Of a stretch of DNA of 44,200 nt, positions 1-44,200 are shown one piece after another. Position 1 is the first letter of the stretch; each line of letters starts with the position of its first letter. Made by a program: the position numbers and the translations under genes. The notes below the pieces were generated by a model, which had not been told where the DNA came from, did not search any database, and was given only the letters and a program-made list of their open reading frames with translations. This DNA comes from SAR86 cluster bacterium SAR86A (GTDB lineage Bacteria > Pseudomonadota > Gammaproteobacteria > Magnimaribacterales > D2472): positions 664,909 to 709,108 of the forward strand of contig JH611156.1 in the NCBI GenBank assembly GCA_000252525.1, written 5' to 3'.

Positions 1-1
1 C

Positions 2-2794
2 CTATAGGTTACCACCTTGGAAGTTACTACCTGCTCTAAGATAGATTAGGTCTCTTGAATCGTCTAAATTTTTAACGAATCCGTTCACATACCAATCTCC
101 ATCATTAGGTCTATAACTTACAAGTAAATCGCCACTCTTTACTTCAGGTATATAAGATCTTTCATTATTCCAGATATCTGCATAACCTCCATCTGAATAC
201 TTTCTAGATAATCTTATATCAACGGAACCACTGCCAGTTAAGAATGTTTTGGTTATGGCAATATTATAAGAAAGATCTGCTTGTCCTGGAATTCTGTTTC
301 CAGATATATCTTGAGCAATACCATCATTTAAACAAGGTACGCCCTGTAATGGTGCTGCAGGAGTAAGACAGATATATCCTGCAGATTTATATACAACTTG
401 ATTATTATCTGCAACAGCACCAGTTAGTAAACCTGCATTTCGTGTTGCCGCATCTAGAGCGCCTAAATATCCAAATGTTCCTGAAGCAGCAGCTGGATTT
501 AATGGATCGATAATAGCCGCTGAGCCACTACCAACTTCAGAATCTGAAACCAACCAGTTGAAATCAATTCTTAAAGTTTCGTTTAAAAATGCAACTAAAT
601 TACCTTCAAAACCTCTAATTTCTGCATCGATATTCCAATTAATCGCGGAGGTATCTTTAATAGCTCCAACTTGCATGCCGTTTCTGTTGTCAACAAAAAG
701 GTTCATATTTAATCTAACTGCTCCACCTGCTAAAGATGATCTGAAACCAATATCTATAGTTTCGGATTCTTCTTCATCAAATTTAAATGGAACTGAACCA
801 CTTGCAAGACCTGGATTAAACCCTCCAGGTTTAGATGCAGTTGCAAAACTAACATACATCATAATGTCATCAGTGAGATCTCTCTGGAGCGCAAATTTAT
901 ATGATAAAAATTCATCTGCTTGAGTACCATATCTAGCTTTTACATTGTCAGGATCACCTCTATCATAAAGACCTGTCGATGGGCCTGTTCCAGTAAGCCA
1001 AGAGCTAAGAGGAGTACCACAATTTGCTTCTGTTAAACATGCAATAGCGCTGTTAGTTACGACCTGATCGTCATATCTAAATCCTAATGTTAATTTAGTG
1101 ATTTCATCTAAATCAAAATAAAACTCACCAAAAGCTGAGTTTGTCTTTGTTCTTACATGAGTATCTTGAAGAACACCAGTTATTTGGATTGGCGTATTAA
1201 ACGCAGGCAATCCTGGGCCACTTAAACCTGATAAAGCACAAACGTCCATGATTGCTCCACCTGCTGCAGCAATAGGTATCATCCAAGAACCAACAATCGG
1301 ACAAACGCCAGAGGGTGCGAATCCACCGACTGCTGCTGCTGCTAAAGCTTGGTTAAATGCAAGACCACCATATCTTGACATATCAGGAAGCCCTAATGAC
1401 TGGAACACTGCGTTATAAGGGTGATTTCCAAAATTGGCTAGGAAAGCACCGCCAGCAGTATGCACTGTATAGTTGTTACTGTTTCTTCCGTCATAGGTAT
1501 AAACACCAAGAGTATAGTTAAATGCTCCATCAAAATCTGAAATTATATTTAACTCAAACTGTTGATCATTTGAATTTACATCTGAGAAATCATATGCCCT
1601 TGCGCTATCTGTAAACTCACTAAACTTAAGATAGTCAATAATACCCTCAACATTTGGAATAGCAGGATTAAGTAATTTAGCTAATCCTGGAAATGGACGA
1701 ACAGCAACTGAGCCATCGTTATCGTTCATTTGATGAAATTCTCTTGTATCGTATGAATATTTTGCTACGAAAGTATAATTTTCAAATTCTTGTCTAAACT
1801 CTAAAGTACTAAATGATGTATTTTGATCATGTGAAGGATCTTTATTTAGATATGCTTTTCTAAATGGGTCATCACTTACTAATGCACCTGCATATGAGTT
1901 CGTAATGACACCTGGGTATAGATGTGCTAAAAATCCAATAGCACCAGCATAGTGACCTCTATAATCTGCTGCAGTATTTCCTGGTCCTCTTTCAAATGGG
2001 CTACAGCCATAAAATGGATCAGACTGACAAAATGATAAATGCTCTTGAGGTCTGCTATCATCTGCTGAATTATGTTGAGTTGTTAAACTTAATGTAGCTT
2101 GGTCGTTTATAAGCCAGTCAAGTGATAATCTAACTGATGACTCATTTCTGTCATCATACTTAGAATCAAGATAAAGGTTATCCATGTAACCATCTCTTTG
2201 GTTAACAACAAATGCTATTCTTCCAAAAAGATTATCTGTTAACGGGGAATTTAAAACCATTGTTGTTCTTTTAGCATCATAGTTACCAACAAGAACATCG
2301 ATAGAACCTTCTGTTTCACCAGTTGGCCTAGCAGTAATAAAGTTAATGACACCAGTGGTAGCATTTCTTCCATTTAGAGTGCCCTGAGGTCCCTTTAGAA
2401 CCTCAATTCTTTCTAGATCATAAAAACCAATGTCAGCAAAAACACTATCGTTCACACTATGGCCATTTGAAGCTGTTACAACTGAGGCAGTGTTAGCAGC
2501 ACCTACACCAAATGATCCGATTCCTCTAATCACGTAGGCAGATCCTGAGCCAACTGATTTTGCGGAACCCATTCCTGGAACAGATTCAACAATATCTGAT
2601 AGATCATATATTTGTTGTACAGCGATATCTTCAGAGCTTAATGCCGTGACAGCTAATGCAACGTCTTGAAGTGATTCTTCTTTCTTAGTTGCTGTAACAA
2701 CAACTTCTTCTATTTCTTGTGCAACAGTATTAAGTACAAAAAATGAAGCTAAAAATACGAAAGAAGTCCGTAAAATTAAGTTTTTAAATGACAT
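2..2794 (-). CDS. TonB-dependent outer-membrane receptor, C-terminus apparently cut short
   Basis: Outer-membrane active transporter powered by TonB/ExbBD; the substrate cannot be read from sequence. The chosen start (MSFKNL) gives a signal peptide ending near NTVA, then a TonB-box-like EIEEVVVTATKKEES, a plug domain (about residues 40-150, with LKGPQGTLNGRNATTG) and a long beta-barrel. An ATG 14 codons upstream also exists, but the strong AGGGGG ribosome site 6 bases before position 2794 decides the start. It is a paralogue of the next receptor with matching N-terminus and plug. It stops at NFQGGNL, where the paralogue reads LQGGSY and continues for 18 more residues to a terminal phenylalanine. 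The final membrane strand recognised by the BAM complex is therefore missing, perhaps through a single-base frameshift at the window edge. The family call is very firm; the substrate is unknown. Confidence 0.93.
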   Translation of the reverse strand: MSFKNLILRTSFVFLASFFVLNTVAQEIEEVVVTATKKEESLQDVALAVTALSSEDIAVQQIYDLSDIVESVPGMGSAKSVGSGSAYVIRGIGSFGVGAANTASVVTASNGHSVNDSVFADIGFYDLERIEVLKGPQGTLNGRNATTGVINFITARPTGETEGSIDVLVGNYDAKRTTMVLNSPLTDNLFGRIAFVVNQRDGYMDNLYLDSKYDDRNESSVRLSLDWLINDQATLSLTTQHNSADDSRPQEHLSFCQSDPFYGCSPFERGPGNTAADYRGHYAGAIGFLAHLYPGVITNSYAGALVSDDPFRKAYLNKDPSHDQNTSFSTLEFRQEFENYTFVAKYSYDTREFHQMNDNDGSVAVRPFPGLAKLLNPAIPNVEGIIDYLKFSEFTDSARAYDFSDVNSNDQQFELNIISDFDGAFNYTLGVYTYDGRNSNNYTVHTAGGAFLANFGNHPYNAVFQSLGLPDMSRYGGLAFNQALAAAAVGGFAPSGVCPIVGSWMIPIAAAGGAIMDVCALSGLSGPGLPAFNTPIQITGVLQDTHVRTKTNSAFGEFYFDLDEITKLTLGFRYDDQVVTNSAIACLTEANCGTPLSSWLTGTGPSTGLYDRGDPDNVKARYGTQADEFLSYKFALQRDLTDDIMMYVSFATASKPGGFNPGLASGSVPFKFDEEESETIDIGFRSSLAGGAVRLNMNLFVDNRNGMQVGAIKDTSAINWNIDAEIRGFEGNLVAFLNETLRIDFNWLVSDSEVGSGSAAIIDPLNPAAASGTFGYLGALDAATRNAGLLTGAVADNNQVVYKSAGYICLTPAAPLQGVPCLNDGIAQDISGNRIPGQADLSYNIAITKTFLTGSGSVDIRLSRKYSDGGYADIWNNERSYIPEVKSGDLLVSYRPNDGDWYVNGFVKNLDDSRDLIYLRAGSNFQGGNL

Positions 2795-2800
2795 AGAAAT

Positions 2801-2806
2801 CCCCCT
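2801..2806 (-). promoter_or_regulatory. Ribosome binding site that sets the receptor start
   Basis: On the minus strand this reads AGGGGG, six bases before the ATG at 2794. No comparable site precedes the in-frame ATG at 2836, so the downstream start is preferred. Confidence 0.75.
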
Positions 2807-2812
2807 TTGTCT

Positions 2813-2818
2813 AATATA
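2813..2818 (-). promoter_or_regulatory. Candidate -10 element of the first TonB receptor
   Basis: The minus strand reads AACTATATT here. The same nine bases occur upstream of the second receptor (TATATT at 5915-5920). If this is the -10 element, the upstream ATG at 2836 lies outside the transcript, which again favours the 2794 start. No good -35 is visible, so this is tentative. Confidence 0.35.
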
Positions 2819-2916
2819 GTTATTAAGTTTATGCATTTATTTATGGTTTTAACAAAATTTAACATATAAATTTTATATATAAATATAAGTTAAATTTATA
2901 AAGGTGAATTCTATAG

Positions 2917-2944
2917 AAAAAAGGCTGGATAAACCAGCCTTTTT
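2917..2944 (-). terminator. Intrinsic terminator after the second TonB receptor
   Basis: Inverted repeat GGCTGG / CCAGCC (2923-2928 and 2934-2939) with a five-base loop, flanked by a run of A on one side and T on the other. Read on the minus strand it is a GC stem followed by six U, 20 bases after the stop codon of the receptor at 2964. The symmetry would also let it work on the plus strand. Confidence 0.85.
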
Positions 2945-2963
2945 AATTGATTTTAACTAAGGA

Positions 2964-5879
2964 TTAAAAATCACGCCCAAATGTTACACCATAAGTTCTT
3001 GGGTCAGTATAGGTTCCAAAGTATGATCCCCCTTGTAGAGGTGACGATGCAGCCCAACCGCCAATATATTGATCATCTGCAAGGTTCTTAGCATATAAAC
3101 CTACATACCAATTGCCCGCATTTGGATTATATTTCATTGAGAAATCGAAGAATTTATGCTCAGGTAACTGGGCTCTTGCTTCATTGAAGACGTTACCTTC
3201 TCTTTCTCCTTGATATCTATAGGTTAATCTTGCTGTTAAAACTCCATCTTCCATTGGGAAATCTCTATTTAAAGATAAACTATATGAAAGTTCTGGTGTT
3301 CCTGGAACAGTATTTCCATCAATATCAACTGGTGTTGGAGCAAATGGACAGCTTGCGCCTGCAAGAGGATTAAATCCAGTAAGCATGGTGAGAATATTTG
3401 TAGGTGTTGCTGGAGCAGCACACAAGAAACCAAATGACTTCATCATAATGACTGGAACTCCATCAGCTCTTAGTCCATAAGAGTATGAAATTGCTCCTGC
3501 TGGATCAAATGGAAGACCATCAACACTACCAGGGCCACCATTACCTGGTCCGCATGGTGCGACAGCACCACCACAACCCTGAACTCCAGGAGTATAACCA
3601 AGAGGATTAACACCCAACACTGTTGCTATATTTCCAGGATTAAGTGGATTAAATATAGGCTTACCAATGTCACCTAATTCACTGTCTACAAGTAGCCAGT
3701 TAAAATCTAGTCTCAAATTTTCATTTAAATAAGCTATTAAATTACCTTCAAAACCATTAATCTCTGCATCAATGTTGTAATTTACAGAGCCTGCGTCTTC
3801 AATATTTGAGAACAACATCTTATCTGTCTTGTTAAAGAATAATGCAGCATTAAGCAAAATAGCTCCATTGGCAAAAATATTCTTTGTACCTAGTTCAAAT
3901 ACTCCAGTTTCTTCTGGTGCATATGGATCAGGTGTTGATCCAATAACTGGGTTATTACCACCAGCCTTCTGAGCTGTAGCATAACTTGCGTAAACCATAG
4001 AGTTATCTGCTAAGTTATGTTGAATTGCTACTTTAAATTTAGTTGCACTGTCAGCTATAACAACGGATGTTGGATTAAATTGATATACTCCAGATGCATA
4101 ATCAGCAGCTGTATAATTTGGACATTGAATTTGTCCTAGACAAGTCATTATGTTATCTGTGACTTTGTCATCGTTGTATCTGATACCAAGTGTTAATTTT
4201 GTATCTTCACTAATATCATAATAAAGCTCACCTAATAAAGCTGTTGATTTTGTTCTTACGTGATCATCGTTTGAGTAACCACCTAGTCGATTCGGTAATT
4301 CATATGGTGTGATGCCCTGAGCAGCCAACGCAAATGCTAAACAAGCAGGATTAGCACTGCTTGGAACAGCGTTTGCTACAGGTCCAGCCATAGGCAATTG
4401 ACATGCATCAATCCCACTCAAACCAAAAATAAGTGTTTGATAAAATGGAAGTCCGCCGTAACCATCAAACTGCCCACCAAAAACTAACTGACTATATGGA
4501 TGAGATCTAAATGATTTCATCATGTTAAGTGCTGCCGTTTGAATTAAATAATTATTATGATTTCTTTGATCAAACTGATAAGCACCAACTACAAAGTTCA
4601 TAGGTCCATCGAAATTAGAGATCAACGTAATCTCAGCCTGCTGATCAAATGTATCTACATCAGCAAATTCATAAGTTCTACTTGAATCAACAATTTCACT
4701 GAATGAATAAAATTCAGCTTCCCAGCTTATCGGAGGAAGACCCATGCCTGCATTTCCAAGTACTCCTGGTAGCGGATCTGAAGTATAACCGTAATCATTG
4801 TCATTCATATGAAAATAGTCTCTTGTTCCATAAGAGTACTTAACATTTAAAGTTAAAGTATCTGATAATGCGTGATCAAGTTTTAAAGTAGTAAATTCTG
4901 CAATTTGATGATGTTCTGGTACTTTATTTAAATATGCATATTTAAACTGATCAGGTGCTGTAGCAGGTTGACTAGAATAAGTATCTAACCATGCAGTCGG
5001 AACAAGTCCTGCAACTAAACCAGATAATGCAGCAGTACTTCCAGTAGGTGCTGCAGTAATATTAGCAGTTCCTCTTTCAAGTGGATTACAACCAAAAAAT
5101 AGATTTTTTACACAAAAAGATGTACCGATATTGTTTCTGTTGTCATCACCTTTATATCTATCATATGTAAATTCCAATACGGTGTCGCCAGAAATTAAGA
5201 AGTCAAAAGATGCTCTTATACCGTATGCACTTCTGTCATCAAATTTTTGACCTGTTCTAAGGTTTTCTGAAAAACCGTCTCTATCGTAACTAGTGTATGC
5301 AAATCTCGATCTAACTTTATCGCCCATTGGGACATTTAGGGCAGTTGTAAATCTTTTTGAATTGTAAGTACCTAGATCATAGTCAAAGTATCCACCAAAT
5401 TCTTCTGCTGGTCTTGCAGTAATTAAGTTGATTACCCCTGATACAGCATTTCTTCCATAAAGAGTTCCTTGAGGGCCTTTTAGAACCTCCACTCTCTCTA
5501 CATCATAGAAACCAATATCAAATACAGTCGAGGTATTTACACTGTGTCCGTTCATAGCAGTAACAACTGCTCCGACTACTGCAGCACCAACACCATAAGA
5601 ACCAGTTCCTCTAATTGCGTATGCGCCACCTGAACCGATACCTTTAGATGCTGACATTCCTGGAACAACTTCTTGTAAATCATCGAGATCATTGATCATA
5701 TTTGTTTGCATATCTTCGGCGCTAAAAGCCTCAACCGAGATAGCAAGGTCTTGAATTGACTCTTCTTTTTTTGTTGCAGTAACAATGACTTCTTCAATTT
5801 CTTGAGCAATTGCTCCTAATGAAAAAAGCAATGTTATGCTCGCAAATGTTTTAAATGAAAACTTATAAAAACTATCCAT
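2964..5879 (-). CDS. TonB-dependent outer-membrane receptor, full length
   Basis: 971-residue TonB-dependent transporter. A signal peptide ends near LGAIA, followed by EIEEVIVTATKKEES (TonB-box region), a plug domain with LKGPQGTLYGRNAVSG, and a beta-barrel ending TYGVTFGRDF with the terminal aromatic residue expected for outer-membrane insertion. A run of G (GGGGGG) lies about 8 bases before the ATG. It is a tandem paralogue of the receptor downstream, alike throughout the N-terminus and plug and less so in the barrel loops, suggesting duplication followed by divergence of ligand specificity. Its upstream region carries a 16-base palindrome overlapping a possible -10 element. Its 3' end is followed by a clear terminator, so the two receptors are probably separate transcripts. 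Glycine/proline-rich extracellular loops with paired cysteines are visible. Substrate unknown. Confidence 0.95.
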   Translation of the reverse strand: MDSFYKFSFKTFASITLLFSLGAIAQEIEEVIVTATKKEESIQDLAISVEAFSAEDMQTNMINDLDDLQEVVPGMSASKGIGSGGAYAIRGTGSYGVGAAVVGAVVTAMNGHSVNTSTVFDIGFYDVERVEVLKGPQGTLYGRNAVSGVINLITARPAEEFGGYFDYDLGTYNSKRFTTALNVPMGDKVRSRFAYTSYDRDGFSENLRTGQKFDDRSAYGIRASFDFLISGDTVLEFTYDRYKGDDNRNNIGTSFCVKNLFFGCNPLERGTANITAAPTGSTAALSGLVAGLVPTAWLDTYSSQPATAPDQFKYAYLNKVPEHHQIAEFTTLKLDHALSDTLTLNVKYSYGTRDYFHMNDNDYGYTSDPLPGVLGNAGMGLPPISWEAEFYSFSEIVDSSRTYEFADVDTFDQQAEITLISNFDGPMNFVVGAYQFDQRNHNNYLIQTAALNMMKSFRSHPYSQLVFGGQFDGYGGLPFYQTLIFGLSGIDACQLPMAGPVANAVPSSANPACLAFALAAQGITPYELPNRLGGYSNDDHVRTKSTALLGELYYDISEDTKLTLGIRYNDDKVTDNIMTCLGQIQCPNYTAADYASGVYQFNPTSVVIADSATKFKVAIQHNLADNSMVYASYATAQKAGGNNPVIGSTPDPYAPEETGVFELGTKNIFANGAILLNAALFFNKTDKMLFSNIEDAGSVNYNIDAEINGFEGNLIAYLNENLRLDFNWLLVDSELGDIGKPIFNPLNPGNIATVLGVNPLGYTPGVQGCGGAVAPCGPGNGGPGSVDGLPFDPAGAISYSYGLRADGVPVIMMKSFGFLCAAPATPTNILTMLTGFNPLAGASCPFAPTPVDIDGNTVPGTPELSYSLSLNRDFPMEDGVLTARLTYRYQGEREGNVFNEARAQLPEHKFFDFSMKYNPNAGNWYVGLYAKNLADDQYIGGWAASSPLQGGSYFGTYTDPRTYGVTFGRDF

Positions 5880-5916
5880 ATCTTTGTCCCCCCAATAATG
5901 GCTAATTTATTAAAAA

Positions 5917-5932
5917 TATAGTTGAAACTATA
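5917..5932. promoter_or_regulatory. Palindrome TATAGTT-GA-AACTATA upstream of the second TonB receptor
   Basis: Perfect 7-2-7 inverted repeat 38 bases upstream of the receptor ATG, overlapping the candidate -10 element (5915-5920, TATATT on the minus strand). This is the usual position for a repressor operator. The half-site AACTATA also lies upstream of the first receptor (2815-2821), but there without its partner. The regulator is unknown and the AT-rich background makes chance possible. Confidence 0.4.
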
Positions 5933-5994
5933 ACCTATGAATTAAATAAATATAATATTTATATTAAAAAGTTATATATATTAATAAGTTTTAT

Positions 5995-6192
5995 TTATGA
6001 GCCTTTATGCCATGGATGACATTTGGAAATTCTTACTGCTGCGAGATAGGTTCCTTTTATAATTCCCTCTTTCAAAATTACCTCAATTGCATAGGCTGAA
6101 CAAGTTGGTTCGAATCTGCAAGATGGTGGAAATAACGGCGATATAAAGTATCTATAAAATCTTATTGGGAGTATGAAAACTTTTGCAAGCAT
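5995..6192 (-). CDS. yidD: YidD membrane protein insertion efficiency factor
   Basis: Small membrane-associated protein that assists insertion of inner-membrane proteins with YidC. The 65-residue product has the family signature: an amphipathic, positively charged N-terminus ([16 protein letters not shown]), the three-cysteine motif [11 protein letters not shown], and KCHPWHKG near the end. It is slightly shorter than the usual 70-85 residues because it stops just after the HPWH motif. The ATG lies five bases after the thrS stop codon, so it should be co-transcribed with thrS. In most bacteria yidD sits between rnpA and yidC, so this location is unusual. Confidence 0.92.
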
Positions 6193-6197
6193 TATGC

Positions 6198-8123
6198 TTA
6201 AGCCTTGCTCTCTTTAGTTATATCTTTTATAGCATCATCTAGTGAAAGTACCGATGATTCATTGCTTCCAATCCTTCTTAAGGAAACTGTTTTATCAGCC
6301 ATTTCCTTCTTGCCAATGGCCAAAATGATAGGTACTTTTTTTGTGCTATGTTCTCTGACCTTATAGCTAATCTTTTCATTTCTTAAATCTACTTCACATC
6401 TTATTTTGTTATCTTTAAGACTCTGTTGAATTTCGAGAGCATAATCATTTGCATCTGAAACAATAGATGCAATTACAACTTGTTGAGGAGCTAACCAGAA
6501 TGGTAATTTACCGGCATAATTTTCTATTAATATACCAATAAATCTTTCGAATGATCCAAGTACTGCTCTGTGAATCATAACAGGTATATGTTTTTTACCA
6601 TCTTCACCAATATAAGTAGCATCCAATCTTTCAGCTAAGTTGAAGTCAAGCTGGAAGGTCCCACATTGCCACTCTCTGCCAATTGCATCTGTAAGAACAA
6701 AGTCTAGCTTTGGACCGTAAAAAGCTCCATCGCCTTCATCAATTCTATACGGATAGCCTAAATTTTTAATTGCTGCCTCAAGAGCTTCTTCGGCTTTATC
6801 CCATATCTCATCAGATCCAACTCTCATTTCAGGTCTGGTTGATAACTTTATGTCAAAATCTTTGAAACCTAAATCTGCATATAGGTTTGATAGAAATTCA
6901 ATAAATAAGCCGGTTTCAGATTCAATTTGATCTTCGGTGCAAAAAATATGACCATCATCTTGTGTAAATGCACGCACTCTCATCAAGCCGTGCATTGTCC
7001 CTGATGGTTCATATCGGTGACATAAGCCAAATTCAGCATACTTTAAAGGCAAATCTTTGTATGACTTAATACCCTGGTTGTAGATTTGAACATGACCAGG
7101 ACAGTTCATAGGTTTTAGAGCATTTACTCTTTTTTCATTTGCATGTTCTTCATCTACTTCAGTTATAAACATATTCTCTCTATATTTATCCCAATGTCCT
7201 GAAGCTTCCCAAAGCTTCCTATCAATGACTTGAGGTGTATTTACTTCAATATAGTCATTTTCTTGTAATCTCTTTCTAACAAAATTTCTTAAATTTCTAT
7301 AAATAGACCATCCATTTGGATGCCAAAAAACCATGCCAGGTGCCTCATCCTGAAAATGAAATAAATCCATTTCTTTTCCAAGTTTTCGATGATCTCTTTT
7401 TTGTGCTTCTTCAATATTATTTAAATGCTCATTTAGATCTTTTTCATTGCTCCATGCTGTGCCATATATTCTGGTGAGCATTGTATTACTTGAATCCCCT
7501 TTCCAATAAGCCCCCGATATAGTCGTAAGTTTATATGCACCAATGAAATTTAAGCTTGGGAGATGGGGACCTTTGCATAAATCAACAAAATCTTCATCAT
7601 CTTGGTAATAAAGTTGAAATTCGTTCTCTTGGTCAGAATCATTAATAATTTCTTCTTTGTAAGATTCATCCTTATCTTTAAAAACTTTAAGTGCATCTTT
7701 TTTTGACAGAAGCTTCTTTGTTATTGATGATTTGGTTTTAACTATTTTATCCATCTCCTTTTCAATTTTTTCTAAATCGTCTATCGAAATAGTTTCCTTG
7801 CACTCTACGTCATAATAAAAGCCATCTTTAATTGTTGGTCCAATTGCGAGCTTTGATTTTGGATATAAATTTTTAACTGCTCGTGCAAGAACTTGAGCAG
7901 CTAAAGTATGACGCATAATTTCGAGTCCTTCTTCTGAGTCAATAGTAATAATAGAAACACTAGAATCTTGCATAATAGGATCATGTAAGTCCTTTTGAAC
8001 ACCATCCACAGTAACGGCAACTGCAGCTTTAGCAAGCCCAGGCCCAATGTCACTCGCAAGATCAAAGCCAGTGGATCCATTTTCTAAATCTCTTATGCTT
8101 TTGTCCGGTAATGTTAATTTCAT
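6198..8123 (-). CDS. thrS: Threonyl-tRNA synthetase
   Basis: Charges tRNA-Thr with threonine in the cytoplasm. The 641 residues follow the standard order: TGS domain (about 1-62), second N-terminal editing domain (about 65-230), class II catalytic core and C-terminal anticodon-binding domain. Core motifs include [21 protein letters not shown] and [14 protein letters not shown], which supply the zinc-binding Cys/His/His of the family. The editing-domain segment DLCKGPH is present, but the usual HxxxH motif reads RHTLAAQ, so the expected histidine pair is not intact (see findings). Downstream it is followed by yidD rather than the infC-rpmI-rplT genes common in many bacteria. No strong ribosome site precedes the ATG. 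Confidence 0.97.
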
Positions 8124-8162
8124 ATGATTATTATATAGAGATATAAGTATATTTTTGGAATT

Positions 8163-9119
8163 TCATTTAATTAAGCCATTAACATCAAATTTTTTAAAAA
8201 AATCCCATATATAACTTGCAGCATCAATATCACTTTGATTTTTTTGACTATCAATGCTTGGCCATTGGTGATCATAATTTTCTAAAAGAATTCCAGTCAC
8301 AGCTACCTGGTTTGAACAATTATTATAGTTAATAATTGTTCCTGAATAACCATCATTGTTTGTATCAGATATGCCTTCAGTGTTTGAAGAAGAACATTGA
8401 TTAAAATTTGCCCAAAACTCTATTGATTCGAGAAAAGATTTTAAATATTCGCTCCCACTTGGGCTCAAAATACTGTCAGATTCTCCATGAATGTGAATAA
8501 TTGATTTAGATTTTTCTGGTCTACAAGTTTCATAAGTATCCAAACTCATTGTTCCAGCAACTGGTGCAACTGCAGCAATTTTGTTGCTAAGCTTGCATGC
8601 TAAGTCGTAAGACATTACCGCACCAACTGAAAAACCAGTTGCATAAATTCTGTCTAAATTAATTCTTTTATTCTCATAAAGCCAATCAATAAGCTCATTT
8701 ATAAAAAAAAGATCATCGGTAATATTATTATTTTCATTAAATATCCAGCCCGTTGAATCTTTATTGCTAAAATATTGACCCTGAGGATAAATCAAGATAA
8801 ATTTTTCTTCTTGTGCAATTTGTCTAAACCCACTGTACTCCATATTTTCAGTTGCAGTTCCTCCACCACCATGAAAACTAAATACAACTGGTGCATTATT
8901 TAATGATTCATTATTAATAGGATTAAAAATGTAGAATTCTCTAGTATTTTGATTTTGAGTTACATTACAGTTTTCAGTATTTACAGATGTGACATTACAA
9001 CTAAAGTTAATTAAATTATTGTTATTTGTTTGGTTTATTTCATCTGATTCGTTATTCATGCCACTTGAACCTGAGCAAGAAACTAAAAATAAAGCTAAAC
9101 ACAAAATAACTTTACTCAT
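8163..9119 (-). CDS. Lipoprotein esterase of the PHB-depolymerase/LpqC type
   Basis: Predicted envelope-anchored serine esterase, 318 residues. The start at 9119 is chosen because its ATG overlaps the TGA of the upstream gene (ATGA) and begins a lipoprotein signal with lipobox LVSC (Cys15); reading further upstream adds 66 residues lying inside the neighbour. The alpha/beta-hydrolase fold shows the oxyanion segment FSFHGGGG (about 81-87), nucleophile motif GFSVG (Ser164), a likely acid at Asp215 (HGESDS) and His284 in YDHQWP, matching the DHxWP end of the Esterase_PHB family. Four cysteines after the lipidation site could form disulfides. Members hydrolyse polyesters, feruloyl esters or similar; the actual substrate is not evident. 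It pairs with the membrane hydrolase immediately upstream. Confidence 0.85.
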   Translation of the reverse strand: MSKVILCLALFLVSCSGSSGMNNESDEINQTNNNNLINFSCNVTSVNTENCNVTQNQNTREFYIFNPINNESLNNAPVVFSFHGGGGTATENMEYSGFRQIAQEEKFILIYPQGQYFSNKDSTGWIFNENNNITDDLFFINELIDWLYENKRINLDRIYATGFSVGAVMSYDLACKLSNKIAAVAPVAGTMSLDTYETCRPEKSKSIIHIHGESDSILSPSGSEYLKSFLESIEFWANFNQCSSSNTEGISDTNNDGYSGTIINYNNCSNQVAVTGILLENYDHQWPSIDSQKNQSDIDAASYIWDFFKKFDVNGLIK

Positions 9120-10960
9120 AATGGTAAGTAAACAACTGTGTTGGTAGACAATATCATAATAAAAATAAGGCAAGTTACTATGGGTCCCAGATAAACTCTG
9201 CCAGTTAATTGAAAAAATATTCTGTTGAAATAAGGCAAGATAAACATCATTGGGACAATTCCAAATAAAAGATTTACGCTCAACCAATTTGTTGTCCAAA
9301 AAACCGTTCCTGTCCATGCAAAAGTTACATATTGAATAATAATTATCATCATTAATCCTAAAGAATTTGCAAAACCTGCAATTAGCCTAGATTTCCATTC
9401 TGATTGATTTTTAAAACGCATTGCTCCATTTACTCGCAAAGAATTAGAAAAGAAAAAAATAAAAAATAATGGAAAATACATCACCAAAACCAATAACATT
9501 TCAGGTTGAAATATTCTGACTCCCATAAACCAAAATCTATAATCGACATGAAATAAAAAATAAACAAAATACAAAATTAAGTAGTAACAAATAAAAATCG
9601 AGAGTCCAAGCATTATTGTCTTAAAGAATTCAACTTTATTAATTTGAAGACCCCATGAATTGGTATTAACACCATGATGCCTTCCAAAAAAGTAATAAGA
9701 TAAAAAAAATATTACTAAGCCAATTGAGCCGTTAAATGCAGCCCATAACATAACTGAATTATTCATCCTTTGTGGAAAAAACCACGTTAATTCTCTATTT
9801 GCTGATTCATAAAATAATATTTTTGCAACATCCACCATTGGAATAAATGAGATGCATGCAATAAGAGCGCTTAAGAAGAAAACAGACCAAAAAATCATTT
9901 TACTTTTTGATGTTTGTTCTGGTAGTGATGCTGGAATATCTTTTACTATATCCTTATAAAAATTTAGGCTTAAAAAAAGTTTTGCAATTGGAATTAACAT
10001 CAGCAAAGAAACTATCATATTTATTAATGTAAATAATTCTTTATATTGCCAAATTTGATTATTAGAATTTATTGATATGGGTGCTCCAAAAACTTTATCG
10101 AAATAATCTAATTGATTTTTAGTGGCTTCTTTATTGTAAGGTTGAAATGGATGGAGTAATTCTTCGTTAAAAATTACTCTTAATGTATTGTTTGATCTTT
10201 CTCCATAGTATTTACCTAGTTCAACCTCTGTAACTTTTTTATCTTTTGGTAGAACACTATTTACTGTTCTTAGTGACTCTGGAGCAATCTTCATATTACC
10301 TGCATCCCAGCCTTGTAAGTCATTCCTAAAAGCTCCTTCATCATATAAGGCGTAACTAACACCCATATTAGATTTTGAGTCTCTTAATATATTTTCTCGA
10401 AGTGTTAATACGTATCCAGAAATATATACTGAATCGAGCTTACTTTTCTTACCAGACCTAATAGCCTCTTTACCAAAATAATCTGCTCCCCTTATTGCGG
10501 CATTACCGCCCATTGAGTGACCAGTTGATCCAATTTTGTTGATATCTATAAATGAAAAGTTCTCAGCATAAGCATAATCAACAAGAGCAAACATGCCATA
10601 ACCTTGCGTAGTTGCCGCTAGCCTACTTAAAGACGAAGATGACATGCCTTGAGCATAGGGATCAATAAGGGCTACAACATATCCCCTGCGCGATAACTCA
10701 ATTGCAATGTTGGAAAGTGCTTCTTTTGATCTTTGAAATCCTGGTACAACAACTATAAACGGTTGCTTATCATTTTCTGTTGCAATAGACGGTTTATATA
10801 AATCATAAACTAGATTTTGCCCATCAGGAGTTTTAAGATTCATGAGCTTTACATCAACTTTTCCAAAACTTGTTTGAATTAATGATGCAAAAAAACTAGA
10901 TGAGATTATTACTACAAGACAATAAAGAAATAATTTATTCTTGTTTAGTAAAGTTATCAT
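9116..10960 (-). CDS. Membrane-bound alpha/beta hydrolase with multi-pass C-terminal half
   Basis: 614 residues in two parts. An N-terminal signal anchor (about 10-30) leads into an alpha/beta-hydrolase domain: VVPGFQRSKE oxyanion region (about 71-80), GYVVALIDPYAQG (about 93-105) and nucleophile motif GHSMG (Ser149). From about residue 310 to the end there are roughly eight hydrophobic helices. The hydrolase part resembles dienelactone-hydrolase/lipase-like enzymes and should sit on the periplasmic face if the N-terminal helix is a simple anchor. I do not recognise the membrane part as a named domain. The gene ends in an ATGA overlap with the lipoprotein esterase, so the two are translated as a unit. 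Exact function unknown. Confidence 0.8.
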   Translation of the reverse strand: MITLLNKNKLFLYCLVVIISSSFFASLIQTSFGKVDVKLMNLKTPDGQNLVYDLYKPSIATENDKQPFIVVVPGFQRSKEALSNIAIELSRRGYVVALIDPYAQGMSSSSLSRLAATTQGYGMFALVDYAYAENFSFIDINKIGSTGHSMGGNAAIRGADYFGKEAIRSGKKSKLDSVYISGYVLTLRENILRDSKSNMGVSYALYDEGAFRNDLQGWDAGNMKIAPESLRTVNSVLPKDKKVTEVELGKYYGERSNNTLRVIFNEELLHPFQPYNKEATKNQLDYFDKVFGAPISINSNNQIWQYKELFTLINMIVSLLMLIPIAKLFLSLNFYKDIVKDIPASLPEQTSKSKMIFWSVFFLSALIACISFIPMVDVAKILFYESANRELTWFFPQRMNNSVMLWAAFNGSIGLVIFFLSYYFFGRHHGVNTNSWGLQINKVEFFKTIMLGLSIFICYYLILYFVYFLFHVDYRFWFMGVRIFQPEMLLVLVMYFPLFFIFFFSNSLRVNGAMRFKNQSEWKSRLIAGFANSLGLMMIIIIQYVTFAWTGTVFWTTNWLSVNLLFGIVPMMFILPYFNRIFFQLTGRVYLGPIVTCLIFIMILSTNTVVYLPL

Positions 10961-10989
10961 TTAGCAATTGTCAAAATCACAATTTTAAT

Positions 10990-11064
10990 GCCTTCTTAGT
11001 TAAATGGATATAACAAATCCCTCCTAAGGATTAGTTGCAGGTTCGATTCCTGCAGAGGGCACCA
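10990..11064 (+). tRNA. tRNA-Arg (anticodon CCT)
   Basis: Cloverleaf is readable: acceptor GCCTTCT pairs with AGAGGGC (one G-U), anticodon stem AATCC/GGATT encloses loop CTCCTAA with anticodon CCT for AGG codons, T-arm GCAGG-TTCGATT-CCTGC, discriminator A and encoded CCA. It lies on the plus strand between minus-strand genes and is followed immediately by a terminator. Confidence 0.96.
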
Positions 11065-11096
11065 AAAAAAAGCTGATCATAGATCAGCTTTTTTTA
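11064..11096. terminator. Bidirectional intrinsic terminator after tRNA-Arg
   Basis: Perfect stem AGCTGATC (11071-11078) / GATCAGCT (11082-11089) with a three-base loop, A-run before and T-run after. It can end the plus-strand tRNA transcript and the minus-strand gene that stops at 11112. Confidence 0.9.
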
Positions 11097-11111
11097 AACT
11101 TCAGAAAGTTT

Positions 11112-11852
11112 TTACTGTTTTAGTGGATATGCAGCATAGGTTTCTGAATCTTGACATGAAGCATGTTTTCTTACTTCAGCCCACTCATCACTGTTCCTAA
11201 TTTCAGACCACCAAAGATCAATGTTTTTCCCTCTTGCAGCCTCGCTTGGAGCAGAAGTTGAAAACCAAAAATCAACATCCTGTTCCCTGTCTGTCCCACT
11301 ATTTGTCATTATGTATCTATATCCGCCCTCAGCACCAGCAGCATAATGTTTTAAAGCAGCTTGTCTTCTGGCTTCTCGCATAGCTCTTCTATCAAAACCA
11401 CGTGTGTATTTACACGGCCAATAATTAACTATTGTTCTGCCCTGAGGGGCAGCATCCGATGAGGATGGACCAACTCTTTGAAAAGCTTCAAGTTCGACAT
11501 CACAATCCATTGGAGGCATTGCATTGTCCTCAGACTGTGCAAAAATTTGAAACATTTTGTCATTAAATGCTCCCATTTCTTCCCTAGAATCTGCATGAGC
11601 TACAAAAAAGAAATCATGGTCAGGATCAGATGCATACAACGGAAATAAAACTGCAAGATCAACTTCATTTTCAAATGAGTTTGCATTTTCAACATACTTA
11701 CCAACGAATGGCCTAACATCATCAAAAGTAGCGCCATCATTTAACTTACAAAAAGTATAGTTTGCATAAACACTTGTATATCCCTCAAGTTCTGGTTCTT
11801 GAGCCATTGTTGCGAAACTTACAGTAATTAAAAAAGTAATTATATATTTCAT
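11112..11852 (-). CDS. Exported protein of two tandem cysteine-pair units, unknown function
   Basis: 246 residues with a signal peptide ending near ATMA. I do not recognise a named family. The mature part divides into two similar units: residues about 28-120 beginning YANYTFCK and about 140-235 beginning VNYWPCKY. Each has one cysteine near its start and one about 80-86 residues later (C35-C117, C147-C233), and each has a central strand-like segment followed by Ser-x-Glu (HDFFFVAHADSREE; VDFWFSTSAPSEAA). The pattern suggests a duplicated ferredoxin-like (dimeric alpha/beta barrel) fold with one disulfide per unit. The lipoprotein at 22280 has the same layout. AAAGGA lies before the ATG. The gene is 12 bases downstream of the 141-residue exported protein, so they form an operon ending at the terminator at 11071. 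Confidence 0.8.
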   Translation of the reverse strand: MKYIITFLITVSFATMAQEPELEGYTSVYANYTFCKLNDGATFDDVRPFVGKYVENANSFENEVDLAVLFPLYASDPDHDFFFVAHADSREEMGAFNDKMFQIFAQSEDNAMPPMDCDVELEAFQRVGPSSSDAAPQGRTIVNYWPCKYTRGFDRRAMREARRQAALKHYAAGAEGGYRYIMTNSGTDREQDVDFWFSTSAPSEAARGKNIDLWWSEIRNSDEWAEVRKHASCQDSETYAAYPLKQ

Positions 11853-11864
11853 TATTCGTATCCT

Positions 11865-12290
11865 TTATTTAAAAACTAATCTTCCAATAAGCTCAACACT
11901 TACAATTTCACGAATATCTTCGTAGCTTTGAGAAAGTTCCACATTATCCTCTTGAGAAATTGTTTTTCTAAACTTCTCTTGAAATTCTGCGGTTTGTTCT
12001 TCACTCCATGGTGCTTTATTGGCCCATGATGGATATGCAGTAGTTAGATATACAGTAGAACCATCATTACCAATGTAAACGTTATAGTCTGAAATAATTC
12101 CCATCTCTTTTTGAATTTTTGCCGCAGCTACCCATGTTTTTTCAATACCATCTAAATAGTCTTGAAGGAAATTAGTTTTCACCTTTACAGTTGTGAGTTC
12201 AATAACTCCATCTGCGAATTCTCTAGAACTTTCTTCTTGAGCATATGCTGTAAAAGAAAGCATAAGAGTTGCAATTAATAAAAATCTCAT
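11865..12290 (-). CDS. Small exported protein, possible single alpha/beta-barrel-like unit
   Basis: 141 residues; a clear signal peptide ends at AYAQ. The mature protein starts with a strand-like segment (VIELTTVKVKTNFL), a long helix (YLDGIEKTWVAAAKIQKEMG), then strands (DYNVYIGNDGSTVYLTTAYPSW) and a second charged helix, consistent with a dimeric alpha/beta-barrel (ABM-like) fold. No cysteines occur in the mature part. It is the first gene of a two-gene unit with the 246-residue protein. No enzyme motif is recognised, so the function is unknown. Confidence refers to it being a real exported protein. Confidence 0.75.
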   Translation of the reverse strand: MRFLLIATLMLSFTAYAQEESSREFADGVIELTTVKVKTNFLQDYLDGIEKTWVAAAKIQKEMGIISDYNVYIGNDGSTVYLTTAYPSWANKAPWSEEQTAEFQEKFRKTISQEDNVELSQSYEDIREIVSVELIGRLVFK

Positions 12291-12383
12291 ATTTTTCTCC
12301 CATATTTAAATTTATAAACAGGATTTAATATTACATTATTTTTGAAATAAAAGACTTTGATTTATGTCTATTTTTTAGACAGA

Positions 12384-12983
12384 TTATGGGACAAGCCAAG
12401 TAGCAGTATATTTACCTTCCCAATTATGCAAAGCTCTCCTATGACCCGAGCTTTTTAAATATAAAAATTCCAAAGAAATGAAATTAAAAATCAAGACTGC
12501 AAAATTCTCATAACCTTCCTCAACTTCAAAGTCTTTGATATCGTAATCTGCAGGATTTTGGATTTCTAATGAACTACCTCCTTTGACTGAGTAGCATTTT
12601 TTTGATCTCGAAGTTGATTCACTCCATGCGTCTTCGGTTACTTTGTCTTTAATGTGAACATCTACATTTCCAGTCATTTTTATTTGAACTTTTAAATCTG
12701 GATCATATCCAACAACAGATGCTAAATTGCTCTCATTTATGACCTGTATTTTTGCTGCTCTATTGTCTGTATGAAATCTTAATATTCTTTTATCCAGATC
12801 AAACTCTCGCAAAACCATAACTCTTGATGAAATGTCTCTGCCATTTGATAAAGAAACAACTGGGGTATGAAAAAGCGTTTTTGCGTTTGGTACAGCATCA
12901 GTTAATATCAATTTTGCGCTCTCAAGGGTATCTTGAATATCCTCATATACATCTGGTAATTGTTCTTTTAAGCTTGATGTCAT
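12384..12983 (-). CDS. Pyridoxamine 5'-phosphate oxidase-like flavin-binding protein
   Basis: 199 residues of the split-barrel FMN-binding family (Alr4036/PNPOx-like). Recognisable segments are the N-terminal strand region with SSRVMVLREFD, then RILRFHTDNRAAKIQVI (the strand and turn that contact FMN phosphate), GNVDVHIKD, and a C-terminal FISLEFLYLKSSGHRRALH typical of this subgroup. It is not the biosynthetic PdxH: the PLP-contact residues cannot be confirmed. Substrate unknown. Its ATG overlaps the TGA of cysS (ATGA), so it is the last gene of the folE-maf-cysS run. Confidence 0.82.
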   Translation of the reverse strand: MTSSLKEQLPDVYEDIQDTLESAKLILTDAVPNAKTLFHTPVVSLSNGRDISSRVMVLREFDLDKRILRFHTDNRAAKIQVINESNLASVVGYDPDLKVQIKMTGNVDVHIKDKVTEDAWSESTSRSKKCYSVKGGSSLEIQNPADYDIKDFEVEEGYENFAVLIFNFISLEFLYLKSSGHRRALHNWEGKYTATWLVP

Positions 12984-14359
12984 TTAACAACTTTCCATGT
13001 GGTTCCCTCTGGCGAATCATTTATTTCAACCCCCAAATCTATTAGCTCAGAGCGAATCTTATCTGCTAATTCAAAATCTCTTTTTTTCTTCGCATTTGAT
13101 CGATCTTCAATAAGGCTATCAACTTTATCTTTGAATTCATCAGAAATCTGATTGTATGATTGATCCTCCAAAATACCCATTAGTTTTCCAATTAGTAAAA
13201 GATTTGATTTGAGGTTAGGTTTGTCATCTTCTTCTCGAGATTCAGCATTTTTTATTAATTTATTTATATTCGCTATTAAACCTGGTGTATTTAAATCATC
13301 TAACAATATCTCAATTAAATCGTTATCAGGCTCTTTACTTTCTTTGACATCATTTAGCTCATTTAATAAAGAATATAATTTATCCAGCAACTTTTTAGCT
13401 TGATGAATTACATTATCATTCCAATCAAGTGCTTGTCTGTAATGAGTGGACAAAAGAGCTAGCCTAATTACTTCTCCATGATATTTCTGTGTGAGTTCAT
13501 TAACCAAAATAATATTCCCAAGAGATTTGGACATCTTTTCGCCATCAATTGTTACAAAACCATTATGCATCCAGTATTTTGCATAGGATTCAGGATTACT
13601 ATTTTCTGCAGCAGTACAACAACTTTGAGCAATTTCATTTTCATGATGAGGGAAAATTAAGTCTCTGCCTCCTCCATGAATGTCTAGCGGCAATCCAAGA
13701 GTCTTTTCAGACATTGCAGAACACTCAGTATGCCATCCAGGTCTTCCAATGCCCCATGGTGACTCCCAGCCAGGTTGCACACCAGTACTTGGTTTCCACA
13801 AAACAAAATCAGCAGGATCTTTTTTAAAATCTGCAACATCTACTCTACTTCCAGCAATTTGCTCATCTTTAATTCTATTTGATAACTTGCCATAATTTTC
13901 ATAAGTTGGAACATGGAATAAAACGTGTCCGTCCTTTTCATAGGCAAAATCCTTCTCGATAAGTTCTTTAATTAGGTCTATCATTTCAGGAATATATTCT
14001 GTTGCCTTAGGTTGAACATCAGGCGCTAGAACATTAAGTTTGGCCATGTCTTCGTTATATATTTTTGTGAATTTTTTTGTAATCACAGATATCTCAACAT
14101 TTTGCTCAACTGCTGCTTCAATTATCTTATCGTCTATATCTGTTATGTTAGAAACATAGGTAACTTTTGGAAAAATAAATCTGAGTGTTCTAACAAAAGT
14201 ATCAAATACAACTGCCATTCTCGCATTTCCTATGTGAGCATAGTTATAAACAGTTGGTCCACAAGCATAGATTTTCACATGCTGTGGATCACTTGGCTTT
14301 AATATTTCTTTTTTACCACTTAGTGTATTGAATAAGTGATAATCCAAATGGTTGCTCAT
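12980..14359 (-). CDS. cysS: Cysteinyl-tRNA synthetase
   Basis: Class I synthetase that charges tRNA-Cys. Its 459 residues match the usual length. The HIGH-type motif is HIGN at 42-45 in CGPTVYNYAHIGNAR, and KMSKS is at 275-279. The zinc site that selects cysteine is complete: Cys33, Cys213 (WHTECS), His238 and Glu242 (FPHHENE). The C-terminal DALR-type and anticodon-binding regions follow. It lies four bases downstream of maf and overlaps the next gene by four bases. Confidence 0.98.
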   Translation of the reverse strand: MSNHLDYHLFNTLSGKKEILKPSDPQHVKIYACGPTVYNYAHIGNARMAVVFDTFVRTLRFIFPKVTYVSNITDIDDKIIEAAVEQNVEISVITKKFTKIYNEDMAKLNVLAPDVQPKATEYIPEMIDLIKELIEKDFAYEKDGHVLFHVPTYENYGKLSNRIKDEQIAGSRVDVADFKKDPADFVLWKPSTGVQPGWESPWGIGRPGWHTECSAMSEKTLGLPLDIHGGGRDLIFPHHENEIAQSCCTAAENSNPESYAKYWMHNGFVTIDGEKMSKSLGNIILVNELTQKYHGEVIRLALLSTHYRQALDWNDNVIHQAKKLLDKLYSLLNELNDVKESKEPDNDLIEILLDDLNTPGLIANINKLIKNAESREEDDKPNLKSNLLLIGKLMGILEDQSYNQISDEFKDKVDSLIEDRSNAKKKRDFELADKIRSELIDLGVEINDSPEGTTWKVVK

Positions 14360-14363
14360 AAAT

Positions 14364-14987
14364 TTATTCTAAACTAATTATATTTAATTCTCTCAATGCA
14401 TTTAAAAGAGGAATTAACGGCATACCCCTGACAGTATGCGAGGATCCATTAACATAAGAAAAAAGATTGCAACCTAAAGATTCAAATTTATATGATCCAG
14501 CGGCATTAATTGGGTTTTCCATCTCTACATAATTAATAATCTCAGTCTCAGTAAGAGAGTGCATTTTTAATTCAACGGTTTCAGAGTATTGCCAGATACA
14601 TGATTGATTTTTAAAAATACAAACTCCACTATGCTGATAATGTTTTTGACCTGACAAAAGTTTCAAACTTTCAACTGCTCTTTCTTTACTTCCAGGCTTG
14701 TGCAGTAACCTATCGCCAAGTACACACATTTGATCTCCACCAATTACTGCAGCTTCATTAAATTCCCTACTTACGGATTCAGCTTTTGCTTTGGCCAAAT
14801 CGACTACTTGTTCACTGAAGGGTAATGACGAGATTTGTTTTTTGATTTTATCCTCATCAGTATCGGATACTTTGACATCAAATAAGATACCTGCTTCTTC
14901 AAGCATTTGTTTCCTGCTTTCTGAACCAGAAGCAAGAATAATTGGAACTTTCGGCTTGATACTGGAAGATTCCAGAGATCTTGTCAT
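14364..14987 (-). CDS. maf: Maf-family nucleotide pyrophosphatase (YceF-like)
   Basis: House-cleaning enzyme that hydrolyses non-canonical or modified nucleoside triphosphates to monophosphates. Family motifs are ILASGSESRKQML (substrate-binding Ser/Arg), VIGGDQMCVL with the catalytic Asp, NAAGSYKFESLG and MPLIPLLNAL. GGDQMCVL and GMPLI resemble the YceF (m7GTP-preferring) branch more than the dTTP/UTP branch; that assignment is inference. A short N-terminal extension of about 13 residues precedes the first strand. The ATG follows the folE TAA directly. Confidence 0.93.
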   Translation of the reverse strand: MTRSLESSSIKPKVPIILASGSESRKQMLEEAGILFDVKVSDTDEDKIKKQISSLPFSEQVVDLAKAKAESVSREFNEAAVIGGDQMCVLGDRLLHKPGSKERAVESLKLLSGQKHYQHSGVCIFKNQSCIWQYSETVELKMHSLTETEIINYVEMENPINAAGSYKFESLGCNLFSYVNGSSHTVRGMPLIPLLNALRELNIISLE

Positions 14988-15632
14988 TTAATAATTTTTA
15001 GGTGAGTGTATAAGATTTATAAACTCTTCTCTTGCTTTATTATCTGACCTAAAAGTACCTAACATCCTTGAAGTGATGGTGCTTGACTCAGTTTTATGAA
15101 CGCCCCTTGTACTCATGCATTGATGATTTGCATCTATTACAACTGCAACACCTTTTGGTTGAAGCACTTTATCAATTGTGTCAGCAATTTGAGCAGTCAT
15201 AGTCTCCTGTGTTTGAAGTCTTTTTCCAAATAAATCAACTAGTCTAGCTAATTTACTAATTCCAACGACTCTGTTTTTAGGAATATAGCCAATGTGAGCG
15301 ACTCCAACAATTGGAACCATGTGGTGTTCGCAATGAGATTCTACTCTTATATTTCGCACTATTACGGCATCATCGTAACCTTCAACTTCTTCAAAGGTTC
15401 TACTTAAGATTTCTTCAGGATCTTCTTCATACCCTGAAAAAAACTCTTTGTAAGCTTTTACAACTCTTTTGGGTGTATCGACAAGACCTTCTCGCTCAGG
15501 ATCATCGCCTGCCCACAATATAAGAGTTCTTACTGCTTCTAGGGCTTCTGCCTCAAGAGAGCTTTCAGAAATCTCTTTTGTTATAGTTTTTACAGCTTTT
15601 AAAGCTTCATCTTTAGACACTTTTTTACTCAT
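14988..15632 (-). CDS. folE: GTP cyclohydrolase I
   Basis: First step of tetrahydrofolate synthesis: GTP to 7,8-dihydroneopterin triphosphate. The 214-residue protein has the zinc ligands Cys101 and His104 in SHCEHHMVP and Cys172 in NHQCMSTRG, plus the conserved QETMTAQIAD segment. It is the first gene of a folE-maf-cysS-flavin oxidase run and is divergent from gloC across about 150 bases. A highly charged N-terminal stretch is normal for the family. Confidence 0.97.
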   Translation of the reverse strand: MSKKVSKDEALKAVKTITKEISESSLEAEALEAVRTLILWAGDDPEREGLVDTPKRVVKAYKEFFSGYEEDPEEILSRTFEEVEGYDDAVIVRNIRVESHCEHHMVPIVGVAHIGYIPKNRVVGISKLARLVDLFGKRLQTQETMTAQIADTIDKVLQPKGVAVVIDANHQCMSTRGVHKTESSTITSRMLGTFRSDNKAREEFINLIHSPKNY

Positions 15633-15765
15633 TTTTAATATCCGATGTTGTTAATGAAGCTTATTTTATAGTATTTTTTTAAAAATTAAACCTAACTGAT
15701 CCTTCTAGCTCCATTTAATAATCTTAGAGATAAGAAATTCATATGTAAAAAAATTAGTTTTTATC

Positions 15766-15771
15766 TATAAT
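15766..15771 (+). promoter_or_regulatory. Candidate -10 of gloC
   Basis: A TATAAT consensus hexamer ends 14 bases before the gloC ATG. The leader would be only a few bases, so translation may be nearly leaderless; no ribosome site is visible. No convincing -35 is seen. Confidence 0.4.
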
Positions 15772-15785
15772 TTGTTTTAAAAATT

Positions 15786-16436
15786 ATGTTAAAAGCAATA
15801 GTTCAGCCAGTTACACCATTTGAACAAAATGCTTCAATTTTATATTGTTCAGAAACAAAAAAATGTGCGATTGTTGATCCGGGTGGGGATATTGAGATAC
15901 TACTAAAGATTGCTAAAGATAATGAACTTGTTCCAGAAAAAATTTTACTAACCCACGGTCATATAGATCATGCTGGTGGTGCTACTGAAATTGCTCAAAT
16001 TCTTAAAGTCGAAATTCATGGACCACATAAAGATGATAAATTTTTATTAGATTCTCTTGCAGAACAAGGAAAAATGTTTGGGCTAAATTCAAAAGATTGC
16101 TCTCCAGATGTTTGGCTTAATGAAGGGGATATAGTAACTATAGGCAAAGAAAAGCTAGAAACTTATTTTTGTCCGGGTCACACTCCAGGTCATTTAATCT
16201 TTTATAACTTAGAAAGCAAATTAGCTATTGTAGGAGATGTTCTATTTTGTGGTTCAATTGGGCGAACTGATTTACCTGGTGGTAATTTTGATGATCTAAT
16301 TCAATCAGTTAAGGATAAATTATGGCCCCTAGGAAGAGATATTGAATTTATACCTGGTCATGGCCCAATGTCTACATTTGAGGCTGAGCGGCAATCAAAC
16401 CCATTTGTTTCAGATGCAGTGCTTGGATTAAGTTAG
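15786..16436 (+). CDS. gloC: Hydroxyacylglutathione hydrolase, type II glyoxalase GloC (YcbL)
   Basis: Metallo-beta-lactamase-fold hydrolase that splits S-D-lactoylglutathione in methylglyoxal detoxification. At 216 residues it matches E. coli YcbL in length and throughout its sequence. Metal ligands: LTHGHIDHAGG, CPGHTPGH, the bridging Asp in IVGDVLF, and the final His in IPGHGPMST. It is monocistronic, divergent from folE, and its stop codon abuts the stop codon of the convergent SDR gene with no base between. Confidence 0.93.
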   Translation: MLKAIVQPVTPFEQNASILYCSETKKCAIVDPGGDIEILLKIAKDNELVPEKILLTHGHIDHAGGATEIAQILKVEIHGPHKDDKFLLDSLAEQGKMFGLNSKDCSPDVWLNEGDIVTIGKEKLETYFCPGHTPGHLIFYNLESKLAIVGDVLFCGSIGRTDLPGGNFDDLIQSVKDKLWPLGRDIEFIPGHGPMSTFEAERQSNPFVSDAVLGLS

Positions 16437-17237
16437 TTACTTCCTATCATATCTTCCAGGAGCAAGCGATTTCCCTAAAAGATTAAACACTGATTGTGGA
16501 ATATTTTTAAGAAGAAAAACAAGGAATTTATATGTTTTTGTAGGAACACATAATCTTTTACCTGCATACATTGCATCTACGCCCTCATTTGCAATTCTTT
16601 CAGCTGAAAAAACCATAAATTTTGGCACTCTATCCATTTCTTCTTGAACCCCGCTTGCTGTATGAAATCCTGTGACTGTAAAACCGGGACACACTGATGT
16701 CGAAGTAATACCTTTGTGTTTATAGTTAATATTTATGCAATCGCTGAATCTATTCATAAAAGTCTTGATTGGTCCATACAAAGGTTGTATTGCCGATGGA
16801 GCTGCAAATGAAGCAACTGAAGAAACTACCATAACTTTTCCACCACCCTGATTAATCATGTTTGGTATAAATAACTTGGTCATCATAATTACAGAGGTAC
16901 CAAGAACTCTAATAAATTTTTCTTCATCTTCAATGCTAGTTTGATGAAATGATGTTTTAATTCCATAGCCTGCATTATTTATCAAAACTGAAACTTTATA
17001 CTGATTGGATTGACAAAAATCATAAATTTCTTGAGGGGCATTTGCATCACTAAGATCCTTAGAAATGGTATCAACTTCAACTCCAGTAGATTGTTTAATT
17101 TCTCTTGCAAGATCTTCTAATAATTCTGCTCTTCTTGCTGTTAAAACAAGATTATATCCATCAGATGCTAACCTTTTTGCTATTTCTAAACCAATGCCTG
17201 AAGAGGCTCCCGTAATTAATGCGTATTCATTTTTCAT
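16437..17237 (-). CDS. Short-chain dehydrogenase/reductase
   Basis: NAD(P)-dependent oxidoreductase of 266 residues. The cofactor motif TGASSGIG is at 9-16 and NNAG at 87-90; Ser140, Tyr154 and Lys158 (YGPIK) form the catalytic set. TARR after the second strand provides arginines favouring NADPH. The C-terminal segment with a hydrophobic stretch (YKFLVFLLKNIPQSVF) is common in SDRs acting on lipid-like substrates. The substrate is not predictable. Convergent with gloC and divergent from the metalloprotease. Confidence 0.9.
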   Translation of the reverse strand: MKNEYALITGASSGIGLEIAKRLASDGYNLVLTARRAELLEDLAREIKQSTGVEVDTISKDLSDANAPQEIYDFCQSNQYKVSVLINNAGYGIKTSFHQTSIEDEEKFIRVLGTSVIMMTKLFIPNMINQGGGKVMVVSSVASFAAPSAIQPLYGPIKTFMNRFSDCININYKHKGITSTSVCPGFTVTGFHTASGVQEEMDRVPKFMVFSAERIANEGVDAMYAGKRLCVPTKTYKFLVFLLKNIPQSVFNLLGKSLAPGRYDRK

Positions 17238-17307
17238 ATCAATATACTATCAGTTAGTCGAGTTCTAAGATAGAATTACACCTCAAATTTCTAAAGGAAT
17301 TCTTATT

Positions 17308-19788
17308 ATGAATAGTTTTAATAATATTAGGTCATATATTGCAAACTTCATTACCTTATCTGTATTAATTTTCAGTTTCGGATTGAATGCTTATCCAGAG
17401 ATGATGCCTGAAAATGAAAATGAAGTTGAAGAAAATGCCTCAGAACAACCAAAAATGCCCAAAGGGCCAATGTCAAAAAAGAAAGAGTATAAAACTATAG
17501 ATGAGTTTCTTGAAGACGGAGAATACAAATCTATAGATGGCTTCATGAATATATTGCATGAAACAGAAAAAGATAAATATTTTATGATATTGAATGACGA
17601 TCAACTCAATAAAGAATTCATTTACTTTACTTACATTCTAAACGGTCCTTCAGATGCTGGTCCAAGTGGAGGAGATATGGGTGAAGCATTTATTCTTGAG
17701 TTCAGGAAATTTAAGGAAGATATCGGTATATACAAAAAAAATACAAAGTTCGCATTTGATGATTCAAACAAAATATCTCAATCAAAATTGACGAATATTA
17801 TTGAGGCATTTTTAGGAAGATTCTCTGTCATAGTTAAAGAAGATTCCAGATACGTAATTAACATAGATAAGATGTTTCTGAGTGAAATGTTAGTTGCTAT
17901 TACGCCTAATATTCCAAAAGAATACATGGAATATTATAATCTGATACTTGGTAGGCCTGATTCGTCAAAAACATTCATTGATGAAGTAAGAAGCTACGAA
18001 AAAAATACTTCATTTAAAGTTAGGTATGGTTTTTACAATCCTAAACCAAAGTCTGGTAGATCAATTGATGCTATAACAGATAAAAGATATACATTTGTAG
18101 ATGGATTGCATTTATTTGTAGAGATGCCTGACGATAAGTTTGAGCCTAGAATTGCTGATCAAAGAATTGGATATTTTTCTGAAAAAGTTACAGATCTTTC
18201 AACCTACGATTCCAATAACGCTAGGGACCTTATAAATAGATGGAGATTAGTCAAAAAAGATCCTGATGCAGAGTTATCTGAGCCTGAACAGCCTTTAGTA
18301 TATTGGGTTGAAAATTCAACACCAGAAGAAATACGTCCGTTTGTTGTAAAAGGTATCGAAGCATGGAATAAAGCTTTTGAAAAAGCAGGTTTTAAGAATG
18401 CAATTGTTGCAAAAATTCAACCTGACGATGCCGAATGGGATGCAGGCGACGTAAGATATAACGTTGTAAGATGGGCTTCAACACCCTCACCTAGATATTC
18501 TGGATATGGCCCTAGTGTGGCAAATCCAAGGACTGGTGAAATTATAGCTGCAGATATTGTTCAAGAATTCAATGCGATTAAAAGGGGTTATACATACAGA
18601 AAATTGTGGGGATATACTGAAGAAAATGATCCTCTTGAGCAATGGATAGTATCACTAACAATGCATGAGGTTGGTCATACTTTAGGCTTAAGACATAACT
18701 TTAAATCAAGTTGGGTTTATGATGCTAAAGAAGTGCATGATGTATCTATTACTGGCGATAATCATATTGGCTCTGTAATGGACTATGACCCAATTAATTT
18801 AGCACCAGAAGGAATACCACAGGGTAATTTCTTTCCAACTGGTCCAGGATTTTATGATATCTGGGCAATTGAATTCGGTTATACCCCAAGCTTCACTGAT
18901 GAGGAACGTGAAAACCTTCTTTCAAAATCGACTCAGCCAGAATATATATTTGGAACTGATGGAGATGCAATGTCATCGCCAGGTGTAAATATTGATCCAA
19001 GAAACTACAGAGGTGATATGTCTAATGACCCTATTACATATACCTCTGACAGAATAAAAACTTTAAATGCAAAAATTGCTGAACTTCCAGAAATTTTTCT
19101 TACTGATGGAGAAACTTCTACAGAGTTCAGATCAAATTTTTATAGGCTTACAACTGAAAAAGGAAGGTTCCTTGATGGAGTTTCAAGGTTAATTGGTGGA
19201 GTTTACTCTAATAGAATTGTTAATGATCCAGACATCGACATGACTCCATTTGAAGCGGTTCCTTATGAAGATCAAAAAAGGGCCATGAGTTTAATTAAAG
19301 AACAGCTTTTATCAAATGATGCCTTCTCGTTTGATGAAAAATTACTTAAATATCTTCAAAGTGAAAAACGAGCTGCATATAGTCCTAGAAGAGGTGGAAA
19401 TGAAGATCCACAGCTGCATGATTTAGTTCTTGGCCTTCAAGGAAGAGCAATTGCACACATACTCCATCCAGTAGTAATGAAGAGACTAGTCGACAGTTCA
19501 CAATATGGTAACACTTATATGCCAGATGAAGTTCTATCTGACCTTTTCAGTGCTATCTTTGTTCAAAGAGAAATGCCAACTACATTTAAAATGAACCTAC
19601 AATCAAAATATGTTGATAGTCTAATAAGTGCATTAGATGATGACAGCTATGATGAAATATCTAAGTCTGCGATTTATGCATCTTTAGTTGATATAAAGGA
19701 TTTTACTAGGATTCCATATGGCGACTCCAAGACTAAAGTTCACTATAGATTTTTAAATTGGAAAGCAACAAAAGCTTTAGAAAATTAG
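17308..19788 (+). CDS. Secreted zinc metalloprotease, DUF5117/DUF4953 type
   Basis: 826 residues with an N-terminal signal sequence (hydrophobic about 10-30, ending near LNAYP) and an acidic/Met-Pro-rich linker. The zinc site HEVGHTLGLRH (His453, Glu454, His457, His463), followed by a Met-turn-like SVMDY, places it with the metzincin-like zinc-dependent proteases whose flanking regions are called DUF5117 and DUF4953. Such proteins are periplasmic or secreted, common in Bacteroidota and marine gammaproteobacteria, and of unknown physiological substrate. AAAGGA lies about 10 bases before the ATG. Its end overlaps the convergent MGMT-like gene by four bases. Confidence 0.9.
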   Translation: MNSFNNIRSYIANFITLSVLIFSFGLNAYPEMMPENENEVEENASEQPKMPKGPMSKKKEYKTIDEFLEDGEYKSIDGFMNILHETEKDKYFMILNDDQLNKEFIYFTYILNGPSDAGPSGGDMGEAFILEFRKFKEDIGIYKKNTKFAFDDSNKISQSKLTNIIEAFLGRFSVIVKEDSRYVINIDKMFLSEMLVAITPNIPKEYMEYYNLILGRPDSSKTFIDEVRSYEKNTSFKVRYGFYNPKPKSGRSIDAITDKRYTFVDGLHLFVEMPDDKFEPRIADQRIGYFSEKVTDLSTYDSNNARDLINRWRLVKKDPDAELSEPEQPLVYWVENSTPEEIRPFVVKGIEAWNKAFEKAGFKNAIVAKIQPDDAEWDAGDVRYNVVRWASTPSPRYSGYGPSVANPRTGEIIAADIVQEFNAIKRGYTYRKLWGYTEENDPLEQWIVSLTMHEVGHTLGLRHNFKSSWVYDAKEVHDVSITGDNHIGSVMDYDPINLAPEGIPQGNFFPTGPGFYDIWAIEFGYTPSFTDEERENLLSKSTQPEYIFGTDGDAMSSPGVNIDPRNYRGDMSNDPITYTSDRIKTLNAKIAELPEIFLTDGETSTEFRSNFYRLTTEKGRFLDGVSRLIGGVYSNRIVNDPDIDMTPFEAVPYEDQKRAMSLIKEQLLSNDAFSFDEKLLKYLQSEKRAAYSPRRGGNEDPQLHDLVLGLQGRAIAHILHPVVMKRLVDSSQYGNTYMPDEVLSDLFSAIFVQREMPTTFKMNLQSKYVDSLISALDDDSYDEISKSAIYASLVDIKDFTRIPYGDSKTKVHYRFLNWKATKALEN

Positions 19789-20051
19789 GAAGACTCGCAC
19801 TTAAGTAATGCTTTTTTTAATGCTGTGCCTCCATTAATGCTGTATCCTCCAATTTCACCATTGGAGCATATAACTCGATGACACGGTCTAATGATTGGCA
19901 ATGGGTTTTTACCACAAGCATTTGCAACTGCTCTGTATGACCTAGGTCTTCCAATTCTAATTGCTATATCTCGATATGACCTAGTTTCACCATATGGTAT
20001 TTTTTCAATTTCTTTCCATACCAATCTTTGAAAATCAGTTGGCTTTTTCAT
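19785..20051 (-). CDS. MGMT-family single-domain DNA alkyltransferase-like protein
   Basis: 88 residues that cover only the C-terminal DNA-binding/active-site domain of O6-alkylguanine alkyltransferases. It has the helix-turn-helix region (SYRDIAIRIGRPRSYRAVANACGKNP, in part) with the arginine finger, and the active-site IIRPCHRVI with the acceptor cysteine present. Atl proteins of similar size carry Trp or another residue in place of this cysteine. Full-length Ogt/Ada-C is about 165-180 residues, so the N-terminal domain is absent here. It could be a minimal alkyltransferase or a damage-recognition protein feeding nucleotide excision repair. Its ATG directly follows the rocD stop codon. Confidence 0.87.
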   Translation of the reverse strand: MKKPTDFQRLVWKEIEKIPYGETRSYRDIAIRIGRPRSYRAVANACGKNPLPIIRPCHRVICSNGEIGGYSINGGTALKKALLKCESS

Positions 20052-21302
20052 TTATTTAATTGAAGTAATCACTTTAGTTATTTTATTTAGTGCCCAATCA
20101 ATATCTTTTTTTCCAATCATCAGTGGAGGAGCAAATCTAATTACTGTCTCATGTGTCTCTTTACACAGAAGCCCCTCATTTAATAACATCATGCAAAGAT
20201 TTTTAGCACTAACTTCTGCATTATTGAGCTCCATGCCTATCCAAAGTCCTTTTCCTCTGACTTCTTTAATTATTTTCGAATCAATATCTTTGAGCTTCGA
20301 TAAAAAATAGTCACCCATAGTTTTGCTATTTTCAATCAATTTTTCCTCAAATAATAAATCCAAAGCTTTTGAAGCTACTTTTGACGCGAGAGGATTTCCA
20401 CCAAATGTTGACCCATGAGATCCAGGTTTAAAATGATTCATTATTTCTTTTGAACTTAAAAAAGCTGAAATTGGTAAAAGAGCTCCACCCAATGCTTTAC
20501 CAAGAATAAGGCCATCAGGCTTAATGTTTTCATGCTCATAAGCAAAAAGTTTTCCAGTTCTTCCCAACCCTGATTGAATTTCATCTAATATCAGAAGGAT
20601 ATTTTTTTCTGTACACAATGCTCTTAACTCTTTTAGCCATCCTTCTCTGGGAACCCGTATTCCTGCTTCACCTTGGATCGGTTCAACTAAAATTGCACAT
20701 GTATTTTCATTAATTTTTTTTTCAAAAGTATTGATCGACAAACACTTCTCAATAGAGTCACACTCACAGGAGCCACAGAAATTTGCAGCATCAAAGCCTG
20801 GAGTAAATGGTCCAAAACCTTTTTTATATGCATCATCTGTTGAAAAGCTAACAATGGTCGTTGTTCTTCCATGAAAGTTTCCATCTGCAACTATAATTTC
20901 TGCTTTATCCTCAGGGATTCCCTTTGAAAAATATCCCCACCTTCTCGCAGCTTTTATAGCTGTTTCAACTGCCTCTGCTCCAGTATTCATTGTTAATACT
21001 GATTCAAATCCTGACAGATTTGATAATTTTTCTAAAAAATCTGCAAAAGGTTCTGTATAAAATGCTCTCGATGTAATTGATAGTTTTTTTGATTGTTCAT
21101 GAATAACTTCAATTAATTTTGGATGAGAATGTCCATGACTGACTGCTGAGTATGCAGAAACCATATCAAGATATTTATTACCATCTACATCCCAAAGATA
21201 TGCTCCCTCTCCTTTGTTGAGCACCACAGATAATGGAGAATAATTTTTAGCACCATATAAGGATTCTTTTTTAATATATTCGTCTTGTAAACTTGATGGC
21301 AT
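20052..21302 (-). CDS. rocD: Ornithine aminotransferase with a cysteine-rich insertion
   Basis: PLP-dependent class III aminotransferase, 416 residues, converting ornithine and 2-oxoglutarate to glutamate-5-semialdehyde and glutamate. The cofactor region includes NTGAEAVETAIK, the PLP aspartate in LILDEIQSGLGRTG, Lys269 in LGKALGG, and GSHGSTFGGNPLAS. After GPFTPGF, where known enzymes have a short connecting loop, this protein has an extra stretch of about ten residues with Cys176-x2-Cys179-x-Cys181-x5-Cys187, which could bind a metal. It is divergent from the ctlX-like gene across only 43 bases, consistent with a citrulline/ornithine degradation pair. Other omega-aminotransferases are possible, but ornithine fits best. 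Confidence 0.88.
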   Translation of the reverse strand: MPSSLQDEYIKKESLYGAKNYSPLSVVLNKGEGAYLWDVDGNKYLDMVSAYSAVSHGHSHPKLIEVIHEQSKKLSITSRAFYTEPFADFLEKLSNLSGFESVLTMNTGAEAVETAIKAARRWGYFSKGIPEDKAEIIVADGNFHGRTTTIVSFSTDDAYKKGFGPFTPGFDAANFCGSCECDSIEKCLSINTFEKKINENTCAILVEPIQGEAGIRVPREGWLKELRALCTEKNILLILDEIQSGLGRTGKLFAYEHENIKPDGLILGKALGGALLPISAFLSSKEIMNHFKPGSHGSTFGGNPLASKVASKALDLLFEEKLIENSKTMGDYFLSKLKDIDSKIIKEVRGKGLWIGMELNNAEVSAKNLCMMLLNEGLLCKETHETVIRFAPPLMIGKKDIDWALNKITKVITSIK

Positions 21303-21345
21303 GGGTGTATTTTAACCGGATAGCATTTGTCGGCAAGGAAAATAT

Positions 21346-22242
21346 ATGTCTAAACAATCAACTTCACATTTATTTATGATTGAGCCTGAATCTTTTTATT
21401 CAAATGAACAAACTTCATATACCAATCACTATCAAGAAGATGCTTCAAATGAAGATATAGCAGATATAACAAAAAAAGCACTTGTTGAATTTCATAACTT
21501 AAAAGACAAAATTGAAGCCAAAGGAATTCAGGTAACAAGCTTAAAAGGCTCAAAAGAATGTCCCGATCACATATTTCCAAATTGGTTTATGACATTCGAT
21601 AACAAAACAATGCAGATTTTTAGCATGTTGGCTCCAAACAGAAGAAAGGAAAAGAAATTATCAATGATTGAACATTTATCTGAAACATATGAATTGACTG
21701 CAGACTTTTCATATCTTGAAAACAAAGAAATATTTCTTGAGTCAACAAGCAGTATGGTTTTTGACAGAGTTAATAGGATTGTCTATGCAGGAATATCACC
21801 AAGAACAAATGCTGTTCAATTAATTATATGGTGTAGAAACAATGATTTTGAACTAGTGTTATTTGAAACAGAAAGTCATACTGGCTCGCCTATATATCAT
21901 ACTGATGTATTAATGTACGTTGGAACAGATATCATTGGCATATGTTTTGATGTAATCAAAGAGGAGCATGTAGATTACGTTAGAGAAAAAGTAAATGCTC
22001 ATCATGATGTTGTTGAGCTTACTTCTGAGCAAATTCAAAACTTTTCAGGTAACGCGATTGAAGCAAAAAATGAAGCAGGAGAACTTTTCTTGATTATTTC
22101 ATCCAGAGGATTCAATGCATTGAATGATGATCAGGTAAATAAGCTTTTAAAAAGTTACAAAGAAATTATCCATTCAGATATTCCTACCATTGAAAAATAT
22201 GGTGGAGGATCTGCTCGATGTATGTTAACTGAACTATTTTAA
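21346..22242 (+). CDS. ctlX: Citrulline hydrolase/arginine deiminase-like protein (CtlX family)
   Basis: 298 residues of the guanidino-group-modifying amidinotransferase/deiminase superfamily, CtlX branch (COG4874). Family signs are FPNWFMTFDN, SMVFDRVNRIVYAGISPRT, catalytic His185 in IYHTDVLMYVG and catalytic Cys292 in GGGSARCMLTE close to the C-terminus. The Francisella member hydrolyses citrulline to ornithine, CO2 and ammonia. Placement beside rocD supports a route citrulline to ornithine to glutamate semialdehyde; the exact substrate here is inferred. AAGGA lies about seven bases before the ATG. Confidence 0.85.
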   Translation: MSKQSTSHLFMIEPESFYSNEQTSYTNHYQEDASNEDIADITKKALVEFHNLKDKIEAKGIQVTSLKGSKECPDHIFPNWFMTFDNKTMQIFSMLAPNRRKEKKLSMIEHLSETYELTADFSYLENKEIFLESTSSMVFDRVNRIVYAGISPRTNAVQLIIWCRNNDFELVLFETESHTGSPIYHTDVLMYVGTDIIGICFDVIKEEHVDYVREKVNAHHDVVELTSEQIQNFSGNAIEAKNEAGELFLIISSRGFNALNDDQVNKLLKSYKEIIHSDIPTIEKYGGGSARCMLTELF

Positions 22243-22243
22243 A

Positions 22244-22265
22244 TTCGGAGGGTTTCCCCTCCGAA
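22244..22265. terminator. Hairpin between converging genes
   Basis: Perfect 9-bp inverted repeat TTCGGAGGG / CCCTCCGAA with loop TTTC, starting one base after the ctlX stop codon. The stem is strong, but on the plus strand it is followed by A rather than U, and on the minus strand only a short U stretch follows. It may still end or protect both converging transcripts. Confidence 0.5.
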
Positions 22266-22279
22266 AAAATTGCCATTAA

Positions 22280-23065
22280 TTAGGTGCTTGGATTATTGTA
22301 AAGCTCATAGCTATCATAATAATCAGGAGAAATACATGTAGATATCTCATCAAATTTAGCTTGCATGGCTTTACCATTTTCTTCCCAATCTGCATTACCT
22401 GATTTCATTGAGTCAAAGCTAGCATGCCAATTACCCCATAGAAAATCAGCTTCAGCTCCATCAAACTCTGGAAAATATACGCCAAAGAAATAAGGATTTG
22501 CACTACCATTTTGATCAAGATATTCATTAAATTGAACAACAGCAGCTCTTAAATCTTGTCTTACTTTTCCTTCTTTAAAATTACAAGCAAGAAATTCAGA
22601 TGCAAAGTAACCCTGCTCACCCATTACCTCTCCAAATGATGCAGGATCTCTAGGTAAGTAGAATGTCCAAGGGAATCTTCCCTCGATATCGCATGTCATT
22701 ACATCAGCGTATTTTTCAGACCATGCAAGAAACTCAGGTGATGGATTGCTAAAAGCATTATCGGAGCTTTCTTTTGAATCCCATTCTAATTCCCACCAAC
22801 CATTTGAAAATCTATGATCTTCTCCAACTGGTGCATATACTCCAGCCCAACCAAGACCTGCAGCAGATGGCAGTTCCTGCCAAGCAGCTAACATTTCTTG
22901 AATCCCATCATCAAATGCTGGACCAGCGTTGCATGCTAAGAATTCATTGTAATAAGGACCTTTATAGATAGGTCCAGTGTCACCTGAGACAGCTGCGTCC
23001 TCTTGTGCACAACTAACAATAAATAAAATTACAAAAGCACTTAATATATATTTATAATTGCTCAT
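22280..23065 (-). CDS. Lipoprotein with two tandem cysteine-pair units, unknown function
   Basis: 261 residues; the lipoprotein signal ends at IVSC with Cys19 lipidated. The mature part is a tandem duplication: unit one (about 38-140) begins YYNEFLACN and unit two (about 153-250) begins YFASEFLACN. Each unit holds a cysteine pair about 80 residues apart (C45-C125 and C161-C244), Trp-rich strands (GWWELEWDSKESSDNA; LWGNWHASFDSMKSGNA) and a Trp/helix segment before the second cysteine. The exported protein at 11112 shares this design. A ferredoxin-like alpha/beta fold repeated twice is a reasonable guess; no enzyme is recognised. Its ATG overlaps the stop codon of the membrane protein upstream (TAATG), so the two are coupled. 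Confidence 0.8.
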   Translation of the reverse strand: MSNYKYILSAFVILFIVSCAQEDAAVSGDTGPIYKGPYYNEFLACNAGPAFDDGIQEMLAAWQELPSAAGLGWAGVYAPVGEDHRFSNGWWELEWDSKESSDNAFSNPSPEFLAWSEKYADVMTCDIEGRFPWTFYLPRDPASFGEVMGEQGYFASEFLACNFKEGKVRQDLRAAVVQFNEYLDQNGSANPYFFGVYFPEFDGAEADFLWGNWHASFDSMKSGNADWEENGKAMQAKFDEISTCISPDYYDSYELYNNPST

Positions 23066-23466
23066 TATGACTTTTTAACCCAAATTTGAGTCATTTGCAT
23101 TACAACAATTGAGCCTAAAAATACCCATTGAACTATTCCTAGCTTGCCGTCAGCCATAGCGACAAAGTTTTCAGCATTTGACGAAATATCTTGCACTTCT
23201 GATAATGCACTAAATGCATTTGCATATCCAAAGGCTATATTTTGGCCTTGAGCCATAGTAACTAGAGTAAAGACAGCTATTGATAAGCAAAAAAGAGTTG
23301 TAAAGATTTTGCCAAGTAAATTAACATCACCATCGTAATAGATTCTGCTTGTAAATCTAAATCCAACCCAGATTAAAAACGAGCAAGCTGCAAAGAAAAT
23401 TGCATTACTTATGAAAGCAGTATTCATTCCATTCCAGATTGCCATCTCATTCATAAATTGATCCAT
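23065..23466 (-). CDS. Small three-helix membrane protein, unknown function
   Basis: 133 residues with three hydrophobic helices: about 16-36 (ISNAIFFAACSFLIWVGF), about 50-70 (LGKIFTTLFCLSIAVFTLV) and about 108-128 (GIVQWVFLGSIVVMQMTQI). No family is recognised. A strong ribosome site (AAGGGAG, seven bases before the ATG) supports the start. It overlaps the two-unit lipoprotein by one base, so it probably forms a complex or at least an operon with it. Confidence 0.75.
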   Translation of the reverse strand: MDQFMNEMAIWNGMNTAFISNAIFFAACSFLIWVGFRFTSRIYYDGDVNLLGKIFTTLFCLSIAVFTLVTMAQGQNIAFGYANAFSALSEVQDISSNAENFVAMADGKLGIVQWVFLGSIVVMQMTQIWVKKS

Positions 23467-23585
23467 ATTAATTCTCCCTTATTAATTAAAATGTAATATT
23501 TGATACTACATTAATATTGATCGATATATAAAAAAATTAAGTAAAAAATCTTTACATATTTTTAAGAGGCTAAGAATTCTTAGAA

Positions 23586-24437
23586 TTAAATCTCTTTAAC
23601 AAATTGGCTAACTTGTTTTATACCACCTAGAGGAAAGAAATGAACCTTTTCGATATTAAAATCAGGATTACTTGATTTGTATGCAGCTAGTTCACTAATT
23701 ATTTGAGTCGGTTTATAAGGAAGTAATAATTTTGTAATGTCCTTCGCTCTTTTTTGAAGAATCTTTATTGATGCACCAACACCGCACTCAATAGAATATC
23801 TTAGAAGTGTTTGTAATTTTGCAGGTCCAGCAATACCAATATGAACTGGTATATCTATGCCAGATTTTTGAATACCATTCACCCATTCAATTACAGAATT
23901 AGAATCAAAACAAAATTGAGTAGTAATTGCCATAGATGCATCTGTTCTTTTGCTAAATTCATTTTTCCATGACAATGCTTGGTCAACATTTGCAGTAGTT
24001 CCATCGGGATCAATTTCTTTACTACCCTCAGGGTGACCAGCTATATGTAAGTTTTTAAATCCTGCTTTATCAAATAGCTCAGACTCGATTAATTGAATTG
24101 AAGAATCAAATTCACCATAAGGCTTATTAGCACCACCTGCAATCAAAAGTGCATTTTCAACACCTGCTTCATTTTTGTATCTTCCAATCCAATCTTTAAG
24201 AGTGTCTTTATCTTTGATAATTCTTGCTGGAAAATGAGGCATTGCTTTAAAGCCTTGATCAGTAATTTTTTTTGCCGTTGCTACAGTTTCCTCTATTGGA
24301 GTTCCTTCAATATGTGCAATATAAATTAAAGTCCCAGGCGACAAGTAATCTGAAAAATTATCAATTTTTTTTGCAGCATTAGGCGTAACTTCAATGGAGA
24401 AATCATTCAAAAAACTAACTACTTGTTCATTTGCCAT
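23586..24437 (-). CDS. Methylenetetrahydrofolate reductase-like flavoprotein
   Basis: 283 residues of the MetF TIM-barrel family. It starts with the active-site strand SIEVTP (the Glu matches that of SFEFFPP in E. coli MetF) and has APHF-like MPHFPARI, TTQFCFD (matching ITQFFFD), and a C-terminal HFFPLGGI. Where classical MetF has the flavin-tuning Asp in LRGD, this protein reads LLIAGGANKP, so that Asp is not present. Proteins of this subtype occur in marine alphaproteobacteria near methylated-compound demethylation genes, as far as I recall, so a role in one-carbon oxidation is possible. It starts 21 bases downstream of tRNA-Ser. Confidence 0.82.
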   Translation of the reverse strand: MANEQVVSFLNDFSIEVTPNAAKKIDNFSDYLSPGTLIYIAHIEGTPIEETVATAKKITDQGFKAMPHFPARIIKDKDTLKDWIGRYKNEAGVENALLIAGGANKPYGEFDSSIQLIESELFDKAGFKNLHIAGHPEGSKEIDPDGTTANVDQALSWKNEFSKRTDASMAITTQFCFDSNSVIEWVNGIQKSGIDIPVHIGIAGPAKLQTLLRYSIECGVGASIKILQKRAKDITKLLLPYKPTQIISELAAYKSSNPDFNIEKVHFFPLGGIKQVSQFVKEI

Positions 24438-24458
24438 AACGTATTAAATCATAAAAAT

Positions 24459-24548
24459 TGGCGGAGAGTGAGGGATTCGAACCCTCGAACCAGTTGCCCA
24501 GTTACCTCCTTAGCAGGGAGGCGCTTTCGACCACTCAGCCAACTCTCC
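24459..24548 (-). tRNA. tRNA-Ser (anticodon GCT)
   Basis: On the minus strand, acceptor GGAGAGT pairs with ACTCTCC, discriminator G, encoded CCA. Anticodon stem CCTCC/GGAGG encloses CTGCTAA with anticodon GCT, for AGC/AGU codons. A long variable arm, as in class II tRNAs, precedes the T-arm (GTTCGAA loop). It lies 53 bases after pyrC and 21 before the metF-like gene in the same direction, so shared transcription is possible. Confidence 0.97.
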
Positions 24549-24601
24549 TATTTGTTTAAGAAAATGGATTATAACTCTTTGAATTTATAAAGATAACTAA
24601 T

Positions 24602-25936
24602 TTATCTATCGAATTCTATTTGCATTCCAAAGGGTAAATTCTCTTTAACCTTACCGTTTTCAAAAGCAACAATCCCATTAACAATTGTCATAAATATTGA
24701 GGATTGAAAAGTATGATCTTTAAAGGGAGACCATCCACACTTATATAGAATATTTTCATTGGAAACTGTATACGATTTATCAGCATCAAGAATTACAAAA
24801 TCAGCATAATATCCCTCTCTGATATATCCTCTGTCTTTAATTTGAAACCTTTTTGCGACATTGTGACTAGTTTTTTTAACAATAGTCTCAAGTGAAATCA
24901 CATCTTGATGATATAAATCCATAAGAATTTGCAAGCCATGCTGAACAAGAGGAAGTCCAGCAGGTGCGTCAACGTAATTTTGGCTTTTTTCCTCCCACGT
25001 ATGTGGGGCGTGATCTGTTGCAATGATATCAATTTTGTCATCGAGCAAAGCAGAAATTAAAGCCTGTCTATCTGATTCATATTTTATAGATGGGTTACAT
25101 TTTATTTGATTTCCAAGATTTGAATAATACGACTCATTAAAATACATATGATGAACGCAGACCTCAGCAGTGATTTTTTTGTTATCTACCTCTCCTTTAG
25201 AAAAAAGCTCCATTTCTTTTTCAGTAGTTAAATGAAATACATGCAGGTCTGCATCATATTTTTTTGCTAAATTGACTGCCAATGAACTTGAAAGATAACA
25301 ACTCTGATCATCTCTTATTAAATGATGATGTTCTGCAGATACTTTATCTCCGTATTTTTCGTCAAAAAGCTTTTCTCTATCTTTGACTCTTTTTGGATCC
25401 TCACAATGGGTAACAACAATTAAGGGAGAATAGTGAAAAATGTCATCAAGAGCATCTAAACTATCAACCAGCATCTCTCCAGTTGATGCGCCCATAAATA
25501 CTTTTAATGCCGCAGCCTGATGAATGTCTACTTTTTTAATTTCTTCAATATTTGTGTTGCTTCCACCAAGATGAAATGAATAATTTGAGAGAGATCTCGT
25601 GCTAGCCATTTCAAATTTTTTTGTAAGATTCTCATTTGTTGTTGTTGTAGGATTTACATTTGGCATTTCAAAATAACTTGTGACACCTCCAGCGAGACCA
25701 GCTCTGGACTCAGTCGCGATATCTCCTTTATGTGTTAAGCCAGGCTCTCTGAAGTGAACTTGATCATCAATCAAACCTGGTAAGAGATATCTACCTGCAA
25801 TATCAATTATTTGTTTTGCTTCTTGATCGATAGAAGACTGTATTAATTCTATTCTTGCATTTTTTATAGCAACGTCTGATTCGTATATTGCGTTTTCATT
25901 GACGATCTTGCAATTTTTTAAAATGATGTCGTACAT
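24602..25936 (-). CDS. pyrC: Dihydroorotase (class I type)
   Basis: Amidohydrolase closing N-carbamoyl-aspartate to dihydroorotate in pyrimidine synthesis. It has 444 residues with GLIDDQVHFREPG, TSYFEMPNVNP (substrate contact), the lysine expected to be carbamylated in ALKVFMGAS, THCED, HVFHLTT and the catalytic Asp in ATDHAPH. The usual metal-binding HxH is QxH here (Gln59, His61), a variant I believe marks a known subgroup, but this should be confirmed. Allantoinase or hydantoinase are alternatives; FREPG and MPNVNP favour dihydroorotase. It starts at the base next to the lysC stop codon. Confidence 0.88.
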   Translation of the reverse strand: MYDIILKNCKIVNENAIYESDVAIKNARIELIQSSIDQEAKQIIDIAGRYLLPGLIDDQVHFREPGLTHKGDIATESRAGLAGGVTSYFEMPNVNPTTTTNENLTKKFEMASTRSLSNYSFHLGGSNTNIEEIKKVDIHQAAALKVFMGASTGEMLVDSLDALDDIFHYSPLIVVTHCEDPKRVKDREKLFDEKYGDKVSAEHHHLIRDDQSCYLSSSLAVNLAKKYDADLHVFHLTTEKEMELFSKGEVDNKKITAEVCVHHMYFNESYYSNLGNQIKCNPSIKYESDRQALISALLDDKIDIIATDHAPHTWEEKSQNYVDAPAGLPLVQHGLQILMDLYHQDVISLETIVKKTSHNVAKRFQIKDRGYIREGYYADFVILDADKSYTVSNENILYKCGWSPFKDHTFQSSIFMTIVNGIVAFENGKVKENLPFGMQIEFDR

Positions 25937-27151
25937 CTAATTCTCTAAATCAAACTCCTCATGTAAAATTTTAACAGCTTTATCAGTTAAATTTTTATCA
26001 ATTACCATTGTAAGCTTTATCTCTGAGGTACAAATTATTTGAATGTTTACTTCATTTTCAGATAGTGCTTTAAATGCTCTACTCGCCACACCAGCTTGTG
26101 ACCGCATGCCAACTCCAACTAAAGAAACTTTTGCAATGTCTGAATCGACCATCATTTGTTTAAACTTAACTTCATCTTTAATTGAGTCAATGATTTTAAT
26201 GACTGTCTCTTGATCTTCATAAGGCACAGTAAATGTAAAATCAGTCTTTCCATCAACACTTACATTTTGAACAATTACATCAACTTCTACTTCAGCATCA
26301 CTTATTGGCCCTAAAATCTTAAACGCGGTTCCTGGAATATCTCCAACACCATGAAGAGTAAATTTAACTTGATCTTTTTGGAAGGCAATCCCTGAAATTA
26401 ATGCATTTTCCATACTTTCCTCTTCTAAAGTGATTAATGTCCCACTCCCCTCATTAAAACTTGATAAAACTCTCACAGGAACATTATATTTATTCGCAAA
26501 CTCAACTGCTCTTGTCTGCATAACTTTTGCACCTTGGCCTGCAAGCTCAAGCATTTCCTCCATTGTAATAGAATCCAGTTTTTTTGCATTAGGTACTATC
26601 TTTGGGTCGGTAGTATAGATACCATCAACATCTGTATAAATATCGCATCTTTCTGCTCCAATTTGTGCTGCAATTGCTACAGCAGTCGTATCAGAACCAC
26701 CTCTGCCAAGCGTAGTTATGTCACCATCTTCTGTTACTCCTTGGAAACCAGTAATAATTGGTATTGTTTCTTCTTTTATTACCTGAAGAATTTTTTCAGA
26801 ATTCACATCTAGAATTTTGGCTTTTGAATAAGTATCAGTTGTCTTCATAGAAATTTGAGAGGCAGAATAAGATTTTGCTTTTATTCCTTTTGAATGAAGT
26901 GCAAGACTCAACAATGCTGAACTCACAGTTTCGCCAGTTGAAACAAGAGCATCAAACTCTCTTTTATCTGGATTTTCACTAAAGTTTTTTGCCAGATTCA
27001 CAAGTTTATTTGTCTCTCCTGCCATAGCTGAAACTACCACAACAATTTTGGCAGTTTTGGATGCATCAGCAATAATGTCTGCAACAGCATCTATTCTCTC
27101 AACTGAGCCAACAGAAGTTCCTCCAAATTTTTGAACAATAATTTTTGTCAT
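25937..27151 (-). CDS. lysC: Aspartate kinase
   Basis: First step of the aspartate pathway to lysine, threonine and methionine. The 404-residue monofunctional enzyme begins with VQKFGGTSVGSVERI, followed by VVSAMAGETN, TLGRGGSDTTAVAIAA and DVDGIYTTDPKIVP, all typical. Two C-terminal ACT domains (about 265-404, with GVGMRSQAGVASRAF) indicate feedback control by lysine and/or threonine. Lies seven bases downstream of alaS and directly abuts pyrC. Confidence 0.97.
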   Translation of the reverse strand: MTKIIVQKFGGTSVGSVERIDAVADIIADASKTAKIVVVVSAMAGETNKLVNLAKNFSENPDKREFDALVSTGETVSSALLSLALHSKGIKAKSYSASQISMKTTDTYSKAKILDVNSEKILQVIKEETIPIITGFQGVTEDGDITTLGRGGSDTTAVAIAAQIGAERCDIYTDVDGIYTTDPKIVPNAKKLDSITMEEMLELAGQGAKVMQTRAVEFANKYNVPVRVLSSFNEGSGTLITLEEESMENALISGIAFQKDQVKFTLHGVGDIPGTAFKILGPISDAEVEVDVIVQNVSVDGKTDFTFTVPYEDQETVIKIIDSIKDEVKFKQMMVDSDIAKVSLVGVGMRSQAGVASRAFKALSENEVNIQIICTSEIKLTMVIDKNLTDKAVKILHEEFDLEN

Positions 27152-27158
27152 AGTACTG

Positions 27159-29729
27159 TTATGTTGCGAGGGATTGTACTGAATTTAAGATGGATGTCAC
27201 GAATTCATCGATATTCTTTGTCTCACCAGCACCTTGAGCAAACTCTGATCTTCCGCCACCCTTTCCACCAATGTTGCCGGCTATAATGTTTACTACGTCT
27301 TTTGCTGAAATTGTTTCTGATAAATTTTTAGTTACGCCAGAGACAATTGCGACTCTATCATCATCAACTGAAAAAACTACAACGCATAATCTATCATTAG
27401 TATTTTTGTGATTATCAACAACATTCCTCAAATCTTTGGTATCTGAGACTTGTACCTGCTCAATAATAAGGCTCCAATCTTCTATTTTATGTTTCTCAGA
27501 CTTAATGACGACATTTTTATTTTTTTTATCAGCTTTTTTGAGATTCTTATTTTCATCTAATAAAGATTTAATTTTTTCCTCGATGTCATCTACAGAAACA
27601 TTTAGTATTTTTTGAATAGATGATGTGGCATTTCTTACAGTATTGATGTATTCGAGAGCTTTTATGCCAGCAACTGCTTCAATTCTCCTAATGCCTGATG
27701 CAACGCTTGATTGACTAGTAATTGCAAAAAATCCAACATCGCCAGTTCTTTCAACATGAGTGCCACCACATAACTCTACTGAGTATGAGTTCTCTCCCAT
27801 AGTTAGGACCCTAACGTCATCATCATACTTTTCTCCAAACAATGCCATGGCACCAGATTTGAGGGCATCATCAAGCTTCATTAATTCAGTCTTAACTTCT
27901 AAATTTTTTAATGCTTCTTTATTAACAATGGTTTCAATCGCTAAGATTTCTTCAGAAGATAATGGTTTTGAATGAGAGAAATCAAAACGTAATTTATTCT
28001 CATCAACCAATGAGCCTTTTTGTTGAACGTGATCACCTAAGATTTCTCTTAGTGCTGCATGAACTAAGTGTGTTGCAGAATGATGTATTGCAATGGCAGC
28101 TCTTTTTTCTTTCTCAACACTCATTTTTATTACATCGCCTTTATTAATTTTCCCTTTTTTTACGACCGCTTTATGGATATAAACTTTTCCCTGCTTTTTA
28201 CAATCTAAAATAGTACCAGTAGAAGATTTAGATGCAAATATTCCTTTATCACCTATTTGTCCACCAGCTTCTGCATAGAATGGTGTCTGATCACATGCAA
28301 TAAAAATTTCTTCATCCTTCTTAGCTTCATCAACCCTACTTTGTTCTTTCCATATAACCAAAACTTTTGAATTTGTTTCTAGTTGCTCATAGCCAAGGAA
28401 AACCGTTTGATCTATTCCAGCTGCAGCTGGGAGTGATGAAACAAAACTACTGGATGCTTTTGATGTTTGCTTTTGCATATCCATGCATTCATTAAATCTT
28501 TTTTCATCTACTTTTAACTCCTTCTCTCTTGCAATATCAGCAGTGAGATCATAAGGAAATCCAAAAGTATCATGTAATTTAAATGCAACATCACCAGAAA
28601 TAGTTTTGCCTTTCATTGAATTAATTGTTTCATCTAAAATATTGATTCCTTTTTCCAATGTTTCAAAGAACTTGATTTCTTCATCGTGAATCATTTTAGT
28701 AATATCTTTTTCTTTCGATTCTAAATCTGGATATGCTGAGCCCATTAAGTTAACTAAATCTTTTACCAATAGATGCATAAAAGGTTTTTTTGCCCCAATT
28801 TTATAACCATGTCTAATACCCCTTCGCATTATTCTTCTCAAAACATAGCCTCTTCCTTCTTTTTCAGGAATTACTCCATCTAAGATTAAAAATATTGATG
28901 ATCGGATATGATCAGCAATAACTTTATGCGATGTACTATTTTTATTTCCTAAAACCTTTTCTGAGGCTGCAATTAGATCCAAAAATAAATCAGTTTCATA
29001 GTTTGAATTTACACCTTGCATTACAGCAGCGATTCTCTCTAATCCCATTCCTGTATCTACAGATGGCTTGGGTAAGTTTGAGGTTTTTCCATTTTCATCT
29101 CTATTAAATTGCATGAAAACTAGATTCCAGATTTCAACAAATCTATCACCCTCATCTCCATCATGACCAGGTGGAGTTCCATCGATATGCTCTCCATGGT
29201 CAAAAAATATTTCAGAACATGGTCCGCATGGGCCAGTGTCGCCCATTGACCAAAAATTATCATCGTCTCCTAATCTGGCAATTCGATCTGGAGCAACTCC
29301 AATTATGTTTTTCCAAATTTCCTCAGCCTCATCATCATCCTTATAAACTGTTATCCACAATTTATCTTTGTCTAATTTGAGTACCTCTGTTAAAAATTCC
29401 CATGCATACTTTATTGCATCCTCTTTAAAATAGTCACCAAAACTAAAATTACCTAACATTTCAAAAAATGTATGATGGCGGAGTGTATACCCAACATTTT
29501 CTAGGTCATTGTGTTTACCGCCAGCTCGAATGCATCTTTGAGATGTTACAGCTCTAGAAAAATTTCTTTTTTCAGTTCCAAGAAATACATCTTTAAATTG
29601 AACCATTCCTGCATTTGTGAATAAAAGTGTTTCGTCGTTGTTAGGCACGAGGGAACTTGAGGACACAACTTCATGATCTTTAGAATTAAAAAAATCTAAA
29701 AAAGATTGTCTTATCTCGCTAGTTTTCAT
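27159..29729 (-). CDS. alaS: Alanyl-tRNA synthetase
   Basis: 856-residue class II synthetase: N-terminal catalytic core beginning [10 protein letters not shown] with [13 protein letters not shown], central tRNA-binding region, editing domain and C-terminal oligomerisation/DHHA1 domain. The editing-site zinc ligands are intact: HSATH near residue 550 and CGGTH near 653. The C-terminal glycine-rich segment [15 protein letters not shown] is standard. It overlaps the upstream gamma-carbonic anhydrase gene by 11 bases. Confidence 0.98.
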
Positions 29730-30249
29730 TATTTATTTTTAATTTCTTATATTTCTTATAATTTTCAACGTAATGTGCAGCACCGATAGATACTATGCTT
29801 TGCTCTTCATCAGTTAATGTTTTTGTTATTTTTCCAGGGATTCCCAAAACCATTGATCCATCTGGGATGTCCATTCCTTCTGTAACAAGTGCCTTTGAAC
29901 CAATAATGCAATTTTTACCAATCTTCGCACCATTTAAGACAACTGAACCTATACCGATTAAACTTCCGTCTCCAACTTCACATCCATGCAACATAGCCAT
30001 ATGTCCAACCGTAACATTTTTACCTATTGAACACGCGTAGCCAGGGTCGGTATGGATTATTGCACCGTCTTGAACATTTGAGCCCTCTCCAACAAATATA
30101 GGTTCATTATCAGCTCTCAAAACAGCATTAAACCATACGCTAGCATCTTTTTTTAAAACTACCTCACCAATAATGGTGGCATTGGGTGCAATCCAATAAT
30201 TTTCACCATCTGTTTGAAGTTTTTTATTGTCTATATCAATATTGATCAT
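29719..30249 (-). CDS. Gamma-class carbonic anhydrase family protein (YrdA/PaaY-like)
   Basis: 176-residue left-handed beta-helix trimer-forming protein with repeated hexapeptides ([35 protein letters not shown]). The three zinc-ligand histidines are recognisable as His66 (IIHTD), His83 and His88 (GHMAMLHGC). Whether it hydrates CO2 or acts on another substrate, as some YrdA/PaaY relatives do, is undetermined. It overlaps nudL by 14 bases upstream and alaS by 11 downstream, so all three are translationally linked. Confidence 0.92.
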
Positions 30250-30835
30250 ATCCTCTAATTAAATCTATATCTGTATTAATATTTGCTTCATAGCAAATAT
30301 TTAAAAAATCAGCAGTTATTAAAGCTGTTAGTCCCCATATTCGATGCCCATTATAAACCCAACTAGGCATAGACATCTTTAAATCATTCCTTTTAAATTC
30401 TTTATAAATTACATTGTTATTATCCAATAAAAATGTCAATGGAACTGTAAATATTTCTTCTATCTCAAAATTTCCTATAAATTCTTGACGATTCATTAAG
30501 TATCCAACATATGGATTTACCTCAATCTTGTGTCTGGATAATAAATAGTTCAATTTTCCAAGCATCTCAACATTTGAAATTTTTAGACCAATTTCCTCAT
30601 TTGACTCCCTCATTGCCGTATCTAGAAGTGATGCATCTTCTTCTTCCCACATTCCACCTGGAAAACTAACCTCTCCAGAATGAGTAGATAATTTTGATGA
30701 TCTTTTGGTATAGAGGATCTGTATTTTATTTGTTTCAATATCATTCAAAAGTAATATTAAAACGCCTGCTTTTTTGTACTTAGTGACTTCGATTAGATTT
30801 ATTTGTTCTAATTTTTGCTTTATGCTGTCTAACAT
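30236..30835 (-). CDS. nudL: Nudix hydrolase, coenzyme A pyrophosphatase type (NudL)
   Basis: 199 residues. The NuCoA signature ([20 protein letters not shown]) directly precedes the Nudix box ([20 protein letters not shown], then EEIGL), the arrangement that defines CoA-specific family members cutting CoA or acyl-CoA to phosphopantetheine and 3',5'-ADP. First gene of the minus-strand run nudL-carbonic anhydrase-alaS-lysC-pyrC. Divergent from another Nudix gene by 52 bases. Confidence 0.9.
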
Positions 30836-30876
30836 AGACGCTAGTTTAACTTCTTAAGCCTCTATATTCTTAAAAT

Positions 30877-30881
30877 AAGGA
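30877..30881 (+). promoter_or_regulatory. Ribosome binding site supporting a TTG start
   Basis: AAGGA six bases before TTG at 30888. It fixes the start of the zinc-ribbon Nudix gene and places the first cysteine pair at the very N-terminus. Confidence 0.7.
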
Positions 30882-30887
30882 AGAAAA

Positions 30888-31424
30888 TTGAAATATTGTT
30901 CAAACTGTGGAAATCCGAATTTGGAGTTTAAAGTTCCAGAAGGTGACAATCTAAAAAGATATTGTTGCGATGAATGTGAAACAATATTTTATACAAATCC
31001 TAATATCGTCGTAGGTGCCCTTTGCATGCGAGATGGAAAGATTCTTATGGCAAAACGAAATATTAATCCGAGAATAGGTCTATGGACTTTGCCTGCAGGC
31101 TTCATGGAGAATGCTGAGACTCTCCAAGATGGTGCATTAAGGGAGACTTTTGAGGAAACTGGTTCGAAAGCAGAAATTATCATGCCATATACCATGTTCA
31201 GTCTTCCACATATCAACCAAGTTCATATGTTTTATCTTGCAAATCTCTTGGATGATAATTTTGGACCAACTATTGAAAGTTCTGAAGTTAAACTATTTAA
31301 GAATAATGAGATTTTATGGGATGAAATTGCTTTCCCAACAGTTGAAAAGACTCTTAAATATTATCTTGAAGATCTCGAAAAGGATAATTTTATTTTTAGA
31401 GAAGAAGATATCAAACTCTGGTAA
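30888..31424 (+). CDS. Nudix hydrolase with N-terminal zinc ribbon
   Basis: 178 residues starting at TTG with AAGGA upstream. The first 35 residues hold a four-cysteine ribbon (CSNC ... CCDEC), followed by a Nudix domain with GFMENAETLQDGALRETFEE, then TG. This architecture matches COG1051-type ADP-ribose/NADH-pyrophosphatase-like enzymes; the exact nucleotide is not predictable. The stop codon abuts that of the convergent purL with no spacer. Confidence 0.9.
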   Translation: MKYCSNCGNPNLEFKVPEGDNLKRYCCDECETIFYTNPNIVVGALCMRDGKILMAKRNINPRIGLWTLPAGFMENAETLQDGALRETFEETGSKAEIIMPYTMFSLPHINQVHMFYLANLLDDNFGPTIESSEVKLFKNNEILWDEIAFPTVEKTLKYYLEDLEKDNFIFREEDIKLW

Positions 31425-34400
31425 CTATTTTACGAAATTATTAGCATTGATAAAAATCTGCATCCACGGCGAGAACTCTTTCCAATCTTTTTTATACCAA
31501 CTCAATTGATGTTTCCTAAAGACTCTTTCAGGATGTGGCATCATAATTGTTATTCTTCCATCGCCAGCAGTGATACCGGTAATTCCCTCGGGTGATCCGT
31601 TTGGATTGAGCGGATAAATCTCAGTATCTTTCCCTAAAGAATCTACAAAGCGCATCGCAATTTGATTATTTTTCTTTAATTTTATTAAACTATTTTCATC
31701 AAATTTTGCTCTTCCCTCACCATGTGCAGATGCAACTGGAACAGTCCATCCTTCCATATCTTGTAGAAGCACTGAATTAGTTTTTTCAATCTTTACCTGC
31801 ACAAGTCTAGCTTCAAATTGATCAGAAAAATTTCTCTCGAAACTAGGCCAATTCTCTCCACCTGGAATAATATCTTTAAGATTTGAAAGCATCTGACAAC
31901 CATTACAAACACCAAGAGTGAATTTATTCGCATCCTGAAAAAATGCCTGGAATTGATCTTTTACTTTTTCGTTATAAATAATGGTTTTTGACCAACCGCC
32001 ACCTGCTCCTAATACATCACCATAAGAAAAACCACCACATACAGCCATCCCATTAAAATTTTTAAGTGAAATTTCGCCATCTAAAAGATCCTGCATATGC
32101 ACATCCTGAGCTTCAAATCCTGCTAAGGTAAATGCAGCAGCCATTTCATTCTGACCATTAACTCCTTGTTCTCTTAATATAGCTACTTTAGGTTTTGCTT
32201 TTATGTTTTTGAAACTTATTATTTGAGACTCATCAAAAGAAACATTCGAATTTAGCCCAGTATATTCAGATGAATCTAGCAATCCTAACTCGGAATCTGC
32301 AATTTCTTTATTATCTCTAATACTTTGAATTGCATGAGATGTTTCTCGCCAGTATTTTTCTAGCCTAATTATTTTTTCTTCGAAAATAATTTTTTTATTC
32401 CTTTTAATAACAAAATTATTATTATTTAAATCTGCGATTTCTTTGGCAAATAGATTTTTTTCTTCAAAGAGTTTCAAAACCTTTTCAAGTTGACTGTTTT
32501 CAATCTGAATGACAAATCCTATTTCTTCGTTAAATAGAGTTTGATTTATGTTTTCAAAATCTGAAATATCAATAGTTGCTCCAATTTTTTTTGTAAAGCA
32601 CATTTCAGCAATTGAAGTAACAAGTCCTCCGTCTGAAATATCATGCAAAGCGATAATATTTTTGTTTTTTACTAAATCTTGAATTAAATAAAACATATCT
32701 TTAAATTTATCTGCATCATCAATATCAGGAGTCTCGTTGAATGTTTCTTGTATAACTTCAGAAAAAATAGAGCCACCTAGTCTAGTTTTCTGATTAAGTT
32801 TTACTAAGACTAGTTTGGTTTCGGCCTTGATATCTATTTCTGGAGTTACGCACAAAGCTATGTCATCCACTGGAGCCATTGCGGTGATGATTCCTGATAA
32901 TGGACTTTTTACTTCGAACTCAGCATCACTTTCGTTCCATTTAGTTTTCATTGAAAGAGAATCTTTACCCACTGGTATAGATATCTTTAGCTTGGATGAT
33001 AGTTTTGATAATGCCTCAACACCATTTCTAAGATTTAAATCTTCTTGATTATCTCCTGAAGCAGCCATCCAGTTTGCAGAAACCTGAACGTAATTTAATC
33101 CTTTGATTACAACTCCAGCCATATTTGTTAACGCTTCTGCTAGTGCCATACGCATAGAAGCCCCTGCATTTGATATAGCTATGGTAGGTTTCTCACCAAT
33201 CGACACAACTTCTCCTTTTTTAGATGTATAAGACCTCATGCTTAAACTGTAATCGGATACTGGAACTTGATACGGCCCGACAAATTGATCTCTGGCAACC
33301 ATTCCACTGACTGTTCTATCCCCAATAGTAATTAGAAAAGATTTTGAGGCTACTGTTGGATGTTGCAAGGTTTTAATAAGCACTTCAGATAAGTCATAAT
33401 CATCCGGTTCAATTTCTTTTATTTCTTCTTTAAGTGTTTGAGAAACTTTCATCTTAGTTATAGGCAAGTCTCCAAATAACATCGATAAAGGAACATCGAC
33501 CGGAAAATTGTTTTTGTTAGCATCAAATAATTTAACGGATTTTTCTTTTGTAGTGTGGCCAACAATTGCATATTCACATCTTTCCCTTATACAGATTTTT
33601 TCAAAAGATGCTTGATTGTCTTTATGAATTGCCAAAACATACCTTTCCTGAGATTCATTAGACCAAATTTCCATAGGAGACATTGATTTATCTGCATTTG
33701 GTATTTTAGATAGGTCTATATAAACCCCTAGGTCAGAATCTTTAGCTAACTCTGGAATTGCATTAGATAGTCCGCCAGCACCAACATCATGAATAAATTC
33801 AATGTAGTTATTTTCTTGAGATGAACATTTGTTAATAACTTCTTGGCATCTTCGCTCCATTTCAGCGTTATCTCTCTGTACAGATGCAAAGTCTAAATCA
33901 ACATCACTTTCACCTGACGAAACAGAAGATGCTGCACCCCCACCAAGACCTATCAACATTGCTGGTCCACCTAACACAATTACTAAATAGTCTTCTGCTA
34001 TTTGTAATTTAAAATTATTTGCATTCCTAACTTCACCAATTCCTCCAGCAAGCATAATCGGTTTGTGATATCCATAGGCCTCATTTTCGTTGAATTCAGT
34101 TTCAAAAGATCTGAAATAACCTAATGTAGCTGGTCTACCAAATTCATTATTGAATGCAGCTGCTCCAATAGGCGCATCTGTCATTATTTCTAACGGAGAT
34201 GCTATTCTTGATGGCTTCTTTTCTTCTTTTTCCCAACTTCTTTGCAATCCTGGTATGCGTAAATTAGATACGTTATATCCGACTAAACCAATTTTAGGTT
34301 TTGCTCCTCTTCCAGTAGCCCCCTCATCTCTTATTTCTCCACCCGAACCAGTTGATGCGCCTGGATAGGGAGAAATCGCAGTTGGATGATTGTGAGTCTC

Positions 34401-35288
34401 TACTTTTATAGTTGAGTTAATAATATCTTGCTTCAGTTCATATGTGTTCGATTCATTTAAATGTAATCGCTCTATTTTCTCCCCCTCTATAATTGCTGCA
34501 TTATCTTTATAAGCAGAAATAATTCCATCAGGAGATGCTTTGCTAGTGTCTTTAATTAAATCAAAAAGAGAATTATTCATTTGATTTCCATCAATATCCC
34601 ATTTTGCATTAAATATTTTATGCCTACAGTGTTCTGAGTTTGCTTGAGCAAACATCATCAACTCTGCATCAGTAGGGTTTCTATTTTCTTTTTTATAGAA
34701 ATTAAACAAATAATCAATTTCTTCAGAACTCATCGCAAAGCCAAAAGATGTATTGGCATGTTCAAGTGCTTCTTTTCCATTTTTTAGGATATCTACATAA
34801 TTTAATGGTCTAGGCTCTTCGCTAGCAAATAGATTTTCAAAATCATATTTTGATTTATATACTTCTTGAGTCATTCGATCATAGAACATTGAAAAATCAT
34901 GACTTTCCTCTACAAGTTGATCCAACTTGAAACCACACAATCTCTCAACTCTTTTAATATTTTTAAAACCAACGTTTTTGACAATGTCTTCAGTTTTTGA
35001 AGACCATGGAGAGATTGTGCCTAATCTTGGGCCAACATAAAATGAAAAATCATCTTGAAATTCATCGGCAGACAAAATATCTTTTAGTCCATCAATATCA
35101 ATATCATCTGATTCAATTTGCACAAGATATATCTCATTGCAAGAAATGTTTGTTTTAGTTTGATTAACTCTGTTGAAGTGTTGGGTCAGTTGCTCAAGTT
35201 TAGATCTCGAAAAACCGTGATTGCCCTTAAATATAATGCTTTTATTCTTTGACACTTCTTTAAGTCTGAAATATTGTATATATAACAA
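31425..35288 (-). CDS. purL: Phosphoribosylformylglycinamidine synthase (fused large form)
   Basis: Fourth step of purine synthesis: FGAR + glutamine + ATP to FGAM. The 1287-residue single chain is the proteobacterial fusion: N-terminal PurS-like part (with RLGTISPWSSKTEDI), two synthetase halves (KVETHNHPTAISPYPGASTG; SAMAPVDD-like GIITAMAPVDDIAL) and a C-terminal glutamine amidotransferase with the nucleophile in GVCNGCQML (near 1128) and HGEGRAKF. No base separates it from the convergent Nudix gene. Its start lies 33 bases from the divergent lytic transglycosylase. Confidence 0.98.
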   Translation of the reverse strand: MLYIQYFRLKEVSKNKSIIFKGNHGFSRSKLEQLTQHFNRVNQTKTNISCNEIYLVQIESDDIDIDGLKDILSADEFQDDFSFYVGPRLGTISPWSSKTEDIVKNVGFKNIKRVERLCGFKLDQLVEESHDFSMFYDRMTQEVYKSKYDFENLFASEEPRPLNYVDILKNGKEALEHANTSFGFAMSSEEIDYLFNFYKKENRNPTDAELMMFAQANSEHCRHKIFNAKWDIDGNQMNNSLFDLIKDTSKASPDGIISAYKDNAAIIEGEKIERLHLNESNTYELKQDIINSTIKVETHNHPTAISPYPGASTGSGGEIRDEGATGRGAKPKIGLVGYNVSNLRIPGLQRSWEKEEKKPSRIASPLEIMTDAPIGAAAFNNEFGRPATLGYFRSFETEFNENEAYGYHKPIMLAGGIGEVRNANNFKLQIAEDYLVIVLGGPAMLIGLGGGAASSVSSGESDVDLDFASVQRDNAEMERRCQEVINKCSSQENNYIEFIHDVGAGGLSNAIPELAKDSDLGVYIDLSKIPNADKSMSPMEIWSNESQERYVLAIHKDNQASFEKICIRERCEYAIVGHTTKEKSVKLFDANKNNFPVDVPLSMLFGDLPITKMKVSQTLKEEIKEIEPDDYDLSEVLIKTLQHPTVASKSFLITIGDRTVSGMVARDQFVGPYQVPVSDYSLSMRSYTSKKGEVVSIGEKPTIAISNAGASMRMALAEALTNMAGVVIKGLNYVQVSANWMAASGDNQEDLNLRNGVEALSKLSSKLKISIPVGKDSLSMKTKWNESDAEFEVKSPLSGIITAMAPVDDIALCVTPEIDIKAETKLVLVKLNQKTRLGGSIFSEVIQETFNETPDIDDADKFKDMFYLIQDLVKNKNIIALHDISDGGLVTSIAEMCFTKKIGATIDISDFENINQTLFNEEIGFVIQIENSQLEKVLKLFEEKNLFAKEIADLNNNNFVIKRNKKIIFEEKIIRLEKYWRETSHAIQSIRDNKEIADSELGLLDSSEYTGLNSNVSFDESQIISFKNIKAKPKVAILREQGVNGQNEMAAAFTLAGFEAQDVHMQDLLDGEISLKNFNGMAVCGGFSYGDVLGAGGGWSKTIIYNEKVKDQFQAFFQDANKFTLGVCNGCQMLSNLKDIIPGGENWPSFERNFSDQFEARLVQVKIEKTNSVLLQDMEGWTVPVASAHGEGRAKFDENSLIKLKKNNQIAMRFVDSLGKDTEIYPLNPNGSPEGITGITAGDGRITIMMPHPERVFRKHQLSWYKKDWKEFSPWMQIFINANNFVK

Positions 35289-35321
35289 TTATAAAGTCTT
35301 TATTTATTAAATAATTTAAAA

Positions 35322-36035
35322 ATGGGGAATATGTATAGATTTTTTTTAGTGCCAATTTTGGCTACTTTAATTGCCGGTTGCTCATACATAAATAAAGAAA
35401 TTTCATGCGATCAAATTTTATCTGACACTTATTCAATTTCATCTTTAAACAACTTTGAAAAAAATAAATTTAAAGATTTATTAATTGAGCGTTATCCTAA
35501 ATATGATCAAATGTTTCAAGAAGCATCTGAAGAAACAATGATTGATAAAAATCTACTTGCAGCAATCTCTTTTCAAGAATCACAATGGGATCCAAGAGCG
35601 CAATCAAATATGGGCGTTCGAGGTATGATGATGGTAACTCTTGAAACAGCAGCATTAGTCGGTGTTGAAAAAAGATTAAATCCAGAACAAAACATAAAGG
35701 GTGGCTCAAGGTATTTCGCTATGCTATTAGAAAAAAATAAAGTAGGTATAACTGAGGCTGACAAATTATCTATCGTTTTGGCAAGCTACAATCTTGGACC
35801 AACGAATATTTTAAAAGTTGCTAGCCTTATAGATGAAAATATTGAAAACGTTTCATGGTTGGAAATTGAGGAAAAGTTAAAAACTTTAAAAGGAGAAGAC
35901 CTTAATTTGACCGATAGTGTTTCGTATACTAGAGGCCAACAAGCAATTGATTATGTTGGTCGTGTAAAAGAATACTACCAACTAATGAGTGCACATTCCT
36001 GTGTTCAGCCTAAAGATCAATTAATTTTCTTTTAA
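35322..36035 (+). CDS. Short MltF-like lytic transglycosylase lipoprotein
   Basis: Predicted peptidoglycan-cleaving lipoprotein. The signal ends in LIAGC (Cys19 from this start, Cys16 if translation begins at the ATG at 35331, which has GGGGA just upstream). The SLT domain shows the catalytic glutamate in [13 protein letters not shown], then [13 protein letters not shown] and [13 protein letters not shown], a pattern specific to the MltF family rather than Slt70 or MltC. MltF normally has about 480-520 residues with an N-terminal solute-binding-like regulatory domain; at 237 residues this one lacks it. The 3' end overlaps the convergent uvrB by 26 bases. Confidence 0.88.
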
Positions 36036-38019
36036 GCGAAGTAATTTTATCTCTACAGACAGCAGCTTTCTCAAATTCCATTTTTTTAGCCAAGCCAAAC
36101 ATCTCATCCTCAAGTTTTTGAAGTGTTTCAGTAATGTTCTCTACAGTGTCATCTAAAATCTTAAATGGTACTATTTTTTCAATATCTTCTTTTTTCTTTT
36201 TAGTGTTGCCTTTAATTATTCTTGCGCCTTCCATAATATCTTTGACCTTAGTGGATATAGATTTTGGCGTGATATTATTCTCAGAGTTAAACTTTTCTTG
36301 AATCTCTCTTCTTCTATTTGTTTCATCAATAGCTCGCTGCATTGATCCAGTGACCTTATCAGCATAAAGAATTGCAGTTCCTCTTAAATTTCTTGCTGCC
36401 CTTCCAATTGTTTGAATCAAAGTAGTATCAGATCTCAAAAATCCCTCTTTATCTGCATCCAGAACAGCAACTAAACTGACTTCTGGAATATCCAATCCCT
36501 CTCTTAAAAGATTAATTCCAACTAAAACATCAAATTTTCCAAGTCTCAAATCTCTAATAATTTCAACTCTTTCGACTGTATCGATATCAGAGTGCATGTA
36601 TCTTGCTGAGATATTATTCTCATTTAGATAATCGGTTAAGTCCTCTGCCATTCTTTTTGTAAGAGTAGTGATTAAGACTCGCTCTTTCATTGTTACCCTT
36701 TCATTGCACTCCCCAATTACATCATCTATTTGTGAAGAAGCCGGTCTTATCTCAATATCAGGATCAGTTAGTCCAGTTGGTCTAACTAGTAGTTCTACTA
36801 AATTATCTTGTTTTTCATTTTCGTATCTACTTGGAGTAGCAGATACATATATTCTTTGTGGAGCTAACATTTCCCACTCATCAAATTTTAAAGGTCTATT
36901 ATCTAGAGCTGATGGAAGCCTAAATCCATATTCAACTAGAGTCTCTTTTCTAGATCGATCTCCCTTATACATAGCTCCAATTTGTGGAACTGAAACGTGA
37001 GATTCGTCAATAAAAACAATTGCATCTTTAGGAATATAATCAAACAGGCATGGTGGAGATTCTCCAGGCTTTCTTCCGCTTAAGTAACGAGAGTAATTTT
37101 CTATTCCTTGACAGTAGCCAAGCTCTCTCATCATCTCAATATCATAGTTTGTTCTTTCTTCAAGCCTTTGAGCTTCAACAAGTTTATTATTATTTCGTAA
37201 GAAATCTAATCTCGACTTGAGTTCATCTTTGATGTCTGGAATACAATTTGTAACCGTTTCTTTTGGTGTCACGTAGTGAGTTTTTGGAAAAATGGTTACG
37301 CGTGGTACTTCGTTAATCACAACTCCTGTTAAAGGATCAAACCAAGAAATCCGCTCTATTTCATCGCCAAAAAATTCAATTCTTAATGCCTCTTTATCAG
37401 AATCAGCAGGATAAACATCAACAGTATCTCCTCTTACTCTAAAAGTAGCTCTTCTAAAATCTAGATCATTTCTTGTATATTGAAGAGCAGATAATCTCAG
37501 AACTAAATCTCGCTGCGAGATCATATCGCCTCTATCTAAATGAACAACCATCTTTAAATAAGATTCAGGTGCTCCTAGACCGTAAATCGATGAGACAGTT
37601 GCAACAACTACCGTATCTTTCCTTTCAATGAGTGCTTTTGTTGCAGAAAGTCGCATTTGTTCAATATGCTCATTTATTGAAGCATCCTTGGCTATATAAG
37701 TATCTGATGTTGGTACATATGCTTCAGGTTGATAGTAGTCATAATAAGAAACAAAATACTCAACAGAATTATTAGGAAAAAAGTCTCTGAACTCACCATA
37801 CAGTTGAGCGGCAAGGGTTTTGTTATGCGCCATGATTATTGCAGGCCGTTGAGTTTCCTCAATGACTTTTGCCATTGTGTACGTTTTTCCCGAACCAGTA
37901 ACACCAAGAAGTGTTTGATGTAAAAGACCATCTTGCAATCCAGAAACTAAATTATTAATAGCATCTGGCTGAGACCCAGCTGGTTCAAAATCAGATACTA
38001 CCTTTAATGCTTTTGTCAT
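36010..38019 (-). CDS. uvrB: Excinuclease ABC subunit B
   Basis: DNA helicase-like component of nucleotide excision repair. 669 residues: Walker A GVTGSGKT (39-46), the damage-binding beta-hairpin [17 protein letters not shown]-type FIDESHV, helicase motif [12 protein letters not shown], and the C-terminal UVR motif that binds UvrC (about 630-665). No CTG-N10-CAG LexA box is seen in the short region before its ATG, unlike umuDC in this window. The last 26 bases overlap the transglycosylase gene. Confidence 0.98.
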
Positions 38020-38048
38020 TTACTTATGTATAAAAAATTACTTATAAT
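38019..38048 (+). promoter_or_regulatory. Candidate promoter of tRNA-Asn
   Basis: TTTACT (38019-38024), 18-base spacer, TATAAT (38043-38048), then a GC-containing discriminator region; expected start near 38055, ten bases before the tRNA. Such GC-rich discriminators are common at stable-RNA promoters. Confidence 0.55.
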
Positions 38049-38064
38049 GCCTTGCTATTAACGT

Positions 38065-38139
38065 TCCTCAGTAGCTCAGCGGTAGAGCAGTTGACTGTTA
38101 ATCAATTGGTCGTTGGTTCGATCCCAACCTGAGGAGCCA
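38065..38139 (+). tRNA. tRNA-Asn (anticodon GTT)
   Basis: Acceptor TCCTCAG pairs with CTGAGGA; D-arm GCTC/GAGC; anticodon stem GTTGA/TCAAT with loop CTGTTAA, anticodon GTT; T-arm with GTTCGAT; discriminator G and encoded CCA. It sits between two minus-strand genes and is followed by a T-rich stretch. Confidence 0.97.
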
Positions 38140-38154
38140 TTTTAAATTTTTTAC

Positions 38155-38571
38155 CTAAGAATTCATAATAAAAAACTTCTTAAGTAAGTTAAAGATATTT
38201 TCTCTAGTTTTTCTGAAAGCATTTTCCGATTGAGCTTTGTTATATGTATCATTATCAGGGTCTTCGTTTGGCCAATGTAAAGTATTAGTTGATTCTGGAA
38301 CAATGGGACAGACTTCTTCAGCGCATAAAGTAATTACATGATCAAGTTTACTCACAAACTCTTTATCAAGGCTTTCAATTGATTTTGTTTTATTACTTGA
38401 AATATCAATGCCAATTTCATTCATAACAAAAATAGCATCATTGTGGACATTTTTTGCTGGTTTGGATCCAGCACTTCTGATGTCATATGACTTTGGAAGC
38501 ATATCTCTAGCTAAGCCCTCAGCAATTTGACTCCTGCCAGAGTTACCAACACATAAAAAAAGAATATTCAT
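38155..38571 (-). CDS. arsC: Low-molecular-weight phosphatase/arsenate reductase-like protein
   Basis: 138 residues of the LMW protein-tyrosine-phosphatase fold. The phosphate loop is CVGNSGRS (Cys7 to Arg13) and the second half has TLCAEEVCP with Cys83 and Cys88, the positions that relay a disulfide in thioredoxin-linked arsenate reductases. The spacing between these cysteines is two residues shorter than in the B. subtilis enzyme. HWPNEDPDN replaces the HWGFDDPA of classical ArsC. No arsenite pump or ArsR regulator lies nearby, so the role in arsenate resistance is inferred. Confidence 0.82.
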   Translation of the reverse strand: MNILFLCVGNSGRSQIAEGLARDMLPKSYDIRSAGSKPAKNVHNDAIFVMNEIGIDISSNKTKSIESLDKEFVSKLDHVITLCAEEVCPIVPESTNTLHWPNEDPDNDTYNKAQSENAFRKTRENIFNLLKKFFIMNS

Positions 38572-38634
38572 TACCCAAAATTGTAGATTATTAAATATAA
38601 GAGTATCTTATAGTTTAAATCATTAATTTTAGAA

Positions 38635-39753
38635 ATGTTAAGAGAAATTAAAGTAGAGGATATGATCGGAAATCTTGAAGGTCGTCTTGGTGATGATGAT
38701 TATTCTGAGCCACTTGAAATACTTATTAATTCTGCAAACAATCACAATAAATTTAATTTGTATGGAGCATTTGCTTTTAAGAATCAACTTAAAGACAGGC
38801 TTAAGATGCGCAGCAGGCTGAATGACTTTATGCAAAATAAAGTGCTTCCCTCTCCAGCTGATCCAATTTTTGTTACTGGATTGCCCAGATCAGGAACAAC
38901 ATTTTTATTTAATTTGCTTGCACTTGATAAAAATCACAGATCTCCAAAGTATTGGGAAATTATGTCACCTCTTCCATTGGTGAAAACTGATTTTGATATT
39001 AAAAAACGTCAATGGAAAATAAACGCCGAACTAAAGTTCGCCAGAACAATAATCCCAAAATTAAGGTACATGCATCACATTAGAGCTCAAACTCCTGAAG
39101 AATGTGAATTACTTGCAACGATTAATGTTAGAAGTTTTGTTTATATGTGTATGGCAAATGTTCCAGAATATGTTGAATATCTTAAAGATTGCAGTTTTAA
39201 TTCTGTTTTTGCATGGCATAAGAAGTTTTTTCAAATGCTTGAATTAAGTGGAAGGCCAAAAAGATGGCTTTTGAAAGATCCCAGTCATATCGGACACATA
39301 CCAGAAATTTTATCAACTTATCCAAACGCAAAATTTATTAATATTCATAGAGATCCCATGGAATCGATTGCCTCTTTTTGCAGTCTTGCAAAAAATATTA
39401 GATCTGCATTCTCAAAAAATGTGAACCCAAAGGAAATTGGTGATGTAATTTTAGATTTTTGGCAACATAATTTAAACAAAGGTATAGAGGCCAAGAAAAA
39501 ATTATCTGAGGATCAAATTGTAGATATAAGTTATTCAGATTTTATTAATGACCCGCTTGTTACCATCAAAAATGTATATATTAAACTTGGTTTAGATATT
39601 GATATTCAAACAGAAAATAGAATGAAAAAGTATCTGTTAGGTCAAAATGAAATAAAAAAACAAAAGCACATATATTCACTTGAAGATTTTGGTTTAAATG
39701 AAGAAAAGATAAATATTCATTTAGAAAACTACATTATGAATAATAATTTTTAA
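38635..39753 (+). CDS. Sulfotransferase family protein
   Basis: 372 residues. The PAPS 5'-phosphosulfate loop is TGLPRSGTTFL (motif at 84-89), and the 3'-phosphate contact region is INIHRDPMESIASF. This is the broad Sulfotransfer_3-type family that transfers sulfate to alcohols, glycans or lipids. A hydrophilic N-terminal segment of about 75 residues precedes the domain. The acceptor is unknown and no sulfate-activation genes are visible in this window. It lies 32 bases upstream of ppiB. Confidence 0.88.
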   Translation: MLREIKVEDMIGNLEGRLGDDDYSEPLEILINSANNHNKFNLYGAFAFKNQLKDRLKMRSRLNDFMQNKVLPSPADPIFVTGLPRSGTTFLFNLLALDKNHRSPKYWEIMSPLPLVKTDFDIKKRQWKINAELKFARTIIPKLRYMHHIRAQTPEECELLATINVRSFVYMCMANVPEYVEYLKDCSFNSVFAWHKKFFQMLELSGRPKRWLLKDPSHIGHIPEILSTYPNAKFINIHRDPMESIASFCSLAKNIRSAFSKNVNPKEIGDVILDFWQHNLNKGIEAKKKLSEDQIVDISYSDFINDPLVTIKNVYIKLGLDIDIQTENRMKKYLLGQNEIKKQKHIYSLEDFGLNEEKINIHLENYIMNNNF

Positions 39754-39785
39754 TGATAAGATAATTACATTAACAAGGAATTTCA

Positions 39786-40403
39786 TTGAATATATATAAA
39801 TTTTCAACTTCATTTTTTATAGCTACATTTCTTATATTAGTTAGTTCTTGTGCTGAAAATAATAATGTTGCCGAAGTTGAACAGCAAAAGGAGAAAGTTA
39901 TGACAGAAGTCATCATAAAAACATCACTTGGAGATATAAATCTTGAGCTAAATAATGAGAAAGCTCCTATTACAGTTGAAAATTTTATATCAATTGCAGA
40001 ATCTGGTTACTATGAGGGAACTATTTTTCATAGAGTCATTAATGGTTTTATGATTCAGGGAGGAGGACTTACTGCTGACATGAGTAATAAATCAAGTGGG
40101 ACAAGTCCTATACAAAACGAAGCAAATAATGGGCTATCAAATGATAGAGGCACCATTGCAATGGCTAGAACTATGGATCCTCACTCTGCAACAAGCCAGT
40201 TTTTTATCAATCATAAGGATAACGGATTTTTAAATCATACTGGAGAAACTTCTCAAGGTTGGGGTTATGCAGTTTTTGGAGTGGTCACAGATGGTATGGA
40301 TGTAGTTGATCAAATTGCAGAAGTTGCAACAGGCTCATCTGGAGCTTATCAAGATGTTCCTCAAGAAGTAATCACAATAGAGTCTGTTGTTATTAGTGAA
40401 TGA
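39786..40403 (+). CDS. ppiB: Peptidyl-prolyl cis-trans isomerase, cyclophilin type, lipoprotein form
   Basis: Proline isomerase that aids folding. From the TTG start (AAGGA six bases upstream) the 205-residue product has a lipoprotein signal ending in VSSC (Cys22) and then a cyclophilin domain close to E. coli Ppi[31 protein letters not shown] and [11 protein letters not shown] second ATG at codon 39 (position 39900) carries its own strong ribosome site and would give a 167-residue cytoplasmic enzyme of the same length as E. coli PpiB. Both products may be made. The stop overlaps the lpxH ATG (ATGA). Confidence 0.95.
39889..39893 (+). promoter_or_regulatory. Internal ribosome binding site within ppiB
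   Basis: AGGAG within AAAAGGAGAAAG, six bases before an in-frame ATG at 39900-39902. The position is exactly where cytoplasmic PpiB proteins begin ([11 protein letters not shown]). It is stronger than most start signals in this window. Confidence 0.6.
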
Positions 40404-41110
40404 AACCGCGCTTTGTATCAGATATACATTTAAGTGAAAAAAGACCTGATTTAATTAATGCTTTTAAAGCGTTCTTAAATGAGTCTAAAGAAGCCTGCAC
40501 TCATCTGTTCATATTGGGAGATCTTTTTGAAATATGGATTGGTGATGATGATGATAATTCGTTCCATAAAGATATAAAAACTACTCTTTCAGAATTCGCC
40601 ATAGATGGTCCTGAAGTTTTTTTCATGCATGGTAATAGAGATTTCTTAATAGGTAAGACTTTTGCAAATGAAGTTGGTATTTCTATAATTTCTGATCCTT
40701 ATTCTTTAGATATTAATGGCTTGAAGACGATTCTTAGTCATGGAGATTTTTTATGTACTGACGATAGTGACTACATAGAATTTAGGAATAATGTGAGATC
40801 TGAGGAATGGCAAAAAGATTTCTTAGCTAAAAGCATTGATGAAAGAAATGAAATTGCAAATTTATTAAGATCTGAAAGTAAAAATGCTACTTCTGAAAAG
40901 TCCCTTGAAATAACAGATGCAAATCTTGAAACAGTAAACAATTTCATTCAAGAAAATAACCCAGATATTTTTATTCACGGTCATACACATAGACCAAAAA
41001 TACATCAACATAACTCAACTAAAAGAGTTGTACTTGGAGATTGGGATAAATACGGTTGGTATCTTTCTATTGAAGAAAATAGTCTAAATTTAAAAGAATT
41101 TAAAATCTAA
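40400..41110 (+). CDS. lpxH: UDP-2,3-diacylglucosamine diphosphatase
   Basis: Peripheral inner-membrane enzyme of lipid A synthesis, giving lipid X and UMP. The 236 residues carry the metallophosphoesterase motifs: SDIHLS (about 7-11), [32 protein letters not shown] and IHGHTHRP, which supply both manganese ions. Start overlaps the ppiB stop (ATGA), the same ppiB-lpxH pairing found in E. coli and many gammaproteobacteria. Confidence 0.97.
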
Positions 41111-41118
41111 AAACAGCA

Positions 41119-41147
41119 TTGTTTTAAACTCAAATATACTGTATATT
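41119..41147 (+). promoter_or_regulatory. Candidate umuDC promoter
   Basis: TTGTTT (41119-41124), 17-base spacer, TATATT (41142-41147). The -10 lies inside the LexA box, the expected arrangement for tight repression. Confidence 0.5.
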
Positions 41148-41156
41148 TATACAGTA
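41137..41156. promoter_or_regulatory. LexA (SOS) box of umuDC
   Basis: TACTGTATATTTATACAGTA is a CTG-N10-CAG site matching the gammaproteobacterial/E. coli LexA operator (TACTG-TATATA-type core). It ends 13 bases before the umuD ATG and overlaps the candidate -10. Confidence 0.93.
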
Positions 41157-41169
41157 TTTAATAATTCCT

Positions 41170-41598
41170 ATGAAAGTTAACTATATCGGAAAAATTTCTG
41201 AAGAAAATCTGCCGGCAATATTTGTGCCCTATTTTCTTGAATCGGTCCATGCAGGGTTCCCCAGCCCTGCTAGTGACTATATTGAAAGCCCTATAGATTT
41301 GAATAAACACTTAATCAAAAATGGTGCTGCCACTTTTTTAGTAAGGGCTCAAGGACAATCTATGGTTGGATCTGGTATAACTGATCAGGCAGTTTTAATA
41401 GTCGATAGAAGCATTAAACCTTCTCACAATAGCATAGTCGTAGCGACTATAGATGGTGAATTTGTATGTAAACGGTTAAAACTCAAACCAAGGATGTGTT
41501 TGATGCCAGATAATCCTGAATACCCTCCTATATTTATAAATCATGGTCAAGAGCTAGAAATAGTAGGAACAGTAACGGCCGCAATTAACAAATTCTAA
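41170..41598 (+). CDS. umuD: UmuD-type SOS mutagenesis subunit
   Basis: Self-cleaving partner of the polymerase V catalytic subunit. 142 residues: a cleavage site Ala28-Gly29 in VHAGFPSPASDY and the Ser64/Lys101 dyad (GQSMVG, FVCKRL), matching Ser60/Lys97 of E. coli UmuD. RecA-assisted cleavage would yield UmuD'. Directly behind a LexA box, with a TAATG overlap into umuC. Confidence 0.96.
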   Translation: MKVNYIGKISEENLPAIFVPYFLESVHAGFPSPASDYIESPIDLNKHLIKNGAATFLVRAQGQSMVGSGITDQAVLIVDRSIKPSHNSIVVATIDGEFVCKRLKLKPRMCLMPDNPEYPPIFINHGQELEIVGTVTAAINKF

Positions 41599-42860
41599 TG
41601 GCTTTCGCTCTTGTTGATTGTGAAAGTTTCTATGCATCTTGTGAAAGAATTTTCCGACCAGATTTAAAAAATATACCTATTGTAGTTCTTTCTAATAATG
41701 ATGGTTGTGTTATTGCTAGAAGTACGGAAGCAAAAAAAATGGGGATTGGAATGGGAGTCCCCTGGTTTAAAGTTAGGGAGAGTTTCTTAAAAGAAAATGG
41801 TCAAGTATTTTCATCTAACTTTACATTCTATGGAGATATGTCAGCTAGAGTAATGAATATACTGGAAGGCTTTGTACCCAGAGTAGAGATATATAGCATT
41901 GATGAAGCATTTTTAGATTTTGATACATTAAAACAAAACTACAATTTATATGACTTTAGTTGTCATATAAGAACTTTGGTAAGACAGTGGACCGGCATAC
42001 CAGTAAGAATTGGAATAGCTCCAAACAAAACCTTAACTAAAATAGCAATCAATGAAATAAAAAGAAGAAATATTCCTACGTCGGTATTACATCTTTCAAA
42101 TAAAAAAGAAATCCGAAATGCCCTAGCACACACATCAGTAGGCAAAGTCTGGGGAGTTGGAAGAAAGCTCACCGAACATTTAAACAAAGCAGGTATTAAT
42201 ACAGCGCTAGATCTTGCAGAAATTAATCCTCAAGGCATTAGAAGAAAATTTAGTGTTGTGCTTGAAAGAACAGTCAGAGAACTAAGAGGTGAAAAATGTC
42301 TTGATATTGATGATGATATTTCTTCGAAGAAACAAATTGTTGTAAGCAGGAGTTTTGGACAAAGAATCTCTAACTTGAAGGAGTTGAGACCAATAGTAAG
42401 CAATTTTGCCGTGAGAGCAGCAGAAAAGCTCAGAAATGAAAGACAAAAATGTTCACAGGTATCAGTTTTTGTAAGGACTAGCCCTTTCAATAGAAACAAA
42501 CCTCAACACTCAGATTTAAAAACAATAGAACTCTTTACTCCCACAAATGATACTAGGGATATCCTTGCAGCAGCAAAAAAAGGCCTATTACCGATATTTA
42601 GATCTGGCTACGATTATGCTAAAGCGGGAATAATCTTAAATAAATTTTCTGATGAAAAGACTAAACAATATTCATTATTTAAGGATCCAAATGAACCTAA
42701 ACAAAATATGCGACTTATGAAATATCTTGATCAAATGAATAATTATGAAACTCAAATTTACTATGCGTCTCAAAATACAAAGAAATGGTCGCCGATGAAG
42801 CAGAACATGACCTCTCCAAAATACACTACAAACTGGTATGAGTTACCAAAAGTAAATTAA
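41598..42860 (+). CDS. umuC: DNA polymerase V catalytic subunit
   Basis: Y-family translesion polymerase. 420 residues with ALVDCESFYASCE and YSIDEAF (catalytic acidic residues), LSNNDGCVIARS, helix-hairpin-helix VWGVGRKLTEHL, little-finger domain beginning near VSRSFGQRI, and a C-terminal QYSLF (357-361) that resembles the beta-clamp-binding motif. Translation is coupled to umuD by a one-base overlap, both under the LexA box. Confidence 0.97.
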   Translation: MAFALVDCESFYASCERIFRPDLKNIPIVVLSNNDGCVIARSTEAKKMGIGMGVPWFKVRESFLKENGQVFSSNFTFYGDMSARVMNILEGFVPRVEIYSIDEAFLDFDTLKQNYNLYDFSCHIRTLVRQWTGIPVRIGIAPNKTLTKIAINEIKRRNIPTSVLHLSNKKEIRNALAHTSVGKVWGVGRKLTEHLNKAGINTALDLAEINPQGIRRKFSVVLERTVRELRGEKCLDIDDDISSKKQIVVSRSFGQRISNLKELRPIVSNFAVRAAEKLRNERQKCSQVSVFVRTSPFNRNKPQHSDLKTIELFTPTNDTRDILAAAKKGLLPIFRSGYDYAKAGIILNKFSDEKTKQYSLFKDPNEPKQNMRLMKYLDQMNNYETQIYYASQNTKKWSPMKQNMTSPKYTTNWYELPKVN

Positions 42861-42870
42861 AAAGAATTAT

Positions 42871-43245
42871 TTAAGATAAATCTAATGCAAATTCCTTAAG
42901 AATAGCAAAATCAATTATTTTTAAGGCCTTCTTGTTTGTTTTTTTTAAGAAAATTTTAGGAGCAAAACCAGATTCATAAGCTTCTTTCCATCTTTCAGCA
43001 CAAAGACACCAGGAATCTCCTTCCTTGAGTCCAGGAAAATTTAAATCTGGTCGAGGAGTAGATAGATCATTGCCTCTACTTTTAGAAAAGTTAAGAAAGT
43101 CATTAGTAACTTTTGCACACACAACGTGCATCCCACGATCAAATTCGTCTGTATGACAAAAACCATCTCTGTAAAAACCAGTTATTGGATTTGTGCAGCA
43201 TACTTCAATAACTTCGTCAAAAACATTGAGCTGTTTGTCTGACAT
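42871..43245 (-). CDS. DUF2237 family protein
   Basis: 124 residues matching the DUF2237 pattern NVFxExxExCxTxPxTGFxRDG, followed by GMHVVCAKVTNDFL, the invariant SRGNDLSTPRPDLNFPGL and GDSWCLCAERWKEA. Five to six cysteines lie in conserved positions, hinting at metal binding or redox. Function unknown across the family. It converges on umuC (10 bases) and is the downstream partner of the 79-residue exported protein. Confidence 0.92.
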   Translation of the reverse strand: MSDKQLNVFDEVIEVCCTNPITGFYRDGFCHTDEFDRGMHVVCAKVTNDFLNFSKSRGNDLSTPRPDLNFPGLKEGDSWCLCAERWKEAYESGFAPKIFLKKTNKKALKIIDFAILKEFALDLS

Positions 43246-43247
43246 AA

Positions 43248-43487
43248 TTAGTTATTGAACTCACAAGTCATTTTAGCTACTACTTCACCTTCTACCTTTA
43301 AATTAACTTTAGCACGACCCTGCATTGTTCCAGAGACAACACATTGTTCGATACTCTCTTCAACAATCATACGCACAATCTCAGTTAATTCCTCAACAGA
43401 AAGATCACTTACTTTTCTTTGATCAGAAAGATCATTGGCAAAAGATAATGTTGGTATAAAAAATATAAAAAATAAAAAAAGCTTCAT
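43248..43487 (-). CDS. Small exported protein, unknown function
   Basis: 79 residues starting at MKLFLFFIFF, a signal peptide ending near LSFA. The start is chosen for the strong GAGGTG site just upstream; a longer in-frame reading from 43544 adds 19 residues that would hide the signal. The mature part of about 60 residues has an acidic helix (SVEELTEIVRMIVEESIEQ) and two cysteines (CVVSG and MTCEF). No family recognised. Two bases from DUF2237 downstream. Confidence 0.7.
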   Translation of the reverse strand: MKLFLFFIFFIPTLSFANDLSDQRKVSDLSVEELTEIVRMIVEESIEQCVVSGTMQGRAKVNLKVEGEVVAKMTCEFNN

Positions 43488-43490
43488 GGT

Positions 43491-43496
43491 CACCTC
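43491..43496 (-). promoter_or_regulatory. Ribosome binding site of the 79-residue exported protein
   Basis: Minus strand GAGGTG three bases before the ATG at 43487; no comparable site precedes the longer in-frame reading. Confidence 0.65.
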
Positions 43497-43561
43497 GCTT
43501 AAGTTTTCAATTGTATAATTATGCATGAGATTGTTAAAAAACAAATATACATCAAGAGAAA

Positions 43562-43882
43562 ATGAATAATTCTAAAGTTTTATATAACCAAAAATGCTCT
43601 ATATGCAATTATGAAATTCAGCATTATAAAAAAAGATCTAGCTTAAGTTTTATTGATTGCAGTGAAATGGAAGACAAATACCTAAAAAAATTACACGTTA
43701 GCTTCGATAACGGTAGTGAATTATCTGGTGTAGATGCATTCATTTATGTTTGGAAAAATACGAAAGGTTATAACTGGTTAGGAAAACTTATAAGCGTTCC
43801 ACCTATTAAGCAAATAGCAAAAATTTGTTACGCGATAATAGCTCAATTGTTATTCTGGAGATTTAAGTTATTTGTTAAATGA
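43562..43882 (+). CDS. DCC-family (DUF393) thiol-disulfide oxidoreductase-like protein
   Basis: 106 residues. The N-terminal VLYNQKCSICNYEI is the family's CxxC segment (Cys12, Cys15); the usual Asp before it is Asn or Gln here. SFIDCSEMED and SGVDAFIYVWKNTKGYNWLG follow the family pattern, with a hydrophobic C-terminal part (about 78-100). It is at the short end for the family. Redox activity is inferred. Its stop codon overlaps the start of the Fur-box-like region. Confidence 0.82.
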   Translation: MNNSKVLYNQKCSICNYEIQHYKKRSSLSFIDCSEMEDKYLKKLHVSFDNGSELSGVDAFIYVWKNTKGYNWLGKLISVPPIKQIAKICYAIIAQLLFWRFKLFVK

Positions 43883-43908
43883 GAATGATAATCAAAATAA
43901 TTATCATT
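43881..43908. promoter_or_regulatory. Overlapping Fur-box-like inverted repeats
   Basis: AATGATAAT (43884-43892) and ATTATCATT (43900-43908) form a perfect inverted repeat with a seven-base spacer. The segment 43881-43899 matches the 19-base Fur consensus GATAATGATAATCATTATC at 15 positions, and the opposite strand gives a second overlapping match of similar quality. It lies about 24 bases upstream of a strong promoter for a ferritin-like gene. Confidence 0.65.
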
Positions 43909-43931
43909 AAAAAAACACCTTATATCAATAC

Positions 43932-43959
43932 TTTACAACAAATATAATTTCATTATAAT
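43932..43959 (+). promoter_or_regulatory. Candidate sigma-70 promoter of the ferritin-like gene
   Basis: TTTACA (43932-43937), 16-base spacer, TATAAT (43954-43959). Start expected near 43966, 30 bases before the ATG. An ATAATTA/TAATTAT inverted repeat (43955-43961, 43971-43977) overlaps the -10 and start. Confidence 0.6.
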
Positions 43960-43995
43960 TAGTGTAATATTAATTATCAAGCGAGGTTTATCATA

Positions 43996-44200
43996 ATGGA
44001 AGATATGTCGATAGATTCAAACGAAGTATGTTCAATCCTTAATGAAATTATGGAATATGAGTTAGCAGGAGTGGTTAGATATACCCACTCTTCAATGATG
44101 GTAAGTGGGCCTTATAGGCTACCCATTGTTACTTTTTTGAAAGAACAAGCAGCAGAGTCTTTACTTCATGCTCAACTTGCACGTGAAAAAATTGCGGGGC
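43996..44200 (+). CDS. Ferritin-like/bacterioferritin-type protein, truncated by window end
   Basis: The first 68 residues are visible. The helix EIMEYELAGVVRYTHSS followed by LPIVTFLKEQAAESLLHAQLA matches bacterioferritin-like ferritin-superfamily proteins, with di-iron ligand candidates Glu in YELAG, Glu in EQAAES and His in LHAQ. The reading frame stays open to the window end. GAGG lies nine bases before the ATG. Iron storage or oxidation is likely and fits the Fur-like site upstream; the exact subgroup (Bfr, Dps-like or another) needs the missing half. Confidence 0.82.
   Translation, partial: MEDMSIDSNEVCSILNEIMEYELAGVVRYTHSSMMVSGPYRLPIVTFLKEQAAESLLHAQLAREKIAG

Follow-up and report, generated by a model that had tools for sequence, protein, structure and literature searches.

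A conserved four-cysteine insert in the ornithine aminotransferase of SAR86 bacteria, a candidate metal-binding or thiol site

Introduction

Ornithine aminotransferase (OAT) is a textbook-conserved enzyme and SAR86 is an abundant uncultured group of surface-ocean bacteria. In a stretch of DNA of 44,200 nucleotides from SAR86 cluster bacterium SAR86A (contig JH611156.1; this whole stretch is referred to here as the window), the OAT gene encodes four closely packed cysteines in a lengthened loop, which raises the question of whether these cysteines form a maintained site and, if so, what that site may do. Our literature search for SAR86 and ornithine aminotransferase found no paper bearing on the insert, and the four-cysteine loop, as an added metal-binding or thiol site, seems to be undescribed.

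Results

Identity of the enzyme and position of the insert

We found that the window gene is a true ornithine aminotransferase of a SAR86 bacterium. Its product scored 520.4 bits against TIGR01885, above the curated cut-off of 378.4, and matched PF00202 at 1.3e-128. The AlphaFold2 model m268c170fda59 (mean pLDDT 92.8) superposes as a whole on OATs, which were also its best PDB matches, with RocD 3ruy as the top Foldseek match (TM 0.92/0.98). The nearest solved relatives were RocD 3ruy and 5viu, the latter being a PDB entry deposited as acetylornithine aminotransferase, with human OAT next. Identity to RocD and human OAT (3ruy, 1oat) was 45–49%, and the window OAT has in common with them the family (TIGR01885), the fold (TM 0.92–0.98), the catalytic Lys, Arg and Glu and the ornithine-binding Tyr. 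On alignment, Lys292, Arg180, Glu235, Tyr55, Tyr85 and Thr322 of human OAT correspond to Lys269, Arg146, Glu212, Tyr21, Tyr51 and Thr299 of the window OAT, of which Lys269, Arg146, Glu212 and Thr299 were invariant across 79 aligned sequences. As the catalytic and ornithine-site residues all match those of human OAT, the window enzyme is predicted to be catalytically ordinary, with its catalytic site intact.

The gene and the parts of its product which are discussed here are as follows:

20052–21302, minus strand: rocD, ornithine aminotransferase, 416 aa, PLP fold type I, class III (TIGR01885, PF00202, Foldseek)
20784–20795, minus strand: strand 170–173, which runs into the cysteine loop (AlphaFold2 model m268c170fda59)
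20739–20777, minus strand: cysteine insert, residues 176–188 (CGSCECDSIEKCL), replacing a single residue at human Asn210 (alignments of solved OATs and of SAR86 and outgroup OATs)
20775–20777, minus strand: Cys176 (C1), invariant in four-cysteine orthologues and also retained in the two-cysteine lineage
20766–20768, minus strand: Cys179 (C2), at +3 or +4 from C1, retained in every four-cysteine orthologue
20760–20762, minus strand: Cys181 (C3), always at C2+2
20742–20744, minus strand: Cys187 (C4), at C3+4, +5 or +6
20715–20741, minus strand: helix 188–196 behind the cysteine loop, corresponding to helix 8 of human OAT (dimer-dimer contact at Glu216/Arg217; model, human OAT alignment, PMC5432616)

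A sequence-only reading of this DNA had placed the four cysteines at 20742–20777, in a loop about ten residues longer than that of the human enzyme and outside the usual aminotransferase fold. These coordinates are exact in the 416-aa ORF, where the motif is Cys176-x2-Cys179-x-Cys181-x5-Cys187 and the loop is bounded by GPFTPGF (164–170) and EPIQGEAG (207–214). The interval from PGF to EPIQGE is 36 residues in the window OAT and 25 in the human enzyme, so the loop has gained 11 residues net (12 relative to Bacillus RocD), and the insert sits at Asn210 in human numbering, between Tyr209 and Asp211. The view that it lies outside the usual fold was also borne out, with none of the aligned solved OAT members, RocD and human OAT included, having a four-cysteine insert of 11–12 residues where the PGF strand leads to helix 8. 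The loop was modelled as coil between strand 170–173 and helix 188–196, with pLDDT of 78–83 over this block. We rejected the idea that the insert is homologous to a known metal or iron-sulfur motif, as an insert profile searched against PDB sequences matched no solved chain at E ≤ 10.

Conservation of the cysteines

We compared the window OAT to 30 distinct four-cysteine orthologues, with about 65–87% identity to the window protein. All four cysteines were retained in 30/30, and the free variation among close orthologues which would speak against a site was not seen. The spacing of the cysteines fell into three classes, 3-1-3 (n = 17), 2-1-5 (n = 9, the type of the window OAT) and 2-1-4 (n = 4). 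Both TGT and TGC were in use at every cysteine codon position, and by parsimony on the tree the four codons have undergone at least 22 synonymous changes and 0 replacement changes. The other loop columns (n = 8) had 9.1 residue changes each vs 2.66 per column in the remainder of the protein, i.e. the non-cysteine loop positions evolve 3.4 times faster. The four cysteines are the most constrained residues within a fast-changing loop: they are strictly retained by purifying selection and the remaining loop varies freely. Invariant cysteines whose spacing shifts on an otherwise drifting loop form the pattern which would be expected of a ligand cage or a disulfide knot, and not of drift.

Chance clustering of the cysteines was ruled out by shuffling together with this codon-level conservation. 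When the 8 cysteines of the window OAT were shuffled, 4 fell within 12 residues at P ~ 0.004, and among the 29 window ORFs of at least 150 aa no other had more than 2 cysteines in any 12-residue stretch; the conservation is far stronger evidence against chance than the shuffling. Assembly error as the source of the insert was rejected because it is present in dozens of independent genomes, some of them named SAR86 records.

Distribution and origin within SAR86

A full-length close relative of the window OAT (E ≤ 1e-120) was found in 67 of the 202 genomes of the order which were searched, and in a contig scan named SAR86 cluster records matched it at up to 87% identity. Alignments of the SAR86 orthologues contained three loop states: four cysteines, two cysteines (C-W-S/T-x-C) and insert-free. 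On a tree of 85 proteins, built after removal of the loop columns, these states are explained by only two changes: the insert was gained a single time, within SAR86, and it was shortened once in the window's genus.

The region profile scored 97–110 bits for insert-bearing SAR86 members and ≤ 51 for all else (samples of 369 genomes from the class and 398 from the phylum). No four-cysteine insert was found outside SAR86 at the aligned best-scoring loci of these samples, viral contigs gave no strong match, and the non-SAR86 matches aligned from a single contig scan carried no insert. It should be noted that phyla beyond Pseudomonadota were sampled through that one contig scan, and absence elsewhere is shown to that extent. 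The insert was rejected as a general feature of OAT/ArgD, with none outside SAR86 among those examined.

In 15 of the 24 distinct orthologues of the window's genus the loop is shortened to C-W-S/T-x-C. The expectation that all four cysteines would be conserved among orthologues therefore held for the four-cysteine sequences but not for this sister subclade of the same genus, which has only two. Both of its cysteines are invariant, with at least 6 synonymous and 0 replacement changes, and C2 (Cys179) is probably the counterpart of the second of them (+4). The two-cysteine loop rules out an intrasubunit four-cysteine site in that lineage, so the first pair must either serve a purpose by itself or link subunits.

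Several individual sequences were also worthy of note. In the two-cysteine lineage (e.g. L010–L025) a Trp always follows the first cysteine, with no Trp codon change in 15 sequences. Three genomes (L027, L028 and L053; family f4, genus g6) have a four-cysteine OAT at the same kind of ctlX-rocD locus and other members of the genus are insert-free, which suggests gene replacement or exchange inside SAR86. One contig named Flavobacteriaceae bacterium NAT175 (L080; PAHL01000001.1, 1976–3211) carries a SAR86 two-cysteine OAT with a divergent ctlX-like gene and groups among the SAR86 rows on the OAT tree; this contig is probably mis-binned.

Genomic neighbourhood

The rocD gene has a divergent neighbour:

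21346–22242, plus strand: CtlX/DDAH-like hydrolase (PF19420, 1.1e-68; NF046062 CtlX, 284.7 bits, below the 334 cut-off)

CtlX is a putative citrullinase thought to yield ornithine (PMC9007349), and so the pair may channel citrulline, or a compound like it, towards glutamate semialdehyde, the ctlX-like gene probably being the ornithine-producing partner of rocD. As it falls below the CtlX cut-off its substrate is uncertain, and citrulline and a methylated or other guanidino compound are the candidates. Its product reads FPNW and HTD; the CtlX paper (PMC9007349) gives FPNN and HTN. A ctlX-like gene adjoined rocD at every SAR86 locus examined, and none adjoined OAT at the outgroup loci within the sequence available around each. 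A tie between the insert and this neighbour was rejected, as the pairing occurs with 0-, 2- and 4-cysteine OATs alike. Elsewhere in the window, 17308–19788 (plus strand) encodes an 826-aa protein with the zinc-protease motif HEVGHTLGLRH and zero cysteines, for which NCBIfam gave no match.

Discussion

We give a probability of roughly 0.52 to the reading that the insert is a lineage-specific intrasubunit four-thiolate metal knuckle, likely for structural zinc and less likely for a [2Fe-2S] cluster, which braces a tetramer contact. Within a single subunit, the cysteines of the motif C-x(2-3)-C-x-C-x(3-5)-C would wrap one metal and so fix the 11–12-residue surface loop which connects a large-domain edge strand to the helix that makes the dimer-dimer contact in human OAT. 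The knuckle would brace that corner, favouring or tuning the tetramer and its stability, and would take no part in transamination. Four conserved potential thiolate ligands in one compact loop, as are looked for in a four-cysteine structural zinc site, were present in all 30 four-cysteine orthologues. We infer from these sequence patterns that a metal is bound, which metal it is and how it acts on assembly, and it should be noted that zinc, a [2Fe-2S] cluster and a dithiol would not be separable from sequence alone.

The idea that the cysteines might add redox or metal control to the enzyme needs to be modified with regard to what would be controlled. In human OAT, Glu216 and Arg217 of helix 8 are the main dimer-dimer contact and hot spot, distant from PLP (PMC5432616), and the R217A variant is dimeric and fully active (PMC5432616; PMC13327489). 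Because the insert, by alignment, adjoins this dimer-dimer helix far from PLP, it is more likely to influence the assembly or stability of the enzyme than to control catalysis directly. The position of helix 8 in the human enzyme is what points to assembly or stability here: the case for a tetramer contact extrapolates from human OAT, and the SAR86 loop is placed beside it by alignment.

The best parallel for the SAR86 insert, by analogy, is the four-cysteine zinc loop of alcohol and xylitol dehydrogenases. There the structural zinc is held by Cys97/100/103/111 at a tetramer contact, and Cys-to-Ser mutants lose both the tetramer and thermostability (PMC9895041). In both cases a metabolic enzyme carries four cysteines in a single short loop which protrudes and is present in some lineages only (PMC9895041), but the folds are unrelated, the dehydrogenase spacing is 2-2-7 vs 2-1-5, 2-1-4 or 3-1-3 in SAR86, and zinc is proven for the dehydrogenase and proposed for SAR86. 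With regard to a cluster, some bacterial ferrochelatases have a lineage-specific internal insertion carrying [2Fe-2S] cysteine ligands, CXC forms included; like the SAR86 insert it is lineage-restricted and has close cysteines, and the enzyme works without them elsewhere (PMC8529089). However, the ferrochelatase insertion is 22–34 residues long and belongs to an unrelated enzyme, and its cluster is confirmed, whereas that of SAR86 is a candidate.

The strongest point against a simple intrasubunit four-cysteine site is the pair of cysteines which persists in the shortened lineage, and two other readings accommodate it. One, the foremost competitor of the metal knuckle but in our view rather unlikely, is a dithiol redox switch. 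Here a C1-C2 disulfide, joined in the long form by C3-C4, would lock or release the loop by the dimer-dimer helix, so that the enzyme would sense oxidation in partnership with thioredoxin or glutathione. The shortened lineage retains exactly one neighbouring pair, both invariant, as would be expected if pairs work alone. The same enzyme in Plasmodium falciparum has cysteine-dependent redox control: it is a thioredoxin target whose activity rose by 75% with wild-type Trx (PMC2660430), and its solved structure, 3ntj, is entitled 'Redox regulation of Plasmodium falciparum ornithine delta-aminotransferase'. However, Plasmodium OAT has no insert at this site (its solved chain has 78 residues where the window has 89), a cluster of four cysteines which includes a fixed C-x-C is more often a set of ligands than a disulfide switch, and the cytosol would be an unusual place for stable disulfides.

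The other reading places the metal between subunits, with cysteine pairs from two subunits holding one zinc or [2Fe-2S] cluster across the dimer-dimer axis in the manner of mammalian GABA aminotransferase. The cluster ligands of that enzyme are a CxxC from each subunit in the PLP-phosphate loop, and would not fall at the position of the SAR86 insert. Mammalian GABA aminotransferase is, like OAT, a class III PLP enzyme, and has a cluster at the centre of the homodimer, between subunits near PLP, which the E. coli enzyme lacks (PMC8439235). A bridging site would cover both the four-cysteine and the two-cysteine forms, since two thiolates per subunit are available in the latter, and the insert abuts the helix that packs on its partner in human OAT; the four-cysteine form, however, already has enough ligands inside one subunit, and we consider such an arrangement improbable. 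That the insert has no function, its cysteines persisting through recent common descent, is very improbable: a single origin does mean that presence within the clade is partly inheritance, but this does not fit with cysteine codons which have changed silently at least 22 times and never by replacement, next to loop positions which outpace the protein average.

Returning to the intrasubunit metal knuckle, we tentatively suggest, at somewhat less than even odds, that in SAR86 OAT a PLP enzyme has taken on a new, metalloprotein form, in which a four-thiolate zinc or [2Fe-2S] knuckle beside the dimer-dimer helix would make quaternary structure depend on metal or redox state, and the two-cysteine form would be a natural intermediate showing how such a site is disassembled. 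SAR86 OAT is a variant of a known enzyme in which the constraint on the cysteines is well supported and the function is proposed. If the site binds metal, SAR86 would tie its use of ornithine and citrulline to metal or redox state, and the 0-, 2- and 4-cysteine forms of orthologous genes within one order provide a natural series for what such a site adds.

What the first reader, a model, noticed from the sequence alone, without database searches (positions are those of the whole stretch)
22280..23466. Membrane protein coupled to a lipoprotein of the same two-unit family
The lipoprotein contains two copies starting FLACN, each with a cysteine 80-83 residues downstream and Trp-rich strands. Its start overlaps the stop of a 133-residue three-helix membrane protein, so they probably act together. 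Nothing in either suggests a known pathway; this is the best candidate in the window for an undescribed two-component envelope system.
Basis: partly seen in the sequence, partly recalled or inferred. Interest (0 to 1): 0.6.

Follow-up and report, generated by a model that had tools for sequence, protein, structure and literature searches.

The report
SAR86 swappable membrane-protein gene slot
An abundant, barely cultured ocean bacterium keeps one small membrane-protein gene in a fixed chromosomal slot where very different versions of it are swapped between relatives, next to a two-lobed lipoprotein that is an optional neighbour.

Summary
The window is from SAR86. The lipoprotein (LP) has two homologous units, each predicted as a ferredoxin-like fold, and its start overlaps the stop of a three-helix membrane protein (MP) by one base. 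Neither belongs to any family in the libraries searched.

The reading as a dedicated two-component system is only partly supported. In the window's genus all 11 LP loci have an MP directly upstream, but 17 of 28 MP loci lack the LP, and 6 of 6 testable LP orthologues in sister genera lack the MP.

The stronger finding is the MP slot itself. Between an MTHFR-like gene and (LP)-CtlX it holds one of three ancient MP types (about 30% identical). Neighbours can be 90-98% identical while the MP differs completely, and MPs can be near-identical at silent sites while neighbours are not (27 of 125 same-type pairs; controls 0 of 374 and 1 of 55). A second slot in another SAR86 family holds arrays of 2-3 diverged MPs and varies in the same way.

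I read the MP as a SAR86-restricted inner-membrane protein kept polymorphic by homologous recombination and selection, perhaps for phage or toxin recognition (inferred). The LP is an occasional co-transcribed passenger.

The parts
22280..23065 (-). LP: lipoprotein with two ferredoxin-like units (261 aa)
22646..22966 (-). LP unit 1 (residues 34-140), Cys45 and Cys125, W90 W91 E92 W95
22289..22618 (-). LP unit 2 (residues 150-259), Cys161 and Cys244, W210 N212
23065..23466 (-). MP: three-helix membrane protein of a SAR86-restricted family, type A allele; inferred N-out/C-in; K53 in 50 of 50 and W33, R37, W129 in 49 of 50 family clusters
23467..23585 (-). intergenic stretch upstream of MP; about the last 100 bases diverge together with MP between types, so the exchanged unit is roughly MP plus this leader
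23586..24437 (-). upstream flank of the slot: MTHFR-like protein (283 aa), conserved while MP changes
21346..22242 (+). downstream flank of the slot: CtlX/DDAH-like hydrolase, convergent with LP
11112..11852 (-). exported remote relative of LP, no MP beside it

Best explanation
SHOWN: The MP gene occupies a fixed slot between an MTHFR-like gene and CtlX. In this genus the slot is nearly always filled (28 of 29), by one of three anciently diverged types of one SAR86-restricted membrane-protein family. Types and alleles are exchanged between lineages by recombination of roughly 0.4-1.3 kb, independently of the flanks and of LP. The LP is present in 11 of 29 slots, stays conserved across MP swaps, and is predicted as an outer-membrane-type lipoprotein carrying a tandem alpha+beta-barrel domain. 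INFERRED: MP spans the inner membrane three times (N-out, C-in), with a conserved cytoplasmic-side core (W33, R37, K53, W129) and an acidic, more variable extracytoplasmic segment (75-110). The alleles are kept by diversifying or negative frequency-dependent selection, most plausibly because the periplasmic face is a recognition site for phages or diffusible toxins, or gives immunity to them. LP is a co-transcribed periplasmic ligand-binding partner of convenience, not an obligate second component.
For: Slot survey: 31 CtlX places, 29 with room; MP in 28, LP in 11, types A 6, B 11, C 11. G100(A) and G116(B): flanks 90 and 93%, LP 91%, MP 34%. G121(C) and G108(B): CtlX 98%, MP 28%. Reverse case L006 and L013 (both B): four-fold sites identical 34/79, 37/79 and 32/69 in the neighbours but 47/56 in MP. 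27 of 125 same-type pairs show MP silent identity more than 25 points above CtlX and 1 of 125 the opposite; controls are aminotransferase 0 higher and 1 lower of 374, LP 1 higher of 55. Identity falls and recovers at the MP leader and the MP stop. Twelve neighbouring genes of 14 loci: one pair below 50% in all, against 59 of 91 MP pairs. Ten changes of type on the CtlX tree of 28 loci (shuffled mean 13.1). In SAR86 family f2 the same happens with arrays: dehydrogenase 96-98%, SCO1 78-91%, most MPs 25-50% in those pairs. MP matches only SAR86 among 370 class genomes (5 of 370, all in the order). Topology and variability by region. LP fold.
Against: No phenotype, toxin, phage or receptor is tied to MP. 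No T6SS sheath gene in 40 SAR86 genomes, no PHROG or convincing PADLOC match, no MP relative found in viral contigs with one close-range query. Within a type MP does not evolve unusually fast: window and L081 MP 80%, LP 85%, so the diversity is between types. Extracytoplasmic entropy is only slightly above the rest (2.62 against 2.15-2.42 bits, and the four C-terminal residues are higher at 2.74). In the DUF1295 slot MPs are less diverged, 61-67% in the pairs that differ. Local adaptation could also keep several types.
Confidence: 0.55

Rival explanations
1. LP and MP are a dedicated two-component envelope system: MP anchors or energises, LP binds ligand, and the two need each other.
For: TAATG coupling, 4-base overlaps or 2-base gaps in relatives, 11 of 11 LP loci in the genus with MP. 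A second independent case in SAR86 family f3, where an MP is followed by an LP-family protein after 1 base (L147). MP also neighbours two other secreted ~225-245-aa families, T243 (7 pairs, 0.17 expected) and T225 (2 pairs, 0.10 expected).
Against: MP alone in 17 of 28 slots; LP alone in 6 of 6 sister-genus loci; MP swapped for a ~34% identical type beside an unchanged LP; the LP tree ignores MP type. T243 and T225 were picked because they were seen beside MP, and no sequence kinship to LP was found.
Confidence: 0.15
2. The MP types are niche adaptations (salinity, temperature, lipid or ion handling) kept by local selection, not by phage or toxin pressure.
For: Types show weak clustering on the CtlX tree (10 changes, 9 of 300 shuffles as low). 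All types share a nearly invariant core W33/R37/K53/W129, as for a conserved transport-like function. The f2 arrays sit beside UbiA-type and SCO1 genes, which I take (recalled) as respiratory-chain assembly genes.
Against: Very close relatives carry different types (CtlX 97-98%), and f2 genomes carry 2-3 diverged types at once, which fits recognition or immunity better than one optimum per niche.
Confidence: 0.25
3. No exchange: an ancestral tandem array of A, B and C was sorted by differential loss.
For: Tandem MPs exist elsewhere (f2, f3, L059); A, B and C are old lineages.
Against: Silent-site identity of MP far above that of its neighbours in 27 of 125 same-type pairs, with near-zero controls, requires recent transfer. 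No tandem array was seen at this slot in 28 loci.
Confidence: 0.05
4. Assembly or binning artefact.
For: Many genomes are MAGs; one MAG (G097) holds two copies of the locus.
Against: CtlX and MP lie on a single contig in 28 loci. Several records bear AG- numbers, which I recall as single-cell genomes. The breaks fall at the same gene boundary in several pairs and recur in f2.
Confidence: 0.03

Closest known systems
Dimeric alpha+beta-barrel (tandem ferredoxin-like) proteins: PDB 2pgc (marine metagenome protein), sulfur oxygenase reductase, putative monooxygenases 3mcs/3f44, chlorite dismutase and DyP
   Same: Tandem fold of LP: 2pgc Z 17.0, rmsd 2.9, 196 aligned; 6qpa Z 16.6, rmsd 3.8, 219 aligned; 4m09 Z 10.3, rmsd 4.5, 193 aligned.
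   Different: 4-11% sequence identity, no profile match to any PDB chain below E 0.56 and no Pfam match. LP is a lipoprotein with a cysteine pair per unit. No cofactor was shown.
Orphan immunity-gene arrays at fixed loci, e.g. Vibrio cholerae T6SS (PMC5361080, abstract and opening read)
   Same: Small genes side by side at a fixed locus, spread by homologous recombination, varying between near relatives.
   Different: No T6SS sheath gene in 40 SAR86 genomes. No toxin gene recognised beside the MPs. The window's slot nearly always holds exactly one allele.
Metagenomic or hypervariable islands of marine bacteria under phage pressure (PMC3909814 and PMC3782348, seen in search listing only; SAR86 hypervariable region, PMC3569297, one passage read)
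   Same: Variable gene content in an abundant marine bacterium.
   Different: Here a single ~0.4-kb gene is replaced by a distant homologue, not a multi-gene cell-surface island.

Membership tests
Tandem ferredoxin-like / dimeric alpha+beta-barrel fold (LP) | two strand-helix-strand-strand-helix-strand units forming one barrel-like pair | tested here: met
   AlphaFold2 secondary structure; Foldseek 114 chains at E <= 0.001; VIA Z 17.0 to 2pgc over residues 37-253
Chlorite dismutase / DyP / SOR enzyme families (LP) | sequence match to a curated family model | tested here: not met
   no Pfam match at E <= 0.01 for any of 26 members; no NCBIfam match for LP at E <= 1
Chlorite dismutase / DyP / SOR enzyme families (LP) | bound heme or iron and catalysis | not testable with these tools
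   no coordinates at hand, no biochemistry
Bacterial lipoprotein (LP) | signal peptide with lipobox cysteine | tested here: met
   IVSC at Cys19; the cysteine is conserved in 20 of 21 LP-proper rows at the aligned position. Sorting to the outer membrane is inferred from residue +2 = Ala (recalled Lol rule)
T6SS orphan immunity arrays (MP) | the clade carries a T6SS | tested here: not met
   VipB PF05943 in 0 of 40 SAR86 genomes; control E. coli positive
T6SS orphan immunity arrays (MP) | cognate effector gene beside immunity gene | tested here: inconclusive
   neighbours of 46 MP regions listed (part of the first listing was cut and repeated); none recognised by eye as a toxin, but many are unannotated
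Integron or site-specific cassette system (MP slot) | repeats or recombination sites bounding the cassette | tested here: not met
   no direct repeat of 14 or more bases across the window slot; in one f2 array the repeats found lie in or at the start of the MP genes
Anti-phage defence families (MP) | match to a PADLOC model | tested here: not met
   1 of 22 members at E 0.0099 only
Dedicated two-component LP-MP system | mutual presence | tested here: not met
   MP without LP 17 of 28; LP without MP 6 of 6 in sister genera

The most novel reading that the evidence does not exclude
SAR86 carries a lineage-specific recognition polymorphism. A family of three-helix inner-membrane proteins sits at several fixed chromosomal slots, and whole genes (or short arrays) are exchanged as alleles by homologous recombination under negative frequency-dependent selection from phages or diffusible toxins. 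Secreted two-unit alpha+beta-barrel proteins (LP, and possibly T243 and T225) serve as exchangeable periplasmic partners. It would be an allelic self/target-recognition locus in one of the ocean's most abundant bacterial groups.
Probability: 0.3. Interest if true: 0.85.

Novelty: new variant of a known kind. Interest (0 to 1): 0.62.

Why it matters
SAR86 is among the most abundant bacteria of the surface ocean and its first cultured isolate was reported only in 2024 (PMC11582366, abstract start and one passage seen). A single-gene slot with deeply diverged, exchanged alleles gives a marker whose frequency can be followed in existing metagenomes and tested against phage abundance. It points to what selects on SAR86 cells. 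It also names an unannotated protein family whose nearly invariant core (W33, R37, K53, W129) makes a definite target for structure and function work.

Tried and rejected
Family libraries (Pfam, NCBIfam, PADLOC, PHROGs) gave nothing usable for MP; the scattered NCBIfam and PADLOC matches (STEVOR, ABZJ_00895, an antiporter, PDC-S70) are weak (E about 0.001-0.01) and I take them as chance from membrane composition. The PDB profile match of MP to a 'circular tendon repeat protein' (E 0.00016) and the helical-bundle fold matches (Z up to 10) are not evidence of kinship; the tool itself warns about helical bundles.

T243 and T225 (secreted, ~225-245 aa): I tested whether they are LP relatives. Profile comparison gives probability about 25 or less. 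T243 is internally duplicated on its own account (probability 83.5); T225 is inconclusive with 4 sequences. They are left as neighbours only. T225-T243-LP clusters exist in f2, but the families were chosen after being seen beside MP or LP, so those statistics are post hoc.

The adjacency statistics treat genomes as independent and placement as uniform. My merging of fragments also fused some tandem MPs (68 rows became 61), so MP-MP counts are too low; the MP-LP, MP-T243 and MP-T225 pairs are listed gene by gene and none is in a fused locus.

The CtlX tree stands in for a species tree and CtlX itself may recombine. Differential loss of a tandem array was considered and rejected. A promoter/terminator scan was uninformative. 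A search for MP in viral contigs with the single protein found none, which reaches only close relatives.

Not in print: none of the searches listed a paper on these proteins or on this slot; only open-licence PMC papers were searched.

Full report
WHAT IS THERE. The window lies in a 1.25-Mb genome whose nearest named records are SAR86. LP is a 261-aa lipoprotein; MP is a 133-aa membrane protein ending where LP starts (TAATG). LP units 1 and 2 are homologous (probability 94.6, E 7e-8; best of 50 shuffled controls 6.8), and each is modelled as a ferredoxin-like unit (pLDDT 86.7). Best solved matches are 2pgc, a marine metagenome protein (Z 17.0, rmsd 2.9, 196 aligned), then sulfur oxygenase reductases (Z 15.6-16.6) and putative monooxygenases (Foldseek). 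In 21 LP-proper sequences the four unit cysteines, W91, E92, W95, Y197, W210 and N212 are invariant. No Pfam family matches any of 26 members.

MP. The model is helical with pLDDT 92.8. Over 50 clusters at 70% identity (from 103 distinct sequences), K53 is invariant and W33, R37 and W129 are conserved in 49 of 50. Lys+Arg averages 2.56 in loop 37-53 and 1.12 in the four C-terminal residues, against 0.06 in the N-terminus; segment 75-110 averages 4.76 acidic residues and has the highest entropy of the longer regions, 2.62 bits. By the positive-inside rule (recalled) this gives N-out, C-in. MP matched 5 of 370 genomes drawn from the class, all of them SAR86, and 139 of 203 genomes of the order with the single sequence. 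The LP profile matched 6 of 370, one outside the order (G350), and a SAR92 contig carries two relatives.

ARE THEY A PAIR? One search showed an MP-family gene directly upstream of the LPs of the window's genus that have enough flank, but of differing types. One search searched CtlX, the far flank, in all 34 held genomes of the genus: 30 have it, at 31 places. Two places end at a contig edge, leaving 29. MP is in 28 (in G098 the MTHFR-like gene directly follows CtlX; one of the 28, G105, is cut at the contig end), LP in 11, and all 11 have MP. LP is found with types A (4 of 6), B (6 of 11) and C (1 of 11); A+B against C, Fisher p 0.016, not corrected for kinship. In sister genera the orthologous LP (55-62% identical) sits in the same synteny where that was read (L016, L079, L080) without MP: 7 genomes, one cut at the contig edge, so 0 of 6 with MP. 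Across 40 genomes at least 90% complete, 4 MP-LP neighbour pairs were found (0.33 expected) at two unrelated loci. So coupling is real within the genus, and a second case exists in f3 (L147), but neither gene needs the other.

THE SLOT. Comparing loci pairwise: G100(A) and G116(B) have MTHFR-like 90%, CtlX 93%, LP 91%, MP 34%; G119(A) and G120(B) 83, 87 and 31% (MTHFR-like, CtlX, MP); G114(C) and G108(B) 87, 87 and 32%. Conversely L006 and L013, both B: MTHFR-like 74%, LP 74%, MP 94%. Four-fold sites identical in that pair are 34/79, 37/79 and 32/69 for MTHFR-like, CtlX and LP, and 47/56 for MP. Over 28 loci, 22 pairs have CtlX at least 85% identical but different MP types. Of 125 same-type pairs, MP silent identity exceeds that of CtlX by more than 25 points in 27 and falls short in 1; for the aminotransferase beyond CtlX it exceeds in 0 and falls short in 1 of 374, and for LP it exceeds in 1 of 55. 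G109, G120 and G122 have identical four-fold sites in MP (58/58 in all three pairs) while their CtlX genes differ (G109-G120 51/84, G109-G122 35/78, G120-G122 26/83). Identity profiles drop about 100 bases upstream of the MP start and recover around the MP stop; in L154/L155 the stretch of high identity also spans the MTHFR-like gene. In 14 regions with longer flanks, 12 neighbouring genes gave one pair below 50% (a rapidly diverging 826-aa Met-zincin-family protein, 49%), against 59 of 91 MP pairs (not every neighbour was present in all 14 regions). Type needs 10 changes on the CtlX tree (300 shuffles: mean 13.1, 9 as low); LP presence needs 5 (shuffled mean 8.9, 1 as low).

ELSEWHERE IN SAR86. 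MP genes lie in about nine kinds of location (my grouping; tree with location labels). In family f2, between SCO1/UbiA-type genes and a zinc-type dehydrogenase, 2-3 MPs stand in a row. With dehydrogenase 96-98% identical, most MPs are only 25-50% identical between genomes, though some are shared (57-58, 86 and 99% in some pairs). At the DUF1295 slot the effect is milder: DUF1295 90-93% with MP 67% in two pairs, other close pairs agree.

MECHANISM. Shown: recurrent replacement of MP alleles at a fixed slot by recombination, conserved MP core, LP indifferent to MP type. Inferred: three-pass topology, selection for diversity, recognition by or protection from phages or toxins. Phage or toxin involvement is not shown: there is no T6SS sheath gene (0 of 40), no convincing defence-library match and no viral relative with one narrow query. 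LP may bind a small ligand in its barrel; there is no cofactor evidence.

COMPARISON WITH THE KNOWN. It works somewhat like immunity-gene arrays spread by homologous recombination (V. cholerae, PMC5361080, abstract and opening), but fails the defining T6SS feature. It resembles phage-driven variable islands of marine bacteria (listing only: PMC3782348, PMC3909814) and the SAR86 hypervariable region of outer-membrane-modification genes (PMC3569297, one passage), but at the scale of one gene. The SAR86 isolate paper (PMC11582366) has no occurrence of 'membrane protein', 'lipoprotein' or 'phage' in its main text.

VERDICT. The finding is real, and its most interesting part is not the pairing but the swappable membrane-protein slot.

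Noticed in passing
window 17308-19788: 826-aa exported Met-zincin-family protein (DUF4953/DUF5117) diverges to about 50% between relatives whose other genes are about 70-82% identical (medians).
   Followed up: partly
L159, L162, L166, L168, L174, L181 (SAR86 family f2): Arrays of 2-3 diverged MPs beside UbiA-type and SCO1 genes, with very different content between near-identical flanks.
   Followed up: partly
G015:C2:59257-63653, G009:C1:81063-83945 and others: Clusters of secreted ~230-260-aa proteins of three families (LP family, T243, T225) side by side; T243-T225 neighbours in 11 of 40 genomes (0.12 pairs expected at random).
   Followed up: partly
L011 (PAHL01000001.1): Contig labelled a Flavobacteriaceae MAG carries the SAR86 locus; its LP and CtlX group with a SAR86 record, so probably mis-binned.
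   Followed up: no
L005 and L007 (one MAG, PAJW01, G097): Two very similar copies of the whole locus on two contigs, probably two strains in one bin.
   Followed up: no
L018:4856-6759: A SAR92 contig carries an LP relative (37% identical) divergently next to a second member of the family.
   Followed up: no
window 11865-12290: 141-aa exported protein just upstream of the 11112 relative on the same strand; weak EXLDI match below its cut-off.
   Followed up: no
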